Shown here: one piece after another, positions 1 to 64,000 of the stretch | Numbering within the stretch: position 1 is the first letter of the stretch | How the letters are laid out: each line of letters opens with the position of its first letter | From: Chitinophagaceae bacterium | Lineage (GTDB): Bacteria; Bacteroidota; Bacteroidia; Chitinophagales; Chitinophagaceae | Reading direction: 5' to 3' | Assembly: GCA_026415715.1 (NCBI GenBank) | Contig: JAOAGO010000009.1 | Location: 1 to 64,000, forward strand | DNA: 64,000 bases | Notes under the pieces: generated by a model | What the model was told of the DNA's origin: nothing | The model's input: only the letters and a program-made list of their open reading frames with translations | Databases searched by the model: none | Translations under genes and position numbers: made by a program

Positions 1-327
<327 letters not shown>

Positions 328-470
328 AAATGAGTTTCTCATGCCAACCGCGAAACACGGCCGCATGATGATTCGTTACGCTTGGCTTACCCGGATTTTA
401 TCGCCAAAGGCGATAAAACGCTACTGCTCCCATACTTTCAAAGATCTTTCTGAAACCCGTTTCAGAAACG
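328..470 (-). other. 16S rRNA leader with two strong hairpins
   Basis: This is the transcribed leader between the rRNA promoter and the mature 16S 5' end. It holds two perfect inverted repeats. One is a 10-bp stem with a 3-base loop (arms 396-405 and 409-418). The other is a 7-bp stem with a 3-base loop (456-462 and 466-472) right at the predicted transcript start. They may guide processing or antitermination, which is inference. No protein gene is credible here. The rest of the gap up to 647 is AT-rich and holds the promoter and the 3' flank of truA. Confidence 0.6.
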
Positions 471-476
471 GGAGTG

Positions 477-507
477 CAAAGGTAGGGACTTTTACATTAT
501 CAACAAA
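477..507 (-). promoter_or_regulatory. rRNA operon promoter, Bacteroidota type
   Basis: On the minus strand TTTG (507-504) is followed by exactly 19 bases and then TACCTTTG (484-477). This matches the -33/-7 consensus known for Bacteroidota sigma-ABfr. Transcription would start near 470 and run into the 16S gene. It is one of the best promoter matches in the window. Confidence 0.8.
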
Positions 508-647
508 ATTTTACCCTACTTTTTAATTATCCTTTTACGATTGATATCAAATAACTTTTGAAAGGGAGAGCAAAGTTATATGCATTTAGAATTTTAGCCA
601 ATTTTTTTCTACTTCTTTTCTTCACATCATCATCACAGGTTATTCAC

Positions 648-1481
648 TTAGTTCTCTGTGAACAGGTTGTCATTCACACCCGGAATGTTTATGTTCAATT
701 CGTACTGAGTGCGGGAATCCAAAATGTGTTCAGGATAGGCCACCCTCATTAAATATAACCCATGTGCCGGGGCAGCAAAGCTGGTATTCTTATTTACACG
801 TGATTCAATAATTTTTCTGAATTCATCCGGATTTATTTTTTTCCGCCCTACCTTCAGCATGGTGGCCACCAATGCTCTTACCATTCCTCTTAAAAAACGA
901 TTGGATCTTACCCTGTAAACCAAAAAACGATTTTTTGCTTCCCATTCGCTTTCAAGAAGCGTGCAATAAAATGTTTTTACCTGAGTATTTGATTTGGAAA
1001 AACTGGTAAAATCAGTATATTCTTTTAACAACTCAGCCGCCTGCTGAAGCAGGTCTATTTCCAGCCTATAGGGAAAATAAAGCGCCTTGCCCTGCCAGAA
1101 GGGATTTTTAAACTGATAAATGTAGTAGTGATATTCTCTCCATAATGCATCAAAACGGCAATGTGCTGCGTCGTTTACCGGATATATATCTTTTACACAG
1201 ATGTCGGGGGGTAAAACGGCATTGAGCTGATAAACCAAAGGGTTTGGTTTGTTTTGTAAGATTGCCGTAAGCTCTGATTCTTCCAGATCAAAATGATAAA
1301 AATTCTGAACGGCATGCACTCCTTTATCGGTACGAGATGAACCGGTCAGTTCAATTTTTTTTCGTAAAACAAGCGCTGCAGCCTTTTCTAATTCTGATTG
1401 TATGGTGGTGGCGTTTTTCTGAATCTGAGATCCATGATATCGGGTGCCATCATACGCAACTTCAATAAAAAAACGAGGCAT
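648..1481 (-). CDS. truA: tRNA pseudouridine(38-40) synthase TruA
   Basis: 277 residues, the usual length for TruA, which isomerises uridines 38-40 in the anticodon arm of many tRNAs. The N-terminus has the family start (FFIEVAYDGTRYHGSQ). The catalytic motif GSSRTDKGVHA near residues 47-57 holds the nucleophilic aspartate. A second conserved block (FLRGMVRALV) lies near residue 200. It lies downstream of the DUF4476 gene on the same strand with a 23-base gap, so the two may be co-transcribed. It is convergent with nothing and ends about 140 bases from the rRNA promoter. Cytoplasmic. Confidence 0.95.
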   Translation of the reverse strand: MPRFFIEVAYDGTRYHGSQIQKNATTIQSELEKAAALVLRKKIELTGSSRTDKGVHAVQNFYHFDLEESELTAILQNKPNPLVYQLNAVLPPDICVKDIYPVNDAAHCRFDALWREYHYYIYQFKNPFWQGKALYFPYRLEIDLLQQAAELLKEYTDFTSFSKSNTQVKTFYCTLLESEWEAKNRFLVYRVRSNRFLRGMVRALVATMLKVGRKKINPDEFRKIIESRVNKNTSFAAPAHGLYLMRVAYPEHILDSRTQYELNINIPGVNDNLFTEN

Positions 1482-1504
1482 ACGACTTCTGGTTTCTTAC
1501 ACCA

Positions 1505-2782
1505 TTATTGCCTGATCATGGCTTTAAAACGGTTTATATAGTATTCATCCTGAAATGCACTGATTAACTGTTCAAAGTTTTCCCGGTCAGCCACAAAGGA
1601 ATACGCCATATCAAAAAACTGATATTTTCCCGACTCTGTCTGAAACAGTTCGCTTAGTTCTTTTATTTGCATGACGGAAAAGCATTTGTTTTTAAACACT
1701 TTCCGGGCCGCATTTACCATTTCAAACTCATCTGTTTTGCTTTGCAGTTGTTTTTTCAGCCTTGTTAAATCATTTTTATCGGCATAATTCTTGCAGTCCG
1801 GATGAGAACCTGAATGCCGGCCGAAACCTTTCGTAATTTCATTTGTTTGCTTTTTCTGCATCAGCATAAACGTATCGGCAGCCGCGGTTTCCTGATTTTC
1901 CAGTTTGCGGAACAGGCTGTGGGCAGGATGGGGTATGAGAATTTTTATGGTATCGGCAGTTCCGTCTTCATACTCTTCTAAAAACGTTAGCCCGAAACCT
2001 TCGGTGGTTGAACTCTCCGACTTTTTTCTGATGGTTGATTTTTTATGCCACTCCGGTTTTTCCTTGGTCTTTACAGCAGGCACTTCTTCTGTGGGTTCAC
2101 TTTGCATAAGAGTAATTTGTATGCCTGTGTCTTTCTTTTTATCATACATTTCGCTTTTTGTATCAGTAGCAGGGTTGATTTTTTCCGTCATTATTTCCAT
2201 CGAAGCCTTTTGTACCGAATCTTCGCTGTACCCTGTATCTTCTGTTTTTTCGGCTATCGCAGTATCCTTACTTTGTCTTATCTGTGTTACAGGTTCGTTC
2301 TCTTCTTTTTTGAAATTATCAGGAATGGAACTATTCAATAAGTCCGGATCGCCGGTTGCCTGTGCCAGAGCCAAGGCAAAAGGCGAGTGTTTTGCGAGGT
2401 CTATATTTTCATGCATTTTCAGGCTATCGGCATCAGCTTTTCCCGGCAAAATGATTTCATTTGTTTGAAGATTCACTAAAGCCGCCTCATGATTTCCGGA
2501 TTCCCTGAAGAGATATCCGTGATCTTTAGAGTTGATATGAATACTGAATGTGTACTCTTTATTCTGATGATTGCTCCTGCCGAGAATTAATTTATATTCT
2601 TTATTCATTAGCGATGGAATAATGACATACCCTTTATCGCCTGAATAAATGGCCGTATCATTTGTTTTTATATAGAAAGGAATCCTGTTTTCTGATTCTA
2701 TGTAAATAAAATAAGTCTTTTGCGCCTGAACAGCCAATGAATGCAGTACCAAAAACAGAAGTATGCTGATTCGGAAAGACAT
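1505..2782 (-). CDS. secreted protein with C-terminal DUF4476 domain
   Basis: 425 residues. The N-terminus looks like a signal peptide (hydrophobic residues 4-20, ending near Ala-Gln-Ala/Gln), so export is likely. The middle (about 130-300) is low-complexity, rich in Glu, Lys, Thr and Asp and probably disordered. The last 90 residues contain the pattern of DUF4476 (VMQIKELSELF, then FDMAYSFVADRENFEQLISAF, then YYINRFKAMI), a domain seen mostly in Bacteroidota and of unknown function. It precedes truA on the same strand. I cannot assign a function. The start is supported by the signal peptide and a -7 box ten bases upstream. Confidence 0.75.
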   Translation of the reverse strand: MSFRISILLFLVLHSLAVQAQKTYFIYIESENRIPFYIKTNDTAIYSGDKGYVIIPSLMNKEYKLILGRSNHQNKEYTFSIHINSKDHGYLFRESGNHEAALVNLQTNEIILPGKADADSLKMHENIDLAKHSPFALALAQATGDPDLLNSSIPDNFKKEENEPVTQIRQSKDTAIAEKTEDTGYSEDSVQKASMEIMTEKINPATDTKSEMYDKKKDTGIQITLMQSEPTEEVPAVKTKEKPEWHKKSTIRKKSESSTTEGFGLTFLEEYEDGTADTIKILIPHPAHSLFRKLENQETAAADTFMLMQKKQTNEITKGFGRHSGSHPDCKNYADKNDLTRLKKQLQSKTDEFEMVNAARKVFKNKCFSVMQIKELSELFQTESGKYQFFDMAYSFVADRENFEQLISAFQDEYYINRFKAMIRQ

Positions 2783-2792
2783 AATTAATGTT

Positions 2793-2800
2793 CAAAAATA
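2793..2800 (-). promoter_or_regulatory. -7 promoter box for the DUF4476 gene
   Basis: On the minus strand TATTTTTG fits TAnnTTTG and ends ten bases before the ATG at 2782. No clear TTTG lies at the -33 distance, so this is a moderate call. Confidence 0.4.
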
Positions 2801-2881
2801 CTTATTTTCATGTTCAGAGTTCGTTAAATTGAATGATGTAATTGTGAGAATTGTTCTTTAATTTGCTTCAGGAATTGCCCG

Positions 2882-5770
2882 ATGATACCGTTTTGTGTTT
2901 TGGGGTTTCTTTTTATTTTTTTAATGCATTTGTCCGGCTCGGGGCAAACGGTTCAGATGGTTTCTTATACGTTAAAAGACAGGCTCCCTTCCAATTCGAT
3001 TTACCGAACCCTTCAGGATAAATATGGTTTTTTATGGGTTTCTACCGAAAACGGTTTGGCCCGATTTGACGGCAGAAAATTTGAAACCTATACGACTGCC
3101 CACGGACTTCCGGATAATGAAATTATTGATATATTCACGGACAGTAATCAGATAATCTGGGCTATTCCCTTCAGGCGTTCACCCTGTTTTTATTTAGAAA
3201 ATGAAAGCGTATTTGCCAGCGAAAACACTGATGCTGAACTGAAAGCCATTGATTTAGGAAATTCTCACAACGTTAGCGTTTTATCATCCGGCGGCGTTGC
3301 ATTTTATAACCATCTTTTGGATATTTTTCTGTACAAGCAGGGAAAGACCACGGTCATAAAAAAAATAACATCTAAAAAAAGTTCTTTGCCCGTTAAAGTA
3401 ATTGAATATGCACCGGAATCATTTCTTTGTGTGGCTCAGGACAGCTTGCGATATTTTATGCACAATGGCATTTATAAACAATTTTATTTCGGAGAAACAT
3501 TTCAGAATATCTTATATCATTCCGGAAAAATTTTTCTTCAAAAAGGAAATCAGATAAAAGTTTACGGAATTAAAAAGCAAGGGGAACTTCATTTTCTGTT
3601 TCAAAAAGAATTTCCTTTTCCGATACAGATTTTTTGTTTTACCGGAAAACGGTTTGCCGTAACATCGGCCAACAGTTATACTTATCTGCTGGATAAAGAC
3701 AATCTGGAAATCAGAGAAAACATCATAAATAATATACTGGTCAGAAATATACTGGAAGACAACGACGGAAACATCTGGGTATCCACATTGGAAAACGGAC
3801 TGATTAAAATTCAACTGAAACGAATTTCTTCCTACACCGATATACCCGATTTGAATCAGCATTTCAATACCATATTAAAAAATAATAAAATTATCGTAGG
3901 AAATAATAAGGGGGAAATTTATGTTTATGACGGACTGTATGACATAAAAAAATCAATCTCGACAAATCCAACAACATGACCGCATGGATAAAAATATTAT
4001 TCCTTTGCCGGAGGGTTATTTTGTAGCTTCTCAAAACGGTTCGTATTTGTTCAATCGTAATTTTTCACTAAGTAAACTGGAGTTGAAAGGTGCATTGAAT
4101 CACGCCAATAAAGCGGCCATTAAATATAACGACACGCTACTTGTACTGGGCTCGCATGCCAAATGTGTAATTTATGATATAAAGACACGAAAAATAACCG
4201 ATAGCGTTACAAAAAGAGTAACGGCGCTGGCCAAGGGTTTGGACGGAAATATTTATATCGGATCGGTAGATGGCTTATACCGATGGAACGGTAAGGAATT
4301 TTTCAGCTACGGAAGCCTGTACAAATAGCTAACTTATAGGGTAAATGCCGTAGCTTTTTCGCCGGATTCGCTGATTTGGGTTGGGCTATCCACGGATACC
4401 ATATTGGTACTGCACCAAAATGAACTGATTGCCAAAATAAAGCTGGGCCGTGAAATACCGGGCAACTTATGTAAATCGTTTTACTGCGACCGGAAAGGAA
4501 CGGTATGGCTTGGTACAAATAAAGGAATCAATCGGATAGAATATGCAAAGGGGCCATCAGAATTTTGTTATACAAATACTTTTTTTGGCGTGGCCGACGG
4601 ATTGATTGGCGAACAGGTAAATGCCATTACCGTTTATCAGGATACGGTTTATGCAGCAACGGTAAACGGTATCAGTTACTTTCCGGCATCACTTTCACTG
4701 CCGGTTAAGGACATTCAAACTATTATAACCGGTATTCAGATAAATAACCTGAAAACAAATTTATCTCCAAAATATACCCTTCCCTATTATAAAAATGATA
4801 TTACAATATTTTTTACCGGTATTGATCTTACGGGATATCAGCCCTATTTTGAATATAAAATAAATAACAGTTCGTGGGTGCCCGCAGAAAAAATTGAATT
4901 AAAACGGTTGGCATCCGGCACGTATGAAATCCGGATACGGGCCATCAGGCGTGACGGCACACCCTCAGAACAGTATGCAAAAGTTGTTTTCGTGATAAAA
5001 AAACCAATCTGGGAAAAAAAATGGTTTTGGATAGCTTTAGCTGCTCTCTTTTTTGGCCTGATTTTATATTACCTGCAAAAACGAAACAAAGCACAACAGG
5101 AAGCCGCCGTTCAAAAAGCTCTAACGGAAAAAAAACTGGCTGAACTGGAAATGCAGGCCTTAATGGCACAAATGAACCCTCATTTTATTCTTAATTGCCT
5201 GAATTCCATCAAAGGCTTTATTTTTATTTATGAAAAAAATTTTGAACAGGCCAATAAATACCTGGATACATTTTCCGAACTGCTGCGCAGCACATTGCTA
5301 CATACCGAAACCACATGGATTACCGTGAGCGAAGAAAAACAATACCTGAAAAATACCTTGAGCTGGAAAAGCTGCGCTTCAGTAATAAATTTGACTATCA
5401 TATTGAGACGGAAAGAGAAACTGAAAAATTAAAAGTGCCGGCCATGCTTTTTCAACCTTATGTGGAAAACGCTATCCGGCATGGCATTCGCCACCTGGAA
5501 AACAAAAAGGGCAAAGTAGAAATACGGCTTTTGCAGCGTAACGGTATGCTGGAATGCCGGATAGACGATAACGGAATTGGCCGGGAAAAGGCGCAACAAA
5601 TCCAAAAAAACACACATATAGAATATCAAAGTAAAGGCATGCAACTTTCGCGGCGAAGGGCGGCCCTTTATGGTATTGATTGTGAAATTCTGGATAAAAA
5701 AAATGAAGAGGGTAAACCGGAAGGCACTACGGTTATTCTGAAAATTCCGCTGAACGAAATACAATTCTAA
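2882..5770 (+). pseudogene. broken propeller-type LytS-family sensor histidine kinase
   Basis: Read across its lesions the gene would encode about 960 residues. It has a signal peptide, a two-component-regulator beta-propeller (blades such as GFLWVSTENGLARFDG) and a Y_Y_Y domain. A membrane helix follows (about 5020-5080), then a LytS-type H box (QMNPHFILNCLNSIKGF) and an ATPase domain with an N box (PYVENAIRHG) and a G box (DDNGIGR). Three lesions are visible. An extra base in the A7 run at 3946-3952 shifts frame 2 to frame 0. A TAG at 4326-4328 interrupts a frame that continues with propeller sequence (VNAVAFSPDSLIWVG). A base is missing in the A run at 5349-5353, after which YLELEKLRF resumes in another frame. 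The regulator gene follows after 3 bases and is broken too. Indel errors in A runs could explain two lesions but not the nonsense codon. Confidence 0.85.
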
Positions 5771-5773
5771 ATC

Positions 5774-6528
5774 ATGTCAACCATACAAACCATAATCATA
5801 GACGACGAAGCGATGAGCCTGCAATTGCTGAAAAACATGTTGCAGGAGCATTGCCCGCAGATTCAGATCATTGCCGAAGAAACCGACATCAAAAAGGGTA
5901 TCGCGGCCATTAAAGAAACCGAGCCTCAGCTGGTATTTCTGGACATTGAAATGCTTCATATGAATGCATTTGAAGCGCTGAAAAAACTGGAGCCGTTGAA
6001 TTTTGAAGTTATTTTTGTAACCGCATACAGCCGCTATGCTTTGGATGCTTTTGATGTTCAGGCCTGCGGTTTCATTACAAAGCCGGTAAATGCAGAAAAA
6101 CTGATGACGGCGGTAAAGAACGCCTCGCGCCGTATTGAGGAAAAAAGTATAAACCGGTATTTATTTTCCCTTTTGGAAGCTGAAGCTTCTTCGCAGAAAA
6201 TTCCACTGGCTACGCAAAACGGCTGGCAATTTGTAAAAATAGATGAGATAACCTATTGTGAGAGCAGCGGCAACTATACTCATTTTTACTTAAAAAACAG
6301 GGAGAAAGTTGTAGTAAGCCGCCAGATTGGTGAATACGAAAAACTGTTGCCTGAACATAAATTTGTTCGTATTCATGATAAATATATCATACAACTTTCC
6401 TTTATCAGAGAATGCAGAAAAGAAACGGCGGTGAGGTAATTCTGTAAGACGGAAAAGAGTTACCGGTAGCTTCCCGAAGAAAAGAAGATTTTCTGGCAAG
6501 ATTTGAGCGGTGGATAAAAAGAAAATAG
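5774..6528 (+). pseudogene. broken LytTR-family response regulator, partner of the kinase
   Basis: The open part (5774-6439, 221 residues) has a receiver domain with the acidic pair at 12-13 (IIDDEA), the phospho-acceptor in VFLDIEM, a conserved TAY and the lysine in TKP. A LytTR DNA-binding domain follows from about residue 140. The LytTR domain is cut short. Restoring one base near 6422 brings back the family ending (GNGGEVIL, then DGKELPVASRRKEDFLARF, then a stop at 6526-6528). That restored frame still contains a TAA at 6445-6447, so there are two lesions. The receiver also lacks the usual Pro-Gly of the DIEMPGM loop (it reads DIEMLHM). Loss of the C-terminal beta strands should impair DNA binding. 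The parallel damage in the adjacent kinase argues for decay of the whole system. Confidence 0.8.
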
Positions 6529-6584
6529 CAAAAATTTAATTCAACTTATCTTTCCCGAGGAAATTTTAAATTGAACGAATCCTT

Positions 6585-8651
6585 TCAGTACGACAATAAT
6601 CGTTTTATTCTTTCTGCTGTTTTGTGTGGCCCGGGTAACATAGCCTGCTCCAAATGAATATTCATGGGTACGGCCGGTAAATTCAGCGATCCCAACACTT
6701 CTACCGGTGCATCCAGCCATTGAAAACAATTGGAGGAGATGCGTCCGCTTAATGCTTCTGCAAATGAGTTCATTTGCTGTTCTTCCGTCAATACTAGACA
6801 TTTTCCGTGTTGTCGCACTTTTTCAAAAATCAGTTCCTCATCCAGCGGAAACAGGGTACGAAGATCAATTACTTCTACCTGGCCGGGAAACTGGCGTGCC
6901 GCTGTTTTAGCCCAGTAAACACCCATGCCATACGTAACCACAACACAACTTTCGCCGCTGTTTATTTTCTGTTGGTTTGCCTGAACGGCAATCCTGGCCT
7001 TTCCGAATGGTAAAATATAATCAGCCGAGGGTTCGGGCGTTTTAGCTTCTTCTGTTCCGGGCAGTTTGCTCCAGTACAGTCCTTTGTGTTCCAACATGAT
7101 TACCGGATTGGGGTCGTAAAAAGCGGCTTTCATCAGTCCTTTCATATCGGCTGCATTGGAAGGATAAGCCACTTTAATTCCCTTAATGGTAAGCAGGGTG
7201 GATTCTACGCTTCCGCTATGATAAGGGCCGCCACCGCCATAGGCGCCTACCGGCACACGCAATATCATGGATACCGGAAATTTTCCGCAACTGAGATAAC
7301 AACTTTTCGATATTTCGGTAACCAACTGATTAAATGCAGGATAAATGTAATCGCCAAACTGAACTTCCACAACGGGCTTTAACCCTACGGCGCTCATACC
7401 TACGCATGATCCTACAATATAAGCTTCCTGAATGGCAGTATTAAATACCCGATGATCACCAAAGCGCTCAGCCAATGTGGCGGTTTCCCGAAATACGCCT
7501 CCGAGTCGTCTTCCGACATCCTGGCCATAGATAATTACATGGGGAAATTGCTCCATCAGTTCCCGGAGAGCGTAAAGTGCCGCATCAACCATTATTATCT
7601 TTGGCGCACCCGGCGGTTCACGTACTCCGGTTTCTTCTACCACGGGTGTAGGAATAAAAACATAGTCTTCCACGGTAGAAGGATCCGGTTCGGGAGCGGC
7701 CACCGCTTTTTTAAAATTCTCTTTGATGATTTCCTTCGCTTCCATCTCTATTTTCAACAACTCTTCTTCAGGCACATGATATTCCAGTAAACGATGCTTC
7801 AGTTTTTTCAAGGGGTCATTTTGCCTGTGTAAAGAAAGATCTTCTTCGTTTCTGTAAAATTCTCTTCTGACCCCGCTGGTATGATGCGCCAGCAGCGGTA
7901 CCGAGGCATGAACAAGATAAGGCTTGCGGTATTTCCTGACCTGCAACACCACTCGTTTCATCACCTGATAACTCATTTCAAAATCGCTTCCATCCACCTG
8001 CAACCGGTTAAGTCCTTTAAATCCTGCTGCAAACTCAAAGGCATTCATTGAGCGGGATTCTTCGGCCGTTACGCTGATGCCCCATTGATTATCCTGAACC
8101 AGATAAATGATCGGCAACTGTTTTAAAGCTGCTACCTGGAAGGCTTCGCTTACTTCGCCCTCAGTAATACTGGCATCACCCAGCGAACATACTACAACAG
8201 GCCATTCACCATCAGGACCTTTTCTGAGCTTTTCGGGCAAATATTTTTCCAGAAACTGAATGCCCTGAGCAATACCGGTGGTTGGAATGGCTTGCATACC
8301 CGTAGCGCTGCTTTGATGAATGATTGTAGGTTTATCTGTTCCCCGATAATTCGGATGAGAATAATACTCTCTGCCACCGGTAAAAATATCGGGGCCTTTT
8401 GCCAACAACTGCAGCATTTGTTCATAAGGAGTAAATCCAAGCCCCATGATTAAACTTTCGTCGCGGTAATAAGGGCTTACAAAATCGCAGGGTAAAAGCT
8501 GAAAAGCCGTGGCCAGCTGGATGGCTTCATGTCCGGCAGAGGTTGAATGAACATATTTGCAGAGAGAGCGGTTTTCTTCGTATATGTCGGTCATGGCCCG
8601 GGCCCGGCACATGAGCTGATAGGCTTTTAAGAGAATGGGAAGCGACGTCAT
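6585..8651 (-). CDS. 2-oxoacid dehydrogenase E1, fused alpha and beta subunits
   Basis: 688 residues. Residues 1-330 are an E1-alpha domain with the thiamine-diphosphate motif GDASITEGE (158-166) to NQW (188-190). Residues 345-688 are an E1-beta transketolase-like domain (IYGQDVG, GDYIYPAFNQ, GGGGPYHSGS). Such fusions are common in Bacteroidota. They decarboxylate branched-chain 2-oxoacids (2-oxoisovalerate type) or possibly pyruvate, passing the acyl group to lipoyl-E2. E2 and E3 are not in the window, so substrate cannot be fixed from context. No signal peptide, so cytoplasmic. Its 3' end faces the decayed regulator. The neighbour on the same strand is the FAH-family gene 80 bases upstream. 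Confidence 0.88.
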   Translation of the reverse strand: MTSLPILLKAYQLMCRARAMTDIYEENRSLCKYVHSTSAGHEAIQLATAFQLLPCDFVSPYYRDESLIMGLGFTPYEQMLQLLAKGPDIFTGGREYYSHPNYRGTDKPTIIHQSSATGMQAIPTTGIAQGIQFLEKYLPEKLRKGPDGEWPVVVCSLGDASITEGEVSEAFQVAALKQLPIIYLVQDNQWGISVTAEESRSMNAFEFAAGFKGLNRLQVDGSDFEMSYQVMKRVVLQVRKYRKPYLVHASVPLLAHHTSGVRREFYRNEEDLSLHRQNDPLKKLKHRLLEYHVPEEELLKIEMEAKEIIKENFKKAVAAPEPDPSTVEDYVFIPTPVVEETGVREPPGAPKIIMVDAALYALRELMEQFPHVIIYGQDVGRRLGGVFRETATLAERFGDHRVFNTAIQEAYIVGSCVGMSAVGLKPVVEVQFGDYIYPAFNQLVTEISKSCYLSCGKFPVSMILRVPVGAYGGGGPYHSGSVESTLLTIKGIKVAYPSNAADMKGLMKAAFYDPNPVIMLEHKGLYWSKLPGTEEAKTPEPSADYILPFGKARIAVQANQQKINSGESCVVVTYGMGVYWAKTAARQFPGQVEVIDLRTLFPLDEELIFEKVRQHGKCLVLTEEQQMNSFAEALSGRISSNCFQWLDAPVEVLGSLNLPAVPMNIHLEQAMLPGPHKTAERIKRLLSY

Positions 8652-8731
8652 TGGGATAAATATACAATAGAACTCTGCTTTTTAGAGCAAAGGGTTACGG
8701 TAATTCATCATGTTATAACATAGATAAGATA

Positions 8732-9343
8732 CTATTTTATATTCAGAAGCAGTACGCTGTCATCCTCTACAAAAGCCTCCAGCTCATCGCTGACCACTAC
8801 TTCACCAACTCCAGCCGGCGTTCCGGTAAAAACTAAATCTCCGATGTTCAAAGAAAAGTATTGAGAGATATGTGAAATAATTTGATCAAAACTAAATATC
8901 ATGTTGCCTGAGTTGCCTTGCTGTACCAGCTCCTTGTTTTTATATAGGCAGAAATTAATGTTTTTTCGGTTAGGAAATTTAGATATCGGTATCCATTTAC
9001 CGACAACCGCTGAATTATCCCATGCCTTTGCTTTTTCCCATGGTAATCCTTTACTTTTCAGCTCGTTTTGGATATCTCTCGCCGTAAAATCAATTCCGGC
9101 CGTTATGGAATCATAATATTTTCCCGCAAATTTTTCCTGAATATATTTTCCGTTTTTGCATATTCTCAGAACCAGTTCACACTCGTAATGAAGTTCGTTC
9201 GTAAATTCAGGATAATAAAACGGGATATGGGACTGTAAAAGAGCACTTTTGGGCTTCATGAAAATGACCGGCTCCTGAGGAACATCGTTACCTAATTCAG
9301 CAGCATGTTCTGCATAGTTACGGCCCACGCAAAAGATTTTCAT
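8732..9343 (-). CDS. fumarylacetoacetate hydrolase (FAH) family protein
   Basis: 203 residues, a single FAH domain. The motif VGRNYAEHAAELGN at the N-terminus, FMKPKSALL, and the metal-binding pattern HYECELVL (a Glu-x-Glu type pair) are those of the small FAH enzymes, including acylpyruvate hydrolases and oxaloacetate tautomerases/decarboxylases. The C-terminal GDLVFTGTPAGVG is also diagnostic. A divalent-metal-dependent C-C hydrolase or decarboxylase acting on a small 2-oxoacid is the family expectation; the exact substrate is unknown. It lies between the fused E1 and pth on the same strand, with gaps of 80 and 168 bases. The 168-base gap holds only AT-rich DNA and a weak 7-bp inverted repeat (9415-9421/9432-9438). 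Confidence 0.85.
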   Translation of the reverse strand: MKIFCVGRNYAEHAAELGNDVPQEPVIFMKPKSALLQSHIPFYYPEFTNELHYECELVLRICKNGKYIQEKFAGKYYDSITAGIDFTARDIQNELKSKGLPWEKAKAWDNSAVVGKWIPISKFPNRKNINFCLYKNKELVQQGNSGNMIFSFDQIISHISQYFSLNIGDLVFTGTPAGVGEVVVSDELEAFVEDDSVLLLNIK

Positions 9344-9511
9344 AAATACTATGTTTTAAAATTTATATATCGGATATTTCCCTTTGGAATGCTATCCTAT
9401 ATATTTCAATGAATTTCATCACAAGTAATTATGATGAAGAAAATTTAATTACATTTATGAAATCATTTTTTAAATTTTTTGCTAATATAAAGCAACTTTT
9501 TTATTTTTCTA

Positions 9512-10084
9512 CTAAGTAAAAATCTGATTATTAATAAAATTCATGGTAAGTTGAATGCCCTCAACGGCAAACCTTTCAATAACTTCAACCGCTTTTTCGG
9601 TTTTGAGTTGAACAAGGGGTTTTTCTTCATTTTTCCATCTACTCAAAACAAATTGAGATTGTGAGCCTTTCGGAAAATCATTTCCGATACCGAAACGAAG
9701 CCTTGCAAACTGTTGAGTTCCCAGAGATTCTTCTATACTTTTGAGTCCATTATGGCCGGCCGAACTGCCTCCTGGCCTTAATCTGAGTTTAGTAAGAGGC
9801 AAAGAAATGTCGTCAACAATAACCAATAGCCTCGCCAAATCAATTTTGCAAAAATCCATCCAGTATTTTACGGCTTTACCGCTGAGATTCATAAAAGTAG
9901 TAGGACAAATACAAATAAAATGCCTGCCATGCCACTGTATTTCCGATTTGTATGCCAGTCGCTCCAAAGTAAACCGGCCACCGTGCTTTTGTACAAATGC
10001 ATGAACAATATCAAATCCGATATTATGTCGGGTATTTTTATATTCATCACCTATATTACCCAGTCCTGCAATCAGAAATTTCAT
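9512..10084 (-). CDS. pth: peptidyl-tRNA hydrolase
   Basis: 190 residues, normal family length. Pth cleaves peptidyl-tRNA released from stalled ribosomes and recycles the tRNA. Visible key residues are Asn10, the catalytic His20 (TRHNIGFD), Asn66 (FMNLSG), Asp92 (VDD) and Asn112 (GHNGLKSI), matching the E. coli set with small offsets. The gene follows prs and the L25 gene, a grouping seen in many bacteria. Here a strong terminator lies between L25 and pth, and pth has its own -7 box at 10104-10111. Cytoplasmic. Confidence 0.96.
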   Translation of the reverse strand: MKFLIAGLGNIGDEYKNTRHNIGFDIVHAFVQKHGGRFTLERLAYKSEIQWHGRHFICICPTTFMNLSGKAVKYWMDFCKIDLARLLVIVDDISLPLTKLRLRPGGSSAGHNGLKSIEESLGTQQFARLRFGIGNDFPKGSQSQFVLSRWKNEEKPLVQLKTEKAVEVIERFAVEGIQLTMNFINNQIFT

Positions 10085-10103
10085 ACACTTATGAATCCTT
10101 TGT

Positions 10104-10111
10104 CAAAGCTA
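10104..10111 (-). promoter_or_regulatory. -7 promoter box for pth
   Basis: On the minus strand TAGCTTTG fits TAnnTTTG and ends 19 bases before the pth ATG. It lies just after the L25 terminator, so it gives pth an independent start. No clear -33 element is seen. Confidence 0.5.
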
Positions 10112-10120
10112 AATGTAAAA

Positions 10121-10154
10121 CAAAAAAGCCGTCACGATTATTTCCGTAACGGCT
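10121..10154 (-). terminator. intrinsic terminator after the L25 gene
   Basis: A 10-bp stem with one mismatch (arms 10127-10136 and 10145-10154, loop of 8) is followed on the minus strand by six Ts (complement of 10121-10126). It sits 26 bases past the L25 stop codon and would end the prs-L25 transcript before pth. Confidence 0.85.
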
Positions 10155-10179
10155 GCAGATTAAAAATATTTGTAACCGA

Positions 10180-10818
10180 CTATTTTTTTGCTTTGTCTGC
10201 ACCGGCCGCAGCACTTTGAGTAGCGGCCGAAGGTTGAGCGGCTGCTTCGGCGCCGGCGGCTTCACCCTGTTTTAACTGGCGAGTCATGGTTACGGAAGCT
10301 ATAGGAATACGCGGTGAATTGAGAATTTCATAGTTTTCGACGGTAACATCTTCCACTCTGATATTCCCGTTCAGCTGGAGATTATCAATACTTACTTCAA
10401 TATATTCCCTGAGATATTTCGGATAGGTTTTTACTTTTAATGATTTCATTTTTACGACAAACTTCCCTCCTTCTTTTACTCCGGGTGCCGTTCCGGTAAA
10501 TTTTATGGGAATGTTGGCGATGACTTTTTTATCTTCTACCAATTCCAGCAAATCAACATGAATAAGTTGATCTGTAACTTTATCAAACTGCAGATCTTTT
10601 AAAATGGTACGATAGGTTTTATCGCCGATTTTCACTTCGGCAATCTGGAAACTGGATGTGTACACCAAATTCCGGAATGATAATGCCGGTGCATAAAAAT
10701 TTATTTCTTCCGGTCCGCCGTAAATTACTCCGGGCACCATACCCTGAGAGCGGAGTTGCCGGGTGGCGGTTTTCCCGAATCCGGTCCTCAGGTGTCCTTC
10801 GATCGTAATTGTTTTCAT
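10180..10818 (-). CDS. rplY: 50S ribosomal protein L25, general stress protein Ctc type
   Basis: 212 residues, the long form of bL25. Residues 1-95 are the 5S-rRNA-binding L25 domain (GFGKTATRQLRSQGMVPGVIYG, then QFDKVTDQLIHVDLLEL). Residues 96-180 are the TL5/Ctc beta domain. The last 30 residues form an Ala-rich tail ending in Lys residues, probably disordered. It binds 5S rRNA in the central protuberance of the 50S subunit. It is 12 bases downstream of prs on the same strand, so co-transcribed, and is followed by a strong terminator. Confidence 0.93.
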   Translation of the reverse strand: MKTITIEGHLRTGFGKTATRQLRSQGMVPGVIYGGPEEINFYAPALSFRNLVYTSSFQIAEVKIGDKTYRTILKDLQFDKVTDQLIHVDLLELVEDKKVIANIPIKFTGTAPGVKEGGKFVVKMKSLKVKTYPKYLREYIEVSIDNLQLNGNIRVEDVTVENYEILNSPRIPIASVTMTRQLKQGEAAGAEAAAQPSAATQSAAAGADKAKK

Positions 10819-10830
10819 TTTATTGAGTTT

Positions 10831-11778
10831 TTATTTTTCTCTTCTTTGCGAATGAATAAACAGACTGGTGATACTTTTATTTTCAAAGGCATTTCGTATG
10901 GCCACCGCAAAAAGATCTGCTACACTGATGACTTTAATTTTTGAACAGTTCTTTTTCAGCGGAATGGTGTCGCACACGACCAGTTCTTCCAACACGCTGT
11001 TTTCTATATTTTCATAGGCATTTCCGCTTAAAATGGGATGCGTGATTAATGCTCTGACTGTTTTTGCCCCCTTATCTTTTAAAAGGGCAGCACTTTTAGC
11101 CAACGTTCCACCCGTATCGCAGATATCATCAATAATCACTATATCTCTGTTTGTCACATCGCCAATCACCACCATGCTGGCTATTTCGTTAGCCCTTTTG
11201 CGGTGCTTGTCGCAAATCACCATGTCCACATTAAAGTAGCTGGCAATTTCGCGAATACGGTTTGTTGCCCCTACATCGGGGGCCGCAAAGGTAAGATTTT
11301 CCAGTTTTAAATTTTCAATATAAGGAATAAAAACAGCGTGACTATCCAAATGGTCAACAGGAATATCAAAATATCCCTGAATCTGGGGTGCATGCAAATC
11401 CATGGTAATAATCCGGTCGGCTCCGGCTGCCACTAACATATTGGCAACCAACTTGCTGCCTATTGATACCCTGGGTCTGTCTTTTCGGTCTTGCCGGCCG
11501 TATCCATAATAAGGTATCACCGCAATAACCTTATATGCAGAGGCTCTTCGGGCTGCATCAATCATTAATAGCAGTTCCATCAAATTTTCGGCCGGCGAAC
11601 AGGTGCTTTGTACAATAAACACATAGTCGCCTCTTACGCTTTCCAGATAAATGGGACAAATTTCGCCGTCGCTAAATCGCTGAATATTAACCTGTCCGAG
11701 ACGTGTTCCGTATTTTCTGCAAATTTGTTCGGCAAGCTGGTAAGATCCGGTTCCGGAGAAAATTTTAGCGGATTGCAT
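10831..11778 (-). CDS. prs: ribose-phosphate pyrophosphokinase
   Basis: 315 residues, normal length. It makes PRPP from ribose 5-phosphate and ATP for nucleotide, His and Trp synthesis. Motifs seen are the flexible-loop region with YGYGRQDRKDRPR, the metal-binding block (IITMDLHAPQIQGYFDIPVDHL) and the PRPP-binding loop VIIDDICDTGGT. It heads the prs-L25 transcript, 12 bases before the L25 gene. The start is the first Met, giving the usual AKIFSGTGS opening. Cytoplasmic, probably hexameric as in the family. Confidence 0.96.
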   Translation of the reverse strand: MQSAKIFSGTGSYQLAEQICRKYGTRLGQVNIQRFSDGEICPIYLESVRGDYVFIVQSTCSPAENLMELLLMIDAARRASAYKVIAVIPYYGYGRQDRKDRPRVSIGSKLVANMLVAAGADRIITMDLHAPQIQGYFDIPVDHLDSHAVFIPYIENLKLENLTFAAPDVGATNRIREIASYFNVDMVICDKHRKRANEIASMVVIGDVTNRDIVIIDDICDTGGTLAKSAALLKDKGAKTVRALITHPILSGNAYENIENSVLEELVVCDTIPLKKNCSKIKVISVADLFAVAIRNAFENKSITSLFIHSQRREK

Positions 11779-12106
11779 TGCAAAAAAATCTGGGGCGAAT
11801 ATACTATTTCGGTTGTAGTAATTTTAAAAATTCAGGATAACAATTTTCAACAATTTTTTGATTTCTTCGGTAACATTGAAACGGATCTCCAAAAATTTAA
11901 GATTTAAAAATGACAATAAAAAAATACAACAAACATTTTTTTCTCACCATCATGCAAAGCGGTAATTTTTTGTAATAAACGTGTTTGAAGTAAAGCTAAA
12001 ACTTATAAAATCTATGATTTCACAAAAAAATTATGAATTCATCAATTATATTTTTAAAAAATCAGGTTGTTTTGAATAATATAATGATAATATTTTATTT
12101 TAGGGC
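11779..12106. other. AT-rich divergent intergenic region between prs and radC
   Basis: 328 bases without a coding frame I would accept. It is strongly AT-rich with many A and T runs, and must hold the divergent promoters of prs and radC. I find no clean TAnnTTTG box with a -33 partner, and no terminator or RNA gene. Confidence 0.5.
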
Positions 12107-12799
12107 ATGACAGAAAAAAAATACTCCATAAAACATTGGGCGAAAGATGATCGTCCGAGAGAAAAAATGCTGCAGCACGGAGCTGATGCTTTAAGTAATT
12201 CTGAGTTATTAGCAATACTTATTCAGAACGGCACCCGGCAAAAATCAGCCGTAGATCTGGCCAAAGAAATACTTACAATGTGTAAAAATAATTTATTGCT
12301 TCTCGGAAGACTTTCATTGAAGGATTTGATGAAAATTAAAGGAATAGGAAAAGCCAAAGCGATTATGATTGCCGCTGCACTGGAATTAGGTCGACGTCGG
12401 CAGGTTTCGGAATTACCCTATTCACACTCCATAAAATCAAGCGCCGATGTAGCGGAATTTTTAAAAATTAAATTCTGGGACCTGCGTCATGAAGTATTTG
12501 CCGTAATTTTTCTGAACCGTGCAAATAAAATTTTACACTGGGAAGTTATCAGCGAAGGGGGCATAACGGGTACCGTGGTAGATCCAAGAATTATTATGCG
12601 TCGTGCATTGGAAGAAAATGCCGTCCAAATTATTCTGTGTCATAATCATCCTTCCGGCAATGTACAACCTAGTGCGGCCGATAAGGACATTACCAAAAAG
12701 ATAAAGGAGGCAGCGAAACTGCTGGACATTACGTTGTTGGATCACCTGATTGTCGGTGAGGCAGGATATTACAGTTTTGCCGACGAAGGTTTATTGTAA
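12107..12799 (+). CDS. radC: RadC-family JAB/MPN-domain protein
   Basis: 230 residues. An N-terminal helix-hairpin-helix region (about 65-92, LKDLMKIKGIGKAKAIMIAAALELGRR) is followed by a JAB metalloprotease-like domain. The metal-binding signature is HNHPSG with His179 and His181, then Asp192, as in the family. RadC was named for a DNA-repair phenotype later questioned; the true role is not settled. It is convergent with the DUF3467 gene, whose stop codon lies 17 bases away. Cytoplasmic. Confidence 0.93.
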   Translation: MTEKKYSIKHWAKDDRPREKMLQHGADALSNSELLAILIQNGTRQKSAVDLAKEILTMCKNNLLLLGRLSLKDLMKIKGIGKAKAIMIAAALELGRRRQVSELPYSHSIKSSADVAEFLKIKFWDLRHEVFAVIFLNRANKILHWEVISEGGITGTVVDPRIIMRRALEENAVQIILCHNHPSGNVQPSAADKDITKKIKEAAKLLDITLLDHLIVGEAGYYSFADEGLL

Positions 12800-12816
12800 T
12801 GTATGAGTTGATTTTT

Positions 12817-13128
12817 TTAGGCTTGTCCGGCCGGGCCAAAATTCAGGGGTAATTTAATTTCGTCAATATCTTTTATAGGACCGTTTACTTCCTCGAATTT
12901 CTGAATATTTTCAGCCAGTGCATTCATAAACCGTTTGGCATGTTGCGGTGTAAAAATAATTCTTGATTTTACTTTACTCTTTGGCGTTCCCGGCATAACG
13001 TTAACAAAATCTATTACAAATTCGGCATGAGAATGGGTAATGATGGCAAGATTGGCATAGGTACCTTCGGCTATGTCTTCGGAAATTTCAATATTCAACT
13101 GGTTGGGCTGCATCTTTTGTTCGTCCAT
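12817..13128 (-). CDS. DUF3467 family protein
   Basis: 103 residues, single domain. The pattern LNIEISEDIAEGTYANLAIITHSHAEFVIDFVNVMPG and then SRIIFTPQHAKRFMNALAENI matches DUF3467, a small, widely conserved family of unknown function found in Bacteroidota and other bacteria. No signal peptide, so cytoplasmic. Its -7 box is packed against the terminator of the sus operon upstream. It is convergent with radC. Confidence 0.88.
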   Translation of the reverse strand: MDEQKMQPNQLNIEISEDIAEGTYANLAIITHSHAEFVIDFVNVMPGTPKSKVKSRIIFTPQHAKRFMNALAENIQKFEEVNGPIKDIDEIKLPLNFGPAGQA

Positions 13129-13144
13129 AATTAAACTTTTTTAA

Positions 13145-13152
13145 CAAAGTTA
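13145..13152 (-). promoter_or_regulatory. -7 promoter box for the DUF3467 gene
   Basis: On the minus strand TAACTTTG fits TAnnTTTG and ends 16 bases before the ATG. It begins only five bases after the T tract of the sus terminator. Confidence 0.45.
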
Positions 13153-13157
13153 AGAAT

Positions 13158-13185
13158 AAAAAACCCTCATCCGTTTCGATGAGGG
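13158..13185 (-). terminator. intrinsic terminator of the sus operon
   Basis: A perfect 8-bp GC-rich stem (13164-13171 with 13178-13185, loop of 6) is followed on the minus strand by six Ts. It lies 31 bases past the stop codon of the last sus gene. Confidence 0.88.
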
Positions 13186-13216
13186 CTGGAACTGAATAAA
13201 ATCAATTTTTTCAAAA

Positions 13217-14296
13217 TTAACGTGACCCTACATATTTCCATGTTTCATCAAAGAATGTTCTGGGGCCAGATGGAACCACACTGGGTTGGAACATGTGATA
13301 TTTAATTAAGATGTTTCTATTTCCTTGTACTTCATTAGCCCCGCTGGGATCTAATGCAAGTCTTCTGGTATTGGCAGAGGCATACAGTGGCGGGCCTGTT
13401 CCCAGTGCAGGATTTCCTAAAGCATTTGCCGGTCCTCGTGTCGGATCTCCATAAAAGTTATGAATCCGGGCAATTTTATTGGTTAGGGGATCGAAATTAA
13501 TAACAATTCCCATTTGTGCATAACCGGAATGTGCCCCTGCGTTTAATATGGGGTGAGCAACAAGCCCCCAGATTGTATTATCAAACACAATACATTCGGT
13601 AGCACCGGTTGTAATCAGATGGGCTTCCCAGGCTCCGCCATGGGCTGCCGGAAAAGGATCACTTATGGGACTTGTTGCATTATTATTATTCCACTGAGTC
13701 AAAGTTGGAACTGCTACATCTACCATAGGGCCGGTAACGGCATATCGACCGTCCCAATTGTTTTTAGCCCCAATTTCTACAACAATTGACTTTTGAAAAG
13801 AAATTTTACCATCCGGACTAACTGATTGAATGGTAAAACCTAATCCGTACAGTGCACTTGGATTTAAAACGGTAGCATTAGGAATTATAATGAAAATCTG
13901 TTTTGCAAAATCACCGTCTTTGAAAGTGAAAGTCCAGGTACCTCCTACGCCGCCCACTTTCGGTACTTCGGATTCGATGGTGTACCATGCTGCCGGAAAA
14001 TGCAGATATGCCGGATTTGCAGCTCTTACGGCAGCGGTATCATCTTTGATGACTACAGTAGTAGCTCTTGCCAGTTCTGTGGGGTTTGGTGCATCTTTAC
14101 GTATATCGCAAGCGAGAACCCGCTGAGGAGTGTTGATAAAATCAACCGGATTCTTTTTTACGGTAGCAGGAGTTCCCCCACCTAATATTTTAATTATAGT
14201 AGTTCCTTCGCCTTTCAGGTCAATCACTTCATTTTTTATACATGAAGCTAAAAAAAGGCTGAGTACGAAGAGTACACTTATAAATTTCATTTTCAT
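13217..14296 (-). CDS. surface lipoprotein of the sus operon, DUF1735-like
   Basis: 359 residues with a lipoprotein signal peptide (FVLSLFLASC, lipid-attachment Cys at about residue 19). Residues about 60-170 resemble the DUF1735 beta-sandwich found at the N-terminus of BT_3987-like surface glycan-binding proteins. The rest, with NNWDGRYAVTG and an aromatic-rich C-terminus, is of unknown function. As the third gene after susC and susD it is probably an outer-membrane lipoprotein helping to capture the ligand. The ligand cannot be inferred since no glycoside hydrolase or peptidase sits in the operon. A strong terminator follows it. Confidence 0.72.
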   Translation of the reverse strand: MKMKFISVLFVLSLFLASCIKNEVIDLKGEGTTIIKILGGGTPATVKKNPVDFINTPQRVLACDIRKDAPNPTELARATTVVIKDDTAAVRAANPAYLHFPAAWYTIESEVPKVGGVGGTWTFTFKDGDFAKQIFIIIPNATVLNPSALYGLGFTIQSVSPDGKISFQKSIVVEIGAKNNWDGRYAVTGPMVDVAVPTLTQWNNNNATSPISDPFPAAHGGAWEAHLITTGATECIVFDNTIWGLVAHPILNAGAHSGYAQMGIVINFDPLTNKIARIHNFYGDPTRGPANALGNPALGTGPPLYASANTRRLALDPSGANEVQGNRNILIKYHMFQPSVVPSGPRTFFDETWKYVGSR

Positions 14297-14324
14297 GGTT
14301 TATATAAATTTTGTAAGTTTAAAA

Positions 14325-15782
14325 TTATTGATCCCACCAAAATCTTGAATCCTGCGTATCGCCACCCGGCAAACGGGATGCAGCTTCCTGCGTAGCGGCT
14401 GAGTTTGTTCCATAAGACTGAAGTCCGTAAACATAGCGTCTGGGAATTTGTCTTGAACTGTTAGTTGCATCAGGTGCTGGTGTAAGGGTGGGGAATCCCG
14501 TTCTTCGCCATATACACCAACCGCGCAAACCATCGGGATATGCAGCAATATATTGCTGAATGGCAATATTTCTGATATTAGCGGCTGTACCCTGCGGATT
14601 AGCCAAAGCCACTCCGGACTGTGTAAAATAACTGGCCGGAGGAGCGGGCAAACCCCACTGTGCGAAAGATGCATTAATTCCCTGTTGATATAAATTATTC
14701 ATATTTTCAGTAGTCCAACCCCTGTCAGCCGCTTCAGCTCTTAAAAGGAAGGTTTCGGCTGCAGAGAGTAATACGATTGAGCCATTTGCCAATCTTTTAT
14801 CACCCCTGAGAATTCTGGCCCAGCCGGGATTCGCAGAAGTCCAGTTTTCCATAAAGCCCCTCACTCTGCCGTAAGGAACTCCCAGGCTGGAACTAACCAA
14901 AAAATCAGGGCTTGACGGATCCTCAGATCTACCCCCAAAAACCTGCTGGCGCCCATCCGAAAGCGAAGTCATCAGTGTAGTCATAGGTTCACTTTCACCG
15001 TAGTCACGACGGCCGTTGTACAGGCTAAACCAGGGTTGCTGATAATTTCCCCCGGGGTATTTAAGCTCAAAATTATCTGCATTATCCGTGATAATTCCGT
15101 CCGGATGGTTCAGTGCAGCAAGAAATTGATTAGCAGCATATCCTCCGGGAGCCGGAAACCGTTTTGTAATTTGAATTGCCAGGCGTAGTCTTAATGAATT
15201 CGCAAATTTTTTCCATTTAGCAATATTTCCTCCATACATGATATCGCCGGTTATAGCACCTCCGGTTGGCGTTAACTGGTTAACTGCTGCGGCCAGTTCA
15301 TTGAATAATCCATTATAAATATCCTGTTGCCTGTCGAAGGCAGCATTTCCCTTCCCTTTAAGGGCCTGAGAATATGGCACATCGCCCCATCTGTCGGTAA
15401 TGGTACTGAATATATATGATTTAAGAATTCTGGCCACAGCTTTCATATTATCATTCGGGCCGTTATCGATTATATTTTGAAGGTCGTACAACACGCCGGA
15501 ATATTCTCCTTCAAAATTTAGCTGAGGCAAAGAATAAAGTGAGACATCAGTGTATTGTGTTTCAGAAAAATACTGGCAGTATAATCCACCTCGTGTAGAT
15601 GCTCCGTAGCCACCGAGGTTGGCCAAAACATTAGTTAACAGAGCATTGAATAAAGGCGAACTGGTTACACCCGGATTCACGTTGGTGTCCCCGAAATCGC
15701 TGGAGTATCTTTTACAACTGCTTAAAAAAAGCGTTGTGAGAAATACTGAAACTCCAAATATTTTTAATCCGAATTTTTTCAT
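14325..15782 (-). CDS. SusD/RagB-family outer-membrane lipoprotein (SusD-like_2 type)
   Basis: 485 residues, lipoprotein signal peptide (VSVFLTTLFLSSC, Cys at about 23). The N-terminal NVNPG, the block with RILKSYIFSTITDRWGDVPYSQAL and the C-terminal end (GDTQDSRFWWDQ) are typical of the SusD-like group that forms a lid over a SusC pore. It binds the nutrient at the cell surface and closes over the transporter. It lies between the SusC gene (gap 30) and the DUF1735-like lipoprotein (gap 28), so all three form one operon. Ligand unknown. Confidence 0.9.
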   Translation of the reverse strand: MKKFGLKIFGVSVFLTTLFLSSCKRYSSDFGDTNVNPGVTSSPLFNALLTNVLANLGGYGASTRGGLYCQYFSETQYTDVSLYSLPQLNFEGEYSGVLYDLQNIIDNGPNDNMKAVARILKSYIFSTITDRWGDVPYSQALKGKGNAAFDRQQDIYNGLFNELAAAVNQLTPTGGAITGDIMYGGNIAKWKKFANSLRLRLAIQITKRFPAPGGYAANQFLAALNHPDGIITDNADNFELKYPGGNYQQPWFSLYNGRRDYGESEPMTTLMTSLSDGRQQVFGGRSEDPSSPDFLVSSSLGVPYGRVRGFMENWTSANPGWARILRGDKRLANGSIVLLSAAETFLLRAEAADRGWTTENMNNLYQQGINASFAQWGLPAPPASYFTQSGVALANPQGTAANIRNIAIQQYIAAYPDGLRGWCIWRRTGFPTLTPAPDATNSSRQIPRRYVYGLQSYGTNSAATQEAASRLPGGDTQDSRFWWDQ

Positions 15783-15812
15783 ATAATAATTATTTTAAAT
15801 TATTATTATTAT

Positions 15813-18800
15813 TTAAAAACTAATTCTCAGATTCGCTCCAAAGCCTCTTGTACCGGGAAGATTTCCTCTCTCGTTACTTACGTTACTGATTTCTGAAGGA
15901 TCAAAATCTTCAGTATCAGCATATAATAAGAGAGGACTTCTGGCAACTAAAGAGAATTCGGCACGACTAACCCATTTTCTGGTAAAGCCCCATTTCTCAA
16001 CAGGTAATTTATACCCGAGTGATACTTCTCTGATTTTTATAAAGGTTAAATCATATACAAATGGGTCAAAAGTTCTATTATTATAAAGGTTGTGGAAGTA
16101 ATCCTGTGCTTCTACGTAATAATCAACAGGACGGCCGGTGTTATCAACGCCAAAGACATGAATTCCTCCTCCGTCGCGAACCGGGTCTCTTATCGGATTC
16201 CCTTTATCATTAAGTACGGCAGTTCTGGCAGTTAAGCCGGAGAAAGATCCCCACATATCAGACAGAGAGAAAAATTTACCGCCAAGCTGACCATCAGCAT
16301 TAGCAGCGAAAATTAAGCGCTTGTACTCAAGAGTAGATTGTAGACCGAAAGTATGACGAGGTAGTACGGAACCAAAATTCACGGCAGGGTCATTTACATA
16401 AAATCCGCGGGAATCAAGAACAGGTTGTCCATTGATTCTCTTAATTCCGTTTCCAAACAGAAGCCCCCAGTCAAACCCTACTTTGTGTATCATATAGGGA
16501 CCAACGGTTCCCCAGGCTGCATCCCGTGCTGTGGTTTGTTTGATGGTATCCGTTCCTCTTTGATAAAGCTCTTTGACCTTATTTTCAGCCAGGATACCCC
16601 AGTTAGCATTGATTTCCCATTTCAAATTCTTAGTCCATACCGGACGGCCGGTCAAACGGAAATTAAACCCACGCTTTGTGATCAAACCTGTGTTGGTAAG
16701 AATTTCTGTAAATCCGCTGACGCCGTTAAGCGTAACCGGGAACGGAAAATCGCGGTCATCCCCAACCCAATATGTAACAGATGCCCCCACTCTTCTCCTT
16801 AAGAAATCCACATCCAAACCAAACTCCATCTGACGAGTAACAGATCCTTTGATGTTGGGATCAACCAATCGGTTAGGAGTAGTCATTAACAGATTCCCGT
16901 TCCACTGAAACTGGTTAGGTGCATAAGCAAAACCAGGGTATTCATACACTCCGATTCCTGTTGGTATCTCACCCACTGAAAACCTTAGTTTACCAAACGA
17001 CAAAGGCTTCCATTTCAAAATATCGCTGAAGATAAATGAGAAACCCGCTGATTTGGATATGATAAATGATTTTTGCGGTGGTAAATCCGACATCCAGTCC
17101 TGGCGAAGAGTAAATTCCAGATTTAAAAATCTGTCGTAAGAAACTTCTCCATTAAAGAATAAGGCACTATAACGATAATCCGTACGCAGGTTGCTTATGG
17201 TTGGAGGATTTTTAGAATTTGCTATAGAAAAGAGGTTGGGTACACTTAATCCCTGATTCGTATTGGCGCTCAAGCCTTTCTGCAACTGTCTGAAAATATC
17301 GGTACCCGCATGCGCTTTCACATCAAACTTATTATATTTTCGGTTAAAATCTATATGCAACTCCATATTGGTACGGTTGGAGTTGGTGTTTGTGGTACCA
17401 TAATAACCAAAGCATTCAGGACAGTTAGGCCCTGCTGCTTGTGTAGCACTTTCTGCCAAATCGCTTGGATATTTTGCTTCAGCCCATCTTAAATTCTGTT
17501 GCTTACGGTAAATGGCTCTGACCTTCCAGTTTTTATGTAATTGATAGGCAAGAGTTATATCTCCGTAAAACCGGTCTGTATTTGCATATTGTTTAACTAA
17601 ATCAAACCATGTGTAAAAATTGTACCAATAGTTACCGGCATAAAAAGCTCTTTCATTCTGAGGATTATAGGCAGTGGGATTAGCTTTATTCCAACTGGCC
17701 CAGATTCCCTGAGGGGTACGAAGCCCGCGTAATTCCTTCATAATTTTCATATCCACGTTTCTGTGAAACCACTGATTAAACGAACCAGTAGATTGATTGG
17801 CATAATCATCGTTAAATTCTCCGTACAAGTATTGAGTTGCGTAGTTAAAGTTGATAGAAGCGGTAACTTTTGGTGTGAGCTGAATGGCTCCAATGGCTGT
17901 GAATACGTTCTTTTTCATGTAGGTACTAGGCAAAATTCCCTGAGCTTCCACATTATTAAAGCTCATACGGAGTTGCACATTGTCGCTGGCTTTGGAAACG
18001 GCTATGGAATTATTAAAGGTAATACCTGTATTGAAAAAGTCGCGGGCATTATTAGGCTGAGGTAACAGCTTGGCTGTTTGCCCTTCGTAACGATGGCCAC
18101 TGTACCATGCATACCAGGGAATATATTCCTGTCCTACCATCCGGGGGCCCCAGCTGGCGTCATCGGAATAATCGTGATAATATTTTCCGTCCAGCTTTTT
18201 CCAAAGCTCGGGATGACCCGGCTGCCAGGTATATTTTATGAGATCAGCAGAGTTTCCACCCGCATAAGAGTTCTGGTAGTTGGGTAATATATATACCCGA
18301 TCAATCTGTGTACCCAAATTCAAATCCACTCCCCAACCTTTCGCTCCTTTTTTAGCTTTTTTCATTGTGATAACGATGGCTCCCCTTTGGCCCTGAGGCC
18401 CGAAGAGTGCAGATGCGGCCGGGCCTTGTAAAACCGTGATATCTTCTATTTCATCGTTATTAATATCATTAATATTAGGCAAGATGGTACCATCAACTAC
18501 ATATATAGGATCGCCTCCTACACCAAAACCGGTTTCACCGCGAAGACGTATATTTCCGGTGCCTGCATTACCCAGCTTTGCGGCAGACTGACTTCTGACC
18601 TGCATACCCGATACTTTTCCGGCTAAAGCGTTGTTCACATTGGTTTGACGAATCGTATTCAACTGCTCACCGGTAACTACCTGGGTATTGGTGGATACAT
18701 TTCTGAACGTTCTTTTTACGCTGTAAGCGCTGGTTACCACAACTTCGGTTTCCGAAAAAAACGTTCTTTTTGCCTGAATCGTGATATTATTATCAGATCC

Positions 18801-19046
18801 TACCGTTACTTCAATAGGTTCTATTCCTCCGGTAATCACAAGTACATCACCGGTTTTTGCCTGAATTCTGAAGACACCATCATTATCCGCCGCTGATCCG
18901 ATGCGTGTACCTTTGATTAAAACGGAAGCTCCTGAAACGGGAGTGCCACTCTCATCCACAATTTTTCCTGTAATTAATCTGTTCTGACTGAATGCAAGTA
19001 CTGTGGATAGCAAAAACAGAAAAATAAACGTAGTTAATTTTCTCAT
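15813..19046 (-). CDS. SusC/RagA-family TonB-linked outer-membrane transporter
   Basis: 1077 residues. A signal peptide (residues 1-20) is followed by a carboxypeptidase-like regulatory domain (about 24-95, GKIVDESGTPVSGASVLIKGT). A TonB plug follows (about 100-230: NVNNALAGKVSGMQVRSQ, IRLRGETGF, DPIYVVDGTI, ITVLQGPAASALFGPQG). The rest is a large beta-barrel ending in aromatic Phe (LRISF), as outer-membrane proteins do. It imports a ligand delivered by the SusD partner using TonB-ExbBD energy, which is not encoded here. It is first in the operon. No sigma/anti-sigma or hybrid two-component regulator is next to it. A 16-bp palindrome upstream (19102-19117) may be an operator. Confidence 0.93.
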   Translation of the reverse strand: MRKLTTFIFLFLLSTVLAFSQNRLITGKIVDESGTPVSGASVLIKGTRIGSAADNDGVFRIQAKTGDVLVITGGIEPIEVTVGSDNNITIQAKRTFFSETEVVVTSAYSVKRTFRNVSTNTQVVTGEQLNTIRQTNVNNALAGKVSGMQVRSQSAAKLGNAGTGNIRLRGETGFGVGGDPIYVVDGTILPNINDINNDEIEDITVLQGPAASALFGPQGQRGAIVITMKKAKKGAKGWGVDLNLGTQIDRVYILPNYQNSYAGGNSADLIKYTWQPGHPELWKKLDGKYYHDYSDDASWGPRMVGQEYIPWYAWYSGHRYEGQTAKLLPQPNNARDFFNTGITFNNSIAVSKASDNVQLRMSFNNVEAQGILPSTYMKKNVFTAIGAIQLTPKVTASINFNYATQYLYGEFNDDYANQSTGSFNQWFHRNVDMKIMKELRGLRTPQGIWASWNKANPTAYNPQNERAFYAGNYWYNFYTWFDLVKQYANTDRFYGDITLAYQLHKNWKVRAIYRKQQNLRWAEAKYPSDLAESATQAAGPNCPECFGYYGTTNTNSNRTNMELHIDFNRKYNKFDVKAHAGTDIFRQLQKGLSANTNQGLSVPNLFSIANSKNPPTISNLRTDYRYSALFFNGEVSYDRFLNLEFTLRQDWMSDLPPQKSFIISKSAGFSFIFSDILKWKPLSFGKLRFSVGEIPTGIGVYEYPGFAYAPNQFQWNGNLLMTTPNRLVDPNIKGSVTRQMEFGLDVDFLRRRVGASVTYWVGDDRDFPFPVTLNGVSGFTEILTNTGLITKRGFNFRLTGRPVWTKNLKWEINANWGILAENKVKELYQRGTDTIKQTTARDAAWGTVGPYMIHKVGFDWGLLFGNGIKRINGQPVLDSRGFYVNDPAVNFGSVLPRHTFGLQSTLEYKRLIFAANADGQLGGKFFSLSDMWGSFSGLTARTAVLNDKGNPIRDPVRDGGGIHVFGVDNTGRPVDYYVEAQDYFHNLYNNRTFDPFVYDLTFIKIREVSLGYKLPVEKWGFTRKWVSRAEFSLVARSPLLLYADTEDFDPSEISNVSNERGNLPGTRGFGANLRISF

Positions 19047-19101
19047 GTTTTGGTATATTTTATGAAGGAATAAATTGGAATTTTAGTTTAACAGCCTCTA
19101 T

Positions 19102-19117
19102 ACTGACAATTGTCAGT
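19102..19117. promoter_or_regulatory. 16-bp perfect palindrome upstream of susC
   Basis: ACTGACAATTGTCAGT is fully self-complementary and lies 56 bases before the SusC start. A second small inverted repeat (ATTGC-4-GCAAT, 19123-19136) follows it. The position and symmetry suit a dimeric repressor or activator site, which is inference. No regulator gene is adjacent. Confidence 0.45.
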
Positions 19118-19198
19118 TAACTATTGCTGCCGCAATGTAAAACTTTTTTTAACATTAAATTACATTTTGTCAAAAAATCTTTTAATTATTAAAAATTG

Positions 19199-21256
19199 TT
19201 AAAATATGTATCGAAACTGTAATTTAATTTCAGATTTTATATTTCCGCGAATTTTATCCAATCCCGAACCGATTTGATTAACATTCTCAAAGATGGATTG
19301 CGCCCACCGAAGCCATAGCGATAATTTACGGGTTAAATCATAATTCAGATTCAAATAATAACGATATCCTTTATGATAAAACGGAGGAATTGAAAAACTG
19401 TACAAAACATCATTCTCGTATGCGTATATTCTTGATTTGTAGCCATCTGTTTCAAAATACTGAAGCCTGAGGCTTCCGCTTAAGGGTCTGGCCATCGGTT
19501 TGTATAATATGTCGTTGTAAATTAAAAAACCTGTTTCTTTAAATTCGTTTTTATTAGAAAACCACACCATTTCTACCCGGCCTCTCCAGCTAAATTTTTC
19601 GTTCAACCTAACATTGATATGCGTTCGCCAGTTTTGTCTTGGAAAAAATTCCGTGTAATTCATGACAGTGGTGTTGCCCGGCCAGTTGGATTTTTTTGTT
19701 TCATTTCTGTATCGGGTATATATTTCAATGCGTTTGGCCGGAGTAAAGGTTATTTGCCCGAAAAAATCGGTTCCAAACCCCGGTGCATCTGTCTGATATT
19801 TCAGCCAGGGAAACGAAAAAAAATCGGCATATAAATCAATTCGCCATTTCATGGCGGGCCGAAGCGTAGCACCAAGATAGAGTCCGGTTTCGTTTACCGG
19901 CAAGGTATTCTCAGTAAATGCATTGCCGTACAGCGACTGAAATTTCGGAGAAATTTTTCTGAACACTACCGACAGATCAGCCCTCGAATCGGCGCTTATC
20001 ATTAAACCGTTCAATAATGCAGCATTTCCTTTTTTATCTATTGCAGCCTCTCCAAAAAGATGAAGATTTCTTACCGTAAAACCAAAATCTGCGCTGAAAT
20101 TCATCCAATCGTCTCCTCTTAAGCTATACAAATTATAAGGCTCATCCCTTTTTTGTATAGGCAAAGAAAAACGATAAGCCACCCCGTTTATTCCGAAATG
20201 AAAGCGGGAATTTTTAAAGCCTATGTTACCTCCCGCAGTCATTTGTGTCTGAACATTCCTGTCGGAAAGTTCATTTTTTGTTCTGTGAAAACCTGAAGTG
20301 AGCAGTGAAGTTACATATTCCTCTCCGCTGAGGGTATCAGTTACAAAATTTGCGCTGAGTTTTCGGTACGAAAAAAACAATGTAGCGGTAATATTTCTTT
20401 TCTGCAATGTAATGCCCGCTCCCCTATGAAAATTAAATTCTCCGGCCGAATTATAGGGCCGCAACGTGGCCGATTGTCTTTTTACAAGCATCACTTCAGC
20501 GCTTTTTTTGAATGCGAGGCTTTGCCACTGAATCAGTCCCTGTCCCAAATTCACGGTAAAATCACCCAGCGCCAAAGATTTAAGCACACCGGCATTTCGC
20601 AAAAAAAAGTGAAAAGAATAAAAGTCAAAACCTTCTTTCCGCGGACTTCGGAAAAAGGGTTCTCCTGCGTCTTTTTCTCCGAGAAACCCGTATTGCATCA
20701 AATTTTTAAACTGATAGCGATACCTTATAAACATACGCTGAGGGCTACCATAATATCCTGAGCTCGTACCGCTTCGCCTGTATCCTTCCGCTTTTTCTAA
20801 AATCATGGAAGATCGCATCAGCAACTCATGTTGGCCGCCTTTCCGTCGCCTGGTTATCTCTTTCAGGCCCGAAGAAGCGCCGGAAAGGGAAATGTAAGGC
20901 CATAGCTTTTTTATCGTAACCGGGTCCCAGGTCGGCACCGCCTGTAATTCGTACAGACTTAACAGCGGTCCGAAAAATTTACGGTAATTCAGAAAAGATT
21001 GAATCTGTAGGTCAGTCAGTATGCGCAGTTGTTTTAAATCATCCTCATCCGCACTATTCAGATTCAGGGGATTTTTTATTAAAAATTCAAGTTCCTGCAA
21101 CCACCGGTCATCTTCCGTTTCTGTTTCCTCCACATCAGCCAGATTTTCTAATTGCTGATCGCTGTTTCCGGGAATTTCCTGAGCATAAGCTAAACTAAAA
21201 GTTATCGGGAAAATGCAATGAAAAACAAGATGCCGTATAACCGAAAGAATTTTCAT
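19199..21256 (-). CDS. outer-membrane beta-barrel protein with N-terminal helix-hairpin-helix domain
   Basis: 685 residues. A signal peptide (ending near AYAQ, residue 26) and an acidic linker are followed by a ComEA-like double helix-hairpin-helix segment at about 62-125 (LNLNSADEDDLKQLRILTDLQIQSFLNY, then LYELQAVPTWD). The remaining 550 residues have the alternating polar/aromatic pattern of a beta-barrel and end in Phe (LQFRYIF). Proteins of this layout are annotated in many Bacteroidota as HHH-domain proteins of unknown function. HHH domains normally bind DNA, so an exported HHH fused to a barrel raises the idea of DNA handling at the outer membrane, which is speculation. It overlaps the end of the PorV-like gene by 4 bases, so the two are translationally coupled. 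Confidence 0.75.
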   Translation of the reverse strand: MKILSVIRHLVFHCIFPITFSLAYAQEIPGNSDQQLENLADVEETETEDDRWLQELEFLIKNPLNLNSADEDDLKQLRILTDLQIQSFLNYRKFFGPLLSLYELQAVPTWDPVTIKKLWPYISLSGASSGLKEITRRRKGGQHELLMRSSMILEKAEGYRRSGTSSGYYGSPQRMFIRYRYQFKNLMQYGFLGEKDAGEPFFRSPRKEGFDFYSFHFFLRNAGVLKSLALGDFTVNLGQGLIQWQSLAFKKSAEVMLVKRQSATLRPYNSAGEFNFHRGAGITLQKRNITATLFFSYRKLSANFVTDTLSGEEYVTSLLTSGFHRTKNELSDRNVQTQMTAGGNIGFKNSRFHFGINGVAYRFSLPIQKRDEPYNLYSLRGDDWMNFSADFGFTVRNLHLFGEAAIDKKGNAALLNGLMISADSRADLSVVFRKISPKFQSLYGNAFTENTLPVNETGLYLGATLRPAMKWRIDLYADFFSFPWLKYQTDAPGFGTDFFGQITFTPAKRIEIYTRYRNETKKSNWPGNTTVMNYTEFFPRQNWRTHINVRLNEKFSWRGRVEMVWFSNKNEFKETGFLIYNDILYKPMARPLSGSLRLQYFETDGYKSRIYAYENDVLYSFSIPPFYHKGYRYYLNLNYDLTRKLSLWLRWAQSIFENVNQIGSGLDKIRGNIKSEIKLQFRYIF

Positions 21257-22083
21257 TGTTGTTTTTTATTCCAATCATACAAAACCTGCAGGGCCGGGGT
21301 TATACCTAAATGGGGATGATAGGAAGCAACCGCATCCAGGCGTATTTTTTTTATCCTGATTCCTGCCCCGCACCAAACCTGTGTGGTAGCCGTAGAAATT
21401 CCGGCTCTCACCATTAAAACCGAAACAGGACTGTACTGAAATGCGACATTCACTGTAACGGGCCTGTCTTCTTCTTTGAGAATTTCGCCGCCGATATAAA
21501 AGACGGAAGAAGCATCAAAACCCAAACCCAGCACATGTACCGAAGGAAGTTTTTGCTCTTTGTTGGGTCCAAACCGGTATCCTACCGGATTAGACGTGTG
21601 AATTCCCGCATATAATCTTTCTGAAAGATGAATGATGGTGCCGGCTTCAAAGCCCATGGCAGAAGCAGATCCGTATCCGTTGGAAATTTGCTGATTGTAG
21701 TAGTGTAACTGAATTCCCGCATCTGCTTTTTCGCCAAAGGACCTGGCATAACTTAGTCCTGCCAAAGATTCATTGTAATCACTGAAACCAAAATAATGCC
21801 ATCTGACTCCGAAATTGCCCGAACGGGCAGGCAAACCGGCCACGGCAAATACGTGATGCAATTCATTCATCATAAATCGGCGTTCTGCATATATGCCGGC
21901 CGATGCACCGGAAAGTCTGGCAAGTGCAGCCTGATTAATAATCATCGAGAAAACATCAACATGGCGATAACTGTAAGCGCCTGAGCCGGTGCAAAAAGCG
22001 GGAAGCGGCCTGCGCAGGCCTTGAGACGAAACTACTAATGATGAACAAATAAACAAAAGAAATATCCAACCAAATTTTTTCAC
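21253..22083 (-). CDS. PorV/PorQ-like outer-membrane barrel protein
   Basis: 276 residues with a signal peptide (about 1-20). The sequence is rich in Gly and aromatic residues in short alternating strands (GAYSYRHVDVFSMIINQAALARL, RWHYFGFSDYNESLAGLSYARSFG), as in the PorV/PorQ/FadL-like barrels of Bacteroidota. A short frame overlap (ATGA-type, 21253-21256) with the HHH-barrel gene indicates one operon and probably one complex. It is divergent from folD. Function unknown; some PorV relatives carry cargo of the type IX secretion system, but there is no direct evidence for that here. Confidence 0.65.
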   Translation of the reverse strand: MKKFGWIFLLFICSSLVVSSQGLRRPLPAFCTGSGAYSYRHVDVFSMIINQAALARLSGASAGIYAERRFMMNELHHVFAVAGLPARSGNFGVRWHYFGFSDYNESLAGLSYARSFGEKADAGIQLHYYNQQISNGYGSASAMGFEAGTIIHLSERLYAGIHTSNPVGYRFGPNKEQKLPSVHVLGLGFDASSVFYIGGEILKEEDRPVTVNVAFQYSPVSVLMVRAGISTATTQVWCGAGIRIKKIRLDAVASYHPHLGITPALQVLYDWNKKQQ

Positions 22084-22168
22084 CGTTATGCTTTTAAATA
22101 ATTTTTAGAATAAAAATAACACCAAAATTTAATTTCATAAATCAGAGCTACACGAAAGAGGAAGGCAT

Positions 22169-22176
22169 TACTTTTG
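22169..22176 (+). promoter_or_regulatory. -7 promoter box of folD, four bases before ATG
   Basis: TACTTTTG fits TAnnTTTG and ends four bases before the folD ATG at 22181. The transcript would start at or next to the start codon, giving a leaderless mRNA. No strong TTTG is seen at -33. Confidence 0.55.
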
Positions 22177-22180
22177 CGGT

Positions 22181-23056
22181 ATGGAACTTTTAGACGGAAA
22201 AAAAGCATCGCTGGCCATTAAGGAAGAACTGAAGCTGGAAATTGCTCAACTTTCGGCTGAAGGAAAAAAAATACCTCATCTGGCAGCCATTTTGGTAGGA
22301 AATCATCCGGCCAGCGAAACCTATGTGGCCGCAAAAGTAAAAGCCTGTGAAGAAGCAGGTGTCAAATCCACGCTAATCCGGATGGAAGCTGAAACCTCTT
22401 CGCTGAAACTTCAGAACACCATAAACAGCCTGAATAATGACCCTGACATTGACGGCATTTTGGTTCAACTACCTCTGCCGCGTCATATTAACGAATCAGA
22501 AATTATTTATTCCATAGACCCTGATAAAGATGTTGACGGATTCCATCCGGTAAATATCGGGAAAATGGTTTTAGGTGATGAGACGTTTTTTCCCGCAACG
22601 CCGTATGGAATTTTGCTTTTGCTGGAACATTTTAAAATACAGACTAAAGGAAAGCATGCCGTTATTATCGGACGAAGTAATATTGTAGGCCGTCCTCTCA
22701 GTATTTTGCTGAGCCGCAACAAACAACCCGGCAACTGTACGGTTACACTGTGCCATTCATATACTGAAAACCTGAAAGAAATCTGCTTACAGGCAGATAT
22801 TCTTGTAGCCGCTTTGGGAAAACCGGAATTTGTAACTGCCGACATGGTTAAGGAAGGCGCTGTTGTGATTGATGTAGGTATTACCAGAATTGAAGATGCG
22901 TCAAAAAAAAGCGGTTTCAGATTAAAAGGTGATGTTCATTTTGATTCAGTAGCGCCCCGTTGTTCATGGATTACACCGGTTCCCGGCGGGGTAGGACCGA
23001 TGACAATTGCGGCGCTGCTGAAAAACACCTTTACATCCTGCATGCAAAAAAACTAA
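22181..23056 (+). CDS. folD: bifunctional methylenetetrahydrofolate dehydrogenase / methenyltetrahydrofolate cyclohydrolase
   Basis: 291 residues, normal length. It interconverts 5,10-methylene-, methenyl- and 10-formyl-tetrahydrofolate with NADP. Visible are Tyr48 and the catalytic Lys52 (TYVAAKVKACEE), the block DGILVQLPLP, the nucleotide-binding GRSNIVGRPLSILL and the closing TPVPGGVGPMT. It starts at the first ATG. A -7 box four bases upstream suggests a leaderless message. queE follows after 6 bases, so the two are co-transcribed. Cytoplasmic. Confidence 0.96.
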   Translation: MELLDGKKASLAIKEELKLEIAQLSAEGKKIPHLAAILVGNHPASETYVAAKVKACEEAGVKSTLIRMEAETSSLKLQNTINSLNNDPDIDGILVQLPLPRHINESEIIYSIDPDKDVDGFHPVNIGKMVLGDETFFPATPYGILLLLEHFKIQTKGKHAVIIGRSNIVGRPLSILLSRNKQPGNCTVTLCHSYTENLKEICLQADILVAALGKPEFVTADMVKEGAVVIDVGITRIEDASKKSGFRLKGDVHFDSVAPRCSWITPVPGGVGPMTIAALLKNTFTSCMQKN

Positions 23057-23062
23057 AATTAC

Positions 23063-23677
23063 TTGACGTTAAAGAAAACCATACCTCTTCCGGTAATGGA
23101 GCATTTTTATACCCTGCAGGGTGAAGGATATCACCAGGGTAAAGCCGCCTATTTTATACGATTGGGTGGTTGCGACGTGGGTTGTGTATGGTGTGATGTA
23201 AAAGAAAGCTGGGATGCTTCGGCGCATCCCTTACTGAGTGTTGAACATCTTGTTGATGAAATAAAAAAAACGCCTTCAAAAATAGTTGTAGTTACAGGTG
23301 GTGAACCTTTACAACATAACCTGGATGAATTGACTGCTGCACTAAGAAAAGCCGGCTTTCAAACTCATCTGGAAACTTCAGGCGCTTATCCGCTTTCCGG
23401 CATGTGGGACTGGATATGCCTATCTCCAAAAAAGTTTAAAGAACCGCTGCAGGAAATACTTCCGCAGGCTCATGAGCTGAAAGTCATTATTTACCATCAA
23501 TCCGATTTTGAATGGGCTGAAAAATACGCCAAACAGGTTTCGCCGGATTGTAAACTGTATTTACAGCCCGAATGGGAAAAATCTTCTCAAATGATGCCGC
23601 TTATAATTGAATACATCAAAAACCATCCGAAGTGGGAGCTGAGTTTACAAATACACAAATTTATTCAGGTTCCTTAA
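23063..23677 (+). CDS. queE: 7-carboxy-7-deazaguanine synthase
   Basis: 204 residues. A radical SAM enzyme that makes 7-carboxy-7-deazaguanine in the queuosine pathway. The cluster-binding cysteines are Cys37, Cys41 and Cys44 (GGCDVGCVWCDVKESW), matching the QueE CxxxCxxC form. FYTLQGEG precedes them and VTGGEPL follows. A TTG start at 23063 is chosen because homologues have residues before the MEHFYTLQGEG block; an internal ATG at that Met is the alternative. It follows folD by 6 bases. No other queuosine genes are in the window. Confidence 0.93.
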   Translation: MTLKKTIPLPVMEHFYTLQGEGYHQGKAAYFIRLGGCDVGCVWCDVKESWDASAHPLLSVEHLVDEIKKTPSKIVVVTGGEPLQHNLDELTAALRKAGFQTHLETSGAYPLSGMWDWICLSPKKFKEPLQEILPQAHELKVIIYHQSDFEWAEKYAKQVSPDCKLYLQPEWEKSSQMMPLIIEYIKNHPKWELSLQIHKFIQVP

Positions 23678-23829
23678 ACAGGTGCAGTGAAATGGATGAT
23701 GCGGATCGTTGATTTTTTTATTGAAAAAAAGAGAAGACACTCAAACATTTCCTCAGTCTTTATCCTGCTAAACCTTAATTCAATCCGTTTTTTTTTACAA
23801 AGATTTCAAAATAATTTAAACAGGAGTCT

Positions 23830-24174
23830 TTACACGGCAAAACTGGATCCGCAACCACAGGTGGCGCTGGCATTCGGATTACGAAACGTAAAGCCACGAT
23901 TTCCCAGCCCTTCCTGCCAGTCAATTTCCATGCCCGCCAGGTATAATTCATGCGCCTTATCCATGACGCAGGGGATACCTTCAACTTCAAACATTTTGTC
24001 ATTCGCGCCGGGTTTGTCAAATTCCAGCACATAGGTAAGGCCGGAACAGCCGCCTCCTTTTACACCGATACGCAATTTTTTTCCTTCTTCAGTACTTTGT
24101 AATTGCAGCAAACGTTTGATTTCTGCCACTGCACCGGGAGTAAACCGAACCGGAACTGAAAGCTGTGTTTCCAT
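23830..24174 (-). CDS. IscA/ErpA/SufA-type iron-sulfur cluster assembly protein
   Basis: 114 residues from the ATG at 24174. The three ligand cysteines of A-type carriers are present (Cys43 in GGGCSGLTY, Cys106 and Cys108 in TCGCGSSF). It takes and hands on Fe-S clusters. A longer frame up to 24324 exists, but the added 50 residues have no family similarity and a -7 box (24179-24186) lies just before the chosen ATG. The HscA chaperone gene is at the far end of this window, not adjacent. Convergent with queE; divergent from the small membrane protein gene. The 150 bases toward queE hold no gene. Confidence 0.93.
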   Translation of the reverse strand: METQLSVPVRFTPGAVAEIKRLLQLQSTEEGKKLRIGVKGGGCSGLTYVLEFDKPGANDKMFEVEGIPCVMDKAHELYLAGMEIDWQEGLGNRGFTFRNPNASATCGCGSSFAV

Positions 24175-24178
24175 AATA

Positions 24179-24186
24179 CAAAGATA
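24179..24186 (-). promoter_or_regulatory. -7 promoter box of the IscA-type gene, four bases before ATG
   Basis: On the minus strand TATCTTTG fits TAnnTTTG and is followed by four bases and then the ATG at 24174. The spacing is the same as at folD and implies a leaderless message. It also supports the shorter start. Confidence 0.55.
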
Positions 24187-24269
24187 CAGAATCCATATAA
24201 ACCGGGTTTGTTTAATTGAATCAAAACCTAAATATTCTTCTTCACATTCTGATGCTTTTACAAGTTGTT

Positions 24270-24277
24270 TATTTTTG
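24270..24277 (+). promoter_or_regulatory. -7 promoter box of the small membrane protein gene
   Basis: TATTTTTG fits TAnnTTTG and ends 18 bases before the ATG at 24296. No -33 match. Confidence 0.4.
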
Positions 24278-24295
24278 TTGTTTAAACTAAATGAT

Positions 24296-24796
24296 ATGGA
24301 TTTAGCCACTACCAGCCTTATCATTTCCTTGCTGGCATTTTTTATGGCAACAGCGTCGTGGTTTTACACCAAAAAGTACAAAGAACAAAAAGATTCGGCT
24401 CATGGTATGACTACGCAATTCAGACTGCAGGCTTATGAGCGATTGACACTTTTTTGCGAGAGGACCGCACTTCCGAATCTCATCCGCCGCATTAACCAAC
24501 CCGAGCTCAGCGCTACGGAAATGAAAATTCTTTTAATGGAATCCATAAATCGCGAATTTGAATATAACTGCTCTCAGCAAATGTATGTTTCCCGGGAAGT
24601 GTGGGACATTATCCGGAATATGAAAGAGCAAAACCTTATGATCATTCGTCAGGTGTCTGCTTCATTATCCCCTCAGGCCACCGGCAGCGAGCTGAATAAA
24701 AAAATTCTTGAATTTCTGGCGAGCCGACCGGAATTGCAATTTCATGAATCAGCCTTAAAGGCTTTGCATCACGAAGTAAAGAGGCTGATATTTTAG
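24296..24796 (+). CDS. conserved small protein with one N-terminal membrane helix
   Basis: 166 residues from the ATG at 24296. Residues about 5-24 are hydrophobic (SLIISLLAFFMATASWFY), a likely signal anchor. The rest is a soluble, mostly helical domain (FRLQAYERLTLFCERTALPNLIRRI, then EFEYNCSQQMYVSREVWDII). Similar proteins occur across Bacteroidota as conserved hypotheticals, and I do not know a function. The upstream extension of the frame to 24116 overlaps the IscA-type gene and is rejected. The next gene is the serine hydrolase, 137 bases on, so the two are probably separate units. Confidence 0.75.
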   Translation: MDLATTSLIISLLAFFMATASWFYTKKYKEQKDSAHGMTTQFRLQAYERLTLFCERTALPNLIRRINQPELSATEMKILLMESINREFEYNCSQQMYVSREVWDIIRNMKEQNLMIIRQVSASLSPQATGSELNKKILEFLASRPELQFHESALKALHHEVKRLIF

Positions 24797-24933
24797 CCGT
24801 TCTGTTATTATCATTACATATAATCAGAAAAAGCAGAATGATAGATTTTTAGCGTCTGCTTTAACAAAATTTATAGCGTAATTCAACATTTTCATTTTTC
24901 AAAGAATGACTTACTTTGTGCAAAATTTAAAAT

Positions 24934-26685
24934 ATGATTTCGGTTTACCTAAAAGAACTTAAGATTACATGTAAAGGGTTTGGAATGTTGATGATCATTT
25001 TATTTTTTCAGAATCATCTTTTATCACAGCGCCCTGTCATTTCACCCGTGCCCCGCGACACTTCCCGGCCTCAGCCCACCACTGTAGCCGCAGAAACGGT
25101 AAATGAAACACTACCTGAGGTAACACCCGAATACAAAGAAAAATTAAGAAGAATTGCCGAACATGCACAATATACCAAAGGGATTATTCCGCACAAAACC
25201 GGTGTATTACAACTGCCTCCGGGTACTCCGTCTTTTATCAAAGACAGTTTGGATGCTTATATCAGCCGGGGTATGAGGCAATGGCAAGTGCCCGGATTAG
25301 CCATCGGTATTGTTAAAGACGGCAAAGTGATTTTAACCAAAGGATACGGATTTCGCGAAGCGGGAAAAAGCGAACCGGTAGATGAAAATACTTTGTTCTT
25401 TATCGCTTCCAATACAAAATTATTTACCGGCACGGCGCTGGCCAAGCTGGAAGCCGATCAGAAGATTTCGCTGAACGATAAAGTCACAAAATACATTCCC
25501 TGGTTTCGGTTATATGATACGCTTTCCACCCGTTTGGCTAATATAAAAGATATGTTGTGCCATCGTTTGGGTTTAAAAACGTTTCAGGGAGATTTTACGT
25601 TCTGGAATTCCACCTTACCCAAAGATTCCATCATCTGGAAAATGCGGCACCTTAAACCGCATGGAGAATTCCGCCAGGATTACGGGTATTGTAATTCAGG
25701 TTATGTAGTAGCGGGTAAAATTCTGGAAACGGTATCCGGAACTTCGTGGGAAAATTATGTTCGTGAGCATATTTTAAAGCCGCTGGGCATGAACGCTACC
25801 CTCATGAATACGAGCGGTGCGGCTTCTCAACCGAACATAGCTTACCCGCACAATAATTTGTATGGCGCACTGACCACCGTACCGTTTGATAAAATTGACA
25901 ACTTCGGGCCGGCAGCCAGTATGGTCAGCAATGTGAATGATTTGTGCAAATGGATGCTTATGCAACTGGACAGCGGACGATACAACGGTCGCACGGTGTT
26001 GCCCTGGGGGGTCATTCAGAAAACCAGGGACGTAAATATCATTACTTCAAGCCGCAAATCTTCTGCTTTCCCCTCTCATTTCAGAGGATATGGCCTTGGA
26101 ATTTTTACCACCGACTATAACGGTAAACAGATATATTGGCATACAGGCGGCGCTTTCGGATATGTAACGAATGTGTGTTTTGTACCTGAATTAAAATTAG
26201 GTATCACGATTCTCACCAATAACGACAACCAGAGTTTTTTTGAAGCATTACGCTATCAGATTTTAGACGCTTACCTGAATGTTCCTTATACCGACCGCAG
26301 CCGGCAATTATGGGCTTCATTTGAAGAAGAAAAAAATAAAACGGAGAAACAGGTGGCTTCACTGAATGCCAAAGCAGAACAAAAAAAGGCGCCGCCATTA
26401 CGGCTGGAAGAGTATACCGGCAATTACATAAATCCTGTATATGGACGAATTTCCATTAGCAAACAAGATGATAAACTGATGTGCCGCTTCCAGCATCATC
26501 CGGATTTATTTGCCATTCTGGAATATATGGAAAATCAGGAGTTTCGTATGCAGTACTCACATGCCGGTTATGGTATATTTCCCGCCAAATTCAGTGTAAA
26601 AAACGGAAAAGTAACCGCCGTGGAAATTAAAGTAAATGATTTTGTGGAAGAAGATCCATATGTATTTCAGAAAGTGGCAAAATAG
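24934..26685 (+). CDS. secreted serine hydrolase of the beta-lactamase / class C PBP family
   Basis: 583 residues. A hydrophobic segment at about 16-31 serves as signal peptide or anchor. Residues about 105-450 form a beta-lactamase-type (PF00144) domain with the nucleophile motif SNTK (Ser159, Lys162), a Tyr-x-Asn element in YGYCNSGY, and HTGGAFGY near the C-terminal side. Residues about 480-583 fit the DUF3471 beta domain often attached to such proteins. Likely roles are D-alanyl/D-amino-acid peptidase or esterase in the periplasm; resistance is not implied. The loop that usually reads HRTGL has Leu here (HRLGL). The start could be Met18 rather than Met1. Confidence 0.85.
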   Translation: MISVYLKELKITCKGFGMLMIILFFQNHLLSQRPVISPVPRDTSRPQPTTVAAETVNETLPEVTPEYKEKLRRIAEHAQYTKGIIPHKTGVLQLPPGTPSFIKDSLDAYISRGMRQWQVPGLAIGIVKDGKVILTKGYGFREAGKSEPVDENTLFFIASNTKLFTGTALAKLEADQKISLNDKVTKYIPWFRLYDTLSTRLANIKDMLCHRLGLKTFQGDFTFWNSTLPKDSIIWKMRHLKPHGEFRQDYGYCNSGYVVAGKILETVSGTSWENYVREHILKPLGMNATLMNTSGAASQPNIAYPHNNLYGALTTVPFDKIDNFGPAASMVSNVNDLCKWMLMQLDSGRYNGRTVLPWGVIQKTRDVNIITSSRKSSAFPSHFRGYGLGIFTTDYNGKQIYWHTGGAFGYVTNVCFVPELKLGITILTNNDNQSFFEALRYQILDAYLNVPYTDRSRQLWASFEEEKNKTEKQVASLNAKAEQKKAPPLRLEEYTGNYINPVYGRISISKQDDKLMCRFQHHPDLFAILEYMENQEFRMQYSHAGYGIFPAKFSVKNGKVTAVEIKVNDFVEEDPYVFQKVAK

Positions 26686-26740
26686 TATCTATTGAAAGAT
26701 TATGTCCGGAGTAAAAAAATTTATTTACCTCTATTCACTT

Positions 26741-27652
26741 TTAGTTAGCGGCGTTCAGTTCTGCATTTTGATATTCTTTTAAAAGGCTTTTGATTTTGCG
26801 CAGAAGAGAATCGCTTACTTCCCATACCGGTAAGCGACAATATTTTTTGCATAAACCCATTTCCGAAAGGTAGGCTTTTATACCGGCCGGACTTCCCTCG
26901 GCAAACAAGGTTGTTATAATGTCTGTAAATTGAAAATGAATTCTGGCCGCTTCAGAAAAATTGCCTTTCAGACACAGGCGTACCATTTCCGAAAACCGCG
27001 AAGGAAAAGCATTAGCCACAACGGAAATGACACCGTCTGCCCCCAGCGCCATCATGGGAAGCGTAATAGGGTCGTCGCCGCTGACAACCATAAAGCTTTC
27101 CGGTTTATATTTCAGAATTTGATTGATCTGTTCAAAATTTCCTGAAGCCTCTTTAGTGGCAAAAACATTTTTACATTCATGCGCTATGCGCAACTGTGTT
27201 TCCGCACTCACATTCATTCCCGTACGTCCCGGCACATTATAGATCATAACCGGCAAAGGCGAAGCCTCACTGATTGCCTGATAATGCCGGAAAATACCTT
27301 CCTGATTGGGTTTGTTGTAATATGGCGAAACAGATAAAATGGCATCATACCCGGTTAAGTTAAACTCACGAAGCGAAGCTGTAACTTCTTTTGTATCATT
27401 ACCGCCGATTCCGGCCATCAGCGGTAAGCGACCTTTTACTTTATCGCATACAAAAGAAAAAACCGCTTGTTTATCCTTTCCATGTATGGTAGCGCTTTCG
27501 CCGGTTGTACCCAGCACAACCAGATAATCGGCGTTACCCTGAATCCAGTATTCAATAAGTTGTTCGAAAGCAGGCCAGTCAATTTCCCTGTTTTCGTCAA
27601 ACGGGGTTACAATGGCTATTCCGGTTCCTTTGAATTTTTCTTTTAAAGACAT
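26741..27652 (-). CDS. dapA: 4-hydroxy-tetrahydrodipicolinate synthase
   Basis: 303 residues, normal length. It condenses pyruvate with aspartate semialdehyde in lysine and meso-diaminopimelate synthesis. The Schiff-base Lys167 (FATKEASGN), Tyr138 (IYNVPGRTG) and the LGTTGES block (48-54) are present. Near-identical folds include N-acetylneuraminate lyase, but the GTTGES and YNVPGRTG motifs favour DapA. It lies 14 bases downstream of accA on the same strand, so probably co-transcribed. No terminator is visible after it. Confidence 0.92.
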   Translation of the reverse strand: MSLKEKFKGTGIAIVTPFDENREIDWPAFEQLIEYWIQGNADYLVVLGTTGESATIHGKDKQAVFSFVCDKVKGRLPLMAGIGGNDTKEVTASLREFNLTGYDAILSVSPYYNKPNQEGIFRHYQAISEASPLPVMIYNVPGRTGMNVSAETQLRIAHECKNVFATKEASGNFEQINQILKYKPESFMVVSGDDPITLPMMALGADGVISVVANAFPSRFSEMVRLCLKGNFSEAARIHFQFTDIITTLFAEGSPAGIKAYLSEMGLCKKYCRLPVWEVSDSLLRKIKSLLKEYQNAELNAAN

Positions 27653-27666
27653 GCTTCAGTAATAAA

Positions 27667-28644
27667 TCAGATTTTTTCTTCTTCCCAGAAACCCATGCGG
27701 GAAAATTTTTCGATACGGTTTTTTATGCGCTCTTCCGGTGAAATTTTCTTCAGCTCTTCTATGGCGGGCACCAAATAGCTTTTCAGAATTTGAGCCGATT
27801 CGTTGTAATCCCAGTGAGCGCCGCCCGGAGGTTCGGGAATGATGCCATCTATTAATCCGAAATTCAGCATTTTCTCCGCAGTAAGTCGAAGTTGTTCGGC
27901 GGCCACTTCTTTTTTGTCCCAACTCCTCCACAAAATGGAAGAACAGCTTTCGGGTGAAATGACGGAATACCAAGTGTTTTCCATCATGTACACTTTGTCG
28001 CCCACTCCAATACCTAATGCTCCGCCGCTGGCTCCTTCTCCGATAATTACACATATAACAGGTACCTTCAGTCGTATCATTTCATAAATGTTTCGGGCAA
28101 TCGCTTCACCCTGACCTCTTTCTTCAGCTTCTATGCCCGGATAGGCGCCCGGCGTATCAATAAGAGTTACAATCGGTTTATTGAATTTTTCGGCTAATTT
28201 CATTAATCGCAGGGCTTTCCGGTACCCTTCGGGATTCGCCATTCCGAAATTTCTCAGTTGCCTCATTTTGGTATTGATACCTTTCTGATGACCGATAAAC
28301 ATTACCGTCTGGCCTTCCAGCAATGCAAAACCTCCCACCATGGCTTTATCATCGCGTACATTTCTGTCGCCATACAATTCCACGAAGTGAGTGGTCATTT
28401 TTTCAATATATTTCAAAGTATATGGCCTGTCGGGATGTCGGCTTAACTGTACTCTTTGCCAATCAGTCAGGTTGCGGGTAATTTCTTTTCTTTTTTCAAG
28501 AATGCCTTCTTCTAATTTTCGAATAGAATCAGACAAATCAATTCTGGTTTTTTCCTGTCGTTGCTTCATGGTCTGGATTTCTTCCAGCAGATCTTTAATA
28601 GGCTTTTCAAAATCCAGAAATTGTCGGTTAGCGTCGCTTGGCAT
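27667..28644 (-). CDS. accA: acetyl-CoA carboxylase carboxyltransferase subunit alpha
   Basis: 325 residues. AccA with AccD transfers the carboxyl group from biotin to acetyl-CoA, the first step of fatty acid synthesis. The N-terminal coiled region ([14 protein letters not shown]) and the core ([19 protein letters not shown], then [26 protein letters not shown], then [15 protein letters not shown]) are diagnostic. It is divergent from tRNA-Asp and followed by dapA after 14 bases. Cytoplasmic. Confidence 0.96.
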
Positions 28645-28745
28645 AATAAAAAAAATAACGGGGCTAAAATAAGGATTCCCCTCAAAAAATTAGCATATCA
28701 ATTTTACAAAACCGGTGTCTTAAGTGAAGGAAAAAAGAAAAAATG

Positions 28746-28777
28746 TTTGGCAAAAAGATGGCAGAAATTTATCTTTG
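28746..28777 (+). promoter_or_regulatory. tRNA-Asp promoter, Bacteroidota type
   Basis: TTTG (28746-28749), 20 bases, then TATCTTTG (28770-28777). Transcription would begin near 28784, about 32 bases before the tRNA. Confidence 0.75.
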
Positions 28778-28815
28778 CGCCTCTTTTGAGGTTCTTTAAT
28801 TCAAATGTTCCCCCC

Positions 28816-28889
28816 GGATCGGTAGTTCAGTTGGTTAGAATGCCGCCCTGTCACGGCGGAGGTCGCGGGTTCGAGTCCCGTCCGGTCCG
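28816..28889 (+). tRNA. tRNA-Asp (GTC)
   Basis: A 74-base cloverleaf with acceptor GGATCGG paired to CCGGTCC (one G-U), anticodon stem CCGCC/GGCGG and loop CTGTCAC giving anticodon GTC, and a standard T arm (GGTTCGAGTCC). The 3' CCA is not encoded. The discriminator base is G, as expected for Asp. Confidence 0.96.
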
Positions 28890-28980
28890 CTCCCCTCAAA
28901 ACCACCATTAACCTTTATTCCAAAGAAACAATTGAATCTATCTAATCTACCCGTGCTCCTGAATATCAAGAGATTAAACC

Positions 28981-29751
28981 ATGTTTAAAAAACAAATTCA
29001 CAGATTCTGGCTTTCCGGTACTTCCTTATTACTAATATTAATTCAGCTGTTTTTTTCATTTTTCAAACCGGTAGGAAAAGTAATGAATGCGGGCGCCCGG
29101 ATAACTTCCTGTCCCAAAAATATTTCTCATGTTTTTATTGAACCTCTGCACTATTTTTCAAACGGCATTAAATCCCTTTACGACAGCCTTCAACTTAATC
29201 TGAAAGGGTTGAGTTATGAGGCCTTTGAACTGGCTCACAAGGGATTTCAGTTTCTTTTGAATGAGGGACGCATAGTAAACGACTCCATACTTACTATAAT
29301 AGATTTCAGCAAACCCAGCTTTTTAAAACGTTTTTTTGTACTCGACCTGAAAAACATGAAGCTGCTTATTCACTCGTTGGTTGCTCATGGAAAAAATTCA
29401 GGAAAAGAATCAGCTGATTTTTTTTCCAACATCCCTCAATCCCAAAAAAGCAGTCTTGGTTTTTATTTAACAGGTGAAGATTACTTTGGAGAAAACGGAT
29501 ATTCGTTGAAACTTATAGGATTGGAAAAAGGTGTGAATGATAACGCCTTGCGAAGAGGTATTGTTATACATGGCGCAAACTATGTAAATGAAACTTACAT
29601 CCTTCAGCAGGGATATATTGGCCGAAGTCAGGGCTGCCCTGCCGTGCCCGTTGAGTTGGCTCGCCCTGTGATTCAAATGTTGAAAAACGGAACTTGTTTG
29701 TTTATCTATCATCCTCGTTATAAATCTGCACTGGCGGGTTTTGCTCACTGA
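28981..29751 (+). CDS. murein L,D-transpeptidase catalytic domain protein (YkuD_2 type)
   Basis: 256 residues. An N-terminal hydrophobic segment (about 12-28) exports or anchors it. The C-terminal domain has the catalytic pair His197 (IVIHGANYV) and Cys219 (RSQGCPAVP), the signature of the YkuD_2 group common in Bacteroidota. These are thought to act on peptidoglycan or other amide links in the periplasm; the exact substrate is untested. The preceding 90 bases after tRNA-Asp hold nothing clear. The oxidoreductase gene follows after 58 bases with its own -7 box. Confidence 0.87.
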   Translation: MFKKQIHRFWLSGTSLLLILIQLFFSFFKPVGKVMNAGARITSCPKNISHVFIEPLHYFSNGIKSLYDSLQLNLKGLSYEAFELAHKGFQFLLNEGRIVNDSILTIIDFSKPSFLKRFFVLDLKNMKLLIHSLVAHGKNSGKESADFFSNIPQSQKSSLGFYLTGEDYFGENGYSLKLIGLEKGVNDNALRRGIVIHGANYVNETYILQQGYIGRSQGCPAVPVELARPVIQMLKNGTCLFIYHPRYKSALAGFAH

Positions 29752-29788
29752 TGTGAATAAAAGTCCCAAGAATCCATTATTCATTTTT

Positions 29789-29796
29789 TATCTTTG
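29789..29796 (+). promoter_or_regulatory. -7 promoter box of the oxidoreductase gene
   Basis: TATCTTTG fits TAnnTTTG and ends 13 bases before the ATG at 29810, implying a very short leader. No -33 match. Confidence 0.45.
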
Positions 29797-29809
29797 ATTT
29801 TACTACCTC

Positions 29810-30787
29810 ATGTTAAAAGTCGGAATTTTTGGAGTCGGCCATTTGGGAAAATTTCACCTGAAAAACTGGAAAGAGATTCCCGGGGTTCAGGTAATCGGCT
29901 TTTTTGACCCGAATGACACAACGGCACAGGAAGTTGAAAAAACATTCGGCGTTCCACGATTTGAAAACGAAGCGGCGCTGATGGATGCCTGCGACGCTAT
30001 TGATGTGGCAGCACCTACGGATGTACATTTTGAAATTTGCGAAAAAGGAATTAAGAAAGGAAAGCATGTTTTTGTGGAAAAACCATTAGCCGCTACGATG
30101 CAGGAAGCGCGGCAACTGGTAAAGCTGGCCGCTGAATCAGGTATAAAATTACAGGTAGGGCATATAGAAAGATTTAATCCGGCTTTTGTGGCATTAAACG
30201 GATATCCTCTTCACCCGATGTTTATTGAAGTGCACCGGCTGGCACAGTTCAATCCCAGAGGCACTGAAGTCAGTGTTATACTTGATCTGATGATTCATGA
30301 CATAGACATCATATTAAGTATAGTGAAAAGTGATGTGAAAAGTATTTCGGCCAGCGGCGTAGCCGTAATTACGGACACTCCTGATATTGCCAATGCACGA
30401 ATAGAATTTTACAATGGCTGCGTTGCGAACCTGACAAGCAGCAGAATCTCTTTGAAAAAAATGCGCAAAATGAGGTTGTTTCAAAAAGATGCTTACATTG
30501 GCATTGACTTTTTGAATCATAAAACCGAAATTATACAGTTGAATGAAGAAGCGGATCCATCATCATTTCATTTGGAAATTGATACGCCTCAGGGGAAAAA
30601 AAAGCTTTCCATATCCACACCCGAACCTCCGGAACTGAATGCTCTGAAAGAAGAACTGAAATGTTTTAAAATGGCCATAGAACAAAATACCCGGCCTGTG
30701 GTAAATGAAACGGATGGATATTTGGCCATGGAAGTGGCTCATAAAATTTTAGAGTACATCAATAACGGGAATCTGCAGCTGAAATGA
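29810..30787 (+). CDS. Gfo/Idh/MocA-family NAD(P)-dependent oxidoreductase
   Basis: 325 residues. An N-terminal Rossmann fold (GIFGVGHLGKFHLKNW) is followed by HVFVEKPLA with the conserved Lys of the EKP motif, and a C-terminal alpha/beta domain beginning around 120. Family members oxidise or reduce sugars, inositols or biliverdin. Its stop codon overlaps the start of a polyprenyl-phosphate sugar transferase by 4 bases. This suggests a role in making a nucleotide sugar or modified sugar for a surface glycan, which is inference. Cytoplasmic. Confidence 0.88.
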   Translation: MLKVGIFGVGHLGKFHLKNWKEIPGVQVIGFFDPNDTTAQEVEKTFGVPRFENEAALMDACDAIDVAAPTDVHFEICEKGIKKGKHVFVEKPLAATMQEARQLVKLAAESGIKLQVGHIERFNPAFVALNGYPLHPMFIEVHRLAQFNPRGTEVSVILDLMIHDIDIILSIVKSDVKSISASGVAVITDTPDIANARIEFYNGCVANLTSSRISLKKMRKMRLFQKDAYIGIDFLNHKTEIIQLNEEADPSSFHLEIDTPQGKKKLSISTPEPPELNALKEELKCFKMAIEQNTRPVVNETDGYLAMEVAHKILEYINNGNLQLK

Positions 30788-32205
30788 AACAAACCCGAAA
30801 AATACCGGTATCTTTTTATATCATTACAGACTATGTTGCTGCTTCGCTGGCCTGGGGTTGTTTTTTCTTTTTACGTAAAGCCTTGCTGGATGAACCTCTT
30901 ACGGAAAACGGACGGTTGATGACGGATGAAAAATTCTGGTTAGGCATTGTTTTCATACCGGCCGGTTGGCTTGTTTTATACACCCTGACGGGAACCTATG
31001 ACTCCTTATATAAAAAATCAAGACTCAATGAATTTACGTTAACCATCATCAGCACCCTAATTGGCACAATCATTCTGTTTTTTGCCTTTATTCTCGATGA
31101 TGCCAGACAATCCTACTCTTATTATTACTTTGCGTATTTGGGTCTTGCCTGCTTACATTTTGCATTCACCTTTTCAGGCCGTTGGTTTTGGCTTGGCAAG
31201 CTGAGAAAACAAATTCAGGAGGGCCACGTCAATTTCCGGTATGCCATCATTGGTCATCCCGAATATTCCCTTCGCATATACAAAGAAAATCATTCTCAAC
31301 TGCAAAAAGATGGTTATCAGTTGGCCGGGCTTATCCAACAGGAAGAAAGCGGCAAAAACGGCCCGTATAAAAGCATATTACCTTCTCTGGGTTACTTAAG
31401 TGATTTGGATAAGATTATAAAAAGTAACCATGTACAGATGGTCATTTTGGCCATGGGAAAACGCTCCCCTGAACTGATAGAAAAGGTAGTTGTGTCGCTG
31501 AGCGACCTTGATGTGGAAATCAAAATTCCGGCCGATACGTTAGATATAGTTTCCGGCTTTGTGAAAACCAGCAATGTACTGGGCGCCCCACTCATTGATA
31601 TTCATACCGGTTTGTTGTCGGGCTGGCAAATGCATGTAAAGCAATTAGTAGATATATCCGGCGCCATTTTGGGATTTCTTTTGCTTTGGCCCGTGATGCT
31701 TTATGCTGCCGTAAGGGTAAAACTATCTTCTCCCGGTCCCGTCATTTTTACGCAGGAACGAATCGGATTTAAAGGAAAGCCTTTTATCATGTACAAATTT
31801 CGGTCAATGTTTAAAGATGCGGAAAAAAATGGCCCTGCTTTATCTTCGGATAATGACCCCCGGATTACTCCCTGGGGGCGTGTTATGCGCAAATGGCGGA
31901 TTGATGAATTACCACAGCTCTGGAATATCCTGAAAGGTGAAATGAGTTTAGTAGGCCCTCGCCCCGAAAGAAAATTTTACATTGATCAGATTTTGCCAAG
32001 ATTTCCCTATTACAAATACCTGTTGAAAGTAAAGCCCGGACTAACCAGTTGGGGAATGGTGCAGTTTGGTTATGCTCAAAATGTTGAAGAAATGATTGAA
32101 CGAAGTAAGTATGATTTATTATATATTGAAAACATTTCCCTTGCGCTCGATTTCAAAATCATGCTTTACACGCTTCGTATCATTTTTAAAGGAAAAGGAA
32201 AATAA
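30784..32205 (+). CDS. polyprenyl-phosphate sugar-1-phosphate transferase (WbaP/WcaJ-like)
   Basis: 473 residues. Four hydrophobic segments in the first 130 residues and one near 290 anchor it in the inner membrane. Residues about 140-270 form a Rossmann-like cytosolic domain. The C-terminal 190 residues are the catalytic bacterial sugar transferase domain (KFRSMFKDAE, RKWRIDELPQLWNILKGEMSLVGPRPE). It starts an exopolysaccharide or O-antigen repeat unit by loading a sugar phosphate onto undecaprenyl phosphate. It is translationally coupled to the upstream oxidoreductase. No other glycosyltransferases are adjacent. A weak terminator follows. Confidence 0.9.
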   Translation: MKQTRKIPVSFYIITDYVAASLAWGCFFFLRKALLDEPLTENGRLMTDEKFWLGIVFIPAGWLVLYTLTGTYDSLYKKSRLNEFTLTIISTLIGTIILFFAFILDDARQSYSYYYFAYLGLACLHFAFTFSGRWFWLGKLRKQIQEGHVNFRYAIIGHPEYSLRIYKENHSQLQKDGYQLAGLIQQEESGKNGPYKSILPSLGYLSDLDKIIKSNHVQMVILAMGKRSPELIEKVVVSLSDLDVEIKIPADTLDIVSGFVKTSNVLGAPLIDIHTGLLSGWQMHVKQLVDISGAILGFLLLWPVMLYAAVRVKLSSPGPVIFTQERIGFKGKPFIMYKFRSMFKDAEKNGPALSSDNDPRITPWGRVMRKWRIDELPQLWNILKGEMSLVGPRPERKFYIDQILPRFPYYKYLLKVKPGLTSWGMVQFGYAQNVEEMIERSKYDLLYIENISLALDFKIMLYTLRIIFKGKGK

Positions 32206-32215
32206 TTTGTAAAAT

Positions 32216-32244
32216 AAGGCTTCTTCTTTCATAACAGCCTTTTT
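32216..32244 (+). terminator. possible terminator after the sugar transferase gene
   Basis: A 6-bp stem (AAGGCT 32216-32221 with AGCCTT 32236-32241, loop of 14) runs into further Ts. It lies 10 bases after the stop codon. The long loop makes it weak. A second imperfect hairpin (arms 32255-32265 and 32278-32290) follows without a T tract. Confidence 0.4.
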
Positions 32245-32348
32245 AAAACTTTTCACAGGTAAGCCATAATGTGATAAGGCAAATTCCTGTTTAATACGTT
32301 TGACAAAATGACACAGAAAAATTAAGGAAAAATCAAAAAGCCTCGCAT

Positions 32349-32391
32349 GATATCCGTTTTTCTATGCTATTTTTGAAAAAAACCGGATATC
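32349..32391. promoter_or_regulatory. inverted repeat flanking a -7 box in front of the M1 peptidase gene
   Basis: Two perfect 8-base arms (GATATCCG at 32349-32356 and CGGATATC at 32384-32391), with T and A runs next to them, enclose a TAnnTTTG-type box TATTTTTG at 32368-32375. The right arm ends one base before the TTG start codon at 32393. It could be an operator spanning the promoter; this is inference. Confidence 0.45.
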
Positions 32392-32392
32392 A

Positions 32393-35227
32393 TTGAAGAA
32401 TATTTTCTTAAGTCTCTTGCTTACTATTTGTTTTTTCAGCCTGACAGCGCAAGAGAAATACTGGCAACAACAGGTTAACTATAAGATTGATGTAACATTA
32501 AACGATAAAGAAAATACGCTGTCCGGCTTTGCCGTCATAGAATATTTCAATTTTTCGCCCGACACCCTGCATTTCATCTGGTTTCATTTATGGCCTAATG
32601 CTTACCGAAACGACAAAACCGCTTTTTCAGAACAGTTGCTTGAAAACGGAAACACCCGATTCTATTTTTCTTCGCAGGAAGAAAAAGGATATATGAATCG
32701 GCTTGAGTTTAAAGTTAACGGACTTACAGCAGCCACACAAGACCACCCTGAGCATATTGACGTGATGAAAGTTTTGCTGCCCTCCCCTTTGCCGCCCGGA
32801 AAGAGTGTTAAAATCACAACCCCCTTTCATGTAAAATTACCGTTCAATATTTCCCGCGGTGGATTTGACGGTCAGAGTTATCAGGCCACACAGTGGTATC
32901 CGAAGCCGGCTGTGTATGATAAAAAAGGCTGGCATCCGATGCCTTACCTTGACCAGGGTGAATTTTACAGTGAATTCGGAAATTTTGACGTCAGAATTAC
33001 CGTGCCGAAAAACTATGTTGTAGCCGCTTCCGGTGTGCTACAAAATCAGGATGAAAAAGAGTGGTTGAATTCCAGAGCAGGCTATTCATGGAATCCGGAA
33101 AAAGAAAAAGTAAAAACGAATAACAGGCAAACCGCGAAAACACACCCGGAATATCCGGAGTCTGATCCGCAAACCAAAACTTTACATTTTGTGCTGGAAC
33201 AGGCGCATGATTTTGCATGGTTTGCCGATAAACGGTTTATCGTAAATACAGATACCTGCCGGCTCGCTTCGGGAAGAGTTATTGAAGTATTTGCTTATTA
33301 TACTCCGCAGCAAAAAAAATTCTGGTCATCGGCCGTATTTTTTGCCAAAAGAGCCATTCGTCATTATTCTACGCTTGTGGGTGAATATCCCTATCCGGTA
33401 GTGCATGTCGTACAAGGGCCGGAAAGTTTTGGTGGAGGAATGGAATACCCTACTATCACGGTCATTTCACCGGTGAGAGATCTGAAAAGTCTTGATTTGG
33501 TTATTGCGCATGAAATCGGTCATAATTGGTTTTACGGAATATTAGCCTCAAATGAAAGAAAATATCCCTGGTTAGATGAGGGCTTGAATACGTTTTACGA
33601 CCGGTTATATGAAAAAAAATTTTACGGAGAAAAACCACTGCCCGAATCATTTTTATTTGAGCATCTCGCTGCAGAAAAATTAGATCAGCCGATAAATACG
33701 CATTCTGAAAAATTTAATGCCCGGAATTATTCGCTGGTAGCTTATTATAAAACCTCGGAATGGATGAACTACCTCCGCGATTTACTAACTCCGCAGGTTT
33801 TTGACACGGCTATGCAGGAATATTTTCGTCGCTGGAAATTCCGACACCCCGATCCCGAAAGCTTTCAGAAAACCCTGGAAGAAGTCAGCGGAAAAGATTT
33901 GACGGAAGCGTTTTCCCTTTTGTCCAAAAAGGGATTGTTGCCGCACATGCAAAAATCAGGTTTTAAATGGATTTTCTTTCCCCCGTTGCATTCCGTAAAA
34001 TCATGGCTCCAACGCCCCACAAAAAATATTCTCTTTCTCTCTCCGCTTACCGGTTTTAATATGTATGATAAAGCCATGGCCGGTGTTTTGCTGACCAACC
34101 TAAAACTTCCGCTTCCCCGGTTAAAGTTTCTTTTTATTCCGTTATTCGGACCCGGAACCAAAAAAATCAACGGAATCGGATTTCTTCATCATTCATTTTT
34201 TCCTGAAAGATTTTTCAGAAAAATAGAAATCGGCGTCAGCGCTTCCGGATTTTCGAATGACAAAGCCAAAAACGACATAGGTGAACTTTTTTATACCGGA
34301 TTCAGAAAAATAGTTCCCGGCATCCGGTTCACACTCAACTCCTCTTCGCCGCGCAGCACAATAAATCGTTTTTTTTCCTTTAAACAATTTTTCTTTCGCG
34401 AAGAGGCATTTCGGTTTTCCAGAGATACTATCTATCAGGGAACAGATACAATTATTACAACGAATATAGATCTCACAGCCCAACATCGTTCGCTGGCGCA
34501 ATGGAAGTTTGTATTAGAAAATACGCGGGAACTTTATCCGTATCGGGGAGAATGGTTAGTGGAAAAAGGAAAAGAATTTTTACGCACATCATTTACCGGA
34601 AATTATTTTTTTAATTATCCCCGTGAGGGTGGACTTTCGGTTCGTTTTTTTGCCGGAAAATTTTTTTATCTGAAACCAAAATCTTCAGCAACACGCTTTG
34701 CCACCGACCGTTTTCATTTGAATATGACCGGCGCCAACGGGTACGAAGATTATACTTACAGTGATTATTTTATAGGACGAAATGCTTTTGAAGGCCTGCC
34801 TTCTCAACAAATAATGATCCGGGACGGCGCTTTTAAAGTAAGAACCGATTTGCTGGCTTCTGAAGTAGGCAAAAATGATAATTGGCTGATGGCGGTAAAT
34901 TTCAGTTCCACCATCCCGCATACTTTGAATCCTTTTCAGGCACTTCCCTTTACGTTACCCGTTAAATTATATGCCGATATAGGCACACAGGCCGAAGCCT
35001 GGAAAACTGACAGTGAACAGGATCGTTTTTTATATAATGCGGGGATACAAATTCCCTTGTTCAAAGAAACGCTGAACATTTACATCCCTTTGGCTTATAG
35101 CCGGGTTTATAAAGATTATTTTCTTTCTACGATGGATAAAAAAAACAGATTCTGGAAGAAAATTTCTTTTGCTGTTGATATATCAACCGCTCATATCAGA
35201 AAAATCATTCAAAACTTTCCTTTCTGA
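32393..35227 (+). CDS. secreted M1-family metallopeptidase
   Basis: 944 residues. The zinc site is HEIGH (His373, Glu374, His377) with the third ligand Glu396 exactly 18 residues on (LDEGLN). The exopeptidase motif is GGGMEYP upstream. A signal peptide (SLLLTICFFSLTAQ) is present only if the TTG at 32393 is the start, and so it was chosen. After the M1 catalytic part (about 20-500) there are some 400 further residues with a beta-rich, barrel-like pattern (NSSSPRSTINRFFSF, VRFFAGKFFYL) seen in long Bacteroidota M1 proteins. It probably digests peptides in the periplasm or at the outer membrane. The FemAB/GNAT-like gene starts at its stop codon (1-base overlap). Confidence 0.9.
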   Translation: MKNIFLSLLLTICFFSLTAQEKYWQQQVNYKIDVTLNDKENTLSGFAVIEYFNFSPDTLHFIWFHLWPNAYRNDKTAFSEQLLENGNTRFYFSSQEEKGYMNRLEFKVNGLTAATQDHPEHIDVMKVLLPSPLPPGKSVKITTPFHVKLPFNISRGGFDGQSYQATQWYPKPAVYDKKGWHPMPYLDQGEFYSEFGNFDVRITVPKNYVVAASGVLQNQDEKEWLNSRAGYSWNPEKEKVKTNNRQTAKTHPEYPESDPQTKTLHFVLEQAHDFAWFADKRFIVNTDTCRLASGRVIEVFAYYTPQQKKFWSSAVFFAKRAIRHYSTLVGEYPYPVVHVVQGPESFGGGMEYPTITVISPVRDLKSLDLVIAHEIGHNWFYGILASNERKYPWLDEGLNTFYDRLYEKKFYGEKPLPESFLFEHLAAEKLDQPINTHSEKFNARNYSLVAYYKTSEWMNYLRDLLTPQVFDTAMQEYFRRWKFRHPDPESFQKTLEEVSGKDLTEAFSLLSKKGLLPHMQKSGFKWIFFPPLHSVKSWLQRPTKNILFLSPLTGFNMYDKAMAGVLLTNLKLPLPRLKFLFIPLFGPGTKKINGIGFLHHSFFPERFFRKIEIGVSASGFSNDKAKNDIGELFYTGFRKIVPGIRFTLNSSSPRSTINRFFSFKQFFFREEAFRFSRDTIYQGTDTIITTNIDLTAQHRSLAQWKFVLENTRELYPYRGEWLVEKGKEFLRTSFTGNYFFNYPREGGLSVRFFAGKFFYLKPKSSATRFATDRFHLNMTGANGYEDYTYSDYFIGRNAFEGLPSQQIMIRDGAFKVRTDLLASEVGKNDNWLMAVNFSSTIPHTLNPFQALPFTLPVKLYADIGTQAEAWKTDSEQDRFLYNAGIQIPLFKETLNIYIPLAYSRVYKDYFLSTMDKKNRFWKKISFAVDISTAHIRKIIQNFPF

Positions 35228-36192
35228 TGCCGTACAAAGGCTCCATACAATACATCCTGCATAAAGACATTGAACGTAACAAATGGGATAATTGTATTCT
35301 GCATTCCCCTAACGGACTTATTTACGGTTTTTCTTATTACCTGGATATTGTGTGTGACGAATGGGATGCGCTGGTATATAATGACTACGAGGCTGTAATG
35401 CCTTTACCGCGAAAAAAAAAGTGGGGAATTCAATATCTTTTTCAGCCTTTTGTAACAGCACAGTTGGGCATCTTTGGAGATAAACTAACGGTTTCGCTCA
35501 TGGAGGAGTTTATACGCTCTGTGCCCTCCTCATTTCGGGTAACAGAAATACCGCTGAATTTCGGAAATACGGTGCTTGCTGAACGGCTCTCTTTTCGTCT
35601 GCGGAACAATTTTGTATTGAATCTGAACCGGTCCTACAGTGAGATTCGTAAAAGATATAATGAAAATCTGAAACGGAACATCCGCAAAGCCGAAACCTCC
35701 TCTTTTGAATGGCATAAAGAAATCGGAATTGAACAGGTTTTGGCAATCGCTTTGCCTCAAATGAAAAAATATGAGAAAAATGTAGAAGAAAAATTTAACA
35801 GATTTCAAAAATTATTTGCATTCCTTCATCAAAAAAAGCAAGCCACCTCCTGCGCCGTATCCATAAAACAAAAAATTTTATCCGTCTGTGTTTTCTTTTT
35901 CTCGCATAACAGGGCATACTATATTCTGGCGGCCAATTTGCCGGAAAGCAGAAACACCGGTACCTCGCACACATTAATTGATTGCTTCATCAGAGAACAT
36001 GCTGAAGAAAATCTCCTGCTGGATTTTGAAGGATCTGATATTTCCACTTTGGCTTCATTTTATCAAAGTTTTGGTGCCTGCAACGAACCTTTTCCATACC
36101 TTCAAGTAAACAAACTTCCTTTTTTTATGAGGTGGATACATACTTTGCGAAGATCGTCGCTCAGCCTGTCTTTTGATTTATTTTCAGGATAG
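35227..36192 (+). CDS. FemAB/GNAT-like acyltransferase, function unknown
   Basis: 321 residues, no signal peptide. The C-terminal half resembles the GNAT-fold acyltransferases of the FemAB/BioF2 type (SYSEIRKRYNENLKRNIRKAE, then AYYILAANLPESRNTGTSHTLIDCFI, then LDFEGSDISTLASFYQSFGA). Such enzymes transfer aminoacyl or acyl groups, for instance to peptidoglycan or glycans; the substrate here is unknown. It is coupled to the M1 peptidase gene through a shared base at 35227. Its last 32 bases overlap the 3' end of ispD on the opposite strand. Confidence 0.65.
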   Translation: MPYKGSIQYILHKDIERNKWDNCILHSPNGLIYGFSYYLDIVCDEWDALVYNDYEAVMPLPRKKKWGIQYLFQPFVTAQLGIFGDKLTVSLMEEFIRSVPSSFRVTEIPLNFGNTVLAERLSFRLRNNFVLNLNRSYSEIRKRYNENLKRNIRKAETSSFEWHKEIGIEQVLAIALPQMKKYEKNVEEKFNRFQKLFAFLHQKKQATSCAVSIKQKILSVCVFFFSHNRAYYILAANLPESRNTGTSHTLIDCFIREHAEENLLLDFEGSDISTLASFYQSFGACNEPFPYLQVNKLPFFMRWIHTLRRSSLSLSFDLFSG

Positions 36193-36844
36193 CCTCAGCC
36201 AGCAGAAGATCGGAAGGTGTGGTAATTTTTATGTTGGTTTCTTCACCCTCGACCAGGGTGAGCCGAGCGCCGTATTCTTCTAGCACCGAGGCTTCGTCCG
36301 TAAAACTATCTTTATAAGCCGTTTGAAAAGCAGGAAGTAAAATATTGCTTTGAAAAGTTTGCGGAGTTTGTACCAGCAAAACTTTATTTCTGTCAAAAAC
36401 AGCATGTTTATTTTCGGTGCAGAGCCGAACGCTGTCCTTACATCGGATAACCGGAATAGCCGAACCGGTCTTTGTTGCCGCTTCATAACAGCGCTTCAGC
36501 AGTTCAGAACTTGCCAGACATCTCACCCCGTCATGAACAAAGACTATAGAATCTTCGCCCACCAGCTTAAGTCCGTTCTGGACAGATTGAAACCGGGTAT
36601 CGCCTCCGGCAACAAGTTGAATAATTTTTTCAGGAAAGTACTCCTGAATGAGTTGTTTACCAAACTCTAAATAATCGCCGGGTAATATCAGAATGATATT
36701 AATGTCACTGAAGGTTTCCTGAAAACACCGGATGGTATAATAAAGAATCGGTTTTTCATTTATGCAAAGAAATTGTTTAGGCAAAAAAGAGCCCATTCGC
36801 GTACCGGAACCTGCTGCTGCAATTAGAGCATATTTTTTATTCAT
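36161..36844 (-). CDS. ispD: 2-C-methyl-D-erythritol 4-phosphate cytidylyltransferase
   Basis: 227 residues, normal length. It makes CDP-methylerythritol from MEP and CTP in the non-mevalonate isoprenoid pathway. The CTP-binding start is ALIAAAGSGTRMGSFLPKQF, and the substrate block is FVHDGVR. The last position of that motif usually reads VHDAVRP; Gly and Cys replace Ala and Pro here, so activity is likely but the change is notable. The related TarI/ribitol enzymes are an alternative. Convergent, 32-base overlap with the FemAB-like gene. Confidence 0.88.
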   Translation of the reverse strand: MNKKYALIAAAGSGTRMGSFLPKQFLCINEKPILYYTIRCFQETFSDINIILILPGDYLEFGKQLIQEYFPEKIIQLVAGGDTRFQSVQNGLKLVGEDSIVFVHDGVRCLASSELLKRCYEAATKTGSAIPVIRCKDSVRLCTENKHAVFDRNKVLLVQTPQTFQSNILLPAFQTAYKDSFTDEASVLEEYGARLTLVEGEETNIKITTPSDLLLAEAILKINQKTG

Positions 36845-36887
36845 CTTTTACATCTTAAAACGAATTGATTAAATGATTTTTCAGATA

Positions 36888-37850
36888 CTACGCATAAATG
36901 GCGATCTCATACGAACCATCGCTTCCTTTTACCCCCCGGTACATCCCTTCACTATTAAAAATCATCGCATGATTTCCGGAAGCATCCAGTCCGATCATTC
37001 CTCCCTCGCCCTGTAAGCTTTGAAGTTTATCAAAAACTACACTGCGCATAGCTTCCTGTAAACTTAGCCTCTTGTACTCCATTAAACAGCTTACATCGTA
37101 AGCGGCAACAGTTCTGAGAAATATTTCGCCATGTCCCGTACAGCTGATGGCGCAGGTATTGTTGTTGGCATACGTTCCCGCTCCGATCACAGGGCTGTCT
37201 CCGATTCGGCCCCAGCGTTTGTTTGTCATTCCTCCGGTGCTTGTGGCCGCTGCAAGATTTCCGTGGCTGTCTATGGCCACGGCACCTACCGTACCATACT
37301 TTTTATCCGTCATGTTCCGACTGCTTCCTCGTAATTCAGATAAATGAACATTATGATCGAGCGCCGATTGATCGGTATTTCTGAGCATCTTCCATTGTTC
37401 ATAACGGTATTCTGAAAAAAAATATTCATCATTCTCTTCCGGCAACTGATGCATTCGGGCAAATGTTTCGGCCCCTTTTCCGCACAGCATGACATGCGGC
37501 GAGTGATTCATAACCATATAAGCTAAACGAACCGGATTTTTAATACGGCTGACCGCGCAAACCGCACCGGCTTTTAACGAAGCGCCATCCATAATAGCGG
37601 CGTCCATTTCATGAACTCCTTCAGATGTAAAAACAGAACCTTTACCTGCGTTAAATAATTCATTATCTTCCAGGCTCATAACCGAAGCCATTACAGCCTC
37701 AACAGCCGAACATCCTTTTTCAAGCTTTTGATAACCGGCTTCCAGCGCTTCAGCAAGTCCTTCCCGATATCTTTCTTCAAGATGTTCAGTCATTTCGGTT
37801 TTGCGTATTGTTCCCGCTCCGCCATGAATAACAATTTTTACGAAAGCCAT
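36888..37850 (-). CDS. isoaspartyl peptidase / L-asparaginase (Ntn-hydrolase)
   Basis: 320 residues. The precursor cleaves itself before Thr187 (KKYGTVGAVA), which becomes the N-terminal nucleophile of the beta subunit. IHGGAGTI at 8-15 and TSTGGMTNKRWGRIGDSPVIGAGTYAN are diagnostic. It removes isoaspartyl residues from dipeptides and hydrolyses asparagine. No signal peptide is visible, so cytoplasmic, although some Bacteroidota relatives are secreted. It lies between ispD (gap 43) and the heptose kinase (gap 85) on the same strand. Confidence 0.93.
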   Translation of the reverse strand: MAFVKIVIHGGAGTIRKTEMTEHLEERYREGLAEALEAGYQKLEKGCSAVEAVMASVMSLEDNELFNAGKGSVFTSEGVHEMDAAIMDGASLKAGAVCAVSRIKNPVRLAYMVMNHSPHVMLCGKGAETFARMHQLPEENDEYFFSEYRYEQWKMLRNTDQSALDHNVHLSELRGSSRNMTDKKYGTVGAVAIDSHGNLAAATSTGGMTNKRWGRIGDSPVIGAGTYANNNTCAISCTGHGEIFLRTVAAYDVSCLMEYKRLSLQEAMRSVVFDKLQSLQGEGGMIGLDASGNHAMIFNSEGMYRGVKGSDGSYEIAIYA

Positions 37851-37935
37851 GGTAATTCATTGAAAAACGAAATTAAACATTTTAGATTCGAGATGCGGAT
37901 AAAATGCTTGTCATAAAAAAAAGCCATATCCGGAA

Positions 37936-38922
37936 TTATGCAAGCAGTAATTCGCTTTCATGCATAAGCTTTTCTTTGGAAACGGATACCGTTCCTACTT
38001 CTTCGCAAACCAGTCCGCCGGCTATGTTAGCCATCTCGGCCATCAGGTGTATATTTTGCGTGGCGGCATACACGAGCGAAGCCACGGCAATAACCGTATC
38101 ACCGGCGCCTGAAACATCTGATATATTTCGCAGATGAGAAGGAATCCATGCGGACTGTTTGCCGTCATGATAATATACACCTTTTTCAGAAAGTGTTATC
38201 AAACTGATTTTATGCTGTAGTAATGAATGTAATTTTTTATGTATCGTTTCCAGTAACTCACAACTCACTTCTTCATCCATTATATTCAGGGCCTCTTTCA
38301 CTTCTTTTAAGTTAGGCTTAAAAATATCAGCAAAGCGATATGAAAAAAAATTCTTCCGCTTCGGATCCACTGCAGTTAAAATATTTTTTTCGCGGCAAAG
38401 TGTAATGATTTCAGTAATTACATTTTCCGTAAGAACTCCTTTGTTATAATCCTGAAATATAAGAACGTCCGGATGCACTGTAGTAATGAAGTGCCGAACG
38501 GAATACAAGAATTCCCGTTCTTCATCCGGCGTTAAAACATCGGTGACTTCATCATCAATCCGAAGCATTTGCTGATTACGACCGATAACCCGTATTTTAT
38601 TGGTGGTTTTTCGTCCGTCACTTTGAATCAATAGGGTTTGAATCTGTTTTTGTTGAAAAAGACCTTTGAGCACTTCTGCATCTGCATCATTACCTGTTAC
38701 GGAAAGAACGTAAGTTTCCACACCTAATGAATGACAATTCAGCGCCACGTTACCGGCGCCTCCCAGGCGGTATTCCTTGTGATGAAGAGAAACCACCGGT
38801 ACGGGGGCTTCCGGCGAGATGCGTTCTACTTTTCCCCACATATATGTATCCAGCATCACATCGCCAAGTACGCCTACCTTTAGGGATGCAATTTTTTCAA
38901 AAACATTTTGTAGCATGGCCAT
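37936..38922 (-). CDS. D-glycero-beta-D-manno-heptose-7-phosphate kinase (PfkB family)
   Basis: 328 residues, corresponding to domain I of HldE/RfaE only. The N-terminal substrate region (GDVMLDTYMWGKVERISPEAPVPVV), the GGAGNVALN block and the catalytic GAGDTVIAVASL near 270 are typical. The cytidylyl/adenylyl-transferase domain II is absent, as in two-gene systems. It would phosphorylate heptose 7-phosphate for ADP-heptose in the lipopolysaccharide core. Other sugar kinases of the PfkB group are an alternative. No other heptose genes are nearby. Upstream gene: OmpH-like, 41 bases away. Confidence 0.85.
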   Translation of the reverse strand: MAMLQNVFEKIASLKVGVLGDVMLDTYMWGKVERISPEAPVPVVSLHHKEYRLGGAGNVALNCHSLGVETYVLSVTGNDADAEVLKGLFQQKQIQTLLIQSDGRKTTNKIRVIGRNQQMLRIDDEVTDVLTPDEEREFLYSVRHFITTVHPDVLIFQDYNKGVLTENVITEIITLCREKNILTAVDPKRKNFFSYRFADIFKPNLKEVKEALNIMDEEVSCELLETIHKKLHSLLQHKISLITLSEKGVYYHDGKQSAWIPSHLRNISDVSGAGDTVIAVASLVYAATQNIHLMAEMANIAGGLVCEEVGTVSVSKEKLMHESELLLA

Positions 38923-38963
38923 AAACAGAAAGGTAAAAATAAGCGGAAAGCGTGAAAATCGAT

Positions 38964-39590
38964 CTAAGGGCGATTTTCCTGTTTGATTTTTCCGGCAGTT
39001 TTGTAGAGCTCATTCAGTCCTTTTACAACGTCTGCGGTAATATTGTAGGCTGTATCTTTAAAATAAAACAAACCCTGTTCGTAGGATATGATATAAGAAT
39101 AATTTTTTGTTTTGTTGTAATCTTTTAAAAAAGCTTCTATTTTGGCTTTCACATCATTTTCTTTTCTTGCCTTCAGCTCAAAGTATTCCTGATCCAGTTG
39201 TTGCTTTCTGTTTTTGATTTCTTCTTCCATTTTTTTGAGTTCTTTACTGGCTTCGTTAAACTGAGCTTCTGTGAGCTTGCCTTCTTTAAGTTGATTTTGA
39301 TAAAACACATATTTCTGCTGCAGTCTTCTGGCCAGGTCGTCGATTTCGCGGTTTATTTCTTCCTCTTTTTTGGCCAGTTCCGATTTTATTTTTTTAACTA
39401 GTTCAAATTGATTGACCACGGAGTCCATTTCAAAATAAGCCATGCGGAAAGTACCTTTTTCTTTCAGGGTATCATCCAATGCTGCATTAATTTTTTTTGA
39501 AAAATTATTTTTTTTGAAAAAGAGGTGATAACAAAAATATCCCACAGCCAGAGTCAGGATGAAATTCCATATCAGAAGAAGACGCAACAT
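38964..39590 (-). CDS. OmpH/Skp-family periplasmic coiled-coil protein
   Basis: 208 residues. Residues 5-24 form an N-terminal membrane anchor. Residues about 50-175 are a long charged helix (LVKKIKSELAKKEEEINREIDDLARRLQ, then ELKKMEEEIKNRKQQLDQEY) predicted as a coiled coil, and the family shape is completed by the FAYFEMDSVV-like strand before it. Skp/OmpH chaperones hold unfolded outer-membrane proteins in the periplasm. The retained hydrophobic N-terminus without a clear cleavage site suggests this copy is anchored. It lies downstream of the rpoC terminator. Confidence 0.8.
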   Translation of the reverse strand: MLRLLLIWNFILTLAVGYFCYHLFFKKNNFSKKINAALDDTLKEKGTFRMAYFEMDSVVNQFELVKKIKSELAKKEEEINREIDDLARRLQQKYVFYQNQLKEGKLTEAQFNEASKELKKMEEEIKNRKQQLDQEYFELKARKENDVKAKIEAFLKDYNKTKNYSYIISYEQGLFYFKDTAYNITADVVKGLNELYKTAGKIKQENRP

Positions 39591-39680
39591 ATCAAAACAA
39601 ACGGCAAGTTAATTATTGGTTTTTATCTCTGAAATAGTTACAATTTTCTTTAGGAAACACTTAACACTCAGTAATAATAA

Positions 39681-39706
39681 AAAAGGGAGCCGGAAGCCCC
39701 CTTTTT
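39681..39706 (-). terminator. intrinsic terminator of rpoBC
   Basis: A stem of about 10 bp with one mismatch (39681-39690 with 39696-39706, loop of five) is followed by a T-rich tract on the minus strand. It lies 18 bases past the rpoC stop codon. Confidence 0.8.
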
Positions 39707-39723
39707 ATTGAATTTCCGTTAAT

Positions 39724-42700
39724 TTATTCCTCTTCATCAAATGACATTGCTTCACGTGTAGTTTGAAGCAATTCATACTCTTCCTTGCTTCCAACAATGA
39801 TATTTTCAAATTCGCGAAGTCCGGTTCCGGCAGGAATGGGATGTCCGGTGATTACATTTTCTTTCAGCCCCAGGAGTTCATCTGTTTTTCCGCTGATTGC
39901 GGCAGAAGACAAGACTTTTGTGGTTTCCTGGAAGGATGCGGCAGAAATCCAGCTTTGTACTCCCAACGAAGCTTTCGTTATACCCAGCAATGTAGGAGAG
40001 GAAGTGGCAGGCCTTGCATCCCTATATTGCACCAGTCGTTTGTCGTTTCGGCGCAAATAAGAATTCTCTTCGCGGATTTCCCGCAAGGTCACGATTTGAC
40101 CTACTTTCAGACGTGTGCTATCGCCCGCATCGGTAATCACTTTTTTATCAAAGATGTAATCATTTTCTTCAATGAATTCAAATTTATCCACCAGATCTTC
40201 TTCCAGGAATTTTGTATCACCGGGGTCTTTAATGGTTACTTTACGCATCATTTGACGCACGATAACTTCTATATGTTTGTCATTAATTTTCACGCCCTGA
40301 AGCCGGTACACTTCCTGAATTTCGTTTACTACATACTCCTGCACGGCAAACGGGCCTTTAATGGCCAGAATGTCGCTAGGGGCTATTTGACCGTCGCTCA
40401 AGGGGGCGCCGGCTTTCACATAATCACCGTCTTGGGCCAATATTTGGCGGGTAAGCGGAATAAGATATTTTTTCTGCATTCCGTCTTTTGCTTCTACAAT
40501 AATCTCCCGGTTGCCACGCTTGACGGCACCCAGCGTAACCACTCCGTCAATTTCCGAAACGATTGCGGGATTGCTCGGATTTCTGGCTTCAAACAGCTCG
40601 GTTACCCGTGGAAGACCGCCGGTAATATCTCTGAGCTTGCCTATCACTCTTGGAATTTTGGCAATAATCTGACCGGCTTTAATTTCATCACCTTCTTCTA
40701 TTACAATGTGGCTTCCGGTGGGCAGGTTATACGATTTCATTTCCCTGCCCTGAATGACTACAGCGGGGATTTTGGATTTATCTTTTGTTTCAATAACTAC
40801 TTTTTCACGATGTCCTGTTTGCTCATCAGCTTCTTCACGATAGGTAATTCCTTCAATAACATTTTCAAATTTAGCTACGCCATCGGTTTCGGAAATAATA
40901 ACGTTATTGAAGGGATCCCATGAGCAGATAACGTCACCTTTGTTGACACGTTGCCCGTCTTTAACGGCTAAGGTAGCACCATAAGGTATATTATTGGTAA
41001 TCAACAAGCGGTCATTCTTGGTATCAATGATTCTGACTTCGCCAGTTCGTCCGATTACCACCTGGACTTTATTTCCTTCATTATTGGTAAAGCTTACGGT
41101 TCGAAGTCCGTCAAACTGAATCACCCCATCAAATTTGGCTGTCAGTGTAGATTCGACGGAGGCCGATCCGGCCACCCCCCCTACGTGGAAGGTTCTTAGT
41201 GTAAGCTGAGTACCTGGCTCGCCGATAGATTGAGCAGCAATAATGCCAACGGCATCACCTTTTTGCGCCATGGATCCGGTAGCTAAATTCCTTCCGTAGC
41301 ATTTTATACACACTCCTCTTCGGCTTTCACAGGTAAGAACGGAACGTATTTCAACGGTTTCGATTCCGGAATCTTCAATTCGTCGGGCAATTTCAGCCGT
41401 GATTTCTTCACCGGCCGAAATAATCAACTCATCAGTAATCGGGTCATATACGTCATGAAGGGAAGTTCTTCCCTCAATACGATCTGCAAGAGGTTCAATA
41501 ACGTCTTCATTATCCTTTAAGGCCGAAATGGCTATGCCCCGTAAAGTTCCGCAGTCTTCTTCGGTAATTACAACGTCCTGTGCCACATCTACCAACCTAC
41601 GAGTCAGATATCCCGCATCTGCGGTTTTCAGTGCGGTATCGGCAAGACCCTTACGGGCGCCATGGGTAGAAATAAAGTAATCTAATACATTCAAACCGGC
41701 TTTAAAGTTAGAGAGGATGGGATTTTCTATAATTTCACTTCCGGTTGAACCTGATTTTCGCGGTTTGGCCATAAGGCCTCTGATTCCGGCCAACTGTTTG
41801 ATTTGTTGTTTTGAACCCCTGGCGCCGGAATCCAGCATCATAAATACCGAATTGAACCCCTGTTTGTCGTTGGAAAGGTCACGAATCAAAGATTCCGTGA
41901 TTCGGGTGTCCACGCGGCTCCAGATATCTACAATCTGATTGTATCTCTCGTTATTCGTAATTAATCCGTTATTATAATTTTCCCACACTTCTTCTACTTC
42001 ATTTTTGGCCTGCTCCAGCAATTCTTCCTTGATTTCCGGAACAATGAGGTCGTTTATGTTGAAAGAGAGTCCCCCTTCAAATGCCATCCGGAAACCAAGC
42101 GTTTTTATATCATCAAGAAAACGGGCTGTTTTGGGAACATCGGTTACACGAATAATATCTCCGATAATTTCACGCAGGTTTTTCTTGGTCAGCAGTGCGT
42201 TTACGAATCCTACCTCGGCCGGAACATATTGGTTAAATATCACACGTCCTACAGTGGTTTCTATCATCTTATGCTCCAGCAGCCCGTCGGCGTTTCTGAT
42301 ATTGGTTTTCACCTTGATCCAGGCATGCAAATCAACCTTCTTTTCATTATAAGCAATGATGACTTCTTCGGGCGAATAAAACACCATTCCCTCTCCTTTA
42401 ACAGGTTCTGCTGGCGTACTTCTTTTGCCTTTGGTAATATAATACAATCCTAATACCATATCCTGAGAAGGAAGTGTAATCGGTGTTCCGTTTTGAGGAT
42501 TCAGAATGTTGTGAGAGGCCAGCATTAACAACTGCGCTTCCAGAATAGCGGCGTTGCTCAGTGGTACATGAACAGCCATCTGGTCGCCGTCAAAGTCGGC
42601 ATTGAAGGCGGTACAAACCAACGGATGAAGCTGTATGGCCTTACCCTCAATTAATTTAGGCTGAAATGCCTGAATGGAAAGCCTGTGAAGCGTAGGAGCA

Positions 42701-44016
42701 CGGTTTAACAGTACCGGGTGGCCTTTCAGAATATTTTCCAGAATATCCCAAACAACGGCTTCTTTTTTATCTACCAGCTTGCGGGCTGATTTTACGGTTT
42801 TTACTATGCCCCGTTCAATAAGCCTTCGAATGATAAAGGGCTTGAATAATTCGGCGGCCATATCTTTCGGCAACCCGCATTCATGCAATTTCAGCTCGGG
42901 TCCTACTACAATTACAGAACGCCCGGAATAATCCACTCGTTTTCCCAGCAAATTTTGGCGGAAGCGCCCTTGTTTTCCTTTTAACACATCGCTGAGCGAT
43001 TTCAGCGCTCTGCCTCCTTCTGCCTTTACAGCATTGGATTTCCTGCTGTTGTCAAACAAAGAGTCAACAGCTTCCTGTAACATTCTTTTTTCGTTTCGAA
43101 GAATGACCTCCGGTGCTTTGATTTCCAGAAGCCGCTTCAGACGATTATTTCGTATAATCACCCGACGGTACAGGTCGTTCAGGTCGGATGACGCGAAACG
43201 TCCGCCATCAAGCGGAACCAAAGGACGTAATTCAGGGGGAATTACGGGAATATACTGCATAACCATCCATTCAGGACGGTTGGTAACTCGGGTATTGGCA
43301 TCACGGAAAGCCTCTACCACGCTAAGTCGCTTTAATGCATCTGCTTTTCTTTGCTGTGATGTTTCGTTCGCCGCTGCGTTTCGCAAGTCGTACGACAACT
43401 GGTCCAGATCAATTCTGGCCAGCATATCATGAATGGCTTCGGCGCCCATCTTAGCTATAAATTTATTCGGGTCATCATCGGGCAAATATTGATTATCTTT
43501 CGGAAGCGATTCAATAATTTCAAGATATTCTTCTTCCGTAAGCAGGTCTCCCGTATTTTGTCCTTTTTCGGCCCGAATACCGGGCTGTATCACCACATAC
43601 CGCTCATAATAGATAATAGATTCCAGTTTCTTGGAACTCATCCCCAAAAGATAACCGATTTTGTTTGGCAGAGATTTAAAGTACCAGATATGCACTACCG
43701 GTACCACGAGTTTAATATGCCCCATGCGTTCTCTGCGCACTTTCTTTTCCGTAACTTCCACTCCGCATCGATCGCAAACAATCCCTTTGTAGCGAATACG
43801 TTTATATTTACCGCAGGCACACTCATAATCTTTTACCGGTCCGAAAATTCTTTCACAGAACAAACCGTCTCTTTCGGGTTTATAAGTTCGGTAGTTTATG
43901 GTTTCCGGCTTTAATACTTCTCCGTAGCTTTTTTCCAGAATAGAGTCAGGAGAAGCCAGGCTGATTGTTATTCTGGTAAAATCCGGACGGGGGCGATTCT
44001 CTTTTTTTTGTGCCAT
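39724..44016 (-). CDS. rpoC: DNA-directed RNA polymerase subunit beta'
   Basis: 1430 residues. The active-site Mg motif NADFDGDQ is present near residue 465. The N-terminal zinc cysteines ([22 protein letters not shown]) and the second zinc site ([15 protein letters not shown]) are intact. The trigger-loop and bridge regions ([13 protein letters not shown]) follow. It is 73 bases downstream of rpoB on the same strand and ends at a strong terminator. Several antisense open frames inside it are shadows. Confidence 0.99.
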
Positions 44017-44089
44017 ACAATTTGAAACTATTTTGTACTGTTTAAAAAAATGAAAACCTGATATTAAGGCAATGAATTTTCAGGTGATG

Positions 44090-47000
44090 TTATTCTTTGT
44101 TTTTATTATCAAATTTTAAATCAACGCCCAAACCTCGCAGCTCGTGCACCAACACGTTGAATGATTCAGGAACTCCGGGCTTGGGGATGTTATCTCCTTT
44201 CACTATTGCCTCGTAGGTTTTTGCCCGGCCTACAATGTCGTCAGATTTAATTGTAAGCAGTTCCTGAAGTATGTTGGATGCACCGAATGCCTCCAGTGCC
44301 CAAACTTCCATTTCACCGAATCGCTGGCCGCCGAATTGTGCCTTACCTCCCAGAGGTTGCTGAGTAATTAAGCTATATGGGCCAATGGAGCGGGCATGCA
44401 TTTTATCATCCACCATGTGATGAAGCTTCAACATGTAAATTACACCTACGGTTGCCTTCTGGTGAAATCGTTCACCCGTTTCACCATCGTAAAGATAAGT
44501 GTGACCATACATGGGTATTCCGGCTTTCTCGCAATATTCAGCAATTTCATCTAAGGATGCTCCGTCGAAAATGGGTGTGGCAAAGTTTATGTTTAACTTG
44601 TATCCCGCCCAACCTAATATCGTTTCATAAATCTGGCCAAGATTCATCCGACTGGGAACACCCAGAGGATTCAACACAATATCAACCGGCGTTCCGTCTT
44701 CCATAAAGGGCATATCCTCTTCACGAACAATTTTTGCCACTATCCCTTTATTTCCATGACGGCCGGCCATCTTGTCGCCTACTTTCAGCTTTCGTTTCAC
44801 TGCCAGATATACTTTGGCCAGTTTTAATACGCCGGCCGGTAATTCATCACCGATACTTATGTTGAATTTTTCCCGCTTATATCTTCCCAACTCTTCATTA
44901 TACTTTATGTTATAGTTGTGCAACAAGGTATTTACATATTCATCTAGTTTTTTGTCTCCGGTCCATCCCAGCGGATTAATGGTGGTATAGTCAAGATTTC
45001 GCAGATTTTTTTCCGTGAACTTTGCCCCTTTGGCAATCTGAATTTCTCCGAAATGATTGCTTACGCCGGCAGAAGTTTTATCCTTTAATAAGGTGACTAA
45101 TTTCTGAATCAGTATATCTTTCAGTTCGCTTTGGTTTTTCTCGTGTGTTTTTTCTATTTTCTCCAGCGCTGCTTTTTCTCTGATCTTCGAATTTTTATCT
45201 TTTTTGGCTCTTTGGAAAAGCTTTTTATTAATTACCACACCTTCCACTCCATTTGGAGCTTTCAGCGAAGCATCTTTGGCATCACCGGCCTTATCTCCGA
45301 ATATAGCTCTTAACAGTTTTTCTTCAGGTGTGGGATCGCTTTCGCCCTTTGGCGTAATTTTTCCGATAAGAATATCACCCTCTTTTACATAAGCACCTAT
45401 CCGGATAATTCCGTTTTCATCGAGGTCTTTCGTGGCTTCTTCCGAAACATTCGGAATATCGGGAGTTAATTCTTCTTCTCCCAGTTTGGTATCTCTGACT
45501 TCCAGTTCATATTCGGAAATGTGTATGGAGGTAAACAGATCTTCCTTTACTACCCTTTCACTGATAACAATTGCATCTTCAAAGTTGTAACCTTTCCATG
45601 GCATGAAAGCCACTTTCAGATTTTTACCAAGAGCCAGTTCTCCGTTTTTTACAGCATATCCTTCGGTGAGAAAATCTCCTTTTTTTACTTTCTGGCCCTT
45701 CTTTACGGCGGGTTTCAGATTGATACAGGTTTCCTGGTTGGTTTTGGTGAACTTGGTAAGTTTATAAACTTTCAGATCGTCTTCAAAACTCACCAGACGC
45801 TCCATTTCATCACGGATGTAACGCACATGGATTTCATTGGCGTCCACATATTCCACCACACCGTCGCCTTCAGCATGTATCTGAATTCGGGCATCCCGTG
45901 CAGCCTTGCTTTCCAGCCCGGTTCCGACAATGGGAACGTCTGGACGAATCAACGGAACAGCCTGCCGTTGCATGTTAGAGCCCATCAAAGCCCGGTTCGC
46001 GTCGTCGTGTTCCAAGAAGGGAATCAACGAAGCGCTGAGGCCTACAATCTGATTGGGCGCAACGTCCATGTATTCTACTTCATTTTTATCCAACAACGGG
46101 AAATCTCCGGACACCCGACTCACCACTTTATCATCAATGAATTCGCCTTTTTCATTCAATCTGGAATTAGCCTGCGCAATCTTGGCCACATCTTCTTCTT
46201 CAGCGCTCAGATACACTAATTTCTGCATATCTACTTTTCCATTCTCCACTTTTCTGTAAGGCGTTTCAATAAAGCCCATGTTATTAATCTTGGCATGAAC
46301 GCACAAAGTAGAGATGAGTCCGATGTTTGGCCCCTCGGGAGTTTCTATGGTACAAAGGCGGCCGTAGTGCGAATAGTGAACATCTCTCACTTCAAAACCG
46401 GCTCGCTCACGGCTTAATCCGCCCGGCCCCAATGCGGATATACGTCTTTTGTGTGTAATTTCACTTAACGGATTTGTTTGGTCAAGAAACTGTGATAATT
46501 GTGAGGTACCGAAGAAAGAATTGATGACAGAAGACAGGGTTCTTGCATTAATTAAATCAACCGGCGTAAACACTTCATTGTCCCTTACATTCATCCGTTC
46601 GCGGATTGTTCGGGCCATACGGGCCAAACCCACGCCAAACTGCGCATAAAGTTGTTCACCTACCGTACGCACCCTACGGTTGCTTAAATGATCAATATCA
46701 TCAATTTCGGCTTTACCGTTTGTGAGTTTAACAAGGTATTTGATAATTTGAATAATATCTTCCTTGGTAAGCGTTCTTTTATCCAGCGGCAGATCAATGT
46801 TGAGCTTTCTGTTTATTTTATAACGACCCACTTCGCCTAAATCATAGCGCTTGTCACTAAAGAAAAGTTTATCAATAATACCTCGCGCCGTTTCATTATC
46901 AGGGGCATCAGCACCGCGGAGTTGCCGGTAAATAAATTGGACCGCTTCCAGTTCGCTGTTGGATGTATCTTTATTCAGCGTATTATAGATAATGGCATAG

Positions 47001-47908
47001 TCTCCTCCCACGTCTTCGCGCTGAATGAAAATGCTTTTTACATCCATTTCTAGAATGGTTTCAATCGCCGCTTCATCCAACACGGTATCTCTTTCCAGAA
47101 CAATTTCATTTCGTTCAATAGAAACCACTTCACCGGTATCTTCGTCCACAAAATCTTCGACCCAGGTACGTAACACCCGGGCAGCCAATCGCTTTCCGAT
47201 ATATTTCTTAATTGTTTTTTTATCAACCACCACTTCGTCGGCCATGCCGAACAGCTCAAGAATATCTTTATCCGTTTCATATCCTATGGCCCGCAGCAAA
47301 GTAGTAACGGGGAATTTCTTTTTCCGGTCTATGTAAGCATACATCACGTTATTGATATCTGTGGCGAACTCCATCCATGCACCCTTAAAAGGTATCACAC
47401 GGGCCGAATAAATCTTTGTTCCATTAGGATGTATGGATTGTCCGAAAAAGACTCCTGGCGAACGATGAAGTTGGGATACCACCACCCGTTCAGCTCCATT
47501 GATAACAAATGTACCCCGGGGTGTCATATAGGGAATGTTGCCCAGAAATACATCCTGAACTATCGTTTGGAAATCCACATGTTCTTCGTCATTACAGCTC
47601 AGACGAAGCTTCGCTTTCAGAGGCACGGAATACGTCAGGCCTCTTTCCATACACTCTTCTATGGTGTATCTGGGCGGATCAATAAAGTAATCCAAAAACT
47701 CCAGTACAAAAATGTTTCGGGTATCCGAAATAGGAAAGTTTTCTTTAAATACCCGGAAAAGTCCCTCATTGTTTCTTTTGTCAGGTGTTGTTTCCAACTG
47801 AAAGAACTCCTTAAATGATTGGATTTGTACCTCCAGAAGATCGGGCGCTTCGGCCAGATGCTTGATTTTTCCGAAACTTACCCTTTGATTCAGTTTTGTA
47901 GAAGACAT
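44090..47908 (-). CDS. rpoB: DNA-directed RNA polymerase subunit beta
   Basis: 1272 residues. All core blocks are visible, including the rifampicin region ([30 protein letters not shown]). The residues equivalent to E. coli D516, H526 and S531 are the sensitive types. The C-terminus contains [14 protein letters not shown] and the beta/beta' contact region. Unlike in most bacteria, rplL is not the direct upstream neighbour: a gene on the other strand (48158-49108) lies between. rpoB has its own promoter (48060-48090) and a leader of about 145 bases with hairpins. Confidence 0.99.
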
Positions 47909-47957
47909 AATGTTTAAAAAAAACCGGTTTTATTACTTTTATAAAAAAAACATAAAA

Positions 47958-48017
47958 CACATGTAATCTCTTGCTCAGATTAAACAAGAGTTATTGAGTA
48001 TCATAAACTTACATGTG
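47958..48017 (-). ncRNA. structured leader of rpoBC mRNA
   Basis: Between the predicted rpoB transcript start (near 48053) and the rpoB ATG lies a nested fold. A perfect 9-bp outer stem (CACATGTAA 47958-47966 with TTACATGTG 48009-48017) encloses a 6-bp hairpin (CTCTTG 47968-47973 with CAAGAG 47985-47990). A role in autoregulation of beta/beta' is a guess; no known leader family is recognised. Confidence 0.45.
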
Positions 48018-48059
48018 CTTTGGGATTTCAAAATAAATTTTGGCCAAAATAAAGAACTG

Positions 48060-48090
48060 CAAAGGTAAAGAAATATTGTAATTTTCCAAG
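48060..48090 (-). promoter_or_regulatory. rpoBC promoter, Bacteroidota type
   Basis: On the minus strand CTTG (48090-48087), 19 bases, then TACCTTTG (48067-48060). The -7 box equals that of the rRNA and rplK promoters. It implies a leader of about 145 bases before rpoB. Confidence 0.72.
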
Positions 48091-48157
48091 AAAAGTTTAA
48101 TTAAGATAATTTTCCATATTTACTTTTTTTATTAAAGTGTTATTTTGTGCGAAGAAT

Positions 48158-49108
48158 ATGGATGTCAAGAAATTTTTTGAGGATTATTTTTCTTTTACGA
48201 AAAAAGAAAGAATAGCCGTTTTGGTAATGACAAGCATTATCATTATGCTAACTATTTTACCGGAATTCATCGCTAAAAATAATAATCCTTTATTAATAAC
48301 TGAAAAAGATACTTCGTGGTTATCGTTTAAAAAACCGGTATATCAAAATCATTCAAGGTATCAACAGGATGATGAATTTTCAGGAAGTGTTCAATATGAA
48401 CCTTCTTCCAGCAATTATTTTTTTGAAGAAAAACCTGGCGAGCTTTTTATATTTGACCCAAATACGTTATCACGCGAAGGATGGCGCAAACTGGGCATCA
48501 GTGAAAAAACCATAAGAACTATCCAAAATTATCTGAATAAAGGCGGAAGATTCCGCAAACCGGAAGACTTAAAAAAAATTTACGGTTTCAGAATACAGGA
48601 TTTCGAAAGATTAAGTCCCTATATTCAGATTGTAGCCATGCAAAAATCAACGGAAGCTTCTGCTGCAAATCTTTCACCCCAAAACACCGCCCGGCCTGTC
48701 CGGTCTATCAGGATAATTGACATCAATACCGCCGACTCGGCAGACTTTATTTTACTGCCGGGTATTGGAGAAAAACTATCTGCAAGAATTGTCGCCTTCC
48801 GGAATAAACTGGGCGGATTTTATTCAATACAACAGATAGCCGAAACATACGGCCTTCACGATTCTGTATTTCAAAAAATAAAGCCCTACCTCAGCGTGAG
48901 CCCTTCTGCCGTGAAGAAAATAAACATTAATAAAGCAACCTTGGAGGAATTAAAAGCACATCCCTACATCCGCTATTACAATGCTAAAGCAATTATTGCA
49001 TATCGTGAACAGCATGGTTTTTTTGAAAAAACGGAAGATCTAAAAAAAATTATGATAATCAGCGAAGAGTCTTATCAAAAAATGGCGCCTTATTTGACAA
49101 CTCAATAA
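48158..49108 (+). CDS. ComEA-like membrane protein with three helix-hairpin-helix units
   Basis: 316 residues from the ATG at 48158. A membrane helix lies at about 19-38, then a linker. Three HHH units follow at about 98-160 (FDPNTLSREGWRKLG), 187-247 (IDINTADSADFILLPGIGEKLSARIVAFR) and 253-313 (ININKATLEELKAHPYI). The middle one has the classic ComEA loop LPGIG. ComEA binds incoming DNA in the periplasm during natural transformation; such proteins in Bacteroidota are mostly untested. The gene sits on the plus strand between rplL and rpoB, a place normally free of genes. A frame extension to 48137 adds seven residues and is less likely. Confidence 0.83.
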   Translation: MDVKKFFEDYFSFTKKERIAVLVMTSIIIMLTILPEFIAKNNNPLLITEKDTSWLSFKKPVYQNHSRYQQDDEFSGSVQYEPSSSNYFFEEKPGELFIFDPNTLSREGWRKLGISEKTIRTIQNYLNKGGRFRKPEDLKKIYGFRIQDFERLSPYIQIVAMQKSTEASAANLSPQNTARPVRSIRIIDINTADSADFILLPGIGEKLSARIVAFRNKLGGFYSIQQIAETYGLHDSVFQKIKPYLSVSPSAVKKININKATLEELKAHPYIRYYNAKAIIAYREQHGFFEKTEDLKKIMIISEESYQKMAPYLTTQ

Positions 49109-49160
49109 TTACTCTGCAAGCAGGCGCTTTTCTTCAGATTTTTTTGGAATGGTTCAGCTA

Positions 49161-49208
49161 AAAAAAAAGCATCTGTTGAAAACATGAGGAAACAATTCAA
49201 CAGATGCT
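49161..49208 (-). terminator. strong terminator after rplL
   Basis: A perfect 13-bp stem (49168-49180 with 49196-49208, loop of 15) is followed on the minus strand by about eight Ts. It lies 53 bases past the rplL stop codon and separates the ribosomal protein operon from rpoBC. On the plus strand it lies after the ComEA-like gene, but there the T tract is poor. Confidence 0.85.
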
Positions 49209-49260
49209 TCTGAAAGTTTTCGGCCCTGAAGTTGAGGTAAAAAAGTATTGAATTTGAGAA

Positions 49261-49641
49261 TTAAACGATTTCAACTTCGGCACCGGCTTCTTTCAGTTTT
49301 GCGGCAATATCTTCTGCTTCAGCTTTGGATACACCTTCTTTGACATTTTTGGGTGCTCCGTCAACCAGTTCTTTGGCCTCTTTAAGACCCAGTCCGGTGA
49401 TTTCTTTTACTACTTTAACCACATTCAGCTTTGACGCACCACCGTTTTTCAATACAACGGTAAATGCGGTTTTTTCTTCGGTTGCAGCTCCGCCACCGGC
49501 TTCACCACCGGCACCGCTGACAACAACTGCCGCTGCTGCGGGCTCAATACCGTATTCTGTTTTCAGAATATCGGCTAATTCCTGTACTTCCTTTACCGTT
49601 AAGCCTACCAGGCTTTCTGCTAATGCTTTTACGTCTGCCAT
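49261..49641 (-). CDS. rplL: 50S ribosomal protein L7/L12
   Basis: 126 residues from the ATG at 49641 ([10 protein letters not shown]). The N-terminal dimer domain, an Ala/Gly-rich hinge (about 38-58) and the C-terminal factor-binding domain ([38 protein letters not shown]) are clear. It forms the stalk that recruits translation GTPases. A nine-residue upstream extension of the frame is not supported by the family. Follows rplJ; strong terminator after it. Confidence 0.97.
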
Positions 49642-49752
49642 GTTTTTTACATTTTTTCCCGTCTTCATTTTCGCTTATTGCGAATCCGACGGATGATTAA
49701 AAAAAATTGTTTATGGTAAAACCGGAAAACGATCCGGTATTATACCCTTGAT

Positions 49753-50268
49753 TTACTCTGTGGTTGCCGGCTCACCCTTTTTTTCTGCATGATGCAGCAA
49801 TGCCGAAATAACCCGTTTTGCGGGAGACTGTAACAATCCGATTACTTCCGCAATCAACTCATTTTTGGTTTTGATTTTTGTTAAAACAGCGAGCTGGTTA
49901 TCTCCGGTATATATTTCACCATTGATAAAGGCTGCTTTCAATAGCGGCTTATCCAGATTGGTTTCTTTCCGAAATGAGCTGATGATTAATGCCGGCTCTT
50001 TCGGATTATCGGAAAACATGAGTGCAGTTACTTTGTGCAGTGCATCATATACTCCGGAATATTTATCATTATCTAGAGATTCCAGCGCCTTCTTGATCAA
50101 CGTATTTTTCGCCACTTTCATTTCAACCTTTTTATTGAAGCAGGCTCTGCGCAACTTATTCACCTGCTCCACTGTTAACGATTCCGTATCGGTAACGTAA
50201 AAGTGGCTGTATTGAGAAAACTTTCCTTTCAGGTATTCTATCACTTCATTTTTCTGTTCTCGGGTCAT
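49753..50268 (-). CDS. rplJ: 50S ribosomal protein L10
   Basis: 171 residues. The N-terminal rRNA-binding part (YLKGKFSQYSHFYVTDTESLTVEQVNKLRRACFNKKVEMKVAKNTLIKKAL) is typical of uL10, which anchors L7/L12 dimers through its C-terminal helix. It lies 111 bases before rplL and 42 bases after rplA. In other bacteria L10-(L12)4 represses this mRNA, and the gaps here are too short to judge a leader. Confidence 0.97.
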   Translation of the reverse strand: MTREQKNEVIEYLKGKFSQYSHFYVTDTESLTVEQVNKLRRACFNKKVEMKVAKNTLIKKALESLDNDKYSGVYDALHKVTALMFSDNPKEPALIISSFRKETNLDKPLLKAAFINGEIYTGDNQLAVLTKIKTKNELIAEVIGLLQSPAKRVISALLHHAEKKGEPATTE

Positions 50269-50310
50269 TGCGAAGAAATTTATTTTAACGGTTGATTTTA
50301 AATGTAATCA

Positions 50311-51006
50311 TTAATGAATAAATGCTTTCGCGTCAATCTTAATTCCGGGACTCATTGTGCTGGCCATGCTTATTCCTTTCAAATACGTGCCTTTGGCAGT
50401 AGCGGGTTTGGCCTTAATAATAGCCTGAATGAGTTCCTGACAGTTTTCCGCAATTTTTTCGGGTGTAAAGCTGACTCTTCCTACCGATGCGTGTACAATA
50501 CCTGCCTTATCTACTTTAAAAGCAATTTTACCACTTTTGATCTCTTTCACTACAGCGCCTACATCATTGCTTACTGTTCCTGTTTTAGGGTTGGGCATCA
50601 AATTTCGGGGCCCCAGAATTTTTCCCAGTTTCCCGATTTTGGGCATGACAGACGGCGTAGCCACAATCACATCCACATCTACCCACCCGCTCTCGATCTT
50701 AGAAATATACTCATCAAGGCCAACATAGTCAGCACCTGCCGTCCTGGCCTCGTCTTCTTTGTCTGGTGTACAAAGCACCAGTACTTTTTTGGTTTTTCCT
50801 GTACCATGCGGAAGGGTAACAGTGCCTCGTATAGCCTGATCGGCTTTTTTGGGATCAACACCCAGACGAACGTGTAAATCCACAGAAGCATCAAACTTAC
50901 AGGTGGTTACCTGCTTAATCAGCTCTGATGCTTCCTTAAGACTATAGGTTTTATTTGTATCAATTTTTGATTCTGCTATTTTTCTTTTTTTACTTTTAAA
51001 AGGCAT
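50311..51006 (-). CDS. rplA: 50S ribosomal protein L1
   Basis: 231 residues. Conserved blocks include [45 protein letters not shown] and GIKIDAKA. It forms the L1 stalk at the E site. Four bases of coding context place it 35 bases after rplK. In many bacteria L1 represses its own operon by binding the L11 leader, and the leader here has hairpins that could be tested. Confidence 0.98.
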
Positions 51007-51041
51007 CTTATATTATTTTATATTCACCTTTTTAAATTAAT

Positions 51042-51494
51042 TTAATTAGATTTATTTTCCCACGGCGCCTTACCTTCAATGGTAATTCCCATGCTTCTGG
51101 CCGTGCCGGCGATCATTTTCATTGCACTTTCCAGCGTAAAACAATTCAGATCGGGCATTTTATCCTTAGCAATCGCTTCAATTTGTTCCCAGGTTACCTT
51201 ACCTACTTTTTTCCGGTTACTTTGATCTGAGCCTTTTTGTATTTTGGCTGCTTCCATGAGCTGGACCGAGGCGGGTGGGGTTTTTATGATGAAATCAAAA
51301 CTTTTGTCTGAATAAACGGTGATTATAACAGGTAACACTTTACCCATTTTGTCCTGTGTTCTTGCATTGAACTGCTTACAGAACTCCATAATATTGATTC
51401 CTTTGGAACCCAGGGCCGGGCCTATGGGGGGAGCGGGATTAGCCTGACCGCCTTTAACTTGAAGTTTAACGTATCCGATGATTTCTTTAGCCAT
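51042..51494 (-). CDS. rplK: 50S ribosomal protein L11
   Basis: 150 residues. The N-terminal domain ([35 protein letters not shown]) and the rRNA-binding C-terminal domain (GTARSMGI) are standard. It is part of the GTPase-associated centre and needed for RelA activation in bacteria that have it. First gene of the rplK-rplA-rplJ-rplL operon, with its own promoter at 51621-51652 and a leader of about 120 bases. Confidence 0.98.
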
Positions 51495-51518
51495 GAGAAA
51501 TTATATTTTGGTTCAAAC

Positions 51519-51597
51519 GACTTTCAGTAAATAGAAAGTCTCCCAAACAAGTCTTAGCGGAATAATATCATTCCTTCACCGTATAGAAATTTACGGT
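51519..51597 (-). other. leader of the L11 operon with two hairpins
   Basis: The untranslated leader of rplK contains a 7-bp stem (51519-51525 with 51534-51540, loop of 8) and a 6-bp stem (51578-51583 with 51592-51597, loop of 8). Either could take part in L1 feedback, which is known for this operon in other bacteria but not shown here. Confidence 0.35.
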
Positions 51598-51620
51598 TTG
51601 TAAAGAGCTGATTGGGGGTG

Positions 51621-51652
51621 CAAAGGTATATGCTTTTTTACAAAATAGCAAA
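51621..51652 (-). promoter_or_regulatory. rplKAJL operon promoter, Bacteroidota type
   Basis: On the minus strand TTTG (51652-51649), 20 bases, then TACCTTTG (51628-51621). It separates the ribosomal protein operon from nusG, which ends at 51739. Confidence 0.75.
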
Positions 51653-51738
51653 ATACCTCAATTAATTTTTTATGTGCAGAGTAGCTAATAGCTGAAAATT
51701 TGAGAATCAACTAATTGTTTTAAACCTAAATGGAAAGC

Positions 51739-52314
51739 TTAACTGAGTTTTTCTACCTGCATGTAATTGAGTTCTACGGGAGTAGAACGACCAAAGATTT
51801 TTACGGTAACTTTTAATTTCTTTTTCTCGTCGTTTACCTCTTCAATTATTCCGTTGAAGTCATTAAAGGGCCCTTCTATGATTTTAATGGTTTCGCCAAC
51901 AATAAAAGGCTCTGCCATGCTTACTCCCGATTCGGCCATTTCATCCATTTTACCTAACATTTTATTGACTTCGGCTTTGCGCAATGCTATCGGTTTATCT
52001 TTTCCCAGAAAATGTATAACGTTGGTGGTATTTTTAATAAAGTCTCTCAATTCATCTGTCAACTTTCCTTCTGCTATTTCAATCATTACATACCCCGGAA
52101 AATAAATTCTTTCCCTGACTACTTTTTTTCCGTTAACTACTTTATATACTTTTTCTACCGGAAGAAACACTTGTTTAACCTGTGTCCATCCCGCTTTAGC
52201 CAGTTCTTTGTCAAGATATTCTTTTACCTTCTTTTCTTTTCCGCTAATCACACGCAAAGCATACCATTTCGTTTCAGGTTGTTGCCCTTTTTCGGTATTA
52301 ACAGCGGGTTCCAT
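51739..52314 (-). CDS. nusG: transcription termination/antitermination protein NusG
   Basis: 191 residues. The NGN domain (WYALRVISGKEKKVKEYLDKEL) spans about 15-115. The KOW domain is at the C-terminus (GPFNDFNGIIEEVNDEKKKLKV). It binds RNA polymerase, and through KOW contacts Rho or ribosomal protein S10. Its start lies 2 bases after the secE stop codon, the conserved pairing. 244 bases separate it from rplK; that gap contains the rplK promoter. Confidence 0.97.
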   Translation of the reverse strand: MEPAVNTEKGQQPETKWYALRVISGKEKKVKEYLDKELAKAGWTQVKQVFLPVEKVYKVVNGKKVVRERIYFPGYVMIEIAEGKLTDELRDFIKNTTNVIHFLGKDKPIALRKAEVNKMLGKMDEMAESGVSMAEPFIVGETIKIIEGPFNDFNGIIEEVNDEKKKLKVTVKIFGRSTPVELNYMQVEKLS

Positions 52315-52316
52315 GT

Positions 52317-52511
52317 TCAGAAAATTAGGTTATAAATAAATTTTAAAGCGCCACCGAGTAAAAAATCCATGACCAAAACGACCAGCGTAATTACCAAAGT
52401 GGCTCCTAAAACTATCATGGTGGATTGCTGTAACTGTTGCCAGGTTGGCCAGCTTACTTTTTCATTTAATTCTTTATATGAGTCTTTAAAATAGTTAATA
52501 ATTTTTTGCAT
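52317..52511 (-). CDS. secE: preprotein translocase subunit SecE
   Basis: 64 residues, the short single-helix form. The amphipathic segment with ELNEKVSWPTWQQLQQSTMIV is the conserved cytosolic helix, followed by one membrane helix (about 34-58). It clamps SecY in the translocon. It precedes nusG by 2 bases and follows tRNA-Trp by about 44 bases. Confidence 0.95.
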   Translation of the reverse strand: MQKIINYFKDSYKELNEKVSWPTWQQLQQSTMIVLGATLVITLVVLVMDFLLGGALKFIYNLIF

Positions 52512-52555
52512 ATAATGATGTTAAAAAAAGAAATATTAAAAACTTACTTCTTTCG

Positions 52556-52626
52556 CACGGGCAGAGAGATTCGAACTCCCATCAACGGTTTTGGAGACCG
52601 CTATTCTGCCATTGAACTATGCCCGT
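52556..52626 (-). tRNA. tRNA-Trp (CCA)
   Basis: 71-base cloverleaf. Acceptor ACGGGCA pairs perfectly with TGCCCGT and the discriminator base is G. The anticodon stem GCGGT/ACCGT-type encloses TCTCCAA with anticodon CCA. The T loop is GTTCGAATC. CCA is not encoded. It lies between tuf and secE, as in many Bacteroidota. Confidence 0.95.
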
Positions 52627-52654
52627 TTGCCGGAGTTTTAAACCTTTTCTTTAT

Positions 52655-52692
52655 AAAGCTAAAAGCTATTAGCAACAACTGCTAACAGCTTT
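52655..52692 (-). terminator. hairpin between tuf and tRNA-Trp
   Basis: A 13-bp stem with one mismatch (52662-52674 with 52680-52692, loop of 5) is followed on the minus strand by a T-rich stretch (TTTTAGCTTT). It could terminate most tuf transcripts or act as a partial attenuator before tRNA-Trp-secE-nusG. Confidence 0.6.
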
Positions 52693-52751
52693 TCGACTTC
52701 TTTTGCAAAGATATTCAATTTTCTTTTGGGAAGAAATGAGAAAATCCCTTT

Positions 52752-53942
52752 TTATTTCAAAATTTCCGTAACCTGTCCGGCGCCTACGGTTCTGCCACCT
52801 TCCCGAATAGCAAACTTTAAACCTTTTTCCATAGCAATTGGCTGAATCAGTCGAACGGTAAGCGTTACATTATCACCGGGCATCACCATTTCTGTTCCGG
52901 CCGGAAGCTCTACTTCACCGGTAACGTCGGTGGTACGGAAGTAAAACTGCGGGCGGTATTTGTTAAAGAAAGGCGTATGTCGTCCTCCTTCTTCTTTGCT
53001 CAGCACGTACACTTCACATTTAAAGTCGGTATGAGGGGTGATGGAACCGGGTTTGCAAATAACCATACCTCTTCGAATCTGATTTTTTTCTATACCTCTT
53101 AAAAGCAAACCTGCATTATCTCCGGCTTCCCCTTCTTCCAGTATTTTCCGGAACATTTCCACGCCGGTAACTGTAGAGGTAAGCGCTTTATCCATCAGTC
53201 CCACAATTTCAACCGGATCGCCTACTTTTACTTTTCCTCTTTCAATTCTTCCGGTAGCAACGGTTCCCCGTCCGGTTATGGAAAAGACGTCTTCAATAGA
53301 CATAAGGAAGGGTTGATCGACAGGGCGAGGCGGCAATGGAATATAATTATCTACGGCATCCATAAGTTCTTCTACTGCTTTAACCCATTTTTCTTCACCG
53401 GCCAAAGCACCTGTTGCGCTTCCTTTAATAATAGGGGTGTTAGCCCCGTCGAATCCATAGAAAGTCAGCAAATCTCTGATTTCCATTTCTACAAGATCCA
53501 GAAGTTCGGGGTCATCTACCAAATCTACTTTATTCATAAAAACAACCATACGGGGTACGCCTACCTGACGAGCCAGCAGGATATGCTCTTTGGTTTGCGG
53601 CATCGGACCATCGGTAGCGGCTACTACCAGAATAGCGCCATCCATCTGTGCAGCTCCGGTAATCATGTTTTTAACATAGTCGGCGTGTCCCGGACAATCC
53701 ACGTGGGCATAGTGGCGGTTTGCTGTCTGATATTCTACATGAGCGGTATTAATGGTAATTCCCCTTTCTTTTTCTTCGGGTGCAGCATCAATTTCATCAT
53801 ATTTTTTTGCTTCCGCTAACCCTTTTTTAGAAAGAATATGAGTGATTGCGGCGGTAAGGGTGGTTTTTCCATGGTCGATGTGACCAATCGTTCCAACGTT
53901 TACGTGAGGTTTTTCCCTTTTAAATGTTTCTTTTGTTGCCAT
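52752..53942 (-). CDS. tuf: translation elongation factor Tu
   Basis: 396 residues. G motifs are intact: GHIDHGKT at about 20-27, [12 protein letters not shown]. Domains II and III are standard and the C-terminus ([15 protein letters not shown]) is complete. It delivers aminoacyl-tRNA to the ribosome. It lies in the tRNA-Thr/Tyr/Gly/Thr-tuf transcript, 113 bases after the second tRNA-Thr. That leader has a small hairpin (53970-53975 with 53984-53989). Confidence 0.99.
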
Positions 53943-54055
53943 TTTTTTTGTTTTTTATATTAAAAATCTTACAGGAGAATTTACCTGTATAAGTAAAAAA
54001 TTTTTTATAACGCACTTACGCAGAAACGCAAGCCTTTTGTTTACTCCGTAAAAAG

Positions 54056-54127
<72 letters not shown>

Positions 54128-54296
54128 CAGTCAAATTTTGTCGGATATGCCTGGTTTAAAGGCATTTACCACAAAAAGAAAGCCGGCAGTATTGCAGCAA
54201 GTAGCACACGGTTTCGTAATCATAACCCTGAAATGTCGGCTCAATCACGGAAACTTTTATTTGTGCACTGCCCTGGCCAGAATTAAAGCTGCTTGG

Positions 54297-54369
54297 AGCG
54301 GAAGACGAGGCTCGAACCCGCGACCTACAGCTTGGAAGGCTGTCGCTCTACCAACTGAGCTACTTCCGC
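54297..54369 (-). tRNA. tRNA-Gly (TCC)
   Basis: 73-base cloverleaf, acceptor GCGGAAG/CTTCCGC. Anticodon loop TTCCAAG gives TCC. Discriminator T, as known for tRNA-Gly. CCA is not encoded. Confidence 0.95.
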
Positions 54370-54502
54370 TTTTGGCTTCTAAATACTGATTTTTTTAAAA
54401 GAGCTTTAAAAAATTAGTAATCAAAAACTTAGTTAAAACTATTCGTTCCGGTATAACTCTTTTCCTACAAATTCCTCTTCTTATATAAAAAAGAGGAACA
54501 GG

Positions 54503-54585
<83 letters not shown>

Positions 54586-54717
54586 ATCAATTGACTTCGA
54601 ACACCTCTTGAACAAATCCTTAGCCGGCCAAATACGCCGTTTTCGAACGAAAACTAAAATAAGCCTTAATTAAATCCGTCATGAACTTTATCTCTGAGTC
54701 TTGACTAAGAACTTCAG

Positions 54718-54790
54718 AGCCACTTGTCGGGATCGAACCAACGACCTACTGATTACAAATCAGTTGCTCTACCAGCTGAGCTAAAGTGGC
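54718..54790 (-). tRNA. tRNA-Thr (TGT)
   Basis: 73-base cloverleaf, acceptor GCCACTT/AAGTGGC. Anticodon stem CTGAT/ATCAG encloses TTGTA-type loop with anticodon TGT. The discriminator reads T. First tRNA of the cluster Thr-Tyr-Gly-Thr ahead of tuf. Confidence 0.95.
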
Positions 54791-54865
54791 AAGTTCAAAA
54801 CCATCGCACAAGCGCCCAAACTGTCATAAATCTCAATAACAAAGATCTTCCCGAATTTGGGGTTG

Positions 54866-54873
54866 CAAAATTA
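54866..54873 (-). promoter_or_regulatory. -7 promoter box of the tRNA-tuf operon
   Basis: On the minus strand TAATTTTG fits TAnnTTTG and lies 75 bases before the first tRNA. The -33 region reads TTTA instead of TTTG at a near-correct distance. Confidence 0.5.
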
Positions 54874-54983
54874 AGGGAATTCTATGATTGTAAAAATTTT
54901 TTAAAAAAAACTTATTGTAATTCTTTACCCCCTGTTTCGGGAATCAGATAAGGCTCATACCCGGAAATCCTGCCCGGGGTTTT

Positions 54984-55283
54984 TCAGGCTGCATTTTTCT
55001 CTTTATGCTTTTTGATTTGCGTAACCAGGGAATCAAATGCATCATCAAATGATTCCTCAAATGATTTACTGGTTGCTTTTACAAAAAATGAATGCTTGGG
55101 TATCTCTAAACGAATTTCTGCCACTTTATCCTTAATGGTGTGCACCACATTATCCAGTTTTAAAAAAACATTAATGCTTATGATTCTTTTTGAAAACTGA
55201 CTGAGTTTTTTTAATTTTTTTTCTACATGAGCAAGCAGCTTCTTATCGGCGCTGAAATGCACGGTATGAATATTCACTCTCAT
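54984..55283 (-). CDS. hpf: ribosome hibernation promoting factor HPF/RaiA family, short form
   Basis: 99 residues from the ATG at 55283 (MRVNIHTVHFSADKKLLAHVEKKLKKL). The block VEIRLEIPKHSFFVKATSKSFEESFDDAFDSLVTQIKKHKEK is typical of the HPF/RaiA fold. It binds the small-subunit decoding site in stationary phase. The short form lacks the C-terminal dimerisation domain. A longer frame to 55358 is not supported by the family. It lies between the tRNA-tuf operon and xerC, a conserved order in Bacteroidota. Confidence 0.88.
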   Translation of the reverse strand: MRVNIHTVHFSADKKLLAHVEKKLKKLSQFSKRIISINVFLKLDNVVHTIKDKVAEIRLEIPKHSFFVKATSKSFEESFDDAFDSLVTQIKKHKEKNAA

Positions 55284-55632
55284 GGCTCTCTGATTTATTT
55301 GGTGAAAAATAATTTTTCGTACAATATAAAAATTGATGTTATTGCAGAAAAATGACACATATCACCGGGTTGGCTGATATTTCCTCAACTTTCAAACATA
55401 CCAAAACCGCAGAATTCAGAATTTTTTTTCCTGAATAATGTAGCCGTAAAACCTGTGACACACATTTTCTGCAAAAATTTTGGAATTCAAAGAACTTATT
55501 TAATAAACGATATAATACTGCGATTTATTTATCAAGCTTCAATAATTTTCTTAAAGACAACGTTTAATGCGCCCCTAAAAATAATATTTTTCAATTTATC
55601 CATTTAAAATATTATGATAATTTATGAGGTAA
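55284..55632. other. AT-rich intergenic region between hpf and the recombinase gene
   Basis: 349 bases with stop codons in all frames and no gene I can support. It is AT-rich with T runs. I see no convincing TAnnTTTG box with a -33 partner, no strong hairpin and no tRNA. It should hold the hpf promoter. Confidence 0.5.
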
Positions 55633-56532
55633 TTAAGGCTTGGGATGATGTTTTTGATGAATTTCTTTAAGTTTTTCAATGGTGTTGTGGGTATATACCT
55701 GAGTAGCGGCCAGACTGGAATGGCCCAGTAGTTCTTTTACGGCATTTAATCCTGCTCCGCGGTTCATCAGGTGAGTGGCAAAAGTATGCCTTAAAATGTG
55801 AGGGCTTTTTTTGTTTAGGGTGGAGAATGCAGATAAATATTGATTTATAATATTCCACACATATTTCGGGTAAAGCGGCTTTCCTTTTTCGGTAACAATC
55901 AGGGTATCTTGCGGATTTTCAAACTTTTTGTTTTTTTCCATAATATAATGCTCTATATGTTGCATCAGATTTTTACTTACCGGGATAATCCGTTCTTTTT
56001 TTCCTTTCCCCAACACTTTTATCTGACATGCCCTGAAATCAACTTGTTTTTCTTTAAGCTGAATCAACTCGCTCAAACGCATTCCCGTTGCGTAAAAAAC
56101 AGCTATCAGCAGCTTTGCATTTGCTTCCTTCCAGCTTCCGGACAAATCCTCCAGCGAATTCAGCATTAACTGAACTTCATTTTCTTTCAAAAACTCCGGA
56201 ATTTTCAGATCAACTTTAGGAGAAATAATTTTATTTAATGGTGAAGATTCAGCGTAATTGTTTTTCAAGCAAAACTTGTAGAATGATTTTAAACATGAAA
56301 TTTTACGATGTATAGACCTTGCCGTAATTCCCTTTTCTTTCAGGGCTGCCATCCAACTTCGCACATGTATATGTTGTATCTCATTTACCGTTAAGCTGCC
56401 ATATTGCGTGTTAATATATTCGGTAAAATCATTCAGGTCATTCCGATATGATATGACGGTATGAGAGGAATATCTTTTTTCGAACGTCAGATAATTCAGA
56501 AAGAGGGAAGTCAGATGGGAAAAAGAATCCAT
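55633..56532 (-). CDS. tyrosine recombinase, XerC/XerD type
   Basis: 299 residues, normal Xer length. An N-terminal SAM-like core-binding domain (about 1-95) is followed by the catalytic domain. The catalytic set is Arg in TGMRLSEL, His and Arg in HILRHTFATHL, His in LLGHSSL and the nucleophile Tyr in TQVYTHN. Xer proteins resolve chromosome dimers at dif. Its place next to rpsU and hpf in a housekeeping cluster suggests XerC rather than a mobile-element integrase. No dif site was identified. Confidence 0.88.
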   Translation of the reverse strand: MDSFSHLTSLFLNYLTFEKRYSSHTVISYRNDLNDFTEYINTQYGSLTVNEIQHIHVRSWMAALKEKGITARSIHRKISCLKSFYKFCLKNNYAESSPLNKIISPKVDLKIPEFLKENEVQLMLNSLEDLSGSWKEANAKLLIAVFYATGMRLSELIQLKEKQVDFRACQIKVLGKGKKERIIPVSKNLMQHIEHYIMEKNKKFENPQDTLIVTEKGKPLYPKYVWNIINQYLSAFSTLNKKSPHILRHTFATHLMNRGAGLNAVKELLGHSSLAATQVYTHNTIEKLKEIHQKHHPKP

Positions 56533-56604
56533 AAAGTTGGAATAAATTACGCTTTACAGTGAGCGTAGCTGCAAAGAAAATGTTCCCTGTTTAATATAGT
56601 GATC

Positions 56605-56796
56605 TCAGACTTTTCCGCTTGCCAGTTTCTGACGATAAATAGCCCGCTGAATTTCATTTCTTCTTTTTACCGATGGCTTGGTGTAAGCCTGGCGTTCTCT
56701 GAGCTGAATTAAAATTTTTGCCTTTTCAAATTTCTTTTTATACTTTTTCAGAGCTTTATCAATGTTTTCGCAATCCTTTGAATCAATAATTAACAT
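56605..56796 (-). CDS. rpsU: 30S ribosomal protein S21
   Basis: 63 residues, highly basic (MLIIDSKDCENIDKALKKYKKKFEKAK, then KPSVKRRNEIQRAIYRQKL). bS21 binds near the 3' end of 16S rRNA and in Bacteroidia helps to hide the anti-Shine-Dalgarno sequence. This gene has a strong Shine-Dalgarno (56808-56815), unlike its neighbours. In Flavobacterium, ribosomes lacking bS21 favour such messages, giving feedback control. It precedes the xerC-type gene by 72 bases. Confidence 0.95.
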   Translation of the reverse strand: MLIIDSKDCENIDKALKKYKKKFEKAKILIQLRERQAYTKPSVKRRNEIQRAIYRQKLASGKV

Positions 56797-56807
56797 ATTA
56801 AATTAAA

Positions 56808-56815
56808 CCTCCTTT
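56808..56815 (-). promoter_or_regulatory. strong Shine-Dalgarno sequence of rpsU
   Basis: On the minus strand AAAGGAGG lies 11 bases before the rpsU ATG. The genes I checked in this window otherwise lack such a motif, so this site stands out and probably serves bS21 autoregulation. Confidence 0.8.
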
Positions 56816-56829
56816 TTTTTTGAGAACCG

Positions 56830-56837
56830 CAAAGTTA
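56830..56837 (-). promoter_or_regulatory. -7 promoter box of rpsU
   Basis: On the minus strand TAACTTTG fits TAnnTTTG. It is 33 bases before the ATG, leaving room for a leader that contains the Shine-Dalgarno. No clean -33 element at 19-20 bases. Confidence 0.5.
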
Positions 56838-56923
56838 AACACAAAATTCTGAAAGCGAAAGCAAAACAAGAAAATTTTATAAATTGCTGAATTTCCGCAA
56901 TTTAGCATTTTAATAATGTTTAT

Positions 56924-57523
56924 ATGTTTACGGGTATTATACAAGCCGTTGGCACAGTCGTTTCAGTTAGTCCTACGGGTAAAAATCTCACGGTGCACAT
57001 CCGCTCCGAACTTTCAGAGCATTTCAGGCCGGATCAGAGTGTAAGTCACGATGGTGTATGCCTGACCGTGGAAAATGTTACAAACGGAATACATCAGGTT
57101 ACCGCGGTTGAGGAAACATTAAAAAAAACCAATTTGCGCTTCTGGAAAGAAGGCACCCTGGTGAATCTTGAACAAAGTCTTCGTCTGCAGGACCGCCTGG
57201 ACGGGCACTGGGTTCAGGGACATGCTGACAGCACGGCGGTTTGTACCAAAAAAAAAGAAAAAAGGGGGAGTTGGGAATTTACGTTCCGGTTTCCGGAAAA
57301 ATTTGCAATATATGTTATCGAAAAAGGATCAATTGCTTTAAATGGCATCAGTTTGACTTGTTTTAACGTGAAAAAAAACAAATTTACCGTGGCTATCATA
57401 CCTTATACATATGATCATACGAATTTGAAGTATCTGAATGAAGGTGATGAAGTAAATGTGGAATTTGATATCCTGGGAAAATATGTCATTAAATTTCTGG
57501 AAAACAGGAAAAAGCTTTTATAA
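56924..57523 (+). CDS. ribE: riboflavin synthase, alpha subunit
   Basis: 199 residues with two tandem lumazine-binding repeats (about 1-95 and 96-195). The start MFTGIIQAVGTV and the second-repeat start LDGHWVQGHAD are diagnostic. It converts two 6,7-dimethyl-8-ribityllumazine molecules into riboflavin. It stands alone without other rib genes. An IS481-type element begins about 20 bases after its stop codon, so its 3' flank is disturbed but the gene is intact. Confidence 0.95.
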   Translation: MFTGIIQAVGTVVSVSPTGKNLTVHIRSELSEHFRPDQSVSHDGVCLTVENVTNGIHQVTAVEETLKKTNLRFWKEGTLVNLEQSLRLQDRLDGHWVQGHADSTAVCTKKKEKRGSWEFTFRFPEKFAIYVIEKGSIALNGISLTCFNVKKNKFTVAIIPYTYDHTNLKYLNEGDEVNVEFDILGKYVIKFLENRKKLL

Positions 57524-57533
57524 ATTGTAATAG

Positions 57534-58613
57534 TTACGACTTAATCTGACAGTTGTGGTGTTTTTGATGGTTTGAAAATTTTGTTTCAAGCATCTTTTCT
57601 TTAGCCAAATATAGTGAATCTTTAAATGTTTGCATGGGAGTTTTTCCAAAACAATATTTTCCACTGTGGGTTCTTTCTTCGTTGTAGGCCGCTATCCAAT
57701 CATCTAAATCGTTTTGCAAATCTTCTATGGAATGATACATTTTTCTGCGAAAGGCAACGGCATAAAACTCGTTCTGAATGGTACGGTGGAATCGTTCACA
57801 GTTGCCAATGGTCTGCGGGCTTCGGGCCTTTGTTTTGGAGTGTTCTATAGCTTCTAAAGCTAAATAGAGTTCATACTCGTGATATTCGGGCTTACCACAA
57901 TATTCGGTACCTCTATCGGTCAAAATACGCAGTAGCGGTATTTGATATTCTTCAAAGAAAGGCAACACTTTATCATTGAGGAAATCGGCTGCCGTGATGG
58001 CGTTCTTGTGATCATACAGTTTGGCAAAAGCCACCTTGGTATAAGTGTCAAGGAAGGTTTGCTGATACATTCTGCCTACGCCTTTGATGTTGCCTACGTA
58101 GTAGGTGTCCTGTGCGCCCAGATAGCCCGGATGTTCCGTTTCGATTTCACCTTGTGCCTCTTGCTTTTCTTTCTTACGTTCCAGGGCTATCAGTTGGGCT
58201 TCGGTGAGGATACCGCCTTCTTGGGCGACTTTCACCTCCAGCGCTTTGAGACGCTTGGCGAACGTCTCCAGGTCATGCCGTAACCATACGCAACGTACCC
58301 CTCAAGGAGAAATAAATATCCCTTTCTTTTTCAATTCGTTTGATACGCGAAGCTGCCCCAAAGCCGGATTATCAAAGGTCATTTGTACCACGGCTTGCTC
58401 TATGTGCTCTTTGATTCTGTTTTTCAGGTTGGGCTTCTTTCGGCTTACTTCCCGCAGGGCTATTTCGCCTCCCAAATCGTACATCTGTTTGATGCGATAG
58501 AAACTATCGCGGCTATAACCCATCACTTTGCATGCTTGGGATACGTTTCCTAATTGTTCTGCTCATTTTAGCAGTCCTACTTTTGTTTTGATTAGTTTTG
58601 TTTCGGTGTTCAT
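57534..58613 (-). pseudogene. IS481-family transposase with two in-frame TGA codons
   Basis: Reading from the ATG at 58613 gives one continuous frame of about 359 codons in three pieces, broken by TGA at codon 17 (58563-58565) and codon 104 (58302-58304). The N-terminal part is an HTH domain (KVMGYSRDSFYRIKQMYDLGG, then NPALGQLRVSNELKKKG). The C-terminal part is the DDE/rve integrase core ([30 protein letters not shown], and a region around [19 protein letters not shown]). The second TGA sits where relatives have Gly, and the first where they have Leu. The frame runs through the end repeat and stops 8 bases outside the element. Not active unless suppressed. Confidence 0.85.
57544..57554 (+). 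repeat. left terminal inverted repeat of the IS481 element
   Basis: ATCTGACAGTT, matched by its reverse complement at 58667-58677. Confidence 0.75.
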
Positions 58614-58616
58614 TTT

Positions 58617-58630
58617 TGACAGTTATGGTG
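58617..58630 (+). repeat. internal copy of the IS end motif in direct orientation
   Basis: TGACAGTTATGGTG matches 13 of 14 bases of TGACAGTTGTGGTG at 57547-57560, in the same orientation. It lies between the transposase start and the right end and forms, with the right repeat, a local inverted repeat. Confidence 0.6.
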
Positions 58631-58666
58631 TTATGGAATTTAATTTAAAACTTAAATTTATAATCA

Positions 58667-58677
58667 AACTGTCAGAT
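58667..58677 (-). repeat. right terminal inverted repeat of the IS481 element
   Basis: AACTGTCAGAT, the exact reverse complement of 57544-57554. Confidence 0.75.
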
Positions 58678-58770
58678 GAATTCTAAACTAATACATATAA
58701 ATATTTTTTTACAGCTACTGAAAGCCGGTTCCCGGAGATTAATTTTTAAAAAAACTTTTAATTCACTCAT

Positions 58771-59874
58771 TTGAACGCCAAGCTAAATAGTCTGCATACT
58801 TCCAGATTTCACTATCCCGCATTAGAGGGGTTTAGGGGTGTAGCTATATTACTGGTAGTGATTCATCAAAATTTCACGTTTCCTCATGTTTTCTTTTTCG
58901 GAGGGCTTGGCGTAGATCTGTTCTTTGTATTATCCGGTTTTCTCATTACGGAAATTCTTCTGAACAGCGTAGAGCATCCGCATTTTCTGAAAAACTTTTA
59001 CCTGCGGCGTATCCTGAGAATTTTTCCTTTATATTATCTTATTTTAATCATTTGCCTTATTCTTTTACCCCTGATTTCTTCCCTGAAAGTTCATTCAGAT
59101 TATTACGTCAAGAATCAGATTTTTTTATGGACTTATTTACAAAACTGGCTCTTTATTTTTAAAGAACCGTATGGCGATAAAATATTGCTGCACACCTGGC
59201 CTATAGTCGTAGAAGAACAATTTTATCTTTTATGGCCTTTAATAATACTTTTTCTGAAAAAACCGATACGCTTACTGGCATTCATGCTAGCTTTGCTCAT
59301 AGCTGTAGGTACTACCCGTTATATTTTGTGGAATTTAAATATAAGAGACCTTGCCTATTCAAGCCTTTACACATTTACGCGAATTGACGGTATATGCATC
59401 GGGTCTATGGTAGCCATTTTGCAGAAAATATATCCTCAGTTTATTCATGGGTTTACCGGATTCATTGTTTTATCTCTTGCCATTTTTAATTTTTTATTCT
59501 ACTTCGTTAATTACAAAGAGGGCTTTATACTCCCCTATCTTGCCATAACCGGCTATACTACATTCACGGTGCTATTTGGCATATTCGTGTATGATTTGGT
59601 AAATAAACAAACGGTTTTGTTTCAGAAAATATTTCAAAACCGTATTTTAATGTTTTTAGGGAAGATTTCCTATGGAATTTATGTTTTTCATTGGCCAATC
59701 AATGTATTGATTCTTGATTTTTTTATAGAACGTTTGCAAAAGTTAAATATAAATTCATTTTGGGCAACCGGAATTTCCGGAATAGGGGTCAGTGTGATTG
59801 CTGTTATCATCAGCACATTCAGTTATCATTATTTTGAAAAACCTTTTCTTCGGTTGAAGAACAGGTTTACCTGA
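58771..59874 (+). CDS. acyltransferase 3 family membrane protein
   Basis: 367 residues, about ten membrane helices. The N-terminal HYPALEGFRGVAILLVVIHQNF carries the conserved Arg and His region of the family, and GVDLFFVLSGFLITEIL and YGIYVFHWPI are further signatures. Such enzymes transfer acetyl or other acyl groups to surface sugars or lipids, as in O-antigen acetylation. The start is a TTG, since no ATG precedes the family N-terminus. It lies between the IS and the radical SAM gene; co-transcription with the latter is uncertain because a -7 box lies before that gene. Confidence 0.88.
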   Translation: MNAKLNSLHTSRFHYPALEGFRGVAILLVVIHQNFTFPHVFFFGGLGVDLFFVLSGFLITEILLNSVEHPHFLKNFYLRRILRIFPLYYLILIICLILLPLISSLKVHSDYYVKNQIFLWTYLQNWLFIFKEPYGDKILLHTWPIVVEEQFYLLWPLIILFLKKPIRLLAFMLALLIAVGTTRYILWNLNIRDLAYSSLYTFTRIDGICIGSMVAILQKIYPQFIHGFTGFIVLSLAIFNFLFYFVNYKEGFILPYLAITGYTTFTVLFGIFVYDLVNKQTVLFQKIFQNRILMFLGKISYGIYVFHWPINVLILDFFIERLQKLNINSFWATGISGIGVSVIAVIISTFSYHYFEKPFLRLKNRFT

Positions 59875-59891
59875 CATCCGGAATTCTGCGC

Positions 59892-59899
59892 TATATTTG
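59892..59899 (+). promoter_or_regulatory. -7 promoter box of the radical SAM/SPASM gene
   Basis: TATATTTG fits TAnnTTTG and ends seven bases before the ATG at 59907, so the message would be leaderless or nearly so. No -33 match. Confidence 0.45.
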
Positions 59900-59906
59900 A
59901 TTTCTC

Positions 59907-61100
59907 ATGTACACTTTTCGGGACTATATCAGACGAGGTTTTTTCTTTCTCAATAATCAGTTTTTTCCGAGAAGAAAAAAACTATCCACTTTAATGATTT
60001 ACGGAACAGATTTGTGTGATTCGGCATGTAAACACTGTCTCATCTGGACGAAGCGACCCGTGCATTACCTTTCGTATGACAAGATTGTAGATATCATGAA
60101 AAGCCGATGCATTACACGAAATACAAGGGTTGGCCTGGAAGGCGGGGAATTTCTTCTTCATCCGGACGCTTTGATGATTATGAAATGGTTTCATCAACAT
60201 CACCCGAATTTTGATTTACTGACAAATGCGCTGAGACCTGAATTGGTAATGAAAGCTGTTACTCAATTTCCGCCGCAAAGGCTGCTCATTTCTTTAGACG
60301 GCGACAAGGAAACATACAAAAACATGCGGGGAAAAGACGGCTATGACGGCATTATAGAGATTCTGAAAACCCTCTCGGGAAAAATCCCGATCAGCCTGAT
60401 GTTTACCCTTTCTCCTTATAACGACTTTGAAGATCTTGAGCATGTTGCAGAAGTAGCGCAGCGCTGGAATACCGACTTACGAATAGGAGTTTATAATGAC
60501 ATTTCCTTTTTTGACACGATTGAGTCCGCTCATCGTTTTGATATTGGTTCGCAAAAAAAAGAAGCTGTAAGGAATTTTTCATTGGCTAAGCAACTGATAC
60601 AAAATAAACCCAGAGAAAATTTTCTATTTCAGCCGCAGCCTGATTCATCGGATGAATTTATTGACATAAAAAGTCATTTGCCTAAAAAAATTAAGCATTT
60701 TCCGGAAAACGAAGATTATCTGATTCTTTACGACCTTTGGCGCAGAGGAAAACTCAGGCTCAGATGTCATAGTATTAAAGACAGTCTTGTTATTCTTCCG
60801 AACGGAGACGTACCGCTATGCCAGAATCTGGATGTAAAACTAGGAAATGTTTTTGAACAAACACTGGATGAAATTTTTAACGGACAGTCTTCCGTTAAAA
60901 CACAGAATTACTATTGCTGCAATTGCAACGGATGCTGGATTAACTTTCACCGAAAATATGATATCATACTTTACCGGAGTCTGGAAAAATACCTCGGTAA
61001 ATTTCTCACCAAAAAGCTTATGGGCGATTACTGGTGGGATTCGGAAAGCCGTAAAAGTTATCAACGCATCATGAAAGAATATAAATCCGGGTGTCGGTGA
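59907..61100 (+). CDS. radical SAM protein with SPASM-like C-terminal domain
   Basis: 397 residues. The radical SAM cluster site is Cys37-x3-Cys41-x2-Cys44 (GTDLCDSACKHCLIW), then VGLEGGEFLLHPD and a TIM-barrel core. The C-terminus has a SPASM-like cysteine set (LRCHSIKD, VPLCQNL, NYYCCNCNGCWINFH) that would bind further iron-sulfur clusters. The family includes peptide-modifying enzymes and glycan or lipid modifiers. No small precursor peptide is evident nearby. It overlaps the YfhO-type gene by 10 bases, so the two likely act together. Substrate unknown. Confidence 0.87.
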   Translation: MYTFRDYIRRGFFFLNNQFFPRRKKLSTLMIYGTDLCDSACKHCLIWTKRPVHYLSYDKIVDIMKSRCITRNTRVGLEGGEFLLHPDALMIMKWFHQHHPNFDLLTNALRPELVMKAVTQFPPQRLLISLDGDKETYKNMRGKDGYDGIIEILKTLSGKIPISLMFTLSPYNDFEDLEHVAEVAQRWNTDLRIGVYNDISFFDTIESAHRFDIGSQKKEAVRNFSLAKQLIQNKPRENFLFQPQPDSSDEFIDIKSHLPKKIKHFPENEDYLILYDLWRRGKLRLRCHSIKDSLVILPNGDVPLCQNLDVKLGNVFEQTLDEIFNGQSSVKTQNYYCCNCNGCWINFHRKYDIILYRSLEKYLGKFLTKKLMGDYWWDSESRKSYQRIMKEYKSGCR

Positions 61101-63103
61101 GAAATGTGCTGAAACCATATTTCCTCCTTACAGGTGTGGCTATTGTGGCTTTAGCTCCGGTAAGCTTTATGTTATTTGCACTGAAAAATGATGTACTGGC
61201 ACTGGAGTATCCCATAAATTATTTTATCAGCGAATGCATTCATAACGGCGAAGCCCCCTTGTGGTTCAACACCTGGAATCTGGGATTTCCGCTTTACAGC
61301 AATCTGACCTGGGGTATATTCAGTTTGCCGAGAATGATTTTCAGTGGTCTGTTTCACTATAACATTTACAGTTTACACATTGAATTCGTTTTTTATGTAG
61401 CCTTATCGGGTTGCAGCATGTATTATTTGTTAAAGCATTTTTTTTTGAAAGACGAACATCTCTGTTTTATCCTTTCTGTTGGCTACATGCTTTCGGGGTT
61501 TACCATCGGCTCTTCGCAGTGGATGTTATATATAACAGCCGCTTCTTTTGTACCCATGGTATTTGCATCTTTTTTTCATTTTATAAAAGAACCATCGCAC
61601 AAATATGCTTTTCAGTTTGCGGTATTTTTTACGCTCATGTTCACCAGCGTTTACGCCCCTTTTTCCTTAATTATTACTTATTGCCTTGCAGCAGGACTTC
61701 TTTTTGTTTTTTGGCATTTCAGAAATTATAAAATGCAGATACAAAATCTAATTCGGTATTTACCTTTCGCTTTTCTTTACACCGCTTTATTTTGCGCCCC
61801 ATGCATTTATTTTACAATTGAGCTCTTACAGCATATCGAACGAGGGAAGACTTTGCTTTCAACAAAAGACTTTTTTTACTCAAATTATTTTCATCCGAAA
61901 GCATTAATTACGCTATTATTTCCTTTGGCATCGGTAAAACTCAACTTTCCGAATACCGAACCCTCCATGTTGCATTGTTATGCCGGGCTATCTCTGTTGG
62001 CCTTGTTGCCGGCTGCTTTTATCGCTCTGAAACAAAAACGGGATGCAATCCGGATTTTTTTTCTTACTTCTTCTGTTGTTTTTCTGCTGCTGGCATTTGG
62101 CCCTTTCACCCCATTGCGGGATATGTCAAACCTGTTGCCGGGGTTTGCTTATTTCAGAAATCCGGCTGTTTTCCGTTATCCTTTTTTGCTGTCTTTCATT
62201 TTATTTACGGCATACTCACTGAAGGAGAAATCTTTGTCTGAAATCTTAAATTTTCGATATACAAAATATTTGCTATGGTTTCTGCTATTCGTTTGTTTTG
62301 CCGTTTTTATCTATACCAAATCTGACTTTCCGAAATTCAAAAATTTTGAACTCCATGAGTTCATAAAAAAAATCAGTTTAAGGCAATCTTTTTTTATCAG
62401 TGCCCTGCTACAGATTTTACTTTTGTCAGTTCTGTTATTGTTCATCCATTTTCGGAAATTTTCTTACATAAAAGGAATTTTTATTACGGATATGATACTA
62501 AATGCGCTGCTGTGCGCTCCGTTTTTTACCGTAAGCAGTTACAAGCCTTCAGAGATTAACAATATGCTGAAAAGCGTAAAAGGATTTCCGGTTCAGCAGC
62601 AAAATCCATCGGATGTGACTGTGCTATTTACAGACGCCAAAGGAAACAACTGGTACAATGTAAATGTTTTTTCAAAGCAGGTTGTTCCGTTGGTTTCATA
62701 CCCCGGACCGTTATTGTTAGAGCGGGACAGTTTATGGTTGAAGCAAATAAACAATAAACCTTTAGTTCATTTTTTACCCGAAGACAGCGCCAGGTTCAGT
62801 ATTCAAATTAACGTGCAGAGGCCAACCCATGTTCGTGCACAAGTAAATACAACCGCATCCGGCAAACTGCAACTCTTGCAAAATGCTTATCCGGGGTGGA
62901 AGGTATGGGTAAATGGCCAAAAAGCCAATATAATAAAAAATTTTTCTGAACTGCCTGTCATTGATATTGCGGCAGGAAATCATATTGTTGATTTTCGTTA
63001 CCAAAGACCTGTGGTGCTGATTTCAGCTTTTTTGAATCATCTGGTAATTCTTCTTTTTTTACTGTTGAAAGCCGCAACATACTTTAAAGCAAAGGCGTTA
63101 TAA
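61091..63103 (+). CDS. YfhO-family multi-pass membrane protein
   Basis: 670 residues starting at GTG 61091. About twelve hydrophobic segments (for example GVAIVALAPVSFMLFAL and YLLWFLLFVCFAVFIY) are followed by a C-terminal domain outside the membrane with the YfhO signature (LLQNAYPGWKVWVNGQKANI, then GNHIVDFRYQ). YfhO proteins have a GT-C glycosyltransferase-like plan and are linked to glycosylation of surface polymers in some bacteria. It overlaps the SPASM gene by 10 bases. Its end is convergent with hscA, where both genes end in one TTATAA. Confidence 0.83.
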   Translation: MSVRNVLKPYFLLTGVAIVALAPVSFMLFALKNDVLALEYPINYFISECIHNGEAPLWFNTWNLGFPLYSNLTWGIFSLPRMIFSGLFHYNIYSLHIEFVFYVALSGCSMYYLLKHFFLKDEHLCFILSVGYMLSGFTIGSSQWMLYITAASFVPMVFASFFHFIKEPSHKYAFQFAVFFTLMFTSVYAPFSLIITYCLAAGLLFVFWHFRNYKMQIQNLIRYLPFAFLYTALFCAPCIYFTIELLQHIERGKTLLSTKDFFYSNYFHPKALITLLFPLASVKLNFPNTEPSMLHCYAGLSLLALLPAAFIALKQKRDAIRIFFLTSSVVFLLLAFGPFTPLRDMSNLLPGFAYFRNPAVFRYPFLLSFILFTAYSLKEKSLSEILNFRYTKYLLWFLLFVCFAVFIYTKSDFPKFKNFELHEFIKKISLRQSFFISALLQILLLSVLLLFIHFRKFSYIKGIFITDMILNALLCAPFFTVSSYKPSEINNMLKSVKGFPVQQQNPSDVTVLFTDAKGNNWYNVNVFSKQVVPLVSYPGPLLLERDSLWLKQINNKPLVHFLPEDSARFSIQINVQRPTHVRAQVNTTASGKLQLLQNAYPGWKVWVNGQKANIIKNFSELPVIDIAAGNHIVDFRYQRPVVLISAFLNHLVILLFLLLKAATYFKAKAL

Positions 63104-64000
63104 TTTTTTCCCCTGCAGCACCGAACGAACGGCTTCATTCATCACTCTTTCGGCAAACGGCTGAGTAATCCGGTTTAATTCTTCAATAGCCAGTTGAATT
63201 TTATCTTTATCGGTTCCTGCTAAAGCTATGCGTACATTTTCTATTGCCTTTTTTGTTTGCGCCACTTCTTCTTCGCTTAAAAGCTCCTTGTTTTTTTGGA
63301 TAAATTTTTCAGCCGTGTCTGACAGCTGTTCAGCTTCCGTAGCCGCTTCAATCAGCGCCCGTTTTGCTATATCTTCCCGGGCATGAAGGAGTGATTCCAT
63401 GAGCATTTTTTCCACTTCCTCGTCTGTTAAACCATACTGCGGTTTTACCTCAATACTTTGTTCTACGCCGCTGCGAAGTTCTTTGGCTTTTACCGTTAAA
63501 ATTCCGTCGGCATTGATGAGAAATGAAATTTCCACTTTGGGCAAACCGGCAGGCATGGCCGGAATCCCTTTTAAAATAAATTCAGCCAGTTTTCGGTTAT
63601 GTTGAACCAAATCCCGCTCGCCCTGATAAATGGCGATTTTCATTCCGGGTTGTCCGTCTTTTTGCGTAGTATATTGCCTGGATGCTTTGGCGGGTATTTT
63701 TGAGTTTCTGGGTATCAATACATCCATCAAGCCGCCCATCGTTTCAATACCGAGAGACAAAGGAATGACATCGAGCAGAAGAAAATCTTTGTTGTTCCCT
63801 GCCAGAATATCGGCCTGCACGGCGGCGCCGAGCGCTACAACTTCATCCGGATTTAATGAATCGTTCAGCTCTTTTTTGAAAAATGACTTTACCCGCTCTT
63901 TTACCAAAGGCACCCGCGAAGAGCCACCCACCATGATGACTTCATCAATATCCTCAACGCGCAGACCGGCATCTGACAGGGCAGCCGAACAACATTCGAG
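63098..64000 (-). CDS. hscA: Fe-S protein assembly chaperone HscA, 3' part (runs off the right edge)
   Basis: The visible 300 residues are the C-terminal half of an Hsp70. They run from the end of the ATPase domain (VEDIDEVIMVGGSSRVPLV, then LNPDEVVALGAAVQADILAG) through the substrate-binding domain (PLSLGIETMGGLMDVLIPRNSKIPAK) to the helical lid. LNPDEVVA and ETMGGL with the short C-terminus favour HscA over DnaK. HscA helps to release clusters from IscU. The start and most of the ATPase domain are outside the window. An IscA-type gene lies 39 kb away, so this may sit in a separate isc cluster. Confidence 0.85.
   Translation of the reverse strand, partial: LECCSAALSDAGLRVEDIDEVIMVGGSSRVPLVKERVKSFFKKELNDSLNPDEVVALGAAVQADILAGNNKDFLLLDVIPLSLGIETMGGLMDVLIPRNSKIPAKASRQYTTQKDGQPGMKIAIYQGERDLVQHNRKLAEFILKGIPAMPAGLPKVEISFLINADGILTVKAKELRSGVEQSIEVKPQYGLTDEEVEKMLMESLLHAREDIAKRALIEAATEAEQLSDTAEKFIQKNKELLSEEEVAQTKKAIENVRIALAGTDKDKIQLAIEELNRITQPFAERVMNEAVRSVLQGKKL

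Follow-up and report, generated by a model that had tools for sequence, protein, structure and literature searches.

An extended Shine-Dalgarno motif before rpsU in a Chitinophagaceae genome is consistent with bS21 autoregulation

The rpsU locus and the 16S tail

The window, i.e., the whole 64,000-nucleotide stretch of Chitinophagaceae DNA that was analyzed, carries rpsU on its minus strand, together with a leader, a predicted promoter box, and two genes further downstream.

56605..56796, minus strand: rpsU, ribosomal protein bS21, 63 aa, Tyr54 present (Pfam PF01165, E = 1.3e-15)
56807..56817, minus strand: extended Shine-Dalgarno (SD) motif AAAAAGGAGGU, within A9GGAGGU (11 bp, -13.9 kcal/mol with the relatives' 16S tail AUACCUCCUUUUU)
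56830..56837, minus strand: TAACTTTG, predicted Bacteroidota-type -7 promoter box (from the sequence; the SD falls inside the predicted leader)
55633..56532, minus strand: xerC-like tyrosine recombinase, the next gene downstream of rpsU (Pfam PF00589/PF02899; SD absent, dG 0)
54984..55280, minus strand: ribosome hibernation factor of the S30AE family, hpf (Pfam PF02482)

The best match of the bS21 protein among solved structures was chain 7jil_z (E = 2.4e-15), to which residues 1 to 59 align without gaps, and residue 54 of the window's protein is Y; we take 7jil to be the Flavobacterium johnsoniae ribosome. On the minus strand, the region upstream of the gene is ordered TAACTTTG-CGGTTCTC-AAAAAAAAAGGAGG-TTTAATTTAAT-ATG, and the leader, A9-GGAGG-UUU, lies downstream of the box (read TAACTTTG...AAAAAAAAAGGAGGTTTAATTTAATATG). 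The GGAGG core occupies positions 56812 to 56808 and the ATG positions 56796 to 56794, with 11 nucleotides between them. A sequence-only reading of this DNA had placed a strong SD 11 bases before the rpsU start, and this was borne out, as was the identity of the open reading frame as bS21. Its proposal of a -7 box that leaves the motif in the leader likewise agrees with the predicted leader. The label of TAACTTTG relies on what we take to be the Bacteroidota-type -7 consensus, and TAnnTTYG was present 22 to 55 nt before the start in all 31 same-genus leaders. A clear -33 box, sought by eye upstream of TAACTTTG, was not seen. When a 135-nt stretch reaching upstream past the likely transcription start was folded, GGAGG came out as only partly accessible, with an unpaired probability of 0.34 to 0.86.

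The gene order is shared with relatives. Among the 74 named loci with room downstream (from the 80 nearest listed relatives), the xerC-like recombinase adjoins rpsU in 70 and a hibernation factor lies at most 1.7 kb downstream in 67. The hibernation factor gene probably closes a row of genes, rpsU-xerC-hpf. Where labelled below phylum, the 80 relatives presumably represent Chitinophagales genera or groups, apart from two Sphingobacteriia or Sphingobacteriales. Near rpsU, two further minus-strand frames encode an integrase core (57534-58235; PF13683) and a winged helix (58302-58526; PF13551). As these domains sit in neighbouring frames, they are probably two parts of a single insertion-sequence transposase beside the rpsU region.

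No 16S rRNA was detected in the window's own assembly (2.63 Mb, 96 contigs) by an Rfam model or by a pattern with up to three mismatches, and the pairing tail AUACCUCCUUUUU (nucleotides 1532-1544 in the numbering of PMC9976891) was therefore borrowed from relatives. The 16S 3' end CTGGA-AUACCUCCUUUUU-AGAG was read in five same-genus genomes and one genome of the same order (six of the 58 genomes that had a match), and the AUACCUCCUUUUU tail also in two same-family genomes. Five of 48 named relatives had a 16S tail match; four of these show AUACCUCCUUUUU only, and one metagenome-assembled genome with two different tails was left out.

With this tail, the rpsU leader forms the 11-bp helix AAAAAGGAGGU at -13.9 kcal/mol, and with a tail of the Flavobacterium (F. 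johnsoniae) type it forms 9 bp at -12.1 kcal/mol. The helix is extended on its 5' A side, where five A pair with the five U of the tail. The GGUAU side that is usual in the genus is lacking, and the UUU after GGAGG is unpaired with U1533 of the relatives' tail. The energies given here are from ViennaRNA, and the published criterion, pairing with the organism's own tail below -13 kcal/mol (PMC9976891), is based on free_scan; the window's -13.9 refers to the borrowed tail.

SD strength at other gene starts

We scored 609 called gene starts, covering 862 kb (33% of the genome), with ungapped energies, as well as a mock region about 28 to 50 nt upstream of the start. The output of the simple gene caller lacked rpsU, which was scored by hand; GTG and TTG starts and weaker cores were scored in the sampled third only. 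Ranking starts by SD strength, a check that the sequence-only reading had named, put rpsU ahead: no first-ATG score among the 609 reached its -13.9, and the top four were -12.2, -12.2, -9.5, and -9.5. The many equally strong motifs elsewhere that the same reading had named as evidence against itself did not appear in this sample (best first-ATG score -12.2). When any start was admitted, the best score was -13.0, at an internal GTG.

At ordinary starts, SDs are rare and show no overall excess over the mock region, with 55 versus 75 hits at -3 or better and 6 versus 5 at -7. Only the strongest scores slightly exceed the mock region (5 versus 1 at -8; 2 versus 0 at -11). The two genes at -12.2 encode an Hsp20 and a FAD-binding dehydrogenase subunit, while those at -9.5 are rplE and one more. 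Among the ribosomal protein genes scored (those called in the sampled third, plus rpsR), rpsU ranks first, followed by rplE (-9.5) and rpsR (-7.0).

Within the window, the strongest of 47 other starts scored only -5.5 kcal/mol, so the contrast between rpsU and its surroundings is real, and the statement that other starts carry no such motif stands at this scale. However, it does not extend to the genome, which has other SD genes. The Hsp20 and dehydrogenase genes (-12.2), rplE (-9.5), and rpsR (GGAGG, -7.0) make the description of rpsU as "the one gene" with a strong SD too strong, and strict uniqueness was ruled out on these grounds. The existence of SDs nearly as strong at other genes in the genome counts against autoregulation.

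Genome-wide, the string AAGGAGG-N3-14-ATG occurs 39 times compared with 48 times for the reversed control, and it is thus not enriched; GGAGG-N3-14-ATG occurs 536 times versus 418 for the control. Seven of the 39 AAGGAGG sites, rpsU included, open an ORF judged gene-like. The other six score -9.5 to -12.5 and comprise Hsp20, the FAD-binding dehydrogenase, and rplE, all with Pfam hits, and three ORFs (67, 107, and 150 aa) for which no Pfam hit passed the cut-off. Not counted as gene-like were three ORFs of 60 to 92 aa and a further one, 86 aa long, that has no Pfam hit. The first ranking of the 39 sites used RNAduplex energies, which allow bulges and give an order different from that of the ungapped values; in this ranking, 4 of the 38 other sites were at or below rpsU's -14.7, and they open ORFs of 1 to 16 aa (three) and 4 aa (one).

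The near-perfect SDs at -12.2 lie before L239:11939-12418 (Hsp20) and L252:7977-8960 (a FAD-binding subunit of the molybdenum-dehydrogenase type). Judged by these motifs, the two genes could respond to bS21-less ribosomes or could be recent arrivals.

Conservation in the genus and covariation with the 16S tail

Counting the window's own, 27 of 31 same-genus rpsU leaders are at -13 or better, and the remaining four keep GAGGUA(U) at -6.7 to -7.8; the mock region reaches -7 or better in none of the 31. Spacing and flanks vary while these 27 leaders keep the motif, the usual form of which is AAAGGAGGUAU or near and fits AUACC of the tail. In other families of the order, 3 of 22 leaders (19 plus G037, G043, and G057, with the second G051 copy left out) are at -13 or better. 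Two of these three come from one genus (-15.2 and -16.3) and pair through the A-run and the GGUA side together. Among named relatives (the 80 nearest listed by bS21), 41 of 80 leaders are at -13 or better, or 35 of 74 when six leaders identical to genus ones are removed, and most of the Chitinophaga leaders listed fall short of this strength. The leaders of Niastella vici and Sediminibacterium goheungense, both Chitinophagaceae, are at -14 or better. This proportion agrees with the published figure, according to which about half of the Chitinophagales satisfy the criteria for bS21 autoregulation set out in the text of PMC9976891. With the window's protein counted, 127 of the 130 bS21 proteins in the relatives' set have Tyr54.

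Seven same-genus relatives (L112-L118) carry CCUCC in the leader, with GGAGG following six bases on. From the sequence, the two could form a small hairpin, which would mask the SD in cis.

We considered rplE, with its own motif at -9.5, as a second conserved SD case in the genus and rejected it, as only 2 of 14 genus members are at -10 or better; among order relatives the count is 4 of 15 (from the best 30 of 52 L5 matches), and one further order locus gave no ATG. Conservation is what distinguishes rpsU, with 27 of 31 leaders at -13 compared with 2 of 14 at -10 for rplE. It is fair to say that no start stronger than that of rpsU was found and that its extended motif is the one retained in the genus.

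An ordinary constitutive SD would raise rpsU translation by normal ribosomes with no bS21 feedback. Such a function would be in line with the SD-like motifs at Hsp20, the dehydrogenase, and rplE in the same genome and with the four order relatives, of 15 read among those best 30 matches, that have rplE at -10 or better. According to the text of PMC9976891, stable complexes on rpsU mRNA are also obtained in vitro with F. johnsoniae ribosomes of the wild type. However, the lack of SD enrichment over the mock region at ordinary starts, the retention of the extended motif by the genus at rpsU and not at rplE, and the 3- to 4-fold or greater increase of an F. johnsoniae rpsU reporter upon bS21 mutation or depletion (described in the same text) all speak against it, and we consider a purely constitutive role improbable.

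In a survey of the class, the 16S tail was readable in 83 of 345 Bacteroidia genomes. G172 (two tails) and G335 and G307 (genus and tail the same as those of G383) were excluded, and bS21 was sought in 80 genomes and found in 78. Six genomes were added, giving a final set of 84 genomes with 87 rpsU leaders and 16 tail types; one of two different tails was used for G283, and a weak extra PF01165 match in G377, below the cut-off, was left out. A strong rpsU leader, at -10 or better with its own tail, was found for 25 leaders, in 25 of the 84 genomes. Taking one strong leader per genus (16 genera), the own tail was best or joint best of seven tails in all 16 cases (4 tied). The own-tail mean was -15.9 compared with -12.9 for shuffled tails, and none of 5,000 shuffles was as low, in a test that ignores the tree and is favored by the choice of strong leaders by their own tail. 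In a second test, leaders were chosen by any of the 16 tails to remove this selection bias. The own tail was then among the best in 23 of 25 cases, with a mean of 1.7 tails tied for best; in the two exceptions, another genome's tail had an advantage of 3.3 and 0.9 kcal/mol. In 24 of the 25 strong leaders, the base facing position 1533 is paired, and only 1 of 87 mock regions was strong with any tail.

The matching changes are visible at individual positions. At 1532-1533, tails with AU occur with leader GGAGGUAU, those with AC occur with GGAGGUGU, and those with UU occur with GGAGGUAA. One genome of the window's order has a CCUCU core, and its rpsU leader, AAAGAGGUA, fits at -10.1, with the 16S end and rpsU on a single contig. 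Two genomes, both of one genus, have a UCUCA core, and in 2 of 2 the rpsU leader fits it. The UCUCC core, in place of CCUCC, was found in 9 of the 59 genomes that lack a strong rpsU motif (G258, G113, G342, G390, G228, G158, G195, G283, and G363, seven of them one genus) and in 0 of 25 with one. Tyr54 is present in 75 of 87 bS21 proteins of the survey and in 21 of 25 of those with strong leaders.

Covariation of the leader with the tail supports real pairing. We consider it somewhat probable that, across Bacteroidia, the rpsU leader coevolves with the 16S tail along the full length of the extended helix, beyond the core and in the CCUCU variant; that the core is free to drift where rpsU loses its motif; and that the window's species has moved the helix to the other side, pairing the A-run with the U-run. 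The finding that AAGGAGG before ATG is no more common than its reversed control (39 versus 48) would suit an A-rich leader that happens to hold GGAGG by chance or composition. However, both this covariation and the retention of a -13-or-better motif in 27 of 31 genus members, despite changing spacing and flanks, make such an origin highly implausible.

Three Bacteroidia genomes have two bS21 genes each (L329/L344, L310/L345, and L320/L346), one with a strong SD and one with none. Going by their leaders, one copy is perhaps inside the feedback and the other outside.

Probable autoregulation by bS21 and its known counterparts

We assign a probability of roughly 0.8 to the reading that the rpsU motif is an extended SD serving as the sensor of bS21 autoregulation. 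This reading draws on the motif and its strength, on its retention within the genus, on its class-wide covariation with the tail, and on the nearest structures of bS21, bS18, and bS6. The hiding of the tail, the preference shown by ribosomes without bS21, and the feedback would follow by analogy with the F. johnsoniae work, as far as it is set out in the text of PMC9976891. In ribosomes bearing bS21, the 16S 3' tail would be hidden in a pocket of bS21, bS18, and bS6, and these ribosomes would start on SD-less mRNAs. Ribosomes short of bS21 would have a free tail able to base-pair with the rpsU leader (about 11 bp), and their translation of rpsU would raise bS21 until the supply is restored. 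The earlier suggestion that bS21-less ribosomes translate rpsU from this motif is thus supported insofar as the 11-bp pairing, Tyr54, genus conservation, and covariation fit the model in that text. Against this reading, the circuit appears to be dispensable, since 4 of 31 genus leaders are weak and only 3 of 22 other-family order leaders and 25 of 84 Bacteroidia genomes are strong. The incomplete presence of Tyr54 in the class survey, the unpaired UUU after GGAGG, and the partial accessibility of GGAGG in the fold also speak against it.

The other pocket proteins, bS18 and bS6, each have chains of 9i5v and 7jil as their best two structure matches, as expected of platform proteins of the Bacteroidota type. 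The rpsR gene, encoding bS18, has GGAGG at -7.0 in the window's genome (L199 / L249:15934). The pocket may therefore be regulated through bS18 as well, in a two-gene circuit compatible with bS21 autoregulation, with an rpsR SD that is weaker yet more uniformly kept in the genus. GGAGG lies 8 to 9 nt before the rpsR start in all 17 genus members examined, window's included, out of 34 that had a match, and three of these motifs are extended to GGAGGUAU (-11.1); a score of -7 or better is seen in 6 of 13 order relatives, including two from one genus that reach -15.3 (leaders from the best 30 of 56 bS18 matches). SDs at rpsR have also been published for other Bacteroidia orders (text of PMC9976891). 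However, -7.0 or better is reached at 6 of 609 first-ATG starts and in 5 of 609 mock regions, and the motif shares bases with the end of the rpsF coding region, so that its retention may partly reflect protein constraint. We hold the two-gene circuit as a tentative and rather doubtful extension. As further observations, the rpsR GGAGG sits inside the end of rpsF with differing codons around it, and the two order relatives with -15.3 at rpsR also have strong rpsU leaders.

The mechanism of bS21 autoregulation, the covariation in Chryseobacterium, and the use of each genome's own extended tail are already in print. An explicit covariation at 1532-1533 or a CCUCU case was not found in the published text covered here, and the supplement of PMC9976891 and Jha et al. 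may contain either. The present results provide sequence evidence, independent of experiment, for selection on rpsU-tail pairing, and the covariation outside the core and the motif losses offer natural tests of whether rpsU keeps the anti-SD intact.

Another use of the sequestered tail is the frameshift SD of prfB (RF2) in Bacteroidia, which differs in acting during elongation (text of PMC8710568); the exact frameshift pattern GGNGGTATCTTTGA was not found in the whole genome. In Chryseobacterium and relatives, the anti-SD takes the variant form UCUCA, and the rpsU SD naturally covaries with it (Jha et al., cited through PMC9976891 and PMC8710568). The leader likewise follows changes of the 16S tail here, and UCUCA with a fitting leader was met again. 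However, most changes in our survey lie outside the core, at 1532-1533, in addition to the one CCUCU core in the window's order.

The closest counterpart is rpsU of F. johnsoniae, in which bS21 helps to hide the 16S tail and bS21-less subunits translate rpsU, restoring bS21 (McNutt et al. 2023, PMC9976891; on tail hiding and bS21-less ribosomes, see also the texts of PMC8710568 and PMC10783764). Both cases share the bS21 gene, an extended SD-tail pairing of about -14 (here with the borrowed tail), Tyr54, and few other SD genes. In contrast to F. johnsoniae, the window is placed by its relatives in another order (Chitinophagales), has the lineage tail AUACCUCCUUUUU and an extension on the A-run side, and comes from a genome with several further clear-SD genes. 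As it fits the published self-regulation circuit of related bacteria, the predicted rpsU circuit described here is a further example of that circuit and not a new kind of system, and it extends the published case of specialized ribosomes to an uncultured Chitinophagales lineage.
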